From contig JAKOXL010000001.1 of NCBI GenBank assembly GCA_029781045.1, positions 72,084 through 121,122 on the forward strand: DNA of 49,039 nucleotides, read 5' to 3'. Position numbers and translations under genes: made by a program. The stretch is from Bacillota bacterium (GTDB taxonomy: Bacteria; Bacillota; UBA994; UBA5500). Below are positions 1-49,039 of the stretch, piece after piece. The notes beneath the pieces were generated by a model that worked only from the letters and a program-made list of their open reading frames with translations, was not told the DNA's origin and made no database searches. The stretch's first letter is position 1, and every line of letters starts with the position of its first letter.

Positions 1-1
1 A

Positions 2-736
2 CTGCGCCAAACTTACACCTTGCCCCAACCCCTCTTTAAAGACATGCTGCGTCAAGTCAGCTTTGCCATTTCCAATGAAGAGTTACGGCCAGTGTTAACA
101 GGCGCCCTTCTTTCCTTCAATCGGGATGATGTGCGTCTGACGGCGCTGGATGGTTTTAAATTGGCCTGCCGCTGGTCTTCCTATCTGAGGTCGGAGCAGG
201 AAGCTCAGGCTATAGTACCGGGCAAGGCCATACGCGATCTCTTGAAGCTACTGGGCGATACAGAGCTATTACAAATCGGCATTGGTGATAATTACGCTTC
301 TTTCGAGTTTTCTGGGGCCCGTTTGGTTACTCGGTTGCTGGAAGGGAAATTCCCTGATATTCAGCAGTTCATACCCAAGCAATATCAAACCCAAATTGTA
401 GTAGGTACCGAAGAATTGTGGCAGGCTATAGAGAGGGCATCTTTAGTCTGTAAGGCCGGCACCTCCGGATCGGTAAAGTTTAATATTGCTGATGGCCAAA
501 TCGCCATTTCTGCCCAATCTATGGAACTAGGTCGCCATTATGAAACCATACCTGTGCAGCATAAGGGTGAAGATCTGGAGATCATGTATAACATCCGATC
601 CTTTATTGAGGTGCTACGCAGCGCCCAAGCACCAGAAGTAGTCATCGACTTCCATGGCACTTACGGACCTTGCATTTGTCGGCCTCTCGGTCAAGATGAT
701 TATTTCAGCCTATTGATGCCCGTACGTCTTACCTAA
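2..736 (+). CDS. dnaN: DNA polymerase III beta subunit (sliding clamp), 5'-truncated
   Basis: C-terminal two thirds of the sliding clamp that tethers the replicative polymerase to DNA. The reading frame is open to the first base of the window, so the start lies outside; about 244 codons remain of a family length near 370. Visible clamp features are the junction YTLPQPLFKDMLRQVSFA, which opens the second clamp domain, the LEGKFPDIQQFIPK motif, and a C-terminus ending LLMPVRLT, close to the usual LxMPxR ending. The TTG at 20 is an internal Leu codon, not a start. Followed after 15 bases by the S4-domain gene and recF, the normal origin-proximal order. Family assignment is certain. Confidence 0.97.
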   Translation: MRQTYTLPQPLFKDMLRQVSFAISNEELRPVLTGALLSFNRDDVRLTALDGFKLACRWSSYLRSEQEAQAIVPGKAIRDLLKLLGDTELLQIGIGDNYASFEFSGARLVTRLLEGKFPDIQQFIPKQYQTQIVVGTEELWQAIERASLVCKAGTSGSVKFNIADGQIAISAQSMELGRHYETIPVQHKGEDLEIMYNIRSFIEVLRSAQAPEVVIDFHGTYGPCICRPLGQDDYFSLLMPVRLT

Positions 737-751
737 TAGGGGGGTAGGCCA

Positions 752-964
752 ATGGGGGAAATCTGCGTGCCAATTAGGGGAGAGTATATCACCCTGGGCC
801 AACTGTTGAAGAAGTTGGATTACATAGCTAGTGGGGGAGAAAGCCGCATCTTCCTGCAGGAAAACGTGGTTTTGGTTAATGGTCAGCGGGAGGAGAAGCG
901 GGGACGGAAGCTTTATGCCGGTGATCGCCTTACAATCGCCGGGCAAGAGATAGTATTGGGTTGA
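752..964 (+). CDS. yaaA: S4-domain RNA-binding protein YaaA
   Basis: Short protein of 70 residues that is essentially one S4 RNA-binding domain: ITLGQLLKKLDYIASGGESR, then FLQENVVLVNGQREEKRGRKLYAGD with the typical VNG and RG(R)KL turns. In Bacillota this gene always sits between dnaN and recF; its S4 relatives bind structured RNA such as rRNA. The ATG follows the GGGGGG-rich stretch at 738-745, which can serve as the ribosome binding site. It ends 7 bases before recF, so the three genes are probably co-transcribed. The exact RNA target cannot be read from the sequence. Confidence 0.93.
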   Translation: MGEICVPIRGEYITLGQLLKKLDYIASGGESRIFLQENVVLVNGQREEKRGRKLYAGDRLTIAGQEIVLG

Positions 965-971
965 ATCGGCT

Positions 972-2093
972 ATGAGGATTGTGGAGCTTACTCTACGCAA
1001 CTTTCGCAACTATGAGCATTGTCGGCTGTTTTTGCACCCGGGGTTGAACATACTAGTAGGTCGCAATGCACAAGGCAAAACCAACTTCTTAGAAAGCATC
1101 CATTTTCTCTCTACCGGCAGATCTCATCGGACTAGCAATCAATATGATCTAATCCGTTGGGATACTACCGGGTTTTTCTTGCATGCCCTTATTAGCAAAA
1201 GGAACATACAGGTCGAGCTAGATTTTGCTCTCAGCAGCGACCGGCGGCGGGAACTAAGGGTAAACGGGGTGGTGGAGAAGAAGCTTAGTGCCCTGCTGGG
1301 AGTGCTCAACTCGGTATTGTTCACTCCCGAGGATCTCCAACTTCTAAAAGGCCCACCTGCCTTGCGGCGGCGCTTTCTCGATATGGAAGTGTCTCAAGTT
1401 AGTCCCGTCTATCTTTATACACTGCAGCAATACAATCGGGCTCTGACCCAGCGCAATAATCTGCTCAAGTCTTTCCAAGGTAGGAATGTTAATCGGGTGG
1501 CTTTGGAAACCTGGAATGAACAGCTGGTCAAATATGGGGCTAGGCTTACTATTTTGCGTCAGAGGGCTCTTACGGCGATGGCCAAACAAGCCCAGCCCAG
1601 CCTTTATGCCATTTCCTTGGGGGAGGAGAGTCTTCATCTAGTATATCGGCCTTGGGGGTATCAACTGGAGTTGGGGACCGATGAGGCAGAAGTAGGCCAG
1701 GTCTTTAGGGAAATACTAGAAAAGCAGTATCATCAGGAGTTGCGCCGCAAGCAATCTTTGGTCGGCCCCCATCGGGATGACTTTGCTTGTCTACTTAATG
1801 GAGTGGATGTGAGGGAATTTGGTTCGCAAGGGCAACAACGCTCAGCAGTTTTAGCCTTAAAGATGGCTGAGCTGGAGTTCATGCGGGAGATGACGGGTGA
1901 CTATCCTGTTCTCTTGTTAGACGATGTGCTTTCCGAACTGGATAGTTTCCGCCGACAAGCCCTTCTTGGTCTAGTAGATCGGGGAATTCAAACCCTAATT
2001 ACCGGCACTGAAGCCAGTCTTTTCACCGGATGGCAGGACAAGTCTTTATTAATCGCCGAAATTACAGATGGTATAATAAGTATAGTTGACTAA
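972..2093 (+). CDS. recF: DNA replication and repair protein RecF
   Basis: RecF is an SMC-like ATPase that helps load RecA at gapped DNA. At 373 residues the length is normal. It has Walker A GRNAQGKT (residues 30-37), the ABC-type signature GSQGQQRSAVLALKMAE near residue 285 and Walker B PVLLLDDVLSELD, followed by the D-loop. The N-terminus MRIVELTLRNFRNYE is typical. It is preceded by yaaA and followed by remB; the stop codon overlaps the remB ribosome binding site, which indicates translational proximity within one operon. Confidence 0.97.
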   Translation: MRIVELTLRNFRNYEHCRLFLHPGLNILVGRNAQGKTNFLESIHFLSTGRSHRTSNQYDLIRWDTTGFFLHALISKRNIQVELDFALSSDRRRELRVNGVVEKKLSALLGVLNSVLFTPEDLQLLKGPPALRRRFLDMEVSQVSPVYLYTLQQYNRALTQRNNLLKSFQGRNVNRVALETWNEQLVKYGARLTILRQRALTAMAKQAQPSLYAISLGEESLHLVYRPWGYQLELGTDEAEVGQVFREILEKQYHQELRRKQSLVGPHRDDFACLLNGVDVREFGSQGQQRSAVLALKMAELEFMREMTGDYPVLLLDDVLSELDSFRRQALLGLVDRGIQTLITGTEASLFTGWQDKSLLIAEITDGIISIVD

Positions 2094-2109
2094 AAGGAGG
2101 GATACAAAA

Positions 2110-2367
2110 ATGTTCTTACCAATTGGTCGGGACAAGTGTATCCCTGCAAAAGAAGTTATCGGTATTTTTTCCATTTCCACCATTGCCAGCCCAGCTACCG
2201 GAGAGTTTATGCGTACAGCTAGGGAAGAAGGTTTTGTTGCTGGTAGAATTGATAACGCAATCAAATCCTTCATCGTAACTGACGATAGTGTGTACTTTTC
2301 TGCTTTAGTACCTGACACGTTGCGCAAACGGTCTCTAAGCAGAGGAATACTGTGGAGTGATCAGTAA
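2110..2367 (+). CDS. remB: Extracellular matrix regulator RemB (DUF370 family)
   Basis: Protein of 85 residues beginning MFLPIGRDKCIPAKEVIGIF. In Bacillus subtilis the DUF370 protein RemB is encoded at this position between recF and gyrB and takes part in activating matrix (biofilm) genes, like its paralogue RemA. I chose the ATG at 2110 because a strong AAAGGAGG (2093-2100) lies 9 bases upstream; in-frame codons upstream to 2086 overlap recF and add atypical residues. It sits 13 bases before gyrB. Position and sequence agree, so the family call is secure; the role is by homology. Confidence 0.9.
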   Translation: MFLPIGRDKCIPAKEVIGIFSISTIASPATGEFMRTAREEGFVAGRIDNAIKSFIVTDDSVYFSALVPDTLRKRSLSRGILWSDQ

Positions 2368-2374
2368 GGGGTGA

Positions 2375-4288
<1,914 letters not shown>

Positions 4289-4320
4289 TTGGGTTGGACC
4301 TAAAGAAGGGGTGATATCTG

Positions 4321-6756
4321 TTGGAATTTGATCATGGAACGATCATGCCCGTTGACATAGATCAGGAGATGAAGAAGTCCTACCTCAGCTATGCCATGGC
4401 TGTTATCGTGGGACGAGCCTTGCCCGACGTGCGGGACGGTTTAAAGCCGGTCCACCGCCGTATTCTTTATGCCATGGGGGAGCTGGGGTTTACCCCCGAC
4501 AAACCCTACAAGAAATCGGCCCGTATTGTTGGTGAGGTTTTAGGTAAGTTCCATCCCCATGGTGAGGGGGCAGTTTACGACACCATGGTGCGCATGGCCC
4601 AAGACTTTAACTCTCGTTATTTGCTCATCGATGGCCATGGCAACTTGGGTTCCATCGACGGCGATTCGCCGGCAGCCATGCGCTACACAGAGGCTCGCCT
4701 GGCACCTTTGGCTATGGAGATGTTGCGAGACATCGAGAAAAATACCGTCGACTTTGGACCCAACTTCGACGATACCATTCAAGAACCACTGGTTTTGCCG
4801 GCCCGTTTTCCCAATCTACTGGTAAACGGTTCTTCAGGTATTGCCGTTGGTATGGCTACCAATATACCTCCCCACAATTTGGGCGAAGTCATTGATGGGT
4901 TGGTTGCCCTTATTGATAATCCCGATATTTCCATAGATAAGCTGATGACCTATATTAAGGGGCCCGACTTCCCCACCGGTGCTTTCATTATGGGTAAGGA
5001 TGGAATTCGCTCTGCCTATAAAACCGGGCGCGGATCTATCCGCATCCGGGCTAAAGCCCACATTGAAAAGCAGAGTAATGGTAAACAGCGTATTGTGGTG
5101 AGCGAGATTCCTTATCAAGTTAATAAGGCCAAGTTAATTGAACGCATTGCCGAGTTGGCCGTAAAAGAAAAGCGCATTGACGGTATTACTGGTCTAAACG
5201 ACGAGAGTGACCGGGAAGATCCGGTGCGGATTGTTATTGAATTGCGCCGTGACGCTAACCCCAATGTGGTGTTAAACCAGCTATATAAACACAGTCAAAT
5301 GCAAGTCACTTTTGGCGTTATCATGTTGGCGCTGGTGGATGGGGAACCTAAGGTTCTCAATTTGAAGCAGATACTCCACTATTATTTGGAGCATCAAAAG
5401 CAAGTTGTAACCCGGCGTACCCATTATGAACTGCAAAAGGCGGAGGATCGGGCCCACATCTTGGAAGGGTATCAGATCGCCCTCGACCACATTGATGAGG
5501 TAATAGCCCTCATTAGACGCTCTCGAAATGATGAGGAAGCACGGGTCGGTTTGATGCAGAACTTTGGCTTAAGTGAGAAACAGGCCCAAGCTATACTCGA
5601 TATGCGCTTACGGCGCTTGACCGGATTAGAGCGGGAGAAAATCGACGCCGAGTATGCTGAGCTGCAGCAGACCATTGCCCGCCTGAGGGCGGTACTGGCC
5701 GATGAAAAGCTGCTCCTAGATGTTATCCGGCAAGAGTTGTTGGCTATAAAAGAAAAGTACGCCGACCCGCGGCGTACGGAGATCACTGTTGCCGTTGGTG
5801 ACTTAGATATAGAAGATCTAGTCGCCGATGAGGATACGGTTATAACTATTACCCATCAGGGTTATATTAAGCGGCTACCGGTTGACACCTATCGCAGCCA
5901 ACGCAGGGGTGGACGCGGCATAACCGCCATGGGAACCAAAGACGAAGACTTTGTTGAGCATCTTTTCATTACCACTACTCATCATTACTTACTGGTGCTC
6001 ACCAATCGCGGTCTGGTTTATCGAACAAAGGTCTACGAAATACCGGAAGCCAGCCGTCAAGCCCGTGGCATTCCTATCGTTAATGTCATTCCTTTGGCTG
6101 CCGATGAGCGTATAAGTGCCGTTATCCCCATTCGTAAGTTCGAGGAGGATAAGTATCTCTTCTTGGCTACCGAACAGGGTCTGGTTAAGAAGACGGCCCT
6201 AACGGAATATGCTTCTGTAAGAGCCAATGGTCTAATCGGTATATCTCTGAGAGAAGACGATCAGCTGATCGGAGCCAAGCTAGTGACCGATGGGGATGAG
6301 GCAATTATTAGCACTCGCAATGGTCTGGCTATTCGTTTCCACACCAGTGACGTTCGGCCCATGGGTAGGACGGCCCAGGGTGTACGGGGCATTAATCTGG
6401 CCGACAATGATCAAGTGATCGATATGGATATCGTGCGCGAAAACGCCGATTTACTGGTTGTTACGGAAAATGGTTTTGGTAAGCGCACCCCGATTTCCGA
6501 GTATCGTCGGCAGTTCCGGGGTGGCAAGGGAATTCAAACCATCCGGCCCAGCAAGCGCAACGGTAAAGTTGTGGGTATCAAGATGGTGCGTCAAGAGGAT
6601 GATGTGATGTTGATTACAGCGGAAGGCATAATCATCCGCATGCCGGTACAAGAAATTTCCCAGATGGGGCGTACCACTAAAGGGGTAACCCTTATTCGTT
6701 TAGAGGAAAACGACAAAGTGGTGGCCCTGGCACGGGTCGTACAAAAAGAAGAGTAA
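4321..6756 (+). CDS. gyrA: DNA gyrase subunit A
   Basis: DNA cleavage-rejoining subunit of gyrase, 811 residues, TTG start with AAGAAGGGGTGA upstream. The catalytic tyrosine is Y122 in AMRYTEARL. The C-terminal beta-pinwheel carries the GyrA box QRRGGRG, which identifies gyrase rather than topoisomerase IV. The quinolone-determining loop reads [10 protein letters not shown], so the positions matching E. coli Asp82 and Ser83 are Glu and Gly (see findings). A GC-rich hairpin starts 13 bases after the stop, followed by a dispersed repeat element. Confidence 0.98.
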
Positions 6757-6768
6757 ACAGCAAAAAGG

Positions 6769-6798
6769 GGGAGCTGTCTTGCGACAGCTCCCTTTACT
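6769..6798 (+). terminator. Intrinsic terminator after gyrA
   Basis: A perfect 10-bp stem, GGGAGCTGTC (6769-6778) and GACAGCTCCC (6783-6792), with a TTGC tetraloop is followed by TTTACT. It is well placed to end the gyrBA transcript. The same GCTGTC/GACAGC hairpin type accompanies the other three copies of the dispersed repeat. Confidence 0.8.
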
Positions 6799-6817
6799 AT
6801 ACTCCCCGTGTTTCGGA

Positions 6818-6948
6818 GGGCCGTGGTCATACTAGAGCGCCTGTGCCCAACCTCGGTCGGAATGAGCTCAGTTCGCCAAGGGCAGCTGGGCCTGTTGTCG
6901 CTGCTTTTCCTTGGCACCTTCGTTGCGCTGTGTATGACCAACAGCCCT
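6818..6948 (+). repeat. Dispersed intergenic element, copy A (131 bp, short form)
   Basis: Shares a core of about 68 bp (6818-6885) with three other places in the window: TGGTCATACTAGAGCGC, then GTGCCCAACC, GGAATGAGCTC and TTCGCCAAGGGCA. A second block, GGCCTGTTGTCGCTGC, follows at 6888. The ends are imperfect inverted repeats: GGGCCGTGGTCATAC at the left and GTATGACCAACAGCCC at the right. Compared with copy D it lacks about 100 bp in the middle. No convincing protein is encoded in it. The rest of this gene-free stretch (6949-7098) shows nothing I can name apart from the ribosome binding site of the next gene. Confidence 0.75.
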
Positions 6949-7098
6949 ATGGACCATGGTGCCGGGGCTACTTGCAATCTTAGCGCGCCTTTTTGCCCAA
7001 AATGGAGGAGCCGAAGAGGAAAACTAAGTTTGCTTGCCGAATAGTTCATAAACGCGACTGTCACTACTGCCAGCAATGCAAGGGAGAGGGGATTCGTA

Positions 7099-7530
7099 GT
7101 GGAGAAGCTAATCCTTTTTAGTTTAGATAACAAACCTTTTGGCCTCGACGTGACTGCTGTGCAAGAAATCTTGGCACAGGTGACAGCTAGGAAGGTACCT
7201 CATGCTGCCGTATATATCCAAGGGGTTTTTGATTTTCGTGGCAAGATCATTCCTCTATTGGATTTGCGGACCCTTTTATCTTTGGCTAAGACAAGTGAAC
7301 GCTCCCATGTGATTGTGGTCAATCACCAAGGGGTTGCTTTAGGGTTAATAGTCGATAAGGTCTTGGCGGTTATCACCGACCAAGAGCAGATTAAGCACAA
7401 GAAGAAAAGATCTAGACCGGGTCCCTTTGTCCAGAGTTATGCCGAATATAAAGGGCAGGAAGTTGCTATCTTAGACTTGGCCCAGCTGGCTGCCATTATT
7501 GTTGAGGAGGAGAAAACCGATGTCAGTTAA
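7099..7530 (+). CDS. Single-domain CheW-like protein
   Basis: Protein of 143 residues, about one CheW domain. The opening LILFSLDNKPFGLDVTAVQEIL matches the CheW pattern, as do GVFDFRGKIIPLLDLRTLL (usual form GxxxLRGxxxPVxDLR) and GLIVDKVLAVI. CheW-like domains act as SH3-like adaptors joining receptors to CheA-type kinases or to other partners. GTG start with GGGAGAGGGG 8 bases upstream. Its end overlaps the start of the next gene, a two-domain CheW protein, by 11 bases, so the two are translationally coupled. No CheA, CheY or receptor gene is in the window, so whether it serves chemotaxis is unknown. Confidence 0.8.
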   Translation: MEKLILFSLDNKPFGLDVTAVQEILAQVTARKVPHAAVYIQGVFDFRGKIIPLLDLRTLLSLAKTSERSHVIVVNHQGVALGLIVDKVLAVITDQEQIKHKKKRSRPGPFVQSYAEYKGQEVAILDLAQLAAIIVEEEKTDVS

Positions 7531-8515
7531 TATGCCTGTTGCCCTGCATAGTTTAGCTGGCGCTGAGCAAATTGGTAAGTTTGATAGCTCCGAACTGGTA
7601 TGCCAAATCTATGATAACCTTTATGGGCTACCGATTCGTTCCATACAGGAGATTTTGCCGCTACCTGAGCTACTGCCGCTTCCGCAAATGCCTAGTTCCA
7701 TCATGGGTGTTTGCCTCTTTCGCGATCAGGTTATCCCTGTTCTGCATTTGGCACCCCAACTGGACCTGCAGGGGGAGCCACCCATCCCAGAAGAGTGGCA
7801 GATGGTAGTCATCTTCCACAACGGGCGCCTCTGTGCTCTGGCGGTTCGTGATATCATTGAGATTATCAATTATTCACGGGAAGAAGTGGAGCCCATGCCT
7901 AGCACCACGGAAGGCGAAGAATACTTCTATCGGGGCATCAAGCGTACCGAAATGGGTATGGTTACTTTACTGAACATGGACGCCATCGTAGAGCATTGCC
8001 ATTTGCCCCAGCGGGAAGTGGCGGCCAGCAAAGCCGACAGCGACTTGGGACAAGAACAGGAGATCATCAGTCTTATGCGTGTAGGTGATATCCGGGTTGC
8101 GGCCCGCATCGATGAAATCGAACGTATCCTGCGTACGCCTAAGCTGGTGCCAGTAGAGGATGCCCCTCCCTATATCAAGGGTAAGGCACTGCGACCCGAC
8201 GCCGATGCGGCCAACCCTCAGCCTGAGGATTATTTTCCTGTGATCAACATGTTTGAGCTTCTGGAACAGAGGGAGGATGAAGGTGGGCAGCGCAATCTAA
8301 TTCTTCCCAAACAGTCGGCTCTGCCTGTGGGTTACTACACTGGCGTGGTAGAGGAGATTAGGGAGATTAGCAAAGCCGACATTGCGCCCATACCGCCCCT
8401 AACCAGTACTTCCCGCAACCGTTATGTACAGGGAGTATTGAAACTGGCTGATGAGCTTATACTCCTGATCGACCTACAGAAGGTGTTACATGTTTGTGAA
8501 ATAGCTATGGCATAA
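7520..8515 (+). CDS. Tandem (two-domain) CheW-like protein
   Basis: Protein of 331 residues with two CheW-like domains. Domain 1 spans about residues 20-165 (LVCQIYDNLYGLPIRSIQEIL, GVCLFRDQVIPVLHLAP and RGIKRTEMGMVTLLNMDAIV). Domain 2 spans about 180-328 (RVGDIRVAARIDEIERIL, YIKGKALRP, PVINMFELL and YVQGVLKLADELILLIDLQKVL). I chose the ATG at 7520 because GAGGAGG (7504-7510) lies upstream. It overlaps the preceding single CheW gene, so the pair encodes three linked adaptor domains. No membrane segment or kinase domain is present. It may scaffold a signalling array or a non-chemotaxis complex; the partner is not visible. Confidence 0.78.
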   Translation: MSVNMPVALHSLAGAEQIGKFDSSELVCQIYDNLYGLPIRSIQEILPLPELLPLPQMPSSIMGVCLFRDQVIPVLHLAPQLDLQGEPPIPEEWQMVVIFHNGRLCALAVRDIIEIINYSREEVEPMPSTTEGEEYFYRGIKRTEMGMVTLLNMDAIVEHCHLPQREVAASKADSDLGQEQEIISLMRVGDIRVAARIDEIERILRTPKLVPVEDAPPYIKGKALRPDADAANPQPEDYFPVINMFELLEQREDEGGQRNLILPKQSALPVGYYTGVVEEIREISKADIAPIPPLTSTSRNRYVQGVLKLADELILLIDLQKVLHVCEIAMA

Positions 8516-8528
8516 ATAAGGGATCAGA

Positions 8529-9059
8529 ATGTTACGAGGACATAATTATCTCTTGGTGGATGGCTATAACGTCAGCCAACAATGGTTACAAGCCGGATTC
8601 TTACAGCCTGGGGAGCTGGAGTATGTGCGTCAGCAGATGATTACAATACTCAGTAGTATTGCTGGCTATTGGGAGATTCAGTCCTTCCTAGTCTTCGATG
8701 CCCATTTGGTAAAGGATAATCAGGGTTCTTCCGAACAAGTAACTCCCCATCTTTGCGTTATGTTTACTCCGGAAAACCAGACGGCCGACAGTGTCATCGA
8801 GCGCTTAGCCTATGATCTGGCCGCCGCCAAGAAGCAGGTATTAGTTTGCACGTCAGACCGAGCAGAACAGAACTTGGTACTGACACAAGGAGCCAGTCGG
8901 CTTAGCAGCCGTGAGTTCCTGCAAGAAGTAAAAAGGGCGCAAGCGGAAATGCGTAACAATTACAGCCGCCATCCCGCCACATCCCAGCGGAGTTGGCTGG
9001 AAGACAGTCTGCCAGCCCATGTGAGAACGGCCCTTAATGATATGCGTAAGAAAAAATGA
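8529..9059 (+). CDS. rae1: NYN-domain endoribonuclease, Rae1/YacP family
   Basis: Protein of 176 residues. The N-terminus NYLLVDGYNV carries the first conserved acidic residue (D11) of the PIN-like NYN fold; FLVFDAHLVKDN and VCTSDRAEQNLV carry further family motifs. In Bacillus subtilis Rae1 (YacP) binds the ribosome and cleaves certain mRNAs in the A site. It begins 13 bases after the two-domain CheW gene and is probably in that operon, unlike the usual location next to cysS and the rRNA methylase gene rlmB. The C-terminal 40 residues are basic. Family call good; the substrate is inferred from the family. Confidence 0.85.
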   Translation: MLRGHNYLLVDGYNVSQQWLQAGFLQPGELEYVRQQMITILSSIAGYWEIQSFLVFDAHLVKDNQGSSEQVTPHLCVMFTPENQTADSVIERLAYDLAAAKKQVLVCTSDRAEQNLVLTQGASRLSSREFLQEVKRAQAEMRNNYSRHPATSQRSWLEDSLPAHVRTALNDMRKKK

Positions 9060-9173
9060 GGGGCACTTTGGGTGGCTCTCTGGAAGGTAAGGAAAAGGGG
9101 TTGTCGCACTAAGCCTTAAGTAACCAAAGCGGCTAATACTATAACGAACAAGCGCGTAGAACCCCATAAGCAG

Positions 9174-9268
9174 TAGAGCGAAGGAGCCAACAGGCCCGGT
9201 TGCCCTTGGCGAACCGAGAGCTCATTCCCACAGAGGTTGGGCACTGGCGCTCTAGTATGACCACGACC
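9174..9268 (-). repeat. Dispersed intergenic element, copy B (deleted form)
   Basis: On the minus strand this reads TGGTCATACTAGAGCGCC, AGTGCCCAACC, GGAATGAGCTC and TTCGCCAAGGGCA, nearly identical to copy A, then GGGCCTGTTGGCTCCTTCGC. TAGAGCG (9174-9180) and CGCTCTA (9248-9254) form a 7-bp inverted repeat bounding the element. The block GGCCTGTTG joins directly to GGCTCC, lacking 16 bp present in copy D. It lies in the 257-base gap between convergent genes; 9060-9173 shows nothing else recognisable. Confidence 0.7.
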
Positions 9269-9287
9269 TATCGATAGAACAAACAAC

Positions 9288-9313
9288 AAGGGGCTGTTCT
9301 GTGACAGCCCCTT
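9288..9313 (-). terminator. Intrinsic terminator of the glycosyltransferase gene
   Basis: Stem AAGGGGCTGT (9288-9297) with ACAGCCCCTT (9304-9313) around a six-base loop lies just beyond the minus-strand stop codon. On the minus strand it is followed by GTTGTTTG, on the plus strand by GATTTATT, so it may act in both directions between the convergent genes. Confidence 0.7.
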
Positions 9314-9316
9314 GAT

Positions 9317-11305
9317 TTATTCTTTACTCCGTGGCGTTTTGGTCCACGATGTGGGATGCCTATTGACACTCTTAAGTAAGAGCGCGCTGGTAAAAGGCAC
9401 GGGGAAGAAGAAGGAAGCTACGGGCAAGAACAGCAGTTGGGCTAGCGCCAGGAATCTGCCATGCCAAGTGTGGGGACGAGCCGCCAAATCCAGATGCTTG
9501 CGATAACGGAAGTAGGCATAAAAGGTAAAGCACAGATAGACCACACTGAAGGCATTCATCATGTGGCGAACGCTGTTAGGGACTTCCTCCACATCCACTT
9601 GGCCAGTTAACCAAAGAAACATTAGAAGTGGCGGAATAAGAGTGGCACACTGAAAGAAACTCCATTCCAACGGCCCCTTTAGCAATAGCTCGCGCAGGAG
9701 AGGTTTCTTTTGCTCCCGGGGATAGGAGTCGTCCTGCCGAATCTTGTCCATTACCTGTAAGAAGCCGGTGCCCCAGCGTAAACGTTGGCGATAAAAACCT
9801 TTGACCGTTGCTGGCGTTTGCTCACTGCTGGGATAGGGCAGATACTCGGGCCAAGCTCCCGTCTTCAAGTAGGCCCGAGTTCCCAATTCCAGATCTTCTG
9901 TGAGAATCGTCGCGTCGTAGCCACCCAGCTCGTCCAGTAGCTGCCGTTCGATGTAGAGGTTAGTCCCTCCCACAAAGGGCAGGCGTCGGAACATGATGGG
10001 CAGATACCAGTCATGGGATATGGTTTGATAAAGGCTGGCCAGCTTACTTAAAGGCCCTATGTCATAGAAGTTGCGCACCTGAAAGGCTGGGCCCTGGAAA
10101 ATACGAACTGGCTGCTCATCGGTCAACCGTCGATAGGCGACGTACAATAACACGTTAGGATCGGGGCGGCTTTCTGCGTCATAGAAACCATACATGACCG
10201 TGCGTTCATCAACCGCTAGGGGAAGTGCATAGTTCAGGGCTCTACCCTTGGTGGAAGGAACGGCATAGCCCAGACATTTGCCTTTAAACTTGCCATCGAA
10301 ATCATAGGGGACTTCCACATGCTTGACCACCGGTTTATTGGGTTCCTGCGCCAGCTCAGTCCGTACCCTCTCCACAATCTGTTGGGTGCAGGGGAAGCAG
10401 AACTGGTATATTTCTTCTAGGTGTTCCTTCAAGCAACCGGCAGCTTGCATCTCCGCCACCACCTGCTGCACCCGATCTCCCACCATCTTGGCTAGACGGG
10501 AGACAATCTCTTGGGTAATACGATGATTGGCGCGGGCGCTATACTGTACCACATTCCGCATCAAGGCCCCATGGTCATTCCCCGTCCAGATGGCAAAACG
10601 CTGGATGATGGGCACGGCCAGGCACAGATAATTGGGATAGATGCTTTCGATCTCTTTATCCTTAAGCTCTGGATAGTAGCGGCGGAAGAGTCGAAACACC
10701 CGGTAGAGGCTGATGCGGCCGTTTCCCTTAAGAATATCGGCTGTCAGTTCATAGAGTAGCAACCGCGATTTCCAAAGGGGTTCTTTGGTGAAAGTAGGGG
10801 GGAGCAACCAGGGTTCGGCGGGGCAGGTCTGATCTTTATATTCGGCAATACAGAGGTCGGCCAATAAACCTACCACCATTTCTTGTACATGCGGGCGTAA
10901 GGGACCCCGCCAATTGTTCTCCAAAGCATAATCTAAGAATTGCAGGGTGTCTAGAATATAGTTCTTTTTGTCCTCCCCGTTTTTCATTCTCTCCTTGGCA
11001 TCGGTCACTACGATTACTTCAAAGCGCTTAGGATCATAGATAAGCTCTGACATGTGGCGTATGGTCTTTTCAATAACCTCGGCTTCGTTTCTTGCCGGAA
11101 TAAGGATGGAGAAGAAGGGCAATTGCTCTTGACGTTGCTTGGCTATTTCCTGTACTTTTGCTAAGGACAGGTTTGGCCGTCTGCGCCAGAATCTACTTTC
11201 CGAATACCTTCTCCAGAAGAAGAAGCGGGCAAAAAGCAGAAAGAATAATAGGTACATGGCCAGAGCGAATAGATAGACCAGTTTCGGGCCTGACAAATAC
11301 ATCAC
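9317..11305 (-). CDS. Membrane glycosyltransferase family 2, processive type, with large insertion
   Basis: Protein of 662 residues. One membrane helix lies near residues 10-30, the GT-A fold starts at FFSILIPARNEAEVIEKT (64-81) with VIVVTDAKE (98-105), and a helical stretch of about 220 residues (110-330) interrupts it. The fold resumes with STKGRALNYAL and YGFYDAESRPDPN (DxD-like, 373-384), TEDLELGTRAY (469-479) and QRLRWGTG (507-514). QxxRW with ED is the signature of processive synthases such as cellulose and hyaluronan synthases. Three further C-terminal membrane segments follow. It probably makes or extends an envelope polysaccharide; the substrate is unknown. The start is a GTG at 11305 or ATG at 11302, with only a weak ribosome site. 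It is the first gene so far on the minus strand. Confidence 0.82.
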   Translation of the reverse strand: MMYLSGPKLVYLFALAMYLLFFLLFARFFFWRRYSESRFWRRRPNLSLAKVQEIAKQRQEQLPFFSILIPARNEAEVIEKTIRHMSELIYDPKRFEVIVVTDAKERMKNGEDKKNYILDTLQFLDYALENNWRGPLRPHVQEMVVGLLADLCIAEYKDQTCPAEPWLLPPTFTKEPLWKSRLLLYELTADILKGNGRISLYRVFRLFRRYYPELKDKEIESIYPNYLCLAVPIIQRFAIWTGNDHGALMRNVVQYSARANHRITQEIVSRLAKMVGDRVQQVVAEMQAAGCLKEHLEEIYQFCFPCTQQIVERVRTELAQEPNKPVVKHVEVPYDFDGKFKGKCLGYAVPSTKGRALNYALPLAVDERTVMYGFYDAESRPDPNVLLYVAYRRLTDEQPVRIFQGPAFQVRNFYDIGPLSKLASLYQTISHDWYLPIMFRRLPFVGGTNLYIERQLLDELGGYDATILTEDLELGTRAYLKTGAWPEYLPYPSSEQTPATVKGFYRQRLRWGTGFLQVMDKIRQDDSYPREQKKPLLRELLLKGPLEWSFFQCATLIPPLLMFLWLTGQVDVEEVPNSVRHMMNAFSVVYLCFTFYAYFRYRKHLDLAARPHTWHGRFLALAQLLFLPVASFFFPVPFTSALLLKSVNRHPTSWTKTPRSKE

Positions 11306-11422
11306 CCCACGACAATAATAGTCCGTGGTTAGTGTGCTACCGAGGGCAGTAAAATATGTCCAGAGCCCAGAAAACTGGTAAATATATCTAATAATTCGGG
11401 GTCGAGATAAGGGGGCTTTCTT

Positions 11423-11896
11423 ATGAATTGGACCATTCTCGTTGAATTTGTCGAGCAGAACTTGCTGCCTATTCTAGCCGCTTTGGTTTGCGGTCAGCTA
11501 CTGACGCTAGTGTTACTTTTGGTACTCTGGTGCAAGAGGCGCCAGCAAGTGGCGGCTGCTCCCACCGACTTAACCACTTACTTAAGCCAGTTGCAGCAGC
11601 TGAAAACAAGTCTGCAATCCTTGCGGGCTGAACTGGCATCCTTACAAACAAGACAAGCCTCCGCTATACAACATGTAGGTTTTAGTCGCTTTAACGCTTT
11701 TCCCGATTCCGGTGGGGAACTGAGTTTTGCCCTTGCGCTACTAAACGGTCAACAGGATGGCTTTGTGTTAACCAGCCTCTATGGTCGGCAGGAGGCCCGA
11801 GTCTATGCCAAGCCCATAGAGTCCGGCATTTCCCCCGTACGTTTGAGTCCGGAGGAACAAGAAGCCCTGCGACAAGCCCTTTATAGCAAAAATTGA
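11423..11896 (+). CDS. DUF4446 family membrane-anchored protein
   Basis: Protein of 157 residues with an N-terminal membrane helix (about 12-36), a short coiled-coil stretch (LQQLKTSLQSLRAELASLQTRQ) and the family core HVGFSRFNAFPDSGGELSFALALLNGQQDGFVLTSLYGRQEARVYAKPI. The VGxxRFNAFPDxGGxLSFAxALL pattern is characteristic of DUF4446, found in spore-forming Bacillota, often in this origin-proximal neighbourhood. No function is established that I can name. Start ATG with AAGGGGGC upstream. It is divergent from the glycosyltransferase across 117 bases that must hold both promoters; I could not place them with confidence. Confidence 0.85.
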   Translation: MNWTILVEFVEQNLLPILAALVCGQLLTLVLLLVLWCKRRQQVAAAPTDLTTYLSQLQQLKTSLQSLRAELASLQTRQASAIQHVGFSRFNAFPDSGGELSFALALLNGQQDGFVLTSLYGRQEARVYAKPIESGISPVRLSPEEQEALRQALYSKN

Positions 11897-11969
11897 TAAT
11901 TAAGGAGGATTTGCGACTTAAATAGCGAAAAAAGCAGGGTGGGAACATCGCTTGGGGGGATGTTTTTCA

Positions 11970-12878
11970 ATGGATGAGGAACAAGTCTACACACTTATGG
12001 TGATTCCACATGCTAATAGTCCAACCCTTAGCTGGCGTATACCTCTCAAATGGATTCGTTCACTAGGTCTAATTCTTTCCATTCTTGCTTGTTTTGGTTT
12101 TGTCTTTGCTTATAGCTATCAACAAGCTCGTCTGGCTGCTTTAGAGTTAAAAGTCTTATCCGACGAGTTTCAAGAGCAGCAGAAGTTGTTTTTGGCCATA
12201 GCCAAACAGGCGGAAGAGCTGGAAAACGACATTGCAGCCATTCGAGAATTGGATGAAACTGTTCGCACCATGATGAAACTCAAACCCAAGCAGAGTGAAG
12301 AAGATAATAGTGCAGCTACTGCACAGGCAACAGCTCTGCGCCTACCCACTCCCAGCCGTGGAGGTTTGGCCACCACCATCTTGCGCACCGAGATGGGGCT
12401 GCAGATGGTAAGGGAAGCTATACCTGCTAGTAAAGACGCACTGCAAGATTTGACTAAAGATATAGCTGCCCAGCAAGCCAAAGAGCGGGCAACGCCTTCC
12501 ATATGGCCCACCAGTGGGCGTATCACATCCAGCTATGGGTACAGATTATCTCCCTTTGGTTATGGGCGACAGTTCCATAGCGGTATAGATATTGGAGCCA
12601 GCCGCGGTACCCCGATTTATGCTACCGCAGATGGTAAGGTTACCTTTGCGGGTTACCAAGGGGGCTATGGCTATGTGGTCTTTATTTCCCACGGTTATGG
12701 TTATAGTACCGTCTATGCCCACATGTCGAAGATTGCAGCCCGTGCTGGCCAAAGTGTGCAGCGGGGCGATGTGATCGGTTATGTTGGTAGTAGTGGAAGG
12801 AGTACAGGTCCACATTTGCACTATGAAGTTCGCGTCAACGGTAGTACCGTTAATCCTTGGCCATACATGAATAGATAA
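11970..12878 (+). CDS. M23 family metallopeptidase with coiled coil (bactofilin partner type)
   Basis: Protein of 302 residues: cytoplasmic start, one membrane helix (about 27-48, LGLILSILACFGFVFAYSY), coiled coil (about 50-95) and a C-terminal LytM/M23 endopeptidase domain (about 175-300) with zinc ligands in HSGIDIGAS (HxxxD) and HLHYEV (HxH). It should cut peptidoglycan cross-links outside the membrane. I chose ATG 11970, 9 bases after TTGGGGGGA; a TTG at 11952 lies inside that site. The next gene, a bactofilin, begins within 20 bases. M23 peptidase plus bactofilin is a known pairing in cell-shape control, so I infer a joint role. No residue needed for catalysis is missing. Confidence 0.9.
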   Translation: MDEEQVYTLMVIPHANSPTLSWRIPLKWIRSLGLILSILACFGFVFAYSYQQARLAALELKVLSDEFQEQQKLFLAIAKQAEELENDIAAIRELDETVRTMMKLKPKQSEEDNSAATAQATALRLPTPSRGGLATTILRTEMGLQMVREAIPASKDALQDLTKDIAAQQAKERATPSIWPTSGRITSSYGYRLSPFGYGRQFHSGIDIGASRGTPIYATADGKVTFAGYQGGYGYVVFISHGYGYSTVYAHMSKIAARAGQSVQRGDVIGYVGSSGRSTGPHLHYEVRVNGSTVNPWPYMNR

Positions 12879-12893
12879 TTGAGGTGTGACAGA

Positions 12894-13331
12894 GTGGTTT
12901 TTAGCAGAAGGAGAGGAAATGAAGCTGTGGTCGAGTCGTTGTCTTACTCGGCAGAAGGGATGGCTGTAAAATTGGATACTGTTATTGGACAAGGTGCCGT
13001 TGTGAACGGCAGCATCAAAACAGAAGGGACCCTGCGCGTTGATGGCAAAGTAGAAGGCGAGATTAACGTGGCCGGAGACCTGCTCATTGGGGAAACGGGC
13101 GTCGCCAATGCCAACATTACAGCCCAAAATGTGACAGTGGCAGGTATGGTTAAGGGTAATATCACAGCCAACGGCAAACTAGACTTACTGGCTACCGGCA
13201 AAATCTACGGCGACATCAGTATTGGTGACTTGGTCGTCAACCAGGGGGCCATATTGCAAGGTGGAGTCAGTATGACAACTGCTGGCGAGAACTCCAAGGC
13301 AAAAGCCAAAAGTCCCGCACCCAGCAAATAG
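12894..13331 (+). CDS. Bactofilin (polymer-forming cytoskeletal protein)
   Basis: Bactofilin domain, a beta-helix that polymerises without nucleotide: SIKTEGTLRVDGKVEGEINVAGDLLIGETGVANANITAQNVTVAGMVKGNITANGKLDLLATGKIYGDI. The repeating V.G.I pattern with LRVDGKVEG is diagnostic. The start is uncertain: GTG 12894 has GAGGTG 7 bases upstream, GTG 12927 has AGGAGAGG 10 bases upstream, and ATG 12960 begins nearest the domain. The C-terminus is a short Lys/Ala/Pro tail. It directly follows the M23 peptidase gene (about 15 bases) and ends at its own terminator hairpin, so the two probably form a small shape module. Confidence 0.9.
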   Translation: MVFSRRRGNEAVVESLSYSAEGMAVKLDTVIGQGAVVNGSIKTEGTLRVDGKVEGEINVAGDLLIGETGVANANITAQNVTVAGMVKGNITANGKLDLLATGKIYGDISIGDLVVNQGAILQGGVSMTTAGENSKAKAKSPAPSK

Positions 13332-13347
13332 GGCGGGGCTTTTCTTT
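13311..13347 (+). terminator. Intrinsic terminator overlapping the bactofilin stop
   Basis: AGTCCCGC (13311-13318) pairs with GCGGGGCT (13333-13340) with one G-T wobble; TTTTCTTT follows. The hairpin includes the last codons of the bactofilin gene and separates it from the lipid kinase gene. Confidence 0.65.
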
Positions 13348-13363
13348 GGATGGAGGAGCAATC

Positions 13364-14248
13364 ATGGGGGAAATAGTAGCGGTCGTTAATCCTATTGCTG
13401 GCAGAGGTAAATGCAAGCGGCTCTGGCCCCAAATAGCCGCCTATTTAGAAGAATTGGGTATATCGCTGCGAGTGGAGTTTACACAAGGAGCGGGCGACGC
13501 CATAAAGTTGGCTCGGCAAGCTGCCGTCGACGGTGCGGCGGCAGTGATAGCTGTCGGCGGTGACGGCACTCTGAATGAAGTAGTTAATGGCCTTGTTGGT
13601 TACCCAGAAACGGTTCTGGGCGTAATTCCGGCCGGCAGTGGTAATGACTTTGTTCGCTCTTTAGGTTTGAAACCATCGGACTGGCAGGCGGCTTGTCGCC
13701 TAATCGCTCAGGGCAAAACAAAGGCCGTAGATCTAGGGCAAGTGAATGGGCGACATTTCATCAATGTGTCGGGCGTAGGCTTCGATGCCACCGTCGTCGA
13801 TTGCGCCAACACCTGGGGAAAGGCCCATTTCTCTAGTACGTTGGCCTATGTGGCAGCAATGTTAAAAACCTTGCGCGAGTTTAAACCCAGCCATGTGAAG
13901 ATACAGCTGGACGGACAAGAGGTGGAGACCCTCAGTTGGTTGGTGGTTGTGGCATCAGGCCAGTATTTTGGTGGTGGCATGTGGATTGCACCCCAAGCGG
14001 AGATCAGCGATGGGCTTTTCGATGTTGTTGTGCTTGGTGATGTAAGTAAGTTTGAACTCTTGCGAGCTTTCCCCAGCATCTTTAGCGGCAAACATCTGTC
14101 CCATCCGGCTATCAAATTCTATCGGGCTCGTCAGGTAAGGGTGGAGGCCGATAGGCCCATGATGGCCCAAACCGATGGTGAAGTCATTGGGCAGACCCCG
14201 ATAACCTTCCAAGTACGGCCTTCTGCTCTGCGTGTTTTCAGCAACTAG
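13364..14248 (+). CDS. Diacylglycerol kinase-family lipid kinase (YegS/BmrU type)
   Basis: Protein of 294 residues with the DAGK catalytic domain: nucleotide-binding VNPIAGRGK near the start, AVGGDGTLNEVVNGL with the family GGDGT motif at about residues 64-69, GVIPAGSGNDFVRSLG, then NVSGVGFDATV. The C-terminal beta-sandwich ends QTDGEVIGQTPITFQV, also typical. Members phosphorylate diacylglycerol or related lipids at the membrane; the exact substrate cannot be decided between DgkB-like and YegS-like. Start ATG with TGGAGGAG 5 bases upstream. Confidence 0.9.
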   Translation: MGEIVAVVNPIAGRGKCKRLWPQIAAYLEELGISLRVEFTQGAGDAIKLARQAAVDGAAAVIAVGGDGTLNEVVNGLVGYPETVLGVIPAGSGNDFVRSLGLKPSDWQAACRLIAQGKTKAVDLGQVNGRHFINVSGVGFDATVVDCANTWGKAHFSSTLAYVAAMLKTLREFKPSHVKIQLDGQEVETLSWLVVVASGQYFGGGMWIAPQAEISDGLFDVVVLGDVSKFELLRAFPSIFSGKHLSHPAIKFYRARQVRVEADRPMMAQTDGEVIGQTPITFQVRPSALRVFSN

Positions 14249-14322
14249 AGGTGGCAGCATAATCGCCTTGCTTTAGCCAAACAATAGAGATGAATTCAGT
14301 ACTGGCTAAAGGAGGCGAGACT

Positions 14323-14562
14323 TTGCCACAGGTGAAAGTTGCTGTCGATGATAACTTGACTCCCGTGCGCTCCCTTTTGGAGCAAGAAGGTTATCAGGTG
14401 GTGCCTATTAGTGATTTGCATTCCGCCGACTGTGTGGTAGTGACCGGTGGTGCCGATAATATCATGGGTATCCAAACCACCAGTACCAAGGCCACCATCA
14501 TTGCTGCCCCCGGTATGACGGCAGAACAGATTGTGGCTCAGGTGAAAGAACGGTTGAGTTAA
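14323..14562 (+). CDS. YkuS/UPF0180 family protein
   Basis: Small protein of 79 residues: KVAVDDNLTPVRSLLEQEGY, then DCVVVTGGADNIMGIQTT and IIAAPGMTAEQIVAQVKERL, which match the UPF0180 (YkuS) family of uncharacterised spore-former proteins. I chose the TTG at 14323 because a perfect TAAAGGAGG (14307-14315) lies 7 bases upstream; the ATG at 14290 precedes that site and would add 11 unrelated residues. Function unknown. It is followed by a terminator hairpin shared with the convergent yyaC gene. Confidence 0.85.
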   Translation: MPQVKVAVDDNLTPVRSLLEQEGYQVVPISDLHSADCVVVTGGADNIMGIQTTSTKATIIAAPGMTAEQIVAQVKERLS

Positions 14563-14635
14563 TAATCGAGGGACTATCAAACTTTGCAAGCTCGTCTTTC
14601 CAACGAGCCGAAAGTATGATCGAGAGAAAAAGAGA

Positions 14636-14664
14636 GGCTGTCGCCGAATGGGTTTGCGACAGCC
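14636..14664 (-). terminator. Intrinsic terminator of yyaC, probably bidirectional
   Basis: GGCTGTCGC (14636-14644) pairs perfectly with GCGACAGCC (14656-14664). On the minus strand TCTCTTTTTC follows, a fair T-tract; on the plus strand GATTTGCTTCTT follows. It lies 10 bases beyond the minus-strand yyaC stop codon and between convergent genes. Confidence 0.75.
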
Positions 14665-14674
14665 GATTTGCTTC

Positions 14675-15274
14675 TTAAACATGGGAGGCTCGCCTGCGCC
14701 ACTTGAGGTTGGCCAAACCGTGAATCAGACCTTCCGCAATCACATCGGCCAAGCGCGTTATAAGGTACAGGCGGGTGTTCTGAAGTACCAAGTAGTCCAT
14801 AAAGCCGCCCACATTCACTATCCCCGTAATGAACAGATCTCCCACCGCTGGCAGGTCCTTGTTGACCCCAGCTCCGGGTTTCAAAGGTCCCTTACCAATC
14901 ATGATGCAACCCACATTATCTATGCGGCCGAGACAGGCATCGATAGCAATAACCAGAGACTGTTTGTGCCTCAGCCGTAGCAGATCTAAGGTTTCCTGCA
15001 AGTTGGTGGCATGGACCGGGTTCTCTAAGGTGCCATAGACGTAGACGTGACTGAGGCCGCTGTTTTGTAGTCGCGTGCCGATGAGTGGCCCCAGTGCGTC
15101 ACCAGTGCAACGGTCAGTGCCGATACACAATACTACCAAGTCGTCTCCTTCGTTCAAGAGACTGGATGCCAGCTCGTTCACAATGGTGGCCAACGACATG
15201 CCCGAATTGGCATCGTCCACATGTACCCGGTACTCTTCTGTTTTGCGGTTGAACAACACCTTCTCTCTTGCCAA
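14675..15274 (-). CDS. yyaC: Spore protease-like protein YyaC
   Basis: Protein of 199 residues on the minus strand. It matches the YyaC family, distant relatives of the germination protease Gpr, found only in spore formers: LVVLCIGTDRCTGDALGPLIGTRL, VYGTLENPVHATNL, VIAIDACLGRIDNVGCIMIGKGPLKPGAGVNKDLPAVGD and GIVNVGGFMD. The conserved acids in GTDRCTGDALGP and AIDACLG are present. Its presence supports an endospore-forming organism. It is divergent from ykvI across about 155 bases in which I see no clear promoter. Confidence 0.92.
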   Translation of the reverse strand: MAREKVLFNRKTEEYRVHVDDANSGMSLATIVNELASSLLNEGDDLVVLCIGTDRCTGDALGPLIGTRLQNSGLSHVYVYGTLENPVHATNLQETLDLLRLRHKQSLVIAIDACLGRIDNVGCIMIGKGPLKPGAGVNKDLPAVGDLFITGIVNVGGFMDYLVLQNTRLYLITRLADVIAEGLIHGLANLKWRRRASHV

Positions 15275-15429
15275 CCCGCATACCCCCCATGAGATACCGC
15301 TCCTGCAGCCTTGCCCTGGAAAGAGTGGGCAGTCTTGTTAGAGATTATGGCCCGATTTAGAGTCGGTTATGCCATTCTATGTCCATTTCTCCCCGGAATA
15401 TACATTTCATGATAGGAGGATGAACAAGC

Positions 15430-16464
15430 ATGGCAAAAAAACTGACTGGTCGGGCCATAGGCCTTACTCTAACTGGTGCCGTCATCGGTGCCGGTTTTGC
15501 CTCAGGGCAAGAGATAAAGCAGTTCTTCGTTACTTATGGCAGATATGCCAACCCGGGCGCTGTCATGACTATTGTCTTCTTTATCATCTTCTGCGCCTGG
15601 TTGATGGCTTATTGTACCCGTCAAAGGATAAGCGGGCTCCCCGAAATGCTGGAACTAATGGGGGGAAAACGATTAGGAGGCTTCTTTTTGCACCTCATCA
15701 ACCTCTTCATGTGGTTTGGCCTCAGTGTTATGCTGGCCGGCAGTGCCACCCTTTTTCAGGGATTGTGGCAAATACCTCGGTTAGCTAGTGCTTTAATCAC
15801 TGCCCTTTTGGTCTACCTAGTGGCCCGCAGACAGGTAAAGGGCTTGGCGGTGGCCAATGAAATGCTGTTACCTGTGTTGGTTTTTCTGGTCCTCTTCTTC
15901 CTACTGCGTTCCTTCGGGATTCCTGAACAAGGTTTGTCAGTGGTTGCCTTCCAGAGGGGTTGGCTATGGTCGGCTCTGCTCTACTTGGGTTCCAATAGTG
16001 CCATTTTGCTCACCACTATCCCTAACCTCATGGGTGAGACCGACTCCCGTAACCTCTGCAATGGCGTGCTCATTGCCGCCGGGCTTTTGCTTTTTCTCTT
16101 ACTCACCAATATCTATTTGCTCAACAAGTATGCTGCCATCAGTGGCGATTGGGATCTGCCATTGGTCCCTATTGCCCAGTACCTATTACCTCAGCTGCCC
16201 TGGGCCTATGGGGTGATACTGTTCATCGCCCTTATAACTACGGCCTTCGCCAATGCCCTCAGCTTGAGCAAATACTTTCAGCAGTTGTGGCCCAGCCGAG
16301 CCAACCTACTCCTACTGTTAGCCACCCTATCTTCTGCGTTTCTGGCCCAAGAAGCCTTTGGTCAGCTGGTGGCTGCGCTTTATCCATTGACCGGATACCT
16401 TTGTCTAGCCTTCTATTTGATCAGCCTTTTGCGCTGCCTATTTGCTTTTGACAGCCCTCACTGA
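15430..16464 (+). CDS. YkvI-family membrane transporter-like protein
   Basis: Protein of 344 residues with about ten hydrophobic helices and few charges. The N-terminal ALxLTGAVIGAGFASGQEIKQFF pattern (here GLTLTGAVIGAGFASGQEIKQF) is the hallmark of YkvI-like proteins, related to the amino acid and sodium symporter superfamilies through the broken first helix GAVIGAGFASGQE. The substrate is unknown. ATG start with TAGGAGG upstream. The neighbouring genes are mainly membrane proteins, which gives no substrate hint. Confidence 0.82.
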   Translation: MAKKLTGRAIGLTLTGAVIGAGFASGQEIKQFFVTYGRYANPGAVMTIVFFIIFCAWLMAYCTRQRISGLPEMLELMGGKRLGGFFLHLINLFMWFGLSVMLAGSATLFQGLWQIPRLASALITALLVYLVARRQVKGLAVANEMLLPVLVFLVLFFLLRSFGIPEQGLSVVAFQRGWLWSALLYLGSNSAILLTTIPNLMGETDSRNLCNGVLIAAGLLLFLLLTNIYLLNKYAAISGDWDLPLVPIAQYLLPQLPWAYGVILFIALITTAFANALSLSKYFQQLWPSRANLLLLLATLSSAFLAQEAFGQLVAALYPLTGYLCLAFYLISLLRCLFAFDSPH

Positions 16465-16498
16465 GGTGAGTTAGGATAAGGTTATGGAGGTGGCAGCC

Positions 16499-17716
16499 AT
16501 GTGGGAAGAAGAAGCAACAGAGATAAGGCCAGAACGTAGTAGGAAGATTTTTATTGCCGCTGGCGTGGGCCTTATTCTACTGTTACTGGCTGGCTTTGTT
16601 TTCCTTTTTCCATTCGGTTTCGTTAGTCAGCCTGTTTTAGCCTTTAGTAAACGGGAACCGAGCATTGTCGCCTCTAAGACCTATGTGAATCCTGGTGAGT
16701 TGCTAGCCCTTACTGGTGACGAGTATGGCTTTTGGCGGGTCTGGCAGGTTAATGGTACGGTAACTGTCAACCGTTTCGGCCCCTTGGGAGAGGCCGAATG
16801 GGTGGGGGATTATAGCATAAGCAAGCCTTTAGTTGACATAAATGGCAAGTTGCTTTTGCTTGCCGATAGCGATACGGGACAAGTCTTTATCATAGAAAAG
16901 GACAAGGGACTGACCCGTACGGCCACAGTGGATGGGAGAATCCAGGCCGTAGCCATAGCCCAGACCGGCCATTGGTTGGTGGCCTACCGTAGGGCTGATG
17001 CCAACCCCGAGTCTTTTGATACCGAACTTATCCTTTATAGTGCCGATGGTTACGAGTTGTTCAGCACCACTTTGGTCAATGCTTTGCCCCTTGCAGCTAA
17101 ATTAAACGAGAATGGCACCCAGAGTTTTGTCATGGTGAATAAGCTGACCGCCAGCGGCTTAGAGAATCATGTGCTCAGTTATGCCGATACTGGGCAACTC
17201 ATCTGGTCCACCCAATTGCCTAGCGGACCCCCTATCGGACTGGCCATTAAGCCTTATGCCGACCGCATCGTCTTGGCGGTGGACAAGTCCATCGTCTGTT
17301 ATAGCGGAGCGGGCCAACCCCTTTGGCGTCATGAAGCTCAAGGCGTGGTGCAGGATCTGGATTTCATAGGGCAAAGCGACCAGGTTGCCTACAGCAGTCA
17401 AAAGGTTTCCATCTTCTCTTTTAAGAAGCAATCATTGATTACAACCCTAACTGATCAGGGAACGCTCCTTTGGCAATATGAAGTAAAGGGGCGCACACCC
17501 CATGTGGCCAGCAGCTCCAGTACCTTGCGGGCTTGTATTGCCAACAATCTGGGGGTGCACAATGTGGGCATCGATGGCCAGGTACGCTGGTCGCACAAGT
17601 ATGCTAAGGGTGAGTTGGATCCGGCGGAAATGGATGCTAATCTGGCGGTTAGCGGCAGTGGCACGGTTTTAGTTCAACTTACCGATGGTCGCATGTTTGT
17701 ACTAAGAGGTGAATAA
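16499..17716 (+). CDS. Membrane-anchored beta-propeller protein (DUF5711-like)
   Basis: Protein of 405 residues: a short acidic N-terminus (MWEEEATEIRPERSRK), one membrane helix (about 18-42), then repeated beta-propeller blades such as LYSADGYELFSTTL, LSYADTGQLIWSTQLP, CYSGAGQPLWRHEAQG, LTDQGTLLWQYEVKG and VGIDGQVRWSHKYAKG, each with a G.xLW-type turn as in PQQ-like propellers. It resembles the DUF5711 family seen next to cvpA in clostridia. Probably an extracytoplasmic sensor or scaffold; no catalytic motif is seen. I chose ATG 16499, with GGAGGTGG 5 bases upstream. Confidence 0.7.
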   Translation: MWEEEATEIRPERSRKIFIAAGVGLILLLLAGFVFLFPFGFVSQPVLAFSKREPSIVASKTYVNPGELLALTGDEYGFWRVWQVNGTVTVNRFGPLGEAEWVGDYSISKPLVDINGKLLLLADSDTGQVFIIEKDKGLTRTATVDGRIQAVAIAQTGHWLVAYRRADANPESFDTELILYSADGYELFSTTLVNALPLAAKLNENGTQSFVMVNKLTASGLENHVLSYADTGQLIWSTQLPSGPPIGLAIKPYADRIVLAVDKSIVCYSGAGQPLWRHEAQGVVQDLDFIGQSDQVAYSSQKVSIFSFKKQSLITTLTDQGTLLWQYEVKGRTPHVASSSSTLRACIANNLGVHNVGIDGQVRWSHKYAKGELDPAEMDANLAVSGSGTVLVQLTDGRMFVLRGE

Positions 17717-17738
17717 GCTGGCACAGGAGGTGCCGCTT

Positions 17739-18401
17739 ATGAACCAAATCGATTTATTGGTTTTGGTTTTCATCCTTTTCGGTGGTTGGTTAGGATCATT
17801 ACGCGGCTTTGCCCGGAGTTTCACGGGTTTTGCCAGCACTATTATGGGGCTGGCTGTGGCCAGCCTCTATGGCGGCAGCTTGGCCGTATTTTGGGAGCAC
17901 CTTTTGCGGCCCTTAGCCATAAGTAGCGAATGGTTGCCCCAGTGGGTGACCATGGCTAGCACCAATTCGGCCCAGTGGCAACTGGCTGCCTACAGTTGGT
18001 TAGAACAGGTGCCTTGGCCCAGTAGCTTTAAGCAATGGATAATTGCCTCCTGGCAGCAACTGGCCGCCAGTGGCGAACTATCCCAGTGGGGACAAGTAGT
18101 GGAGCAGGCCTTTTGGCGTTGCTTGACCAACGTTTGTTCCTTTCTCACCGTGATGCTGTTGACAAAGCTAGTAGTCACCATTTTGGCCCGCATCAGTCTG
18201 CGGTTGGCCTGTTACGACACTGACCGGTTGGGTTTGCCTGGGTTTGTTATCGGTGCCGTGCAGAGCGCCATTCTTGTTTTTCTTGTGGCAGCCCTAGCCG
18301 TTCCATTTATGCTCATTAGTGAACGAACGACACCCATGCTTTCGCCTTCGTTCACTTTTACTTTTGTATGCCGATTGCTGGAGTACTTTATTGTCAGCTA
18401 A
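17739..18401 (+). CDS. CvpA family membrane protein
   Basis: Protein of 220 residues with four predicted membrane helices. The start IDLLVLVFILFGGWLGSLRGFARSF matches CvpA (typical D.....l....G...G...G), and the later helices include LTVMLLTKLVVTILARI and GFVIGAVQSAILVFLVAALAV, where CvpA shows GxxxGxxxgxl. CvpA was first linked to colicin V production and later to envelope homeostasis; its biochemical role is unclear. ATG 17739 has ACAGGAGGTG upstream. It overlaps nothing but follows the propeller gene by 22 bases, so they likely share a transcript. Confidence 0.82.
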   Translation: MNQIDLLVLVFILFGGWLGSLRGFARSFTGFASTIMGLAVASLYGGSLAVFWEHLLRPLAISSEWLPQWVTMASTNSAQWQLAAYSWLEQVPWPSSFKQWIIASWQQLAASGELSQWGQVVEQAFWRCLTNVCSFLTVMLLTKLVVTILARISLRLACYDTDRLGLPGFVIGAVQSAILVFLVAALAVPFMLISERTTPMLSPSFTFTFVCRLLEYFIVS

Positions 18402-18412
18402 GGGAGATTCTT

Positions 18413-18682
18413 ATGCAACTCTTAATTACCTTTGACTCTACTCACCATGCCCTCGCCGCCGAAAGTTTGCTGACGGAGGCTAGTCTTGCCCCCGATATTC
18501 AGCCTATTCCCCGCGAGCTCAGTGCCAGCTGTGGCTTGGCTATCGCTATACCGCAGGAGGCGCGTCAGCAGGCCCTAGAGCTGCTGCGGCAGAATGCCAT
18601 AAGGTACCGGGCCGTTTACCGTATCCTTGGGCAGGATGAGAAGAGGCGAGAACGTCGCTACGAGGAGGAGAAGGAGGTTTAG
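18413..18682 (+). CDS. DUF3343 (putative Se/S carrier-like) protein
   Basis: Small protein of 89 residues: LITFDSTHHALAAESLLTEASLAPDIQPIPRELSASCGLAIAIP, the pattern of the DUF3343 family with its conserved PRELSxSCGLAI motif around a single Cys. Family members are annotated as possible selenium or sulfur carriers, by sequence only. The ATG follows AAGGGAGA. It ends one base before the mscS gene and is preceded closely by cvpA, so the run is one operon. The Arg/Glu-rich C-terminus overlaps the mscS ribosome binding site. Confidence 0.85.
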   Translation: MQLLITFDSTHHALAAESLLTEASLAPDIQPIPRELSASCGLAIAIPQEARQQALELLRQNAIRYRAVYRILGQDEKRRERRYEEEKEV

Positions 18683-18683
18683 C

Positions 18684-19526
18684 ATGGATTGGGATCTCTA
18701 TTGGGGCCAGATTAAGGATGTTCTTTGGTCCGTTTTGCCCGCTCTGGGAAAAGTCCTTATAGTATTAGTTTTGACCAAGTTTCTGCTCAGCATGGCAAAG
18801 ACCTTCGTTCAGAAGCTGTTTTTCCCGGAACGCCGTCGGACAAGCATGGATCCCCAAAAGGCCAAAACCTTAGAAACCCTAGTTCAGAGTGGCTTGCGCT
18901 ACCTCATCTACTTTATCGCCGCCATAACCATTCTCTCCACCTTGGGGGTAAGAACCGAATCGGTCTTGGCTAGTGCAGGTATCGTCGGTATAGCCATCGG
19001 CTTTGGAGCCCAGAGCTTGGTGCAAGATGTGGTAACCGGGTTCTTTATAATCTTTGAAGATCAATTCATAGTAGGCGATTACATTGAAACGGCGGGCTTA
19101 AGCGGTTTTGTGGAAGAGATGGGTCTACGAGTCACCAAATTGCGAGATTTCAGCGGTGTGCTCCATGTGTTGCCCAATAGCAAGATCGGCAATGTTACCA
19201 ATCACTCCCGCGGCAACCGTACGGCTCTGGTGGATATTGCCGTTCCCTATACTGCCGACGTTCGTAATGTACAAGCCGTCTTAGAAGCAGCTATTGCCGA
19301 TTTGAGTAAGCAATTGGATGCAATTATTGAAGGCCCCAAGATACTAGGCATTGTCCAGCTCAGCCCCTCCGAAATGGTATGGCGCATCTGGGCCCGTACG
19401 AAACCCATGCAACACTGGGCGGTGGAGCGAGAAATGCGCAAGGGCCTGAAAATGGCTCTAGATAAGGCCGGTATTGAACCGCCTTATCCTCGTACTATCA
19501 TGCGTCGAGAAGGGAGCGAACAGTAG
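18684..19526 (+). CDS. Small-conductance mechanosensitive channel (MscS family)
   Basis: Protein of 280 residues with the MscS architecture. N-terminal helices are followed by the pore-lining helix ASAGIVGIAIGFGAQSLVQDVVTGFFIIFEDQF, with the family GIAIGFGAQSLVxD pattern, then the beta domain VGDYIETAGLSGFVEEMGLRVTKLRDFSGVLHVLPNSKI and a cytoplasmic alpha-beta domain. It opens under membrane tension to release solutes. The closest Bacillus relative by context is YkuT. I chose ATG 18684 because AAGGAGG lies 6 bases upstream. It is followed with no gap by the DUF951 gene. Confidence 0.92.
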   Translation: MDWDLYWGQIKDVLWSVLPALGKVLIVLVLTKFLLSMAKTFVQKLFFPERRRTSMDPQKAKTLETLVQSGLRYLIYFIAAITILSTLGVRTESVLASAGIVGIAIGFGAQSLVQDVVTGFFIIFEDQFIVGDYIETAGLSGFVEEMGLRVTKLRDFSGVLHVLPNSKIGNVTNHSRGNRTALVDIAVPYTADVRNVQAVLEAAIADLSKQLDAIIEGPKILGIVQLSPSEMVWRIWARTKPMQHWAVEREMRKGLKMALDKAGIEPPYPRTIMRREGSEQ

Positions 19527-19739
19527 ATGCCTATGCAACTTTTTGTCGGTGATGTGGTAATGCTGAAGAAACCCCACCCCTGCGGGGGCCAGAACTGGGA
19601 GATACTACGTACTGGTATAGACTTTCGCATTAAATGCCTCACCTGTGGTCATAGCGTGATGCTGCCCCGCACCCGCCTAGAAAAAGGTATAAAAAAGATC
19701 GTTAAGCGGGCACTGACGCCCGAGAACGAACAGGAGTAA
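19527..19739 (+). CDS. DUF951 family protein
   Basis: Small protein of 70 residues that starts on the base after the mscS stop codon, so it is translationally coupled. The pattern GDVVMLKKPHPCGGQNWEILRTGIDFRIKCLTCGHSVMLPR is diagnostic of DUF951, with Cys residues in HPCGG and KCLTCGH that could bind zinc. The family is widespread in Bacillota just upstream of rpsF and has no established function. The C-terminus is basic. Confidence 0.88.
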   Translation: MPMQLFVGDVVMLKKPHPCGGQNWEILRTGIDFRIKCLTCGHSVMLPRTRLEKGIKKIVKRALTPENEQE

Positions 19740-19748
19740 ATTATAAAA

Positions 19749-19778
19749 TTGCCTATTAATATTTAGATGTGCTATAAT
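19749..19778 (+). promoter_or_regulatory. Sigma-A-type promoter of rpsF-ssb-rpsR
   Basis: TTGCCT (19749-19754), 18 bases, TATAAT (19773-19778), in the gap between the DUF951 gene and rpsF. Good match to the vegetative consensus. Confidence 0.75.
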
Positions 19779-19797
19779 AGCCCAGTCGAAATACCCG

Positions 19798-19840
19798 CTC
19801 CATACAAGTTTATGGGGCCTTATGTCCGTGGGAGGAGGTG
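19798..19840 (+). promoter_or_regulatory. Structured rpsF leader, possible S6:S18 autoregulatory site
   Basis: CTCCATA (19798-19804) can pair with TATGGGG (19811-19817), followed by GTCCGTGGGAGGAGG, which contains a CCG and the ribosome binding site. Many bacteria repress rpsF through an S6:S18-binding leader with a hairpin and a CCG-containing bulge. The element is in the right place, but I could not confirm the fold. Confidence 0.35.
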
Positions 19841-19848
19841 CAATAGAA

Positions 19849-20139
19849 GTGCGACAGTATGAGACTATGTTCATCATCAAGCCCGAGTTCGACAAGGAGC
19901 AGGCTCAGGAGATAGTCAACCGTTTCGTGGAGATCATCCAGAACAACGGTGGCACTATCGAAAAGGTCAGCGATTGGGGCAAACGGCGCCTGGCTTATGA
20001 AGTTAAGAAGTACCGTGAAGGCATCTATGCCTTAGTTAACTTCCAATCGGAGCCGGCCGTGGCCGCCGAACTGGAACGCAACTTCAAGATTAGCGAAGAC
20101 GTCATTCGCTATCTGATCGTACGTAAAGACGAAGAGTAA
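19849..20139 (+). CDS. rpsF: 30S ribosomal protein S6
   Basis: Protein of 96 residues beginning VRQYETMFIIKPEFDKEQ (the usual S6 start is MRxYExMFII). The GTG at 19849 is chosen since GGAGGAGGTG lies 8 bases upstream and it restores the family N-terminus. KVSDWGKRRLAYEVKKYREGIYALVNFQ is the standard S6 core. It is first in the rpsF-ssb-rpsR operon, conserved across bacteria; S6 and S18 bind each other on the small-subunit platform. Confidence 0.97.
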   Translation: MRQYETMFIIKPEFDKEQAQEIVNRFVEIIQNNGGTIEKVSDWGKRRLAYEVKKYREGIYALVNFQSEPAVAAELERNFKISEDVIRYLIVRKDEE

Positions 20140-20162
20140 TACTTCTTATGGGGTGATGTTAG

Positions 20163-20585
20163 TTGTTAAACAAGGTCATTTTGATCGGCCGCTTAACTCG
20201 TGACCCTGAACTTAGCTACACAACTTCCGGTATTGCTCGTCTCCGTTTTTCTTTGGCGGTGGAGCGCAATTACACCAGTCCCCAGGGAGATCGGCCCGTT
20301 GATTTCATCGATGTGGTCTGCTGGCGGCAACTGGCAGAGCATTGCCACAAGTATTTGCGTAAAGGCCTAATGGCGGCTGTGTCGGGCCGTCTAGAGATCC
20401 GCTCATTTGAGGGGAACGATGGCCAAAAACGACGTATTGCCGAAGTGGTAGCCGAAGAAGTTCGCTTCTTAGAGTGGCCGAAAGATGGCGCAACTAACAC
20501 ACCGATGGGACCGAAAGACAGCTTTGCCGATTTCGGCCGGGAGATCGACTTCAATGATGATGAAGATAACGATCTGCCCTTTTAA
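20163..20585 (+). CDS. ssb: Single-stranded DNA-binding protein
   Basis: Protein of 140 residues, TTG start after GGGGTGATG. OB-fold core: LNKVILIGRLTRDPELSYTTSG, FSLAVERNY, FIDVVCWRQLAEHCHKYLRKGLMAAVSGRLEIRSFEG. The acidic tail ends NDLPF, the conserved tip that recruits partner proteins. The linker is short. Lies between rpsF and rpsR in the classical order. Confidence 0.97.
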   Translation: MLNKVILIGRLTRDPELSYTTSGIARLRFSLAVERNYTSPQGDRPVDFIDVVCWRQLAEHCHKYLRKGLMAAVSGRLEIRSFEGNDGQKRRIAEVVAEEVRFLEWPKDGATNTPMGPKDSFADFGREIDFNDDEDNDLPF

Positions 20586-20627
20586 TAAGTGATCGTGTTT
20601 GGAGCCTTTTATTAAGGAGGGAAAAGA

Positions 20628-20855
20628 GTGCGGCGAAAAGGTCGTAAACCCCGCAAGAAAGTTTGCAGCTTTTGCGTGGATAAGGTTGCTGAGATAGATT
20701 ACAAAGAGTTCAACAAGCTCAGTCGTTTCTTAACCGAACGGGGCAAGATTTTGCCACGACGCATTTCCGGCAATTGCGCCCGTCATCAACGCATGCTTAC
20801 CCGTGCCATCAAGCGCGCGCGTAACATTGCTTTGTTGCCGTTCACAGCCGAATAG
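20628..20855 (+). CDS. rpsR: 30S ribosomal protein S18
   Basis: Protein of 75 residues, GTG start with AAGGAGG upstream. [63 protein letters not shown] is standard S18. The CxxC with the later C and H (NCARHQ) suggests the zinc-binding form of the protein. Last gene of the rpsF operon, followed by a terminator. Confidence 0.97.
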
Positions 20856-20870
20856 TCTTCCTTTATCAGC

Positions 20871-20904
20871 AAAGGCTGTCCCACTCCTAGGGGCAGCCTT
20901 TTCT
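20871..20904 (+). terminator. Intrinsic terminator of the rpsF-ssb-rpsR operon
   Basis: AAAGGCTG-CCC pairs with GGG-CAGCCTTT around a short loop (20871-20902), followed by TTTTCT. It lies 15 bases after the rpsR stop codon. Confidence 0.8.
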
Positions 20905-20962
20905 AACTCTGAAGGATTTTTCCCCCCATTTCCCGAACACTGTAGGTTGGGGGGTGGCACAG

Positions 20963-21280
20963 ATGTACAAAGAGAATGACTTCGATATCGCACGCAACAT
21001 CAAGGCAATAGAATGGCTACGAACCGAAATAGTTGTTAATGCGGGCCAAGTCTGCCGTGCCCTGCAAAGCGCAAAAGATGAGCTGGTATTGCAGGCCCTA
21101 GCCAATACCATGCTTTCTTGTTACCTGTTGGCTCGACGTTTAGGAGCCACTTTTAGCCGCTTAGAATTGGAAGTGCAAAAACGCGCTCAACAAGCCCAAC
21201 GCGAGAATCACGAGCTGGAGCAATGGTATAATGATTTATCTAATCTAGTTGAGCACCTAGAAGTCAGGAGAAAGAAATGA
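20963..21280 (+). CDS. MazG-like family protein
   Basis: Helical protein of 105 residues: DIARNIKAIEWLRTEIVVNAGQVCRALQSAKDELVLQALANTMLSCYLLARRLGATFSRLELEVQKR. The IEWL...LANxxxxxYLLARRLG pattern fits the MazG-like family of clostridia, related in fold to nucleotide pyrophosphohydrolases. The EExxD-type metal residues of true MazG are only partly visible, so activity is uncertain. The ATG at 20963 has GGGGTGG 5 bases upstream; a GTG at 20954 is the alternative. Its stop codon overlaps the next start (ATGA), so it is coupled to yybS. Confidence 0.75.
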   Translation: MYKENDFDIARNIKAIEWLRTEIVVNAGQVCRALQSAKDELVLQALANTMLSCYLLARRLGATFSRLELEVQKRAQQAQRENHELEQWYNDLSNLVEHLEVRRKK

Positions 21281-22206
21281 GGTCAAACGACAGCGTACAG
21301 ATGCTTAAGATTCTAACTATCTATGCCGTAGGCCTTTTAGTGGGAGCCCTTAGCGGTTTCCTGCCGTTAGTCTCCCTCATGGCCGGTTTCCCCTTATTAA
21401 TAGCCCGCCAACGCCTCGGTTTGCTGCGGGCTCAGATCATAGCGTTAGCCAGTCTGGTGCTTACTTGGTTAATCCTCGATCCTCTATCTTTCGTTATTGT
21501 AGGTCTGGGGGTAATCGTTGGGTATAGTCTGCTGGCCTGGCGTCCCGAGGAGCAGAGTATTGGAATTGCCTGTAGATTGAGCCTATGGGCTGGCACTGTC
21601 TGGCTGGCCGCTAGCAACTGGTCAGCGTTGCTACTAGAGAAACGTAATCTGTTGGCTATTATCAGCGAAGAGATTGCCCGAGCTTTTACCCTCATCTATG
21701 AGGGTATGACGTCTTTAGAGATCTACTCTCCAGAGCAGTTGGAGTACTTACGGGAGTTGCAGGAGAAAGCCGTTCCTCTGTTCAACGATAATTGGCCAAT
21801 TATGGTCTTTGTCTTCATTTGCTTAGGCACCACCTCCTGTTTGCTGCTCCTAAGTCGCTATGAGCCAGAAGTGGCATTAAGGCTAGCCAACTGGCGAGAG
21901 CAGCGGGGGCCCGCTTGGGTGGCAATAGTCACCATCGCAGCTCATGTCCTGCAGCGGTTATCCCCCGCCACCATGCCTTGGCTAGTCAATAACATTTTGG
22001 GTATCGGCAACTTTGTTATGCTGCTAGCCGGCTATGCCCTGGTGCTTTACTACATGCGTCATTTGCGCTTCAGTAAGGTGATAGAAGTCCTCTTTACCGT
22101 GTATCTTTTTCTCAGTCCCTGGTTGCGCCCGATTTTGATACTAGTGGGGCAATTTGACGCCCTCTTCGACTATCGCTACTATGCGCGCAACAGATCAACC
22201 ATTTGA
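21277..22206 (+). CDS. YybS-like DUF2232 membrane protein
   Basis: Protein of 309 residues with about eight hydrophobic segments. The pattern of helices and the position directly before rplI and dnaB match DUF2232 (B. subtilis YybS). Function unknown. It overlaps the MazG-like gene by four bases (ATGA) and ends 15 bases before rplI. In B. subtilis the gdpP gene lies between yybS and rplI; here it is absent. Confidence 0.75.
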   Translation: MRSNDSVQMLKILTIYAVGLLVGALSGFLPLVSLMAGFPLLIARQRLGLLRAQIIALASLVLTWLILDPLSFVIVGLGVIVGYSLLAWRPEEQSIGIACRLSLWAGTVWLAASNWSALLLEKRNLLAIISEEIARAFTLIYEGMTSLEIYSPEQLEYLRELQEKAVPLFNDNWPIMVFVFICLGTTSCLLLLSRYEPEVALRLANWREQRGPAWVAIVTIAAHVLQRLSPATMPWLVNNILGIGNFVMLLAGYALVLYYMRHLRFSKVIEVLFTVYLFLSPWLRPILILVGQFDALFDYRYYARNRSTI

Positions 22207-22221
22207 GGAAGGTGAGGAGTA

Positions 22222-22668
22222 ATGCAAGTATTGCTTTTAGCAGATGTGAAGGGTGTGGGGAAGAAGGGCGAAATCGTTAACGCTAGTGACGGCTATGCCC
22301 GCAATTATCTATTGCCCCGTAACTTGGCGAAAGAGGTTACACCGGCTGTGTTAAAGGCCATGGAACAAGAACAAGAAGCTAAAGCGCGGCGACGGGCCCG
22401 GGAAGAGCAGGAGGCTGCCCAGTTGGGAGAGAAACTCAGTAAGCTTACCGTGCACCTGACGGCCAAAGCCGGCGAAAATGGTCGTCTTTTTGGTTCAATT
22501 ACCAGCAAAGATATTGCGGAAGCCTTGGCTCAGCAGAAGATAAAAATCGATCGCCGTAAGATCGAGTTGAAAGAGCCCATCCGTTCCTTGGGTATACACG
22601 AAGTTCCTGTGCGTATCTATCAAGATACCGTAGTATCTCTCAAGATAGAGGTTGTCAGCCAAGAGTAA
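22222..22668 (+). CDS. rplI: 50S ribosomal protein L9
   Basis: Protein of 148 residues with the canonical start [36 protein letters not shown], a long central helix ([25 protein letters not shown]) and a C-terminal domain ([16 protein letters not shown]). RBS GAAGGTGAGG. Directly precedes dnaB, the standard Bacillota order. Confidence 0.97.
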
Positions 22669-22693
22669 ACTTGCAGAAGGAGGGGAGAGCTGC

Positions 22694-24022
22694 ATGGATG
22701 AGCTGAGACTACCCCCACATAACCTGGAAGCCGAGCAGTCGGTGTTGGGTGCTATGCTGATTGACAGTGAGGCGGCTCCCATTGTAACTGGCATTTTGCA
22801 ACCGGCCCATTTTTATCGGGAAAACCACCGGCAGATTTACGAAACAATGCTACGCCTTTATGCCAAAGGCGAACCCATCGACCTCATAACCCTCAGCGAC
22901 GCTTTGGCTCAGCGGGGGATCTTGGAACAGGTGGGCGATGTACAATATCTTACTTTACTGGCCAATATGGTGCCTTCGTCGGCAGTGGTCGACCACTACG
23001 CCCAAATAGTGCAAAGCAAGGCTATTCTACGTGAGTTGATTAACGCTGCCCAGCAGATTTCGGCTGCTTGCTACCAGCAAGAAGAAGTATCCTCCGTCTT
23101 GGAGGAAGCGGAGAGGCTCATATTTCAACTTAGTCAAAGCCGTGTACGCCGTGACTTCCAAGGTATGTCGGAGATTATTGCCGAGGTTTATGAACGTATT
23201 GCCTATATGGTGCAAAATAAGGGCAGCGTTTCCGGCTTAGCCACCGGGTTTCGCGCCCTTGATGAGCTTACCTCGGGTCTACAACCATCGGATCTGATTA
23301 TCATTGCGGCCCGCCCCAGCGTAGGTAAGACCGCCTTTGCCCTCAATATAGCCCAAAACGTGGCTATCCGGCAGCGCCAGGCGGTGGCCATCTTCAGCTT
23401 GGAAATGGCTAAGGATCAGTTGGCTATGCGTATGCTCTGTACCGAGGCTCGCGTTGATGGACAGAAGGTCCGCAGTGGTTGGCTCGATTCCAATGATTGG
23501 AGGAAAATAAGCGAAGCCAGCGACATTCTGGCGGAAGCGCCGATTTTTATCGATGATACGCCTGCCATTACTGCTATGGAAATGCGTTCTAAAGCCCGGC
23601 GCTTGAAGCTAGAGCATGATATCCGCCTTATCATAGTAGACTATTTGCAGTTAATGCGAGGAGGTGGACGTACAGAAAGCCGGCAACAGGAAGTGGCCGA
23701 GATAACCCGTTCTTTGAAAGCCATAGCTCGTGAGCTACAGGTACCGCTCATCGCCCTTTCCCAGCTCTCTCGTAGGGCGGAGGAAAGGGAAGGCAAGCGC
23801 CCCGGCTTAGCCGACTTACGTGAATCGGGTGAAATCGAGCAAGCGGCCGATGTGGTGGCTTTCCTCTACCGAGAAGATTATTATGACCAGGATACGCCTA
23901 ATCGCAACATTATCGAAGTGATCATAGGTAAACATAGAAATGGACCTGTGGGAACCGTAAAGCTAACCAATTTGCGCCACATCGGTCTCTTCAGCGACCC
24001 CGCTCCAGAACCAGCTAACTAG
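22694..24022 (+). CDS. dnaB: Replicative DNA helicase DnaB
   Basis: Protein of 442 residues (called DnaC in Bacillus). N-terminal helicase domain LPPHNLEAEQSVLGAMLID, then the RecA-like domain with Walker A AARPSVGKTAFALNIA near residue 200, FSLEMAKDQL (H1a), IIVDYLQLM (Walker B) and SQLSRRAEEREGKRPGLADLRESGEIEQAADVV. No intein is visible. I chose ATG 22694 with AAGGAGGGGAGAG upstream, because the longer frame overlaps rplI. It unwinds DNA at the fork as a hexamer and recruits primase. Confidence 0.97.
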   Translation: MDELRLPPHNLEAEQSVLGAMLIDSEAAPIVTGILQPAHFYRENHRQIYETMLRLYAKGEPIDLITLSDALAQRGILEQVGDVQYLTLLANMVPSSAVVDHYAQIVQSKAILRELINAAQQISAACYQQEEVSSVLEEAERLIFQLSQSRVRRDFQGMSEIIAEVYERIAYMVQNKGSVSGLATGFRALDELTSGLQPSDLIIIAARPSVGKTAFALNIAQNVAIRQRQAVAIFSLEMAKDQLAMRMLCTEARVDGQKVRSGWLDSNDWRKISEASDILAEAPIFIDDTPAITAMEMRSKARRLKLEHDIRLIIVDYLQLMRGGGRTESRQQEVAEITRSLKAIARELQVPLIALSQLSRRAEEREGKRPGLADLRESGEIEQAADVVAFLYREDYYDQDTPNRNIIEVIIGKHRNGPVGTVKLTNLRHIGLFSDPAPEPAN

Positions 24023-24034
24023 GGGAGTGATCAT

Positions 24035-25426
24035 GTGAGCCAAAGGTATGATTGTGTAATTGTAGGTACCGGTCCAGCCGGTATCTTTGCTGCTTGGGAG
24101 CTTTGCCATAACTCGGATCTTAAAATACTGATGCTGGAAAAAGGGCGGGACATTCAGTCCCGCTATTGTCACTTAGCTAAAACCGGACAAACCTGCCGCC
24201 ATTGTCAGCCGTGTGCCATCGTCTCCGGCTGGGGAGGCGCAGGTGCTTTCAGTGATGGAAAACTTACCCTCACCACCGCTTTTGGCGGTTGGTTAGACGA
24301 GTATATTGGGGTGGCCAAGTTAAGAGAGCTGATCGATTATATCGATCAGATTTACTTGCAATTTGGGGCTCCCCATCAGGTTCACGGTCTGGATAACGAG
24401 CGCATACGAGAGTTTCAACGCCAGGCGGCCGCTGCCGAATTACAGCTCATACCGGCCCAAGTGCGACATCTGGGTACCGATCGAGCCTATGACATCTTGG
24501 CCCGTATGCGCCATGCTTTGGCTGAGCGTGGGGTGGAGGTAAGAACCCTTACTGCAGTCAAACACTTTTTGGTGGAGGATAACAAAGTAACAGGGGTGGA
24601 ACTGGCTGACGGGCAAAAGATCTTCGCCGACTATGTAATAGCTGTGCCTGGCAGAGAGGGTTCCGAATGGTTTGCCAAAGAGGCTCAACGCCTGGGTCTC
24701 AGAGCCTGTGCCAACCCGGTCGATATTGGCATTAGAGTGGAGGTGCCAGCGGCCGTCCTCAGCCATTTGACCGATATCGTCTATGAATCAAAGCTCATTT
24801 ACTACTCGCCCACCTTTGATGATCAGGTGCGCACCTTCTGTATGAATCCTTACGGTCAAGTGGTGGTGGAGAATAACGCCGGTCTGCTGACAGTGAATGG
24901 GCATAGCTATGCCAACAAGAAAACCGATAACACCAACTTTGCTCTTCTGGTCAGCAAGAGTTTCACCGAGCCCTTCCGCGAACCCATCAGCTATGGGAAA
25001 TATATCGCCAGTCTGGCCAACATGTTGGGCGGCGGTGTGCTGGTGCAACGCTTAGGTGATCTCTTGGACGGGCGCCGTTCCACTCCGGAGCGCATCGCCC
25101 GCGGCCTGGTACGGCCGACTCTGCCTGATGCTACGCCCGGTGACCTGAGTCTAGTTTTGCCTTACCGCTTCTTACAGTCCCTGTTAGAGATGCTGTCGGC
25201 CTTCGATAGGATTGCACCCGGCGTTTATTCACGTCACACTTTGCTCTATGGCGTGGAAGTGAAGTTCTATTCTTCCCGGGTAGCTCTTTCCAATGAGCTG
25301 GAGACCGCCATCGATGGCCTCTTTGCCGGTGGCGACGGTGCCGGCGTGACCCGCGGCTTGGCCCAGGCTTCAGCGGCCGGAGTGCATATGGCCCGTTCTA
25401 TCCTGCACCGCCTTGGCAAGAAATAG
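24035..25426 (+). CDS. FAD-dependent oxidoreductase (COG2509-like)
   Basis: Protein of 463 residues. The Rossmann motif GTGPAGIFAAWEL lies at residues 11-23, the second dinucleotide-binding region has YVIAVPGREGSEW, and the C-terminal FAD-binding stretch is GLFAGGDGAGVTRGLAQASAAGVHMA. A Cys-rich segment, CHLAKTGQTCRHCQPC, followed by GWGGAGAFSDGKL, occurs after the first strand. The fold resembles uncharacterised FAD-utilising dehydrogenases (COG2509); the substrate is unknown. The GTG start follows GGGGAGTGATC, 12 bases after dnaB, so it may be read through from it. Confidence 0.82.
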   Translation: MSQRYDCVIVGTGPAGIFAAWELCHNSDLKILMLEKGRDIQSRYCHLAKTGQTCRHCQPCAIVSGWGGAGAFSDGKLTLTTAFGGWLDEYIGVAKLRELIDYIDQIYLQFGAPHQVHGLDNERIREFQRQAAAAELQLIPAQVRHLGTDRAYDILARMRHALAERGVEVRTLTAVKHFLVEDNKVTGVELADGQKIFADYVIAVPGREGSEWFAKEAQRLGLRACANPVDIGIRVEVPAAVLSHLTDIVYESKLIYYSPTFDDQVRTFCMNPYGQVVVENNAGLLTVNGHSYANKKTDNTNFALLVSKSFTEPFREPISYGKYIASLANMLGGGVLVQRLGDLLDGRRSTPERIARGLVRPTLPDATPGDLSLVLPYRFLQSLLEMLSAFDRIAPGVYSRHTLLYGVEVKFYSSRVALSNELETAIDGLFAGGDGAGVTRGLAQASAAGVHMARSILHRLGKK

Positions 25427-25430
25427 GTGG

Positions 25431-25459
25431 TTGACACTCTAAGATAATTACTGTAAGAT
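25431..25459 (+). promoter_or_regulatory. Promoter of the tRNA-Glu/tRNA-Asp pair
   Basis: TTGACA (25431-25436), 17 bases, TAAGAT (25454-25459); a consensus -35 with a good -10 element 22 bases before the first tRNA. Confidence 0.8.
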
Positions 25460-25481
25460 GTGTAACTGTGAGACTCAAAAC

Positions 25482-25556
25482 GGCCCCATAGTGAAGCGGT
25501 TAACACACCAGCCTTTCACGCTGGCGACGCGGGTTCGAATCCCGCTGGGGTCACCA
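25482..25556 (+). tRNA. tRNA-Glu (UUC)
   Basis: Cloverleaf of 75 bases. Acceptor GGCCCCA pairs with TGGGGTC (one G-T), anticodon stem CCAGC/GCTGG around CTTTCAC gives anticodon TTC, and the T arm has GGTTCGAATCC. CCA is encoded. Five bases before tRNA-Asp. Confidence 0.95.
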
Positions 25557-25560
25557 TCGC

Positions 25561-25636
25561 GGTGCCGTGGTGTAGCGGTTAACATGCCGGCCTGTCACGC
25601 CGGAGATCGAGGGTTCGATTCCCTTCGGCACCGCCA
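25561..25636 (+). tRNA. tRNA-Asp (GUC)
   Basis: Acceptor GGTGCCG with CGGCACC, anticodon stem CCGGC/GCCGG around CTGTCAC (anticodon GTC), T arm GGTTCGATTCC, encoded CCA. Co-transcribed with tRNA-Glu. Confidence 0.95.
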
Positions 25637-25648
25637 TTTTGCTTATAG

Positions 25649-25675
25649 AGGCGCATGTTACATGCGCCTTTTTTT
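25649..25675 (+). terminator. Intrinsic terminator after tRNA-Asp
   Basis: AGGCGCATG, loop TTA, CATGCGCCT, then a run of T. A perfect 9-bp stem and long T-tract. Confidence 0.9.
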
Positions 25676-25679
25676 GGAG

Positions 25680-25708
25680 TTGCCTTCGACAAAGCGATGT
25701 GCTAAGAT
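25680..25708 (+). promoter_or_regulatory. Promoter of tRNA-Thr
   Basis: TTGCCT (25680-25685), 17 bases, TAAGAT (25703-25708), ten bases before the tRNA. Confidence 0.65.
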
Positions 25709-25717
25709 TTATATTGC

Positions 25718-25792
<75 letters not shown>

Positions 25793-25807
25793 GTTGCGAA
25801 GATTAGA

Positions 25808-25838
25808 AGACGAAGGAATACATCCTTCGTCTTTTTTT
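25808..25838 (+). terminator. Intrinsic terminator after tRNA-Thr
   Basis: AGACGAAGGA and TCCTTCGTCT form a perfect 10-bp stem with loop ATACA, followed by seven T. Confidence 0.9.
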
Positions 25839-25894
25839 GGCAATAATAAGGTAAACCAGCGGATTATGACCAAGCAGTCAAATGATAGCAATAC

Positions 25895-25923
25895 TTGCAG
25901 ACTGACGTCTTGCGTGCTATTAT
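25895..25923 (+). promoter_or_regulatory. Promoter of tRNA-Gly
   Basis: TTGCAG (25895-25900), 17 bases, TATTAT (25918-25923), upstream of tRNA-Gly. Confidence 0.6.
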
Positions 25924-25966
25924 ATAAACGTTAGCAGGACATCTTCATGCTTGACTATGTACCAAT

Positions 25967-26040
25967 GCGGGTGTAGCTCAATGGTAGAGCACTGGCTTCC
26001 CAAGCCAGCCGCGTGGGTTCGATTCCCATCACCCGCTCCA
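25967..26040 (+). tRNA. tRNA-Gly (CCC)
   Basis: Acceptor GCGGGTG/CACCCGC, anticodon stem CTGGC/GCCAG around TTCCCAA (anticodon CCC), T arm GGTTCGATTCC, encoded CCA; 74 bases. Confidence 0.94.
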
Positions 26041-26053
26041 TCTTGTAAACGTT

Positions 26054-26091
26054 ACCCTATCACCTGGGTCACTGGGTGGCAGGGTTTTTTT
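26054..26091 (+). terminator. Intrinsic terminator after tRNA-Gly
   Basis: ACCCTATCACC pairs with GGTGGCAGGGT (one A-C mismatch, one T-G) and is followed by a T-tract to 26091. Confidence 0.8.
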
Positions 26092-26153
26092 GCACCTATG
26101 GTAATTCTGGAAAAGCCCCCGCGTATCATTTAGTGAAAGCGAGGGATTTTCCA

Positions 26154-27065
26154 TTGCCGCTGCCTTTAGCCTTATCTTCAGTTGGACTCGTTCTATTCCT
26201 ACTAGGACTACGTCTTATGAGTGCTGCCCTAACCAAAATAGCTGGTGGCCGCCTGCAGAAGTGGCTCTTGAGACTCACAAAGACTCCCTTGCGAGGCACT
26301 TTGGCCGGCACCCTTTTTACCATGATCATTCAAAGCAGCAGCGCCACCACCGTCATCGTGGTGGCGGCGGTGAATGCCGGCCTGCTCACCCTTAAACAGG
26401 CGTTATCTCTCATTGCTGGTGCCAATGTGGGTACCACAGTAACCGCGCAAATAGTGGTTTTGGAACTCTATCAATTGGTGCCGCCTTCTCTTCTGCTGGG
26501 CTTTTTGCTTATACTGTGGCACAAAACTCGTCAAGCCGGCTTTTCACTTCTTGGGTTAGGCCTGCTATTTCAAGGTCTACAGCTTATGAGCGGGCATTTG
26601 GCTCAGCTACTGCATATCCCCATCGTCCGTTCCCTCTTACTAGCCTGCAGCGGTTCACCTTACCTGAGCATCATAGTTGGCATGGTCGTGACGGCTATTG
26701 TGCAAAGCAGCAGCGCGGTTACGGCCTTGACCATTGCTTTAGCGGCTGGGTGGGCTCTAGACTTATCAACCGCCATTGGCATTGCCCTGGGTAGTAACAT
26801 CGGTACCTGTGTTACGGCACTGATTGCCGCCCATGGCACTAGTCGCGCAGCCCGTCAGGCCGCCATGGCCCACCTATTGTTTAATGTGCTGGGAGTCCTT
26901 GCCGTACTTCCTTTCTATTCCTCCTTCGTCGACCTGGTGGCGAGCACTGCCCCTGATCTGGGGCGCCAGATCGCCAATGGGCACACCCTCTTTAACGTGT
27001 TAAGCGTCTGCGTCTTCTTACCCTTCATCACGCCAGTCAGCCGTTTGCTGGAACGAGCCAGTTAA
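26154..27065 (+). CDS. Na/Pi-cotransporter family protein
   Basis: Protein of 303 residues with eight or so hydrophobic helices arranged as two inverted halves. Each half carries the family hallmark: QSSSATT at residues 60-66 and QSSSAVT at 184-190, with GANVGTTVTA and GSNIGTCVTA in the adjacent segments. These define the NptA/PhoU-type sodium-phosphate cotransporter family. It lacks the C-terminal PhoU-like domain found in the longer members. I chose TTG 26154, which has GAGGG 8 bases upstream and begins just before the first helix. Substrate by homology is phosphate with sodium; not proven here. Confidence 0.87.
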   Translation: MPLPLALSSVGLVLFLLGLRLMSAALTKIAGGRLQKWLLRLTKTPLRGTLAGTLFTMIIQSSSATTVIVVAAVNAGLLTLKQALSLIAGANVGTTVTAQIVVLELYQLVPPSLLLGFLLILWHKTRQAGFSLLGLGLLFQGLQLMSGHLAQLLHIPIVRSLLLACSGSPYLSIIVGMVVTAIVQSSSAVTALTIALAAGWALDLSTAIGIALGSNIGTCVTALIAAHGTSRAARQAAMAHLLFNVLGVLAVLPFYSSFVDLVASTAPDLGRQIANGHTLFNVLSVCVFLPFITPVSRLLERAS

Positions 27066-27129
27066 GTGTGTTATGATATGGAAGGTATTGAGCCATACTC
27101 TATAGCGAGCACCGGGCCAAAAATTAGCA

Positions 27130-27249
27130 AGAGATTTTTCGCAAGACAAGAAGGTGTCTTGCCACCTTAAGGCGAATGTTACAAAAGGATTACACGCACC
27201 AGCAACGCCCTTGGCGTTGTTGGTAATTTGCGAGAGGTGGTGAGGGGAT
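27130..27249 (+). promoter_or_regulatory. Hairpin-rich leader of the G5-M23 peptidase gene
   Basis: GCAAGACA and TGTCTTGC (27141-27162) form an 8-bp hairpin. CCAGCAACGCC and GGCGTTGTTGG (27199-27223) form an 11-bp hairpin with loop CTT and one G-T wobble. GGGGATTTGAACCCC overlaps the start codon, so its stem would hide the ribosome binding region. No T-tract follows the hairpins, so any control would be translational. It does not show the conserved blocks of the c-di-AMP (ydaO) riboswitch that I recall. Unknown element. Confidence 0.4.
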
Positions 27250-28599
27250 TTGAACCCCCTTTGGACGCAGCAGCTAGCCGGCTTGACCGAAAAGGGCAAG
27301 CAGTTATTAGACGACTGGTGGCTGCAAAACAAAGACAAGTGCAAGACGCTACTGGCGAAGACCGGTGTGGTGCCGGGAATGCTTTCTGTTCTCTGTTTAT
27401 CGGCCGCACTACAATTGACAAACCAGTGGCAAGTCGTAGTTGACGGTAAAGTACTGGGCGCGGTGAAAGATCCAGCAGTCATCACCAGCTTTGTAGAAGA
27501 ACTTAATACAGCTAACAAGGCCGACTACGAATCAGCTTCCCTATTAAATGAAGTAAAAATAGCCCGCAGCCATGGTATTGCGGTGATGCCTGCGGAAGAG
27601 CTTAAACTTGTATTGGCCGACACCTTAGAGTGGGGTATAGACGGAGCGGTGATCACTATTGGTGATCAGGAAGTCGTAGCTTTAGCCGACGTTTCCTCTG
27701 CCCAGTCGGTGATCGAAAGCCTTAAAGATAAAGTAAAGGAACAGTTGACGCGGCTATACAAAAACTTTAATATTGTGTCTATCGATATAAAAGAAGAACT
27801 GGCAGTGGTGGAAAAACCAGTTGCTATCAGTGAACTGGTGGATGAACAGACTGCCACGGCCATGCTATTATCTACCCGTCGGCCGCAGCAGCGGGCTATT
27901 GTCTCCCGCAGTTATAATCGCTCGGTTCCGGAAGCTCCTACGGTGGCAGCTGAATCGGCTGAGCAAGCTCTAGTTAATATCGAAGCTAAGGTAGAAGTAA
28001 CCGAAACAAAAACTGTACCCTATAAGACCGAATACGTTAACGATAGTTCGCTCTATAAAGGTGAGAAGAAGACCGTAACTAAAGGCCAAAACGGTACCGA
28101 TGAAATCGTTACTCTGGTAACCCTAGTCAACGGGGAAGTAGTGGATTCGCAGGTAAAGAGCATTACCCGCACCAAAGAACCGGTTAACCAGGTTATTAAA
28201 CAGGGAACCAAGATACCGGTGGTTTCCGGCAGTGGTCGCTTCGTGTGGCCAACGCAGGGTACCATTTCTTCCCGTTACGGTTACCGTTGGGGTAAGATGC
28301 ATCAAGCTATCGATATCGCTGCCGCTGCCGGCACCGCCATTGTGGCTGCCGATAGCGGGGTGGTGACCTATGCCGGTTGGCGCGGCGATTACGGTCTCAT
28401 GGTGGAGATCGACCATGGCAACGGCTATGTCACCCGTTACGGCCATTGTTCCCAGGTGCTTGTCTCTAAGGGAGCGAAAGTCACTAGGGGACAGTTGATA
28501 GCCAAAGTTGGTCGCACCGGTAATGCCACCGGTAACCACCTGCATTTCGAGGTTATTTATCAGGGAGCTCATAAAGACCCCCTGTCATTCCTTAGGTAG
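27250..28599 (+). CDS. G5-domain M23 metallopeptidase (cell wall hydrolase)
   Basis: Protein of 449 residues. N-terminal basic stretch and a membrane/signal helix (about 42-60), an extracytoplasmic region, a G5 domain (about 248-325: TVPYKTEYVNDSSLYKGEKK, TVTKGQNGTDEIV, VVDSQV) and a C-terminal M23 domain with zinc ligands in MHQAIDIAA (HxxxD) and HLHFEV (HxH). It cleaves peptidoglycan peptides outside the cell; G5 domains bind polysaccharide. TTG start, with GAGAGGTGGTGAGGGG immediately upstream. It carries a long structured leader and ends at a strong terminator, so it is a single-gene unit. Confidence 0.92.
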   Translation: MNPLWTQQLAGLTEKGKQLLDDWWLQNKDKCKTLLAKTGVVPGMLSVLCLSAALQLTNQWQVVVDGKVLGAVKDPAVITSFVEELNTANKADYESASLLNEVKIARSHGIAVMPAEELKLVLADTLEWGIDGAVITIGDQEVVALADVSSAQSVIESLKDKVKEQLTRLYKNFNIVSIDIKEELAVVEKPVAISELVDEQTATAMLLSTRRPQQRAIVSRSYNRSVPEAPTVAAESAEQALVNIEAKVEVTETKTVPYKTEYVNDSSLYKGEKKTVTKGQNGTDEIVTLVTLVNGEVVDSQVKSITRTKEPVNQVIKQGTKIPVVSGSGRFVWPTQGTISSRYGYRWGKMHQAIDIAAAAGTAIVAADSGVVTYAGWRGDYGLMVEIDHGNGYVTRYGHCSQVLVSKGAKVTRGQLIAKVGRTGNATGNHLHFEVIYQGAHKDPLSFLR

Positions 28600-28610
28600 C
28601 TAGAAGCTCA

Positions 28611-28639
28611 GGGCGGCATTAAGATGCCGCCCTTTTTTT
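28611..28639 (+). terminator. Intrinsic terminator after the G5-M23 gene
   Basis: GGGCGGCAT, loop TAAG, ATGCCGCCC, seven T. Perfect 9-bp stem. Confidence 0.92.
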
Positions 28640-28660
28640 GCTTACAAGGAGGTCACATAC

Positions 28661-29893
28661 TTGCAGAAAGATCATAAGCTACTTATCCAATGGCTGCCGC
28701 TGGTTTGTTTACTTGTTCTAGCTTTAATCGGAATCCTTTGGCCCGATCCCACACCTTTCGGCGAGGGTCTAGTCCGCATCTTGCGCAGCCCCAACGTTCT
28801 CATCCATGACTTCATGGCCATCGGCGGTATTCGGGCGGCCCTGGTTAATGCCAGTTTGGTGGGCCTACTGGGCTATAGCCTACTTCTCCTAACTAAAACA
28901 CCGGTTACTGGCTCAGCTATGGCGGCTGTGTTCATCATGACCGGCTTTGCCCTCTTTGGTAAGACCCCGGTCAACTGCATTTCCTTGATCACAGGGGTCT
29001 ATCTCTTCTCCCGCGTCAAGGGAGAGAGTTTTCAACGCCACGTTATAGTGGCCATGTTTTCCACAGCCCTGGCTCCTATTGTGAGCCAGGTTGCCTATGG
29101 CTTTGGCTATGGTTTACCCGTGGGCATTCTGGTGGGTATAGCTACTGGTTTTCTTGTTCCCAGCGTTGTACCCCATTTGTTCCCTAATCACCAAGGGTTC
29201 TTGCTTTACAACGTGGGCTTTACCGCCGGCTTTGTCGGTACCTTAGTGGCTTCCCAAATGCGGGCCTTTGGTTTGACTAGCCAGACTACCCTTATCTGGG
29301 GCGATCAATATCACTGGCCGCTAACTGCTGTTTTCGGCTGCTTCTTCGCCAGCTTTATTCTGCTGGGCTTGTTACTGGAGCGGGGTAGCTGGCGCCGGCT
29401 TCCCCAGTTAATGCGGCATCCGGGCAGAATACCTAGCGACTTCCTTGCCCTGGAGGGACTGCCCGTTACTTTGATCAACATGGGCTGCGTAGGGTTAGTA
29501 GGATTGCTATATATACTATTGGTAGGCGGTGTAGTTAATGGGCCCACTTTGGGTGCCCTATTGACCTTGTTTGGTTTTGGCGCCTTTGGTAAGCATCCCC
29601 GCAATATCGTTTTCCCCATGTTGGGGGTGTACATCGGTACTTTGATTAATGTATACAATGCGGCTGATGCGGGGCCCCTGTTGGGTGCTCTCTTTGGCAC
29701 CTGTACCGCTCCGCTTAGCGGCTACTATGGACCTTTGGTGGGTATCCTCGCTGGCTATTTGCATTTAGGCATGGTGACCCATGTGGGCTGGCTACATGGA
29801 GGTCTTAATCTCTATAACAACGGGTTTGCCGGCGGTCTAGTCACCCTTTTGGTGGTGGCCATAGCTAATGCCTTGCCTGTGCGTCGCCCATAA
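28661..29893 (+). CDS. DUF1576 integral membrane protein
   Basis: Protein of 410 residues, about ten to twelve hydrophobic helices, TTG start with AAGGAGGT upstream. The two halves are related: GFALFGKTPVNCISLITGVYL in the first and GFGAFGKHPRNIVFPMLGVYI in the second, then LLYNVGFTAGFVGTLV and GLNLYNNGFAGGLVTLL. This fits the DUF1576 family of predicted transporters. No substrate is known. The duplication suggests an inverted or tandem-repeat transporter fold. Confidence 0.8.
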   Translation: MQKDHKLLIQWLPLVCLLVLALIGILWPDPTPFGEGLVRILRSPNVLIHDFMAIGGIRAALVNASLVGLLGYSLLLLTKTPVTGSAMAAVFIMTGFALFGKTPVNCISLITGVYLFSRVKGESFQRHVIVAMFSTALAPIVSQVAYGFGYGLPVGILVGIATGFLVPSVVPHLFPNHQGFLLYNVGFTAGFVGTLVASQMRAFGLTSQTTLIWGDQYHWPLTAVFGCFFASFILLGLLLERGSWRRLPQLMRHPGRIPSDFLALEGLPVTLINMGCVGLVGLLYILLVGGVVNGPTLGALLTLFGFGAFGKHPRNIVFPMLGVYIGTLINVYNAADAGPLLGALFGTCTAPLSGYYGPLVGILAGYLHLGMVTHVGWLHGGLNLYNNGFAGGLVTLLVVAIANALPVRRP

Positions 29894-29956
29894 GAGGGGT
29901 TGGAAGGACAATGATTTTTGAACACGCAAGAATAGAGGTATAGGCAGGTGTCTAGT

Positions 29957-32368
29957 ATGCAACGCCCTGAATTATTAGCCCCTGCTGGTTCCCGCGAGGC
30001 CCTCTTGGCGGCATTGGCAAACGGTGCTGATGCCGTCTATTTGGGTGGCAAACAGTTTAATGCTCGCCAATCGGCAACCAATTTCTCTTTGCCCGAGCTG
30101 GCGGAGGCGGTTCAGCTGGCCCACCGAGCCCGGGCCAAAGTTTATGTCACTGTTAATACTCTACTCAAAGACAGCGAGTTGGAGGCGGCGGCCCAGTTCT
30201 TGCGCCAGCTTTATAATATCGGCGCCGATGCGGTCATCGTGCAAGATCCGGGCCTAATAGCCTTGGCCCGAGCCACCACGCCGCAACTGGAGCTGCATGC
30301 CAGCACCCAGTTGACCATTCATAATGCGGCCGGTGTTACAGCCCTAGCCCAGTTGGGAATCCAGCGGGTCGTGCTGGCCCGCGAGTTATCGGCGGCCGAT
30401 ATTCGCCAGATCGCAAAAGAGAGCCCCATCGGTCTGGAGATTTTCCTGCATGGAGCCCTCTGTGTTGCCTACTCGGGGCAGTGTTTATTGTCAAGTCTAT
30501 TGGGCGGCCGTAGCGGCAATCGGGGCCAATGCGCTCAGCCCTGTCGCCTTCCCTATAGCTGGTGCGACGGTGGCCCGTCTTCCGCCCACCCCTTAAGCCC
30601 CCGTGACCTCTGTCTACTCCCTTACGTAAGGGAGCTTCGGCAGTTACCGGTGGTGGCTTGGAAAATCGAAGGACGCCTCAAAAGCCCCACCTATGTGGGT
30701 ACCGTGGTGCGCCACTATCGCCAGGCCATTGACAGCATCTTAGCCGGTGAGGATATGGGAGATTTGGAGGGTCGCTTGACCGAACTGGCCCAAGTCTTTA
30801 ACCGTGGCTTTACCAGCGGTTACCTCTTTGACCGCCCGGGTGCCCAGCTGCTCTCTGGAGACAGGCCCGGCCACCGGGGGGTAAAGATCGGAGAAGTGCT
30901 ACCTAGCGGCGGCATCCGTTTCCAGCGGGCGGCTGAGCGGGGTGACGTGTTGCTGGGCCAGGATGGGCAGGAGTATGAGATTCAAGACTTCCACAAGGGA
31001 AGCAAACGGGTGCAACAAATTGCTGCTGGAGAGGAAGCGATTCTGCCTGGCTATCGTCTGCCGGTGGGTGCTTCCGTTATGCGTCTTAGGCAAGCGGCTC
31101 TGGAGCAGGCCGTCAGCCAGCAGCTGGTTGATTATCAGCCACCTTCCTGGCCCCTTACCTTCCATGTCCGGCTAGAGAGGGGGCGCCCCTTGACGCTGCA
31201 GGCATCGGCCGCGGAACAGGCCGTGCAAGTACTGGGCCAGCGCCTGCCCGAGCCTGCCCAGCATGTGGCAGTCGATGAGAACCTGCTGGAGCGTCAGCTT
31301 AGTAAACTGGGCGGTAGCGGTTTTACTTTGGCCCAACTAACTTGCCAAATAGAACCGGGTTTGGCACTACCCGTAAGTGAAATCAACTATTGTCGGCGCG
31401 AAGCCGTCGCCCAGCTGGCGGAGAAGCTGTGGGGGCAACCGGAGCAACTACCGTCGGAGGTTTCGCTGCCCCAGCTGCCAGCGAGGGAGCAACAAGGACG
31501 GGTGCAAGAGGCGGGCTTGGCCATCATGGTTCCCAGCTTGGAGCTGTTGTCGGTGGTTCTCCCGTATGCGGAGCGGCTTGATCGCATCTATTTCGGTACT
31601 TCCTATCACAGCCATGCTAATCCGGAAGTCTTGCTGAGTGTCTACGAGCAGGCCCGCCAGCGGGCCAATAAGGCTGGTCTTCAGTGCTATTTGCGGCTTC
31701 CCCGCATTCTCCTACCCAAGGAAGAACAGGCGTGGCAGGCAGCTTTGGCAGCCAAACAAGTGGAAGGAGTACTGGTGGCCAATTGGGGCGGTATAGGGCT
31801 GGCACAAAGGCTGCAACTGCCCTTTGTATTAGATACTTCTCTTAACGCCTATAATTCCTGGTTCCCCGTCAGTGTGCCGACTGCCGAAGGATACCTATTA
31901 TCGGTGGAGCTGAATCGGGAGGAAACGTTGGCCCTCTTGGCTGACCCTAAGCAGCGGGCCCGTCTCTTGATCCACGGCCGACATCTGCTGATGGTGCATG
32001 AGCAGTGCCTCCTCGGGGCCAATGGGCGTTGTCGCGGAGTAGGGCAGTGCCCGACAGCACCCGCCCGTTTGCGTGACCGCAAAGGTTATGAGTTCCCCCT
32101 ATTGGGCGATGCCACCTGTCGTAGCTACCTCTATAACAGTCAGGTCTTTTCGCTGATCGACCAACTACACTGGCTAAGGCGGGGGGCCCGGCCCCAAGAG
32201 TTGGTCATTGATGGGGAGCTGGAGCAGACGGCCACCCTGTCGGCTGCCCTGCGCCTTTATCTAGATGCCTGGTATGAAGGGGATCAACCCGGCGGCCATT
32301 ATCGCCAGGAACTTTTGTCCCTCTATGACGTCCAAATCACTCGGGGACACTGGAAACGAGGGGTTTAA
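29957..32368 (+). CDS. Peptidase U32 family protein with DUF3656 domain
   Basis: Protein of 803 residues. N-terminal U32 domain: RPELLAPAGSREALLAALANGADAVYLGGKQFNAR, VYVTVNTLLKD, ELHASTQLTIHN, then the Cys-rich EIFLHGALCVAYSGQCLLSSLLGGRSGNRGQCAQPCR. The characteristic Cys set is thought in relatives (RlhA, TrhP, UbiU) to hold an iron-sulfur cluster. The middle region has DUF3656-like sequence and the C-terminus contains a second Cys motif (CLLGANGRCRGVGQC). Despite the name, studied relatives act in RNA or ubiquinone hydroxylation, so I infer rRNA or tRNA modification. ATG 29957 has GCAGGTG upstream; GTG 29948 is possible. Confidence 0.87.
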   Translation: MQRPELLAPAGSREALLAALANGADAVYLGGKQFNARQSATNFSLPELAEAVQLAHRARAKVYVTVNTLLKDSELEAAAQFLRQLYNIGADAVIVQDPGLIALARATTPQLELHASTQLTIHNAAGVTALAQLGIQRVVLARELSAADIRQIAKESPIGLEIFLHGALCVAYSGQCLLSSLLGGRSGNRGQCAQPCRLPYSWCDGGPSSAHPLSPRDLCLLPYVRELRQLPVVAWKIEGRLKSPTYVGTVVRHYRQAIDSILAGEDMGDLEGRLTELAQVFNRGFTSGYLFDRPGAQLLSGDRPGHRGVKIGEVLPSGGIRFQRAAERGDVLLGQDGQEYEIQDFHKGSKRVQQIAAGEEAILPGYRLPVGASVMRLRQAALEQAVSQQLVDYQPPSWPLTFHVRLERGRPLTLQASAAEQAVQVLGQRLPEPAQHVAVDENLLERQLSKLGGSGFTLAQLTCQIEPGLALPVSEINYCRREAVAQLAEKLWGQPEQLPSEVSLPQLPAREQQGRVQEAGLAIMVPSLELLSVVLPYAERLDRIYFGTSYHSHANPEVLLSVYEQARQRANKAGLQCYLRLPRILLPKEEQAWQAALAAKQVEGVLVANWGGIGLAQRLQLPFVLDTSLNAYNSWFPVSVPTAEGYLLSVELNREETLALLADPKQRARLLIHGRHLLMVHEQCLLGANGRCRGVGQCPTAPARLRDRKGYEFPLLGDATCRSYLYNSQVFSLIDQLHWLRRGARPQELVIDGELEQTATLSAALRLYLDAWYEGDQPGGHYRQELLSLYDVQITRGHWKRGV

Positions 32369-32376
32369 GCTCTAAG

Positions 32377-32561
32377 GCGAAGGAGCTGAGGAATAGCAGC
32401 GACAACAGGCCAGCAGTTTTACGCTGCACCATACTAGGGAGCCTAGCTTCAGACATTTAGACAGTCTCAGAAGTGCAATTGGGTGCGAGTGTCGGCGTTG
32501 CCCTTGGCGCTCCGAGCCCATTTCGGCCGCGGGCTGGGCACTAAAGCTCGAGCATGGTCCT
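32377..32561 (-). repeat. Dispersed intergenic element, copy C (long form)
   Basis: On the minus strand the element reads GACCATGCTCGAGC, TAGTGCCCAGCCC, GCGCCAAGGGCAACG, ACACTCGCACC, then ATGGTGCAGCGTAAAACTGC and GGCCTGTTGTCGCTGCTATT. It parallels copy D along about 180 bp, including the middle part absent from copies A and B. In this copy AGCCC and GGGCT inside the core can pair. The far end runs into the U32 stop codon region and has no clear inverted terminus. It occupies most of the 368-base gap before walR; 32617-32736 holds the walR ribosome binding site and no firmly placed promoter. Confidence 0.65.
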
Positions 32562-32587
32562 CAGTGTCTGCACTAATGAGAAGTTAA

Positions 32588-32609
32588 GGGGCTGTCCTGC
32601 GACAGTCCC
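32588..32609. other. GC-rich hairpin adjoining copy C
   Basis: GGGGCTGTC and GACAGTCCC (one G-T) around CTGC. Both strands lack a proper T-tract, so it is not a clear terminator. It is the same hairpin type and lies at the same distance from the repeat core as in copies A and B. Confidence 0.6.
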
Positions 32610-32736
32610 TCTACTTTTGCTCGCCCTATATTTGCCTGTAATATCAATTTTGAACTAATTGCCCGACGGCAGGGAATGACCATTTCCTTCACGAAGTAAT
32701 ACACTGCTAACGAGGAGCTAGAGAGGAGGCAGTGCG

Positions 32737-33429
32737 ATGGGCCAACTGATTCTGGTTGTGGAAGACGAAAAGCCGATTGCCGACATAGTCAAATACAACT
32801 TGGAGAAGGAAGGTTACGAAGTGGAGGTGGCCTATGATGGTCGCGAAGCTTTGGAAAAGGCCTTCCGTCTACAGCCCGATCTGGTATTGCTTGACATAAT
32901 GTTGCCCAAACTCAACGGCTTTGAAGTCTGTAAGCATCTGCGCAGTTCGCTAAACACTCCCATCATCATGGTGACCGCCAAGGGAACCGAGGCCGATAAA
33001 ATCAACGGTTTGGAGTTGGGGGCCGACGACTATATAACCAAACCCTTTAGCCCCCGCGAGTTGCTGGCCCGGGTTAAGGCTGCCTTGCGCCGAGTTACCG
33101 AGCTGTCTGGCGACACACCGCAATCCAGTTCTTTGTGTGTGGCCGATCTGGAAATCGATTTTGCCAAGTATTGTGTAATAAAACGAGGTAAGCCCATTGA
33201 ACTGACGGTGCGAGAGTATGAGCTCTTAAAATACTTGGCCCTTAGCCCCGGCACCGTTTACGATCGCGAGCACCTGTTGAAAGAAGTATGGGGCTATGAG
33301 TATTTTGGCCATGTGCGCACCGTGGACGTGACCATACGACGCCTGCGGGAGAAAATAGAGGACGACCCCAGTCAGCCTACCTATATCCTCATGCGTCGCG
33401 GAGTGGGTTATTACTTCCGGGAAGTCTAA
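32737..33429 (+). CDS. walR: Response regulator WalR (YycF), OmpR family
   Basis: Protein of 230 residues. Receiver domain with acidic pocket VVEDEK, phosphoacceptor D53 in LVLLDIMLPK, VTAKGTEAD and the lysine in ITKPFSP. The C-terminal winged-helix DNA-binding domain (about 130-230) has LTVREYELLKYLALSPGTVYDREHLLKEVWGYEYFG and VRTVDVTIRRLREKIE. Identified as WalR by the following walK-yycH-yycI. WalRK controls cell wall metabolism in Bacillota. RBS GAGAGGAGG. Confidence 0.93.
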   Translation: MGQLILVVEDEKPIADIVKYNLEKEGYEVEVAYDGREALEKAFRLQPDLVLLDIMLPKLNGFEVCKHLRSSLNTPIIMVTAKGTEADKINGLELGADDYITKPFSPRELLARVKAALRRVTELSGDTPQSSSLCVADLEIDFAKYCVIKRGKPIELTVREYELLKYLALSPGTVYDREHLLKEVWGYEYFGHVRTVDVTIRRLREKIEDDPSQPTYILMRRGVGYYFREV

Positions 33430-33430
33430 T

Positions 33431-35209
33431 ATGCGTAGTATTCAGTGGCGTATAGTAGTTATTCATGTGTTGTTGGTCGTTTTGGCCATGGTGTTGATCA
33501 GTGTCTATCTGCTCAACCGCTGGCAGGACTATTACATCAATCTTTTTGAACACGATCTGGAACTAAAGGGACGTCTGCTGCGCGACCAGGATCTCCTCAA
33601 CGATAGCGACCTCATTGAAGCCGCCGCCGTCTTAGGCTTTGATGACGAACAAGGATCCAATCTAGTTCTGCTCAACAAGTCTATGCAGGCCATCGTTGCC
33701 TACGGCCCCGATATCGGGATTAAGCCGGGCAGTAGCCTAGTGGAGAATAAACCGGTGGGCGATCTGCTCTCCCAGCCCGAGGAAGAAGGCCCCTTCGTCG
33801 GTCTTTACTATCAGGGAGGCGTGGAATACCTGACCATGGCCATTCGCGCCGGCGGCCATGTGGAGGGGCAAGATATCGGCGCCATTTTCCTGCTTCAACC
33901 CCTTAGCGGTGTCTATAGCATTCTGCGTGACATCCAAGGAACCTTACTCAACGCCACGGTGCTGGCCGTTGTGGTCATCATTGTTTTAGGCCTGGCCCTA
34001 GCCCGCACCATCACCAAACCCATCCTGGAGATTACCTCCCAAGCAGAAAAGCTGGCGGCCGGCGACTTCGACATCAGTGTACGGGTGCGCTCCCGCGATG
34101 AGATAGGACGCCTGGCGGAAGTGTTCAATTATCTAACGAAAGAACTGCGACAAAGCCTCAATGCCATGGCCAATGAGAAGGGCAAGCTGGAGGCTATCTT
34201 GGCTTACATGTCTAACGGGGTAATCGCCTTTGATTCCGAAGGTAGACTGATGCATATTAACCCGACGGCCTTAGAGCTCCTTTCTCTGCCGTCAGAGGCT
34301 ACTGCCGATGAGGTGCTGGCCAAGCTCAACCTGGGCAGTGCCAACGACATACTGCATTTGGCTCCCGCTAACCTGGAGCTGACCTTTACCGAGCCCAAGA
34401 ACACCGTATTGCGTGCCTATTTGGCTCCCGTTATGAGCCATAGCGAGCAGATGACTGGTGTGGTGGTGGTGTTGCAGGATATGACCGAGCAGTCTAGGTT
34501 AGATCAGATGCGGCGCGATTTCGTGGCCAATGTCTCCCACGAGTTGCGCACGCCCCTTACCACCATCAAGAGCTATGTGGAAACCCTCTTGGATGGTGCC
34601 ATTAGTGACCAAGAGTTGGCTCTGCGCTTTTTGGGCGTGGTTAACGAAGAAAGCGACCGCATGGCCCGTTTGGTCAGCGACCTGCTCACCCTATCTACCC
34701 TAGATAATCTCAAAGTCCGCCAGAAGCACGCGGTCTATTTGGACGAGCTGGCTCTGGAAGTGGCTAATCGCCTGGCGGTGGCGGCACAGCAGAAGGACTT
34801 GCATCTGGAGATTTCTTTACCAGAAGAAGTACCGCCCGTGCTGGCCAATAACGATGAAATCGAACAGGTTTTGGTCAACATCGTTTCCAATGCCATCAAG
34901 TTTACACCGTCCGGAGGCGATGTCTTGCTCACCGTGTATGCCGATGAGCAGAATGTGACTACCCTGGTGCGGGATACGGGTATCGGAATCCCTGCTGAAG
35001 ACTTGCCTCGCATTTTTGAGCGCTTCTACCGCGTTGATAAAGCCCGCTCCCGGCAAATGGGGGGCACTGGCTTGGGGCTAGCCATTGCCCACCAGATCAT
35101 CGAGAGTCACGGCGGACGTATATGGGCCGAGAGCGAACTGGGGCAGGGGACGGTTATCGGTTTTTCGCTGCCTATAGCCGCCGCGCGAGAGGAGGCCGGC
35201 AATGATTGA
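33431..35209 (+). CDS. walK: Sensor histidine kinase WalK
   Basis: Protein of 592 residues. Membrane helices at about 8-28 and 172-192 enclose an extracellular domain; then HAMP (about 190-245), PAS (about 250-350), HisKA with the phosphoaccepting H370 in SHELRTPLTTIKSY and HATPase with NIVSNAIKF, DTGIGIP, GGTGLGLAI. The order is that of WalK (YycG). It starts one base after the walR stop codon and overlaps yycH by eight bases, so it is coupled to both. Confidence 0.95.
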   Translation: MRSIQWRIVVIHVLLVVLAMVLISVYLLNRWQDYYINLFEHDLELKGRLLRDQDLLNDSDLIEAAAVLGFDDEQGSNLVLLNKSMQAIVAYGPDIGIKPGSSLVENKPVGDLLSQPEEEGPFVGLYYQGGVEYLTMAIRAGGHVEGQDIGAIFLLQPLSGVYSILRDIQGTLLNATVLAVVVIIVLGLALARTITKPILEITSQAEKLAAGDFDISVRVRSRDEIGRLAEVFNYLTKELRQSLNAMANEKGKLEAILAYMSNGVIAFDSEGRLMHINPTALELLSLPSEATADEVLAKLNLGSANDILHLAPANLELTFTEPKNTVLRAYLAPVMSHSEQMTGVVVVLQDMTEQSRLDQMRRDFVANVSHELRTPLTTIKSYVETLLDGAISDQELALRFLGVVNEESDRMARLVSDLLTLSTLDNLKVRQKHAVYLDELALEVANRLAVAAQQKDLHLEISLPEEVPPVLANNDEIEQVLVNIVSNAIKFTPSGGDVLLTVYADEQNVTTLVRDTGIGIPAEDLPRIFERFYRVDKARSRQMGGTGLGLAIAHQIIESHGGRIWAESELGQGTVIGFSLPIAAAREEAGND

Positions 35210-36617
35210 GCGTTTTAAGTCAATAGTGTTGCTGGCGCTAATCGCCGTTTGCGTACGACTTACCGGCCTCTACTTTGCCCGAGTTCATGCCTCCACCCCT
35301 CTTTTCATTGCGCCGGGTGAAAGTCCGCCCTTTGCCGAGGGGCCTCAGCAAGAGATTCCTTCGTCGTACATAGATCTTTTCAGCCCCCACTACATTCTGG
35401 TTCACAACAGAGAGGAGCATTATCAGGTTCGTAGCAACGATACCCAATATGCCCAGCTGTGGGAGACTCTCAAGGAGGCCATAGGTCAAGTAAAGAGTTC
35501 TGGGGAATCCACCAACCCCGAGTTGCAGGTGGTTCCCCTCAATGAATGGCAACGTCAGCTGCAATACAGTCTGGAATACCGCTTTGCTGGCCCCGCCCAA
35601 TTCCACTACTGGTGGCTGACAGCCAGCAAAGCCACTCTGCAGAAGTTCCCAGACAACGTCTATTTTAACCGTCTGCTCATACCCTTAGAGAGCGATAGCG
35701 TGTATCTGCAAAATACCTTTACGGGGCAGCGATGGAAGTGGCGATGGGCAGATACAAAGAATGGCGACCTTTTCCCAGCGCCCAGTGGGCTGGGCCTGAG
35801 TGAGACCCAACGGGCACGGGAGGCCAAGTTGGCCTCCGACTATAAACTGGTGCCCGGTAGTCAAGTCTACGCCCCGACCAGCACCATTACTCTGCCCGAG
35901 GTTTTGGCTGCCCTGCCCATTAACGAGTCTAATAAGGCGGATATCGTCAAACGCTTTTTCAGTATAGTGCCTCGCGTGCACAAGACGGAAATGCCCGGTG
36001 GCGGCTTGGTAAAAGAGACCTACATTACAGCGCGGCAGCAGGTATTGACTTTACATAATAGCGGACTCTTGGAGTACAGTGAGAAGCCGGCGACGCCATC
36101 GACCGACTCTTCCGGTCATACCACCGTTGAACAGTTTGAACAGGTCTTCAACTTCGTTCTAGGGCGAGGCGGCGGCTGGCCCAAAGGCACCATAGCCGCC
36201 GGTATGGAGCCCTTTGAGGTGGGGGAGTCCACCGGTTATCGCTTCCGTTTTCTGCAACTCTACAACGGTATACCTGTGGTGGATGTAGATCCCACCCTAG
36301 CCATAGAGGTGGTGCCCGGCGGGGTCAGGAACTATCAGCGGCTGTGTTACACTCTGCTGCAGCCCGGCTATTTTCAGTTTGAGGTGCGCAGTCTGGAAAA
36401 CGCGGTGGCACGGGCCAAGGATGAACTGGGGGGCCGTTCCATAAGTGATGTCTATTTGGCCTATTATCAACGGCCCTATTACTTAACAGAAACGGCGCCT
36501 TTCCAATCGGAGCCCATGTATATTTATCCCGTTTGGGTTATCGAGTTGGAAGATGGCCATCAAATCTATGTCCACGCCTATAAACTGCTCAACGACCCCG
36601 GGCTTATCAAACGTTAA
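35202..36617 (+). CDS. yycH: YycH (WalH) regulatory protein
   Basis: Protein of 471 residues with an N-terminal membrane helix (IVLLALIAVCVRLTGLYFA) and a large extracytoplasmic domain. In B. subtilis YycH and YycI bind WalK in the membrane and adjust its activity. The ATG lies within the end of walK with AGAGGAGGCC upstream. Assignment rests on the N-terminal anchor, length and operon position more than on residue motifs. Confidence 0.85.
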   Translation: MIERFKSIVLLALIAVCVRLTGLYFARVHASTPLFIAPGESPPFAEGPQQEIPSSYIDLFSPHYILVHNREEHYQVRSNDTQYAQLWETLKEAIGQVKSSGESTNPELQVVPLNEWQRQLQYSLEYRFAGPAQFHYWWLTASKATLQKFPDNVYFNRLLIPLESDSVYLQNTFTGQRWKWRWADTKNGDLFPAPSGLGLSETQRAREAKLASDYKLVPGSQVYAPTSTITLPEVLAALPINESNKADIVKRFFSIVPRVHKTEMPGGGLVKETYITARQQVLTLHNSGLLEYSEKPATPSTDSSGHTTVEQFEQVFNFVLGRGGGWPKGTIAAGMEPFEVGESTGYRFRFLQLYNGIPVVDVDPTLAIEVVPGGVRNYQRLCYTLLQPGYFQFEVRSLENAVARAKDELGGRSISDVYLAYYQRPYYLTETAPFQSEPMYIYPVWVIELEDGHQIYVHAYKLLNDPGLIKR

Positions 36618-36631
36618 GGGGGTGGATCATT

Positions 36632-37534
36632 TTGGATTGGCCTAAAGCTAAGAGCGTGTTAATCATTAGCTTTTTGCTGCTGGATCTCTATTTGGCCTAT
36701 CTGCTCTTCTATCAGCCAGGAGGAGGCGCTATCAAAACCACCCTCACTGATCAGGATCTAGAAGCATTAAGCGTACTTAGTCGGCATTTTAACGTGGAAC
36801 TGGCTACTCGCCCCCAGCCCATGGCGGTGCGCCCGCTGCCTCTTTTGCAAATAGATAAGGTCAGCCTGGATGAGCAACTGGCCGAGAGTCTGGCTGCCCG
36901 TTGGCTGGGCCCCGATTGGCAGGCAAGCAAGCAGGAAAATGGGCTAATCTTTACCGCTGGTCACAAATCCATTGCCTTTAGTCAGGATAGCCCCTATTTT
37001 TACTGCATAGAGTATGTTGATGCCCCCCCAGAGCCCCAGGGGCAGGGAGGGACCATTCAGGAGGCCGCTGGAGTTGCTCAGCAGTTTCTCCAGCAGCATC
37101 TGGGAGAATCAGCTCTGACTGAATACAAGGTAAACATGATGGTGGCGTCCCCCGAAGTGGAGGGCAGCTACATCATTGAAATCAGCCGAGCCTATGAAGG
37201 GGTGCCGATTTTCCTTGATTCTTACCGCCTAACGGTTACAAACGGTGTGGTGGTAGCCTTTACTGCCAAGCAGGCGGCCATTGGCGAAGCCGAGCGTGCC
37301 AAATTGCCCTTGGTTTCCGCCGAGCAAGTGGTGCGCCGATACTTGGCGCGTTTAGGTGAGCCGCAAGAGGAGAAAATCACCATTCTCGATCTCAGTCTGG
37401 GTTACGGTGTAGGAGTGGAAACTGGAGAGCGCCAAGAAATAGAGCCGGTATGGCGCTTTTACTTAGCAGGAGCAGGGGAGAGCGAGGTAATTATCCCTGC
37501 GGCCCAGGCCTATTGGGAACGTCCCGGTTATTAA
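36632..37534 (+). CDS. yycI: YycI (WalI) regulatory protein
   Basis: Protein of 300 residues beginning MDWPKAKSVLIISFLLLDLYLAYLLF, the classical YycI start of a short cytoplasmic tail and one membrane helix. The extracytoplasmic part has two similar domains (IQEAAGVAQQFLQQHLG and SAEQVVRRYLARLG). It is the partner of YycH in controlling WalK. TTG start with AAGGGGGTGG. In Bacillus the next gene is walJ (a metallo-hydrolase); it is missing here. Confidence 0.88.
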   Translation: MDWPKAKSVLIISFLLLDLYLAYLLFYQPGGGAIKTTLTDQDLEALSVLSRHFNVELATRPQPMAVRPLPLLQIDKVSLDEQLAESLAARWLGPDWQASKQENGLIFTAGHKSIAFSQDSPYFYCIEYVDAPPEPQGQGGTIQEAAGVAQQFLQQHLGESALTEYKVNMMVASPEVEGSYIIEISRAYEGVPIFLDSYRLTVTNGVVVAFTAKQAAIGEAERAKLPLVSAEQVVRRYLARLGEPQEEKITILDLSLGYGVGVETGERQEIEPVWRFYLAGAGESEVIIPAAQAYWERPGY

Positions 37535-37573
37535 GCAAATATTACGAAACAATGACAAAGAGAGAGAATTTCC

Positions 37574-37602
37574 TTGCGTTTTTTGATTCATCATGTTAAT
37601 AT
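37574..37602 (+). promoter_or_regulatory. Candidate promoter of the small-ORF leader
   Basis: TTGCGT (37574-37579), 17 bases, TAATAT (37597-37602). Moderate match, in a region after yycI with no other obvious function. Confidence 0.45.
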
Positions 37603-37641
37603 CCCTTTGGAATTAAAAGTATGGTAAAGGAGGTGGGTTAG

Positions 37642-37731
37642 ATGAGCAAAGTGCGTATGCGAATTAGTGTGGTATTGGGCAATGCTTGCTTCTATAATGA
37701 TCTACCCACCACCCGGCCAAGGCCTTTTTAG
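37642..37731 (+). CDS. Small ORF of 29 codons, possible leader peptide
   Basis: ATG with a near-perfect Shine-Dalgarno AAAGGAGGTG (37626-37635) 6 bases upstream encodes MSKVRMRISVVLGNACFYND followed by LPTTRPRPF. No family is recognised. One Cys, several Pro and Arg near the end. The codons from 37699 contain the left arm of an 11-bp inverted repeat whose right arm lies downstream, so translation would decide whether it can fold. Whether the peptide itself matters, or only its translation, is open. Confidence 0.45.
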   Translation: MSKVRMRISVVLGNACFYNDLPTTRPRPF

Positions 37732-37778
37732 CGCTAACTGGGCTTCTTTGTGCAGGGAATTCTAGCCGTGGGTAGATC
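37699..37778 (+). promoter_or_regulatory. Interleaved inverted repeats upstream of the CD3324-type gene
   Basis: GATCTACCCAC (37699-37709) is the exact reverse complement of GTGGGTAGATC (37768-37778), 58 bases apart. An alternative pairing of CTGGG (37738-37742) with CCCAG (37781-37785) is followed by GGCTTTTTGTTTT. These overlap and cannot form together cleanly. I read this as a possible attenuator, by analogy only. Confidence 0.45.
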
Positions 37779-37825
37779 GACCCAGGGCTTTTTGTTTTGC
37801 ATTTTTCCTGCAAGGAGGATCCCAA

Positions 37826-38095
37826 GTGAAGTATCAAAACGCAGAAGAAATTCTACCGGCTCGCCTGGTAGCTGAAATACAGAAATATGTGCAAGGCACC
37901 CAGCTTTATATTCCTAAGCAGGCGGGGCAGCGTATGGGATGGGGAGAGCGTAACGGTCAGCGGCGCTATTTGCGCCAACGCAATCGAGAAATTCGCCGCC
38001 GCTACCGGGAAGGCTGGAGTATTGAGCAATTGATGGGCGAGTACCATTTGGGCTATGAGAGCATCCGTAAAATCATCTATCAGCGAGATGACTAA
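37826..38095 (+). CDS. CD3324-family small helix-turn-helix-like protein
   Basis: Protein of 89 residues. The start MKYQNAEEILPARLVAEIQKYVQGTQLYIPK and the middle WGERNGQRRYLRQRNREIRRRYREGWSIEQLMGEYHLGYESIRKIIYQRDD match a clostridial family named after C. difficile CD3324. The C-terminal part WSIEQLMGEYHLGYESIRKII looks like a helix-turn-helix similar to Mor-type activators. Probably a DNA-binding regulator; no target known. GTG start with CAAGGAGG upstream. Confidence 0.78.
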   Translation: MKYQNAEEILPARLVAEIQKYVQGTQLYIPKQAGQRMGWGERNGQRRYLRQRNREIRRRYREGWSIEQLMGEYHLGYESIRKIIYQRDD

Positions 38096-38105
38096 TTTTG
38101 TTAGC

Positions 38106-38134
38106 TTGACGTCATTTTGCTATCATGCTATAAT
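38106..38134 (+). promoter_or_regulatory. Promoter of the tRNA-Gln/tRNA-Glu pair
   Basis: TTGACG (38106-38111), 17 bases, TATAAT (38129-38134), 12 bases before the tRNA. Near-consensus. Confidence 0.85.
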
Positions 38135-38146
38135 GATTCTTGCCGC

Positions 38147-38220
38147 TGGGGATTCGTCTAATGGTAGGACGGCTGACTCTGGATCAGTTAGTGGTGGTTC
38201 GAATCCATCATCCCCAGCCA
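38147..38220 (+). tRNA. tRNA-Gln (CUG)
   Basis: Acceptor TGGGGAT/ATCCCCA, anticodon stem GCTGA/TCAGT around CTCTGGA (anticodon CTG), T arm GGTTCGAATCC, encoded CCA. Confidence 0.92.
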
Positions 38221-38227
38221 TATACGT

Positions 38228-38302
38228 GGCGCATTAGTCTAGCGGTTAGGACACCGCCCTCTCAAGGCGGTAGCACGGGTTCGAGTCCCGTATGCGCTAC
38301 CA
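38228..38302 (+). tRNA. tRNA-Glu (CUC)
   Basis: Acceptor GGCGCAT with ATGCGCT, anticodon stem CCGCC/GGCGG around CTCTCAA (anticodon CTC), T arm GGTTCGAGTCC, encoded CCA. Second Glu isoacceptor in the window, reading GAG. Confidence 0.94.
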
Positions 38303-38314
38303 ACCTCTGAGATT

Positions 38315-38346
38315 AAGCCGATTGCTTTCACAATCGGCTTTTTGTT
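38315..38346 (+). terminator. Intrinsic terminator after tRNA-Glu (CUC)
   Basis: AAGCCGATTG, loop CTTTCA, CAATCGGCTT, then TTTGTTTT. Confidence 0.88.
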
Positions 38347-38369
38347 TTGCGTAGGCGCTTGCTCTAACC

Positions 38370-38424
38370 TTCAGTTAGAATTCAGATAGAAATCAGGCAT
38401 GCATATATGCGTGCATGCTATAAT
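38370..38424 (+). promoter_or_regulatory. htrA promoter region with three 11-bp direct repeats
   Basis: TTCAG at 38370 and 38381 and ATCAG at 38392 are spaced exactly 11 bp; the first two units read TTCAGTTAGAA and TTCAGATAGAA. A -10 element TATAAT lies at 38419-38424 and no good -35 hexamer is found at the right distance. GCATGCATATATGC (38397-38410) is rich in palindromes. A weak -35 with 11-bp phased repeats suggests activation by an OmpR-type regulator. Confidence 0.55.
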
Positions 38425-38457
38425 AGCAAACAGAAGGAGCATTTGGAGGTGTGCCAG

Positions 38458-39645
38458 TTGAACGAGATGTATCAGCAACCATACTATGACGGTAATCAGC
38501 ATCGCGGTTATGGCTTTGGTTATACAGCTTTAGCTATAGTTGCTCTGGCTAGTGCCCTTCTCGGCGGTATCGTAGCCAGTTACATCGGACCTGCATACCT
38601 TTTTGGTAAGTATCTACCCTGGCCTAGCACCGATAACAACTATTTGCCCGGCTATCAACTGCCTATAGCTGGTGGAGATGACCCGGCCGATCTGGCTGCC
38701 GCCGGTGTGGTCGCCGAAGTGGCCGCTAAAGTGGGTCCTGCTGTCGTTGGCATTACCAACCGCTACGTGGTACAGAGCTATTTCCGGGCCTATGAAAGCG
38801 AGGCCGTCGGCTCTGGTATAATCATAGACGCTAAAGGTTATATCGTTACCAATAATCACGTGGTAGCCGATACTCGACAGTTGACTGTAACTTTGGCTCC
38901 GGGCGTGGAAACACCAGCAACTCTGGTGGGACGGGATCCGACTACCGACCTGGCCGTCATCAAAATTGATCCCAATAGCTTACCGGAAGGCTATCGCAAT
39001 CTGACAGTGGCTCAGTTTGGCGATTCCGACAAGGTGCGGGTGGGAGAGCTAGCTATTGCTATCGGCAATCCTTTGGGCCTGCAGTTCCAGCGCTCCACTT
39101 CCGCTGGTATCATCAGTGGTCTTGATCGAGATCTGGAGATGGAAGGAATTCAGCTGAAACTGTTGCAGACCGACGCAGCCATTAACTCGGGTAACAGTGG
39201 TGGCGCCCTCTGCGATAAGAATGGATATGTGATTGGCATCAATCAGGCTAAGATTAAGCTGGAAGGTGTGGAAGGCATGGGTTTTGCCATCCCCAGCAAC
39301 ACGGCCAAGCCTATCATTGAACAGCTGATCTCTAACGGCAAAGTGGTGCGCCCCTTCCTAGGAATCACTATCGGCGCCGTGATTACGCCTCAACTCAATT
39401 CCATTTACCGCTTGGGCACCGATTATGGTCTTTACATTGAGAGTGTCAGCCCCTTGAGTCCCGCTTCCCTGGCCGGTATAAAAGCCCACGATATCCTCAT
39501 TAAGCTGGCTGGCGAAGAGGTGCGTACCTTTAACGAAATGCAACGCGTCCTCTTCTCAAAACAGGTGGGGGAAGAAGTTGAGGTAGTGGTGGTTCGCAAT
39601 GGGCAGCAATTGACTCTGAAGGCAAAACTGGCGGCAACTCCGTAG
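38458..39645 (+). CDS. htrA: HtrA-like trypsin family serine protease with PDZ domain
   Basis: Protein of 395 residues, membrane-anchored (helix about 22-44). The protease domain has the catalytic triad H134 (TNNHVVAD), D164 (TTDLAVIK) and S247 (NSGNSGGAL). A C-terminal PDZ domain (about 290-390) contains LYIESVSPLSPASLAGIKAHDILIKLAGEEV. It degrades or refolds damaged exported proteins. TTG 38458 is chosen for TTGGAGGTG upstream; ATG 38467 is an alternative. In Bacillus this gene also follows the wal operon. Confidence 0.93.
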   Translation: MNEMYQQPYYDGNQHRGYGFGYTALAIVALASALLGGIVASYIGPAYLFGKYLPWPSTDNNYLPGYQLPIAGGDDPADLAAAGVVAEVAAKVGPAVVGITNRYVVQSYFRAYESEAVGSGIIIDAKGYIVTNNHVVADTRQLTVTLAPGVETPATLVGRDPTTDLAVIKIDPNSLPEGYRNLTVAQFGDSDKVRVGELAIAIGNPLGLQFQRSTSAGIISGLDRDLEMEGIQLKLLQTDAAINSGNSGGALCDKNGYVIGINQAKIKLEGVEGMGFAIPSNTAKPIIEQLISNGKVVRPFLGITIGAVITPQLNSIYRLGTDYGLYIESVSPLSPASLAGIKAHDILIKLAGEEVRTFNEMQRVLFSKQVGEEVEVVVVRNGQQLTLKAKLAATP

Positions 39646-39647
39646 CT

Positions 39648-40127
39648 ATGCAGATCACCATTATCGCTGTTGGCAGTTTGCGCGAGAAGTATTGGCGTCA
39701 AGCCGCCCTCGAATATGAGCGGCGGCTTTTGCCCTATGTTCGACTGCGAGTGCAAGAAATTGCTCCTGAACGGGTTTATGATGAGAGTTCGGAAAGCGAA
39801 ATCGCTCAGGCCCTACAAAAGGAGGGGGCGAAGATTCGCAAAGCCATACCACCTAACCATACTCTGGTAGCTCTTGATGTGCTGGGGCGAACCATGTCGT
39901 CGCCCGAGTTGGCCCAGTGGTTGAGGCAGGAGGAAATCTACGGCCGAGGCAACGTGGCTATGCTCATCGGTGGTTCTTATGGCTTGGATCCCAGCCTGTT
40001 GGCCGAAGCCGATCTCCGGCTTTCCTTTTCGGCCTTTACCTTTCCTCATCAGCTGATGCGCATTATTCTGTTGGAGCAGCTCTATCGAGCAATGAAAATA
40101 CAACGGGGCGAAGCTTACCATAAGTAG
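39648..40127 (+). CDS. rlmH: 23S rRNA pseudouridine-1915 N3-methyltransferase RlmH
   Basis: Protein of 159 residues. MQITIIAVGSLREKYWRQAALEYERRL at the start, VALDVLGRTMSSPELAQWL, MLIGGSYGLDPSLLAEADLRLSFSAFTFPHQLMRIILLEQLYRAMKIQRGEAYHK at the end: the SPOUT fold with knot motifs and the conserved HxxxRxxLxEQxYRAxxIxxGxxYHK tail. It methylates helix 69 of 23S rRNA. Two bases separate it from htrA. Confidence 0.96.
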   Translation: MQITIIAVGSLREKYWRQAALEYERRLLPYVRLRVQEIAPERVYDESSESEIAQALQKEGAKIRKAIPPNHTLVALDVLGRTMSSPELAQWLRQEEIYGRGNVAMLIGGSYGLDPSLLAEADLRLSFSAFTFPHQLMRIILLEQLYRAMKIQRGEAYHK

Positions 40128-40150
40128 GGCCCCAGAAGAGGTGAAAGCAG

Positions 40151-40450
40151 ATTTATACTAGAGCAATCCTGGGTCTGGTGGTTTTCGTCTTAGGGGGCGC
40201 CTCCCTGTCCTTGGCTATTTTCCCCAAGCGCGCCCGGCAACGGGTCCAAGAGGACAAGAACATCAAGAACAAACGGCAGGCTTTACGCTTCCTGCGTACC
40301 AAGATGGCTGTTAACGGGGCCCTGTTGGTGCTCCTAGGAGTTTTGCTATGTTCCCGTTGGGCTTCCAACTACCTAGTAGGGACTGTGGCTATCGTTTTAC
40401 TCTTCTTTAGCTACTACACGGAGCGCCGCGTAAAGAAAAGCACCCAATAG
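40151..40450 (+). CDS. Small two-helix membrane protein, possible ATT start
   Basis: About 99 residues with a first hydrophobic segment TRAILGLVVFVLGGASLSLAI and a second, NGALLVLLGVLLC, running into a third (LVGTVAIVLLFFSYY). Between them lies a basic loop. The only ATG/GTG/TTG in frame with the gene is the GTG at 40178, which would cut off part of helix one and has no ribosome site. AGAGGTGA (40137-40144) sits 6 bases before ATT 40151, so I prefer an ATT start. Family not recognised. Confidence 0.5.
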   Translation: MYTRAILGLVVFVLGGASLSLAIFPKRARQRVQEDKNIKNKRQALRFLRTKMAVNGALLVLLGVLLCSRWASNYLVGTVAIVLLFFSYYTERRVKKSTQ

Positions 40451-40549
40451 CTATCTGCACGTTACAACATATTTCCCGGGCAATTAAAGGTATCGCATGC
40501 CGTTTTGTCGAATAAATCCAGAAAATATCTGGGAGCAAGGAGGGATACG

Positions 40550-41287
40550 GTGTTCTGGTGGATAGTCATTAGTGCCCCTCTCTTGCTGTTGGTCATCATC
40601 CTTTGCCTACCGTTTTCTATTATATTGTCAGTAAACAGCCAGCCCAGTTTGGTAATGGAGGCTAAGGTTAGGTGGGCATTGTGGCAGATTAAGACCCTTC
40701 GTTTCGACGCAGCAGCACCTCATGCCGCCACCCCATCCAAAAAGACGGCGGCCCCCAAGTCGTCTTCCCCGGCGACCGTAAAGACGAAACCGACTACCGT
40801 ATCTCATCGGGGCCCATCTAGCTCCCAGACGGTGGCTGAAGAGAGACAGAAGGAGCGTTTGCCTCTGTCGGGTGCAGCTATCTATCGGTTATTCAAGAAG
40901 TATTTTCCCCGTTTCTGGCGGGCCCTGCATTGGCGCTGTCTACGGGGCGACCTTCGTTTAGTTGTTACCGACCCGGCCACTTATGGTTGGATATGGGCTC
41001 TCTTGGGCGCCCTAAACTGGCCCCAGCCACCTATTCGCCTACAGGTGGAACTAGCCCACCAGTCGGACTTTCAGGCCCATGCTAGCTGGAGACTGCGTCT
41101 ATTTCCTATTCAGTGGCTGGGGTTAGCCTCTAGTATTGCCTGGGAACCGGTTGTGCGTCCTTTGTGGCAAGGTAGATTGCGGAAGAAAGGAGAGAGTAAG
41201 CGTGTCAGACCCCAATCAGTTCTTCGACCAGCTGGAAAACCTTATATCCAGCAAGACCGTTATCGGCGATCCTATTACGGTGGGTGA
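40550..41287 (+). CDS. DUF2953 domain-containing protein
   Basis: Protein of 245 residues: N-terminal membrane helix (FWWIVISAPLLLLVIILCLPFSII), a Ser/Thr/Pro-rich linker (about 60-105), then a conserved region (GDLRLVVTDPATYGWIWALLGALN and LRLFPIQWLG). This fits DUF2953, typically found directly upstream of ytfJ in spore formers. GTG 40550 has AAGGAGGG 7 bases upstream, and I reject the TTG at 40505. Its 3' end overlaps ytfJ by 86 bases in another frame. Confidence 0.75.
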   Translation: MFWWIVISAPLLLLVIILCLPFSIILSVNSQPSLVMEAKVRWALWQIKTLRFDAAAPHAATPSKKTAAPKSSSPATVKTKPTTVSHRGPSSSQTVAEERQKERLPLSGAAIYRLFKKYFPRFWRALHWRCLRGDLRLVVTDPATYGWIWALLGALNWPQPPIRLQVELAHQSDFQAHASWRLRLFPIQWLGLASSIAWEPVVRPLWQGRLRKKGESKRVRPQSVLRPAGKPYIQQDRYRRSYYGG

Positions 41288-41576
41288 GGTAACCCTAGTC
41301 CCCATCATCAAAGCCAATTTTGGTTTCGGCATGGGGAGCGGGAATGCTGATGGCATCAAGAAAGGCGGGGCTTCCGGTGGTGGCGGTGGTGCGGTGATCT
41401 CGCCAGTCGCCATCGTAGTCGTGAAGGGACAAGAAGTTGACATGTTGGTTATCGACAAGCATGAGAGCAGAGGACTAGTTCCTTTGCTGGAGAAGCTGCC
41501 CCTGTTCTTAGAAAAAGTACCTTTCCTAAAGAAGAAGAGCGACGAAAGCACCGAAGAGGAAGAAGAGACGGAATAA
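41202..41576 (+). CDS. ytfJ: GerW/YtfJ family spore protein
   Basis: Protein of 124 residues: SDPNQFFDQLENLISSKTVIGDPITVGEVTLVPIIKANFGFGMGSG, then a Gly-rich loop (GGASGGGGGAVISPVAIVVV) and a C-terminal Glu tail. The pattern TVxGxPITxGExTLxPxxKxxFGFG is typical of the YtfJ/GerW family, made in the forespore. GTG 41202 has AAAGGAGAG upstream and gives the family N-terminus; upstream codons lie inside the DUF2953 gene. The long acidic tail is unusual only in composition. Confidence 0.92.
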   Translation: MSDPNQFFDQLENLISSKTVIGDPITVGEVTLVPIIKANFGFGMGSGNADGIKKGGASGGGGGAVISPVAIVVVKGQEVDMLVIDKHESRGLVPLLEKLPLFLEKVPFLKKKSDESTEEEEETE

Positions 41577-41593
41577 TAGCAAGCCTACATATC

Positions 41594-41631
41594 AGGTCGT
41601 TTCAGCCAGCCGCTGGGCGACCTAGTTTTTT
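41594..41631 (+). terminator. Intrinsic terminator after ytfJ
   Basis: AGGTCG (41594-41599) pairs with CGACCT (41618-41623); inside, CAGC and GCTG can pair. TTTTTT follows at 41626-41631. Confidence 0.75.
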
Positions 41632-41703
41632 CGAGCTCTTCGCTTGTCGGTACCCAGCTGTGTTATACTAGGAAAAAGTTTGCTTTACAAGGAGTGACCT
41701 TAA

Positions 41704-42954
41704 GTGTTGACCACCGCACCTCGGGGAACTATGGATATTCTGCCAGCGCAAGCGGCCAAGTTTCAACACGTGGAAAATGTTTTCCGGACCCTTTGTCGCC
41801 AGGCCAATTTCCAGGAAATTCGTACCCCCATGTTTGAACACAGCGAGCTGTTTAATCGTGCCGTGGGCGAACAGACCGATATAGTACAGAAGGAAATGTA
41901 CACCTTCCTTGATCGCAGTGAACGCAGTCTAACCCTGCGTGCCGAGGGGACAGCCCCGGTGGCGCGGGCCTTTATTGAACACGGAATCTATGCTCAGGCC
42001 CAACCCACGAAGTACTACTATATAGCCCAGATCTTCCGCTACGAGAAACCGCAGCAAGGCCGGCTGCGTCAACATCAGCAATGTGGTGTGGAGTTTTTCG
42101 GTACCCGCCATCCCTATGCCGACGTGGAAGTGATCAGCTTGGCCTACCGCTTCTACCGGCAGTTGGGTTTGCGCCAGTTTGACCTGTTGCTCAATACCAT
42201 CGGCTGCCCCGAATGTCGACCAGCCTATCGGCAGGCTTTAACCGAGTTTTTGGGTAGCCGTTTGCAGCACCTTTGCCCCGATTGTCAAAGCCGTTTTGAG
42301 CGCAACCCCATGCGTGTTCTCGACTGCAAACAAGAGGCCTGCCAGGCCTTCCTGCAAGATGCGCCTACTCCTGTTGATTATGTCTGCCCCAGCTGTGCCG
42401 AGCATTACCAGCAGGTAAAAGAGGGGCTAACTGCCTTGGGCATAGAGTTTAAAGAGAACCCCCGTCTGGTGCGCGGGCTCGATTATTACACCAATACGGC
42501 CTTTGAGTTCTATAGCTATCACATAGGCGCCCAAGGTGCCATTGGTGGTGGCGGCCGCTACGATGGTCTGGTAGAAAGCTGCGGCGGCCCCGCAACCCCT
42601 GGGGTAGGGTTTGGCATCGGCACCGAGCGCCTCATTATGGCACTGGAAGCGGAAGGTGTGACCTTCCCGGCCCCGCCGGCTGTAGATGTGTTTATCGCTG
42701 CCCTCGGCAGCCAGGCGGAAGCACGAGCCTTAACCCTATTGGGCGAGTTACGGAAAGCCGACCTGATAGCCGAGTTTGACCTTATGGGCCGTGGCCTTAA
42801 GGCTCAAATGAAACAGGCCTCCCGCCTAGGAGCTAAGCGCGTCGTCGTGCTAGGCGACAACGAACTGGAGCGGGGAGTGGCTATAGTGCGCAACATGAGC
42901 AGCGGGGAACAGACCGAGGTATCCTTGGGCGAGCTGGCCAACTACCTGCGCTAG
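41704..42954 (+). CDS. hisS: Histidyl-tRNA synthetase
   Basis: Protein of 416 residues. Class II motifs are seen: APRGTMDILP and RTPMFEHSELFNRAVGEQTDIVQKEMY, motif 2 region LRAEGTAPVARAFIEH and FRYEKPQQGRLRQHQQCGVE, the HisA signatures GLDYYTNTAFEFY and GGGRYDGLVE, and motif 3 GFGIGTERLIMAL. An anticodon-binding domain follows. Cys residues in IGCPECRPAY and LCPDCQSRF form a possible zinc site, common in this family. GTG start with AAGGAGTGA upstream. Confidence 0.97.
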   Translation: MLTTAPRGTMDILPAQAAKFQHVENVFRTLCRQANFQEIRTPMFEHSELFNRAVGEQTDIVQKEMYTFLDRSERSLTLRAEGTAPVARAFIEHGIYAQAQPTKYYYIAQIFRYEKPQQGRLRQHQQCGVEFFGTRHPYADVEVISLAYRFYRQLGLRQFDLLLNTIGCPECRPAYRQALTEFLGSRLQHLCPDCQSRFERNPMRVLDCKQEACQAFLQDAPTPVDYVCPSCAEHYQQVKEGLTALGIEFKENPRLVRGLDYYTNTAFEFYSYHIGAQGAIGGGGRYDGLVESCGGPATPGVGFGIGTERLIMALEAEGVTFPAPPAVDVFIAALGSQAEARALTLLGELRKADLIAEFDLMGRGLKAQMKQASRLGAKRVVVLGDNELERGVAIVRNMSSGEQTEVSLGELANYLR

Positions 42955-43009
42955 TCAAGAGCTAATGGAGGGACTGAGGCAAGAAAGCCCCTTCTTTTGT
43001 AGTACCTGA

Positions 43010-43246
43010 GGGCCGTGGTCATGCTAGAGCGCTAGTGCCCAGCCCACTGTCGGAATGAGCTCAGTTCGCCAAGGGCAGCGACGGCACTCGCACCGAATCG
43101 CCTAGTTGAAACTGTCGTAGGGTCAAAAGTCAGGCTTTTGTCATGGTGCAGCGAAAGACTGCTCGGCCTGTTGTCGCTGCTATTCCTTGGCTCCCTCGCT
43201 CCTTTGATTGTTGGGCCCAATGCGCTGTGCGCATGACCAACGGCCC
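43010..43246 (+). repeat. Dispersed intergenic element, copy D (237 bp, both ends present)
   Basis: The most complete copy. Left end GGGCCGTGGTCATGC, core GTGCCCAGCCC, GGAATGAGCTC and TTCGCCAAGGGCA, middle block shared with copy C (ATGGTGCAGCGAAAGACTGC), then GGCCTGTTGTCGCTGCT and the right end GCATGACCAACGGCCC, which is the inverted left end with one extra base. Just before it, GGGACT...AGCCCC (42970-42992) is a decayed form of the hairpin found by the other copies. The remaining gene-free bases to 43339 show nothing I can name. Confidence 0.78.
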
Positions 43247-43339
43247 CATGGGAAACCTGAGTGCCGCCTTCGTGTAGCGTTTGAATAGGAAAAGACCTCC
43301 ACTGTACGATGAACTTGAGAGATGCTGGCTATTGATGTG

Positions 43340-43365
43340 AAAAAGCCGCCCAGTGGGCGGCCTTT
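43340..43365 (-). terminator. Intrinsic terminator of the minus-strand carbonic-anhydrase-like gene
   Basis: GCCGCCC, loop of three, GGGCGGC; on the minus strand five T follow. It is about 25 bases beyond the stop codon of the minus-strand gene. Confidence 0.85.
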
Positions 43366-43388
43366 ATAGTTTGTAGCCAAGGCAATGG

Positions 43389-43865
43389 TTAAGCCTGCTT
43401 GCGCCACAACTCCTCGTAATCCTTGGCGTGAGCAATCAAGTGCGCTGCTTTGGCCTCGTCCAACTGACGGACTACCTTGCCTGGTACTCCTACCACCAGC
43501 GAGCGAGGAGGAATGACCTTGCCCTCGGTGACCAGTGCTCCCGCTCCGATAATGCTGCCCTCGCCTATTACTGCGCCATCCAATACGATGGCTCCCATGC
43601 CTATTAATACGCCATCTTCTACCGTACAGCCGTGCAGAATGGCTCCATGCCCAACGGTCACATAGTTGCCAACTTTAAGTGGGAAGCCGGTGGCTACATG
43701 CAGTAGACACCCATCTTGAACATTGCTATGTTCACCTATGGTTATAGGGGCCATATCACCCCGCAGAACCGCCTGGTACCAGATGCTGCTGCCTGCCCCA
43801 ACGGTTACGTCGCCCACCACATCGGCGGAAGGGGCTACAAAAGTATCCTTGTGAATGTTTGGCAT
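43389..43865 (-). CDS. Gamma-carbonic-anhydrase family (left-handed beta-helix) protein
   Basis: Protein of 158 residues made of hexapeptide repeats ([68 protein letters not shown]). Three His that could hold zinc are in CLLHV (H56), VGHGA (H73) and ILHGC (H78), matching the gamma class (B. subtilis YtoA, E. coli YrdA). Actual carbonic anhydrase activity is not certain for these short members. The C-terminal helix is [23 protein letters not shown]. Start ATG with AAGGAGTTG upstream. Confidence 0.92.
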
Positions 43866-43930
43866 TAGTCCAACTCCTTTCAGCCTTTTGAGTACAATTC
43901 TACACTGTAGGTTACCTTGTCCTGTAGTGT

Positions 43931-43959
43931 TTGCCAGTTGCCAATGAGAATGCTAAAAT
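43931..43959 (+). promoter_or_regulatory. Promoter of speE-speB
   Basis: TTGCCA (43931-43936), 17 bases, TAAAAT (43954-43959), 32 bases before the speE start. Confidence 0.75.
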
Positions 43960-43990
43960 ATAGCCGATTACTATTAGAGGGGGATGAAAA

Positions 43991-44821
43991 TTGGAACTAT
44001 GGGCTCGAGAATACCAAGGAAAGAATCTGGTACTTAGCTATCGTATCAAGCAAACTCTACATACGGAACGGTCTAAGTATCAGGATATCGCTATCGTTGA
44101 CTCCTATCAATATGGTCGCATGCTGATGTTGGACAGCGTGGTGCAAACCACGGAACAAGACGAGTTTGTCTACCATGAGATGATCACCCATGTGGCCTTA
44201 AGCTCACACCCGAATCCAAAAAAGGTGTTAGTTGTCGGTGGTGGCGATGGCGGAACCATCCGCGAGATTTTGAAGCACGAGAGCGTGGAGCAGGCTATTT
44301 TAGTAGAAATAGACGAACGAGTTATTGAATTGTCTAAGCAATACCTGCCGACTATTTCTTGTGCCCTAGACGATCCGCGTGTGACAGTAACCATTGAAGA
44401 TGGTATTGCCTACGTGAAGAGGTTCAAGAACGAGTTTGATCTCATCATCGTAGACTCAACCGACCCCATTGGTCCGGCTGTCGGTCTTTTCGCCCAAGAG
44501 TTCTATCGCGATCTCTATGCTGCCCTCAAGGAAGATGGCATGTTTGTAGCGCAGACCGAGCCACCGTGGGCCAGCAAAACTTTCTTGCCCGAGTTACATG
44601 GGGTTCTGCGCCAGATCTTCCCCATTGTTAAGTTGTTCTTAGCATCTATCCCGACGTATCAGAGCGGTTTGTATAGCTTTACCGTCTGCTCCAAGAAATA
44701 CGATCCGACGGTAATTCAACCTGGAAAGCATGTGCCGAACACCAAATACTATACTCCTGAAATCCACAAAGCGGCCTTCACCTTGCCGCCCTTTGTCGCT
44801 GAGCTGGTTACGCCTAGATGA
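43991..44821 (+). CDS. speE: Spermidine synthase (polyamine aminopropyltransferase)
   Basis: Protein of 276 residues, TTG start with AGAGGGGGATG upstream. The SAM-type binding motif VLVVGGGDGGTIREILKH, then VEIDERVIELSKQYLP, IEDGIAYVKR and the catalytic DSTDPIGPA are all present, and the N-terminus has DSVVQTTEQDEFVYHEMITH. It adds an aminopropyl group from decarboxylated SAM to putrescine. The stop overlaps the speB start (ATGA). Confidence 0.95.
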   Translation: MELWAREYQGKNLVLSYRIKQTLHTERSKYQDIAIVDSYQYGRMLMLDSVVQTTEQDEFVYHEMITHVALSSHPNPKKVLVVGGGDGGTIREILKHESVEQAILVEIDERVIELSKQYLPTISCALDDPRVTVTIEDGIAYVKRFKNEFDLIIVDSTDPIGPAVGLFAQEFYRDLYAALKEDGMFVAQTEPPWASKTFLPELHGVLRQIFPIVKLFLASIPTYQSGLYSFTVCSKKYDPTVIQPGKHVPNTKYYTPEIHKAAFTLPPFVAELVTPR

Positions 44822-45708
44822 GCCACCTAATTACTGCACACCCCGAACTAAAGCCTCATCTATTAGGCAATAACGGCTTTAACGGCTCTTGCAGCGACTA
44901 CAATTCGGCACAGGCAGCTATCCTCGGCCTACCTATGGACTATACCGTCAGCTTCCGGCCCGGCGCTCGGCTGGGCCCGGAGCGCATTCGGGAAGTGTCC
45001 TACGGGTTGGAGCTCTATAGCTGGCATCTGGATCGCACCTTGGCGGACCTCAGATATTACGATGCCGGCGATCTGAACTTGCCCTTTGGCAATGTGCGGG
45101 CCAGTTTAGAAGCCATTCGCAAAGTGGTGGCCGCTGTCATGCAAGACGGCAAGCTTCCCATTTGCCTCGGTGGCGAGCATCTGGTGAGCTGGGGCGTATT
45201 TCAGGCCGTCTATGCCCACCATCCCGACCTGGTGGTGGTGCACTTTGATGCCCATGCCGATTTGCGCAGCGAGTTCTTCGGCGAAGCCGACTCCCATGCT
45301 ACCGTAATAGGCAACATAGCCCGCACCTTGGGGCCTAAGCGGGTCTATCAGCTGGGAATTCGCTCTGGCGAAAGGGAAGAGCTGCTTTTCGCTCAGGAGT
45401 ACACCCATCTCTATTCCGAGCGCATCTTCCCCGGCCTAGAGGAAGTGATTCCGCAGCTGGCAGGCAAACCCGTCTATGTGACCCTCGATATCGACGTGGT
45501 GGACCCGGCCTTTGCACCCGGCACCGGTACCCCCGAGCCCGGAGGCTGTACCAGCGCTGATATCCTGCGTGCAATACATATGCTGGGCGAAGCCAACGTG
45601 GTGGCCTTCGATTTGGTGGAAGTGGCACCCCAACTAGATAGTTCCGATATCACGCCGCTTTTGGGTGCCAAAATTGTACGCGAGGCCATGCTCTCTTTCA
45701 TTAAATAG
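44818..45708 (+). CDS. speB: Agmatinase
   Basis: Protein of 296 residues. Manganese ligands are visible: GGEH (H121), DAHAD (D144, H146, D148) and later DIDVVDP (two Asp); SEADSHA region FGEADSHATV lines the active site. It converts agmatine to putrescine and urea. Coupled to speE by a four-base overlap, the pair makes putrescine and then spermidine from agmatine; the arginine decarboxylase is not in this window. Confidence 0.95.
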   Translation: MSHLITAHPELKPHLLGNNGFNGSCSDYNSAQAAILGLPMDYTVSFRPGARLGPERIREVSYGLELYSWHLDRTLADLRYYDAGDLNLPFGNVRASLEAIRKVVAAVMQDGKLPICLGGEHLVSWGVFQAVYAHHPDLVVVHFDAHADLRSEFFGEADSHATVIGNIARTLGPKRVYQLGIRSGEREELLFAQEYTHLYSERIFPGLEEVIPQLAGKPVYVTLDIDVVDPAFAPGTGTPEPGGCTSADILRAIHMLGEANVVAFDLVEVAPQLDSSDITPLLGAKIVREAMLSFIK

Positions 45709-45759
45709 GACAGCGGGAAGGTACGCATTGAGAGGGTCAGATACCTTGAGATATCTAAC

Positions 45760-45788
45760 AAAACCGCACGATTACCGTGCGGTTTTTT
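45760..45788 (+). terminator. Intrinsic terminator after speB
   Basis: AAAACCGCACG, loop ATTAC, CGTGCGGTTTT, then TT. Perfect 11-bp stem. Confidence 0.88.
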
Positions 45789-45814
45789 GCTTCCCTTTTG
45801 ACCCAGCATATGAT
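45787..45814 (+). promoter_or_regulatory. Candidate promoter of the hyd maturation operon
   Basis: TTGCTT (45787-45792), 16 bases, TATGAT (45809-45814). It overlaps the end of the speB terminator and would place the start of the leader at about 45821. Confidence 0.5.
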
Positions 45815-45820
45815 ACGATT

Positions 45821-46006
45821 TTCACAAACATAATCTGACTCAGTGGGGTGGCTAGCCCGGCTGAAGAGGGGAGTAAAACCGGAGTTCTACCTAAGCACAA
45901 GGGGTTTTGCCTGAGGGCGAGGGGAAGGAGATGTGGGTAGGGCCTTAGGCCTTGCCTGTTTTCACATCGCTGCACCTTAAACCCACCCAACTTAGGGTGG
46001 GTTGAT
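45821..46006 (+). promoter_or_regulatory. Structured leader RNA with terminator, candidate riboswitch or attenuator
   Basis: About 190 bases before the first hyd operon gene. CCTAAG (45881-45886) can pair with CTTAGG (45944-45949), enclosing a small hairpin TTGCC/GGCGA with loop TGAG. An intrinsic terminator follows: AACCCACCC (45980-45988), loop AACTTA, GGGTGGGTT (45995-46003), then GATTTATTT. GTGGGT (45933-45938) is complementary to the left arm and could act as antiterminator. I could not match it to the TPP, SAM, FMN, cobalamin, THF or fluoride riboswitch patterns. Confidence 0.55.
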
Positions 46007-46030
46007 TTATTTGGATGGGAGGTGGGCACG

Positions 46031-46276
46031 ATGCAAAACCGCATAGCAGTTATTGGCATTATCGTGGGTCAGCGCGAGAACGCCGCCAAACATGTCAATG
46101 CGGTCCTTTCCGAACACGCCAACATTATTGTCGGCCGCATGGGGATCCCCTACCATGAACGGGGTCTTTCCGTCATTTCCCTCATCGTTGACGGCACCAC
46201 CGACGAAATCGGTGCCCTCACCGGTAAGTTGGGCAACATCCCCAGTGTTAAGGTAAAATCGGCCATTACTCTCTAG
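46031..46276 (+). CDS. TM1266-family iron-only hydrogenase system regulator
   Basis: Protein of 81 residues with an ACT/ferredoxin-like pattern: IAVIGIIVGQRENAAKHVNAVLSEHANIIVGRMGIPYHERGLSVISLIVDGTTDEIGALTGKLGNIPSVKVKSAI. It matches the TM1266 family, related to NikR C-terminal domains, usually beside [FeFe]-hydrogenase maturation genes. It may sense a metal or small ligand. ATG with GGGAGGTGGG upstream; a GTG at 46022 lies inside that site. Confidence 0.87.
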   Translation: MQNRIAVIGIIVGQRENAAKHVNAVLSEHANIIVGRMGIPYHERGLSVISLIVDGTTDEIGALTGKLGNIPSVKVKSAITL

Positions 46277-46319
46277 ACTTAAGTCAGCTGGTCTTCCCCC
46301 CAATAAGGGAGGATGCCCA

Positions 46320-47696
46320 ATGATTATCAATGAAAAAGAGATTTACGAGTGTCTAGCGGCGGCCAAAGAGGCCACACCTGAGCAAGTGCTCACTATTTTG
46401 ACTAGAGCTCGAGCAGCCAAAGGCTTGTCCCTATCTGAGGCCGCCGTCCTGCTACACGTGGACGATCCGGTTCTGCTTGCTACCCTTTACACCACCGCCC
46501 AAGAAGTTAAGGAACGTATCTATGGAAAGCGGGTGGTGCTATTTGCCCCCCTATATCTCTCCAACGAATGCACCAACAACTGCCTTTACTGTGCCTTTCG
46601 TCACTCCAACAGCGACCTGAAGCGCCGCACCCTAACTCTGGATGAGCTACGGGAGGAGGTCCTAATCCTAGAGAGTATGGGCCATAAACGCCTGCTGTTG
46701 GAGAGCGGCGAAGACCTGTCCAGGGTGCCCATCGACTACGTGATCAAGGCCATCGAAACTATTTATGCCACCAAGAGCAACCGTGATGCCATCCGTCGCG
46801 TTAACGTCAATGTGGCTGCTACCACTGTGGAGAACTACCGGGCCCTGCACGCCGCCGGCATTGGCACCTATCAGCTCTTCCAAGAAACCTATCATCGCCC
46901 GACCTATGAAACCATGCATCCCAGTGGCCCCAAGGCCAGCTATGAGTATCATCTGACCGCCATGGACCGTGCCATGCAAGCCGGCATTGACGATGTGGGG
47001 CTGGGTGTGCTCTTTGGTCTTTACGACCATCGTTTCGAGGCACTTGCCCTCCTGCAGCATGCCGCCTACCTAGAAGAAACCTATGGAGTCGGCCCCCACA
47101 CTATTTCCGTTCCGCGTCTGCGCCTGAGCGGTAATGAGCCTATGCCCGCCGTACCTCTCTTAAGTGACGAAGAGTTTACCCGTTTGGTGGCCGTTTTGCG
47201 TCTGGCCGTGCCCTATACCGGCATTATTATGTCAACCCGCGAGAATGCCCAGCTGCGCGACCTCCTGCTGGATCTGGGTGTTTCTCAAATGAGTGCCGCT
47301 TCCGTCACCAGCCCGGGGGGCTATAGAGCAGACGAGAACAAGACTACTAGCCAGCAGTTCGCCACCTACGACCACCGCAGTTTGCTGGAAATAGTACGAG
47401 CCATTGGCAAAAAGGGCTATTTGCCCAGTTTCTGTACCGCCTGTTACCGGGTAGGGCGCACTGGCGAACACTTTATGGAGTTCGCCAAAGACGGTGAGAT
47501 TCAGAGCTTTTGCCAGCCCAATGCCATCCTTACGGTGGCCGAATATCTGGCCGACCACGGCGATGAGGCAACCCAAAGGGAGTTCGCCCCCCTTATTGAT
47601 AAGTGGGTGGCCGAAATCAGTGACCCAGCGGTCCGCAGCCTGACCAGACTGCATCTGCAGGAGCTGTCTGAGGGCAGGCGTGATCTATATCTTTAG
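46320..47696 (+). CDS. hydG: [FeFe]-hydrogenase H-cluster radical SAM maturase HydG
   Basis: Protein of 458 residues. The radical SAM CX3CX2C is C84, C88, C91 (CTNNCLYC). The C-terminal auxiliary cluster motif CX2CX22C is seen as FCTACYR with the third Cys in SFCQPN, exactly as in HydG. HydG splits tyrosine to give the CO and cyanide ligands of the H-cluster. Overlaps nothing upstream, and hydE begins 16 bases after its stop, so translation is likely coupled. Confidence 0.96.
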   Translation: MIINEKEIYECLAAAKEATPEQVLTILTRARAAKGLSLSEAAVLLHVDDPVLLATLYTTAQEVKERIYGKRVVLFAPLYLSNECTNNCLYCAFRHSNSDLKRRTLTLDELREEVLILESMGHKRLLLESGEDLSRVPIDYVIKAIETIYATKSNRDAIRRVNVNVAATTVENYRALHAAGIGTYQLFQETYHRPTYETMHPSGPKASYEYHLTAMDRAMQAGIDDVGLGVLFGLYDHRFEALALLQHAAYLEETYGVGPHTISVPRLRLSGNEPMPAVPLLSDEEFTRLVAVLRLAVPYTGIIMSTRENAQLRDLLLDLGVSQMSAASVTSPGGYRADENKTTSQQFATYDHRSLLEIVRAIGKKGYLPSFCTACYRVGRTGEHFMEFAKDGEIQSFCQPNAILTVAEYLADHGDEATQREFAPLIDKWVAEISDPAVRSLTRLHLQELSEGRRDLYL

Positions 47697-47712
47697 GGGG
47701 GAGGAGAGTTCT

Positions 47713-48795
47713 TTGTCGCAGACCGATAGCTTTCAGCAGGCCCTATCAGCTCTACTAGAGGGGCAGCTACCCAGCCAGGAACAGCTGGTTTGCCTACTGA
47801 GCGCCAGTGGAGATGATTTTGCCGCCCTTCTGGCTGCCGCCGACCGAGTACGAAGAGAGCAGGTGGGTGACGCCATCTGGTTGCGTGGCCTCATCGAGTT
47901 CTCCAGCCACTGCCGCTGTAACTGCCATTATTGCGGCCTGCGCCGCGACAATCAGAAGGCCAGCCGTTATCGTTTGAGCGAAGAGCAGATCTTAGCCGCC
48001 ACGGGACAGGTGGCAGCCGCTGGTCTGGGCACGGTGGTACTACAGTCGGGCGAGGATACTTGGTGGACCGTCGAGCGTTTGCAGCGTGTAATTAGGGCCA
48101 TTAAGGAGCAGCACCCCCATTTAGCCATCACCCTCAGTATAGGCGAGCGCACCTATGACGAATATGTGGCTCTGCGCCAAGCGGGGGCTGATCGCTTCTT
48201 GCTGCGCTTTGAAACCTCCAACCAAGAACTCTATGCTCAGCTGCACCCCGGCACCAGTCTAGCTCAGCGTCTGGAGTGCCTGCACGACTTACAGCAGTTG
48301 GGTTATGAAGTGGGTAGCGGCTGCCTGGTGGGTCTTCCCGGCCAAACCCTAGCTGATCTGGCCAATGACCTGCTGCTCATCAAAAAGCTAGACTTGCCCA
48401 TGGTGGGTATCGGTCCCTTTATTCCTCATCCCGATACTCCCCTAGCGTCGGCGCCAGCCGGCAGTGTCGACCTCACCTTAAAGATGTTGGCCCTCACCCG
48501 GCTCTTATTGCCCACCAGCAATATACCCGTTACCACCGCACTGGCTACCCTGGACGGCGGCCGACGGCAGCGGGGCTGGCAAGCCGGTGCCAATGTGGTT
48601 ATGCCCAATGCCACACCCAACGTCTACTGGCAACAATACCAACTCTACCCCGGTAAGGCCCAGTTAGGCGATTCCCTATGCCATAGCTTAGCTAACCTGA
48701 AGCAGCAGATAGAGGCCGCTGGGCGTTACGTAGGACAGGGGCCCGGCTCGGCCCTGGGGCGAAAGGAGAATGCCCATGCAGAACACACCGCGTAG
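47713..48795 (+). CDS. hydE: [FeFe]-hydrogenase H-cluster radical SAM maturase HydE
   Basis: Protein of 360 residues from TTG 47713, which has GGGGGGAGGAG about 7 bases upstream. The radical SAM motif is C67-x3-C71-x2-C74 within CRCNCHYC (an extra Cys at 69). [46 protein letters not shown] and [12 protein letters not shown] are typical HydE. HydE works with HydG and HydF to assemble the diiron site. The last 20 bases overlap the hydF start. Confidence 0.95.
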
Positions 48796-49039
48796 TAACC
48801 GTTGGCAGATCGCCCTCTTAGGGCGACAGAATGCTGGCAAGTCCAGCCTCTTAAATGCTATTACCGGGCAAGAGGTGGCCCTAGTTTCGTCTATCGCTGG
48901 CACCACCACCGACCCGGTGAGTAAAGCCATGGAGTTGGCCCCCTTCGGCCCTGTGCTGTTTATTGATACGCCCGGTATTGACGACACCACCGATCTGGGC
49001 CAGCAACGCATCCAGCGTACCCGAAAGGCTCTGCGCCAG
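48776..49039 (+). CDS. hydF: [FeFe]-hydrogenase maturation GTPase HydF, 3'-truncated
   Basis: First 88 codons of HydF, cut by the window end. The GTPase P-loop is GRQNAGKS (residues 16-23), switch I AGTTTDPV (41-48) and DTPG (64-67). The start [23 protein letters not shown] and [27 protein letters not shown] match HydF. It overlaps the end of hydE by 20 bases and has AAAGGAG (48762-48768) 7 bases before the ATG; an in-frame ATG at 48770 lies too close to it. HydF is the scaffold that hands the 2Fe subcluster to the hydrogenase. Confidence 0.94.

Follow-up and report, generated by a model that had tools for sequence, protein, structure and literature searches.

The window analysed here, a 49,039-nt stretch forming part of contig C9 of a Bacillota genome (G000; 2.0 Mb in 57 contigs), contains four non-coding places with shared sequence blocks, raising the question of whether they are copies of a mobile element, an RNA gene family or a transcript-end processing element, all of which had been proposed in an earlier note on this DNA. 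An alignment of the four copies, A to D, showed that the blocks are present at all four places as that note had stated, with 60 invariant columns. Copies A and D are on the + strand and copies B and C on the - strand; A and B are 92% identical over 51 nt, and C and D 74% identical over 117 nt. There is a long form (C and D) and a short form (A and B), because a segment of ~75 nt at the apex of the common fold is present in the former and missing from the latter. The 3' end of a gene in the same direction precedes three of the four copies, as had been claimed, namely A (gyrA-like), B (the gene ending at 9317) and D (hisS-like), and not C. The features of the four copies are as follows.

4321-6756: gyrA-like gene upstream of copy A
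6766..6795, + strand: left end of copy A, a predicted terminator hairpin (GGGAGCTGTC..GACAGCTCCC TTT), 10 nt past the gyrA-like stop
6818..6947, + strand: rod core of copy A, short form
6975..6996, + strand: degenerate right end of copy A (CTTAGCGCGCCTTTTT, cf. CTTAGTGCGACAGCCCCTT), weak
9095..9115, - strand: right terminal inverted repeat of copy B (AAGGGGTTGTCGCACTAAGCC on the + strand)
9140..9268, - strand: rod core of copy B, short form, part deleted
9288..9313, - strand: left end of copy B, a predicted terminator hairpin, at the 3' end of the gene 9317-11305 (- strand)
32376..32566, - strand: rod core of copy C, long form, right part missing
32586..32610, - strand: left-end hairpin of copy C (AAGGGGCTGTCCTGCGACAGTCCCT on the + strand), no gene 3' end here
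42969..42993, + strand: left-end hairpin of copy D, decayed (AGGGACTGAGGCAAGAAAGCCCCTT), 14 nt past the hisS-like stop
43010..43246, + strand: rod core of copy D, long form with the ~75-nt apex segment
43255..43272, + strand: degenerate right end of copy D (ACCTGAGTGCCGCCTTCG, cf. ACCTTAGTGCGACAGCCCC), weak

Further copies were sought by genome BLAST and then with a covariance model. Copy D gave 52 matching pieces in the whole genome, the best second copy being 87% identical over 242 nt. The model (R1), built from 16 copies from five genomes, returned at E <= 1 some 42 copies in G000, 29 in G001 and 10 in G002 (both of the same genus), 53 in G003 (same family) and 7 in G055 (another family), so that the three closer relatives hold 10-53 copies each. 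Across the phylum, 12 of 249 genomes matched R1 at E <= 0.01, a threshold at which ~2.5 false positives are expected and the E-values are rough; the two weakest genomes, G020 and G225, are doubtful. Diverged copies occur in other families, at least eight genomes outside the home family passing 1e-4, and the 11 other genomes of the same class contain none. The distribution in the phylum is patchy. The extra segments at the apex were observed to differ by lineage (~75 nt in G000 copies L001-L007, another segment in L049 of G001). In addition, three contig breaks in G000 (the starts of C9 and C31, and the end of C6) fall inside near-identical long copies (L004, L007 and L011), which suggests that these were recently duplicated.

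The earlier note had taken GGGCCGTGGTCATGC (43010-43024) and GCATGACCAACGGCCC (43231-43246) of copy D as the inverted terminal repeats of the element. Both are present and complementary, but they form the base of an internal rod and are not the transposon ends, as the alignment of G000 copies extends outward beyond this core. The true ends in G000 are 13-bp inverted repeats, AGGGGCTGTCGCA...TGCGACAGCCCCT, the full left end being AGGGGCTGTCGCAAAACAGCCCCTTTTT and the right end, 30-60 nt past the core, ACCTTAGTGCGAC(A/T)GCCCCT, also written TGCGAC(A/T)GCCCCT. The GC-rich hairpin noted at 20-27 nt from each copy does exist, but it is the element's own left end rather than a neighbour, because the left 13-bp repeat forms half of it. 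The units thus delimited measure ~210-330 bp, too short to encode a transposase. Within one mismatch, the left-end 13-mer occurs 84 times in G000, as compared with 3 times for the reversed control, and its surroundings contain units in every state of decay, the most reduced being lone hairpins where genes end. Such lone left hairpins, lacking any core, were seen at gene 3' ends at loci L058-L087 (e.g., L058, L059, L067 and L075 at 1501), and they are apparently terminators derived from the mobile element. At another locus (L082 1501-1533; G000:C9:15161-15193), two element ends are fused head to head, AAGGGCTGTCGCA-GAGACTA-TGCGACAGCCCTT, forming a perfect inverted repeat that encloses nothing else.

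The near symmetry of the hairpin meant that its orientation had to be set by the end sequence. The hairpin end of the element points towards the 3' end of the upstream gene in a ratio of 39:11 overall and 29:4 within 60 nt in G000, counts that take in a few low-score or strand-misread cases. Among 40 left hairpins, the mismatches comprise 18 G-U and 5 A-C, compensatory double changes occur in nine, and the next 8 bases contain 5.5 T. Judging from these sequences, this is the pattern expected from selection as a terminator in RNA, and the left hairpin is predicted to work as the terminator of the upstream gene. Of the proposal of a transcript-end processing element, this terminator is the part that holds.

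G000 yielded no IS1182-family transposase, although a non-autonomous derivative does not need one in its own genome; fragments of one are present in G002 and G003. The ends of the units match those of these IS1182-family relics over 15-18 nt. In G003, the right end AGGGGCTGTCGCACTAAGG agrees with the relic ends at L055 and L056 at 15 of 16 positions, and both G000 end types are found on the relics: L055 and L056 have AGGGGCTGTTGCACTA, which differs from the right end of the MITE by one mismatch, and L053 has TGGGGCGTGTCGCAAAACG, which equals the left MITE end (..TGTCGCAAAAC) save one inserted base. At L056 an end lies on each side of the transposase fragment in one contig, and from overlapping contig ends we infer that L055 and L053 are parts of one element. 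A second type of unit, in G001 and G002, has the right end GAGACCACTGAA(A/G)AAGTC, and in G002 an IS1182 transposase ORF is preceded, at a distance of 62 nt, by the same 18-mer (L052 at 1392). Directly upstream of that transposase fragment lies a Y1-transposase-like (RAYT-type) ORF, named by eye (L052 569-1375 and 1471-2166; G002:C81). A third type, in G095, G055 and G129, ends in GTYGACAAA and resembles, less closely, two IS1182 copies in G244 whose ends are TCTAGGAGACTGTTGACCAA. Nowhere among the genomes examined was there an intact parent whose two ends both matched, and recognisable IS1182-type ends were not seen on the G003 rods and some G001 rods. These terminal matches point to mobilisation of the units in trans by an IS1182-family transposase.

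The sites of insertion bear on the same question. Second-type units in G001 and G002 are flanked by exact direct repeats, GGACGGCAC (L262), GGACGGTCA (L264) and GGATACTGC (L267), with further direct repeats of 10-12 bp at L268 and, with one difference, at L266; several lie in the motif GGGGGACGG. In G095, G055 and G129 the flanking direct repeats are entire locus-specific terminator hairpins of 19-25 nt, situated at fixed distances in G095 and its kin (20-25 nt on the left, 15-16 nt on the right), with the T tract kept in the right copy and gone from the left. Eight of the 24 copies in G095 beat the 99th percentile of permuted left/right pairs; examples of hairpin duplication are L161 (AGACCCGGAAACGGGTCTT on both sides), L139, L177 and L144. 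Target duplications in relatives are thus of 9-12 bp at palindromes or comprise an entire terminator hairpin. In G000, none was found at the 15 units with both ends, including short ones outside the terminal repeats, and at bare rods in G003 and G001 none exceeded permuted pairs, one of six in G001 being marginal. Orthologous sites in relatives lack the core at two of the four window positions: at the gyrA-like site (copy A), the core is missing from G001 and G003, where unrelated terminators lie instead, and at the hisS-like site (copy D), G002 and G003 have no core. The site of copy C, the only genomic position seen to be common to species, has a 59-nt remnant in the same orientation in G002; therefore, the insertion of copy C is older. 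As judged from these flanks, the target is a stem-loop or a terminator, as in the IS1182-family mode. By analogy with IS1272, the target terminator in G000 was probably deleted and replaced, and both outcomes, deletion without duplication and duplication, appear to be present in different lineages.

Taken together, the matching IS1182-family termini in relatives, the target duplications and the relatives' sites without a core uphold the proposal of a MITE-like mobile element. With a probability of roughly 0.8, the repeats are MITEs of a non-autonomous IS1182 type, moved in trans, which insert at stem-loops and carry a rod core inside. This kind of mobile element is already known; the combination and the core are not in Rfam or in the papers searched, and no paper describing the element family was found in that literature.

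The core folds as a rod of 155-185 nt, made up of outer stems, an internal loop, inner stems and a variable apex, with folding z-scores of -4.9 and -5.7. The internal loop, in which GAAUGAGCUC faces GCUCCYUCGCUCYUUUGAUU, is conserved across families. As an all-family MAFFT alignment misaligned the outer stems and the apex and recovered covariation only in the central stems, covariation was taken from within-group alignments and alignment A2. In A2, 93.3% of cells are paired as compared with 83.7% after shuffling, double-change cells number 51 against 16.7, and the covariation score is 0.271 against 0.112; none of 500 shuffles reached the pairing, double-change or covariation values, and sliding abolished the signal. 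The structure came from A2 itself, which biases the percent-paired value in its favour; double changes are the stronger measure, with counts that kinship between the sequences can inflate. Near many G003 rods (L232, L233, L241, L245 and L247), a second repeat, GCAGGCCTGGGGTTACTGCGTAGGCCCGTTGGAGCC, was observed 20-60 nt on the 3' side, and the 40 nt to the left of others (e.g., L237, L248 and L250) resemble another rod start (GGTCATGCTCGCGCGC); the G003 units may be nested or in partial tandem.

Such covariation, together with the conserved loop bases and the z-scores, is what a structured non-coding RNA gene family, either a regulator or a selfish RNA, would be expected to show, and the G003 rods without transposon ends would fit flanking ends that are incidental carriers. 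A selected RNA fold should, however, tolerate G-U above A-C, and we counted both at stem positions with a Watson-Crick majority. The rod stems gave G-U:A-C ratios of 20:19, 17:17 and 5:6 in three groups, in total 42:42, whereas 6S RNA, run through the same pipeline in 13 of the same genomes, gave 21:8, and the terminator hairpin 18:5 (Fisher p of 0.05 for the rod core against 6S and 0.018 against the hairpin, on small counts). Compensatory changes are thus present in the rod, and a strand-specific excess of G-U over A-C is not. Since G-U equals A-C in the rod, unlike in 6S or the terminator hairpin, a fold at the DNA level is favoured over an RNA gene; the wobble counts point to pairing in DNA, or to copies decaying neutrally from masters that retained the fold. 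The element had no relevant match in Rfam at gathering and relaxed thresholds, its copy number is high with decay, and apart from copy C no conservation of position across species was seen. We therefore regard an RNA gene family as unlikely. Separately, one region of G225 (L132 1770-1924) scored 40.3 bits to the TwoAYGGAY RNA family, for which the cut-off is 43.

The lack of strand bias would also be expected if stem covariation had arisen incidentally, through quasi-palindrome correction in an old MITE whose fold has no function. Quasi-palindrome correction, by template switching in replication, makes arms match without selection. The process should, however, erase internal loops, and here non-complementary loops are conserved on both sides across families, which makes this account improbable, more so than an RNA gene. 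Somewhat less improbable than either is that the rod is an independent mobile palindrome whose units acquired different IS1182-like ends in each lineage. Three end types do occur on the same rod, AGGGGCTGTCGCA (G000), GAGACCACTGAAAAAGTC or GCTGAAAAAGTC (G001, G002 and G057) and GTYGACAAA (G095 and its kin), and G003 has bare rods; yet no target duplication was found at bare rod ends in G003 and G001, and bare rods may equally be old units with decayed ends. That the copies are nothing more than repeated terminators with flanks similar by chance is hardly credible: a number of isolated hairpins that lack a core (L058, L059, L067 and L075) are as this would predict, but it is refuted by the 87% identity over 242 nt and the 42 covariance-model copies in G000, and remnants at all stages of decay stand beside hairpins.

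Under the preferred reading of IS1182-type MITEs, IS1182-family transposases would recognise the ends of the ~210-330 bp units and move them in trans, with insertion at DNA stem-loops, chiefly intrinsic terminators. In G000 the element would take the place of the target terminator and bring its own, since the left inverted repeat folds with its adjoining bases into a terminator hairpin; in relatives, the target is duplicated on insertion, as 9-12 bp at palindromes or as an entire hairpin. After insertion, the hairpin would be retained as the terminator of the gene while the remainder decays. Pairing in the rod has been maintained by compensatory change across distant families, and most likely as folded DNA, a cruciform or a single-strand hairpin, the rod would aid mobility, for example as a site for the transposase or a host factor. 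We hold this role tentatively, at rather less than even odds. The link between rod and transposition is one of association only, because no rod was found inside any of the autonomous IS1182 loci examined. A less probable, though not negligible, view is that the rod represents a module of folded DNA which is conserved in its own right, occurs in several families of the phylum, functions as a cruciform or single-strand hairpin and comes to be embedded in units with various IS1182-type ends.

Among known repeats, bcr1 of the Bacillus cereus group resembles the element in being an intergenic, MITE-like imperfect palindrome of ~125-170 bp. The same is true of ERIC/RU (PMC2759123), and both are set apart, by description, by the IS1182-type ends and terminator targeting of the element here. 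BOX, RUP and SPRITE of Streptococcus pneumoniae (PMC3049150, PMC10969869) are likewise small dispersed intergenic elements with stable folds, and the modular length variants of BOX and the terminator-like hairpin of SPRITE are shared with our element; compared by description, they are known from one species, whereas the core here occurs in several families of the phylum. The REPs of RAYT (PMC3733652) are also dispersed palindromes, and some G001/G002 copies are inserted beside the REP-like-looking motif GGGGGACGG, but REPs measure 20-40 bp and the element here is 5-10x longer with its own terminal repeats. The closest likeness is to IS1272/TnSha1 and the IS1182 family, which insert into stem-loop terminators without a primary-sequence consensus (PMC4923244, PMC5678879) and have a similar terminal motif (CTGTYGMCAAA-like), with IS1182-family relics bearing matching ends in relatives. 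IS1272 reportedly deletes the terminator stem-loops that it targets (PMC4923244, PMC5678879), without leaving a duplication, and the G000 units likewise show none. In contrast, IS1272/TnSha1 are autonomous or composite with a transposase, whereas the element here has none and carries an unrelated structured core instead. A further difference from IS1272 is that entire stem-loops are duplicated in relatives of this genome, an outcome so far only drawn as a possible pathway (PMC5678879).

These results tie a dispersed repeat family to a structure-guided mode of transposition and offer natural cases of whole-stem-loop duplication, until now present only as a drawn pathway. They also suggest that a mobile element provides replacement terminators to dozens of genes. 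In the rod, a long DNA fold maintained through compensatory mutation, yet lacking the strand bias expected of RNA, becomes open to testing; if the rod is an independently conserved module, it would represent folded DNA that serves, for example, to enhance transposition or to act as a decoy stem-loop, and it would be a structured DNA 'passenger' whose evolution is shaped by selection on base pairs.
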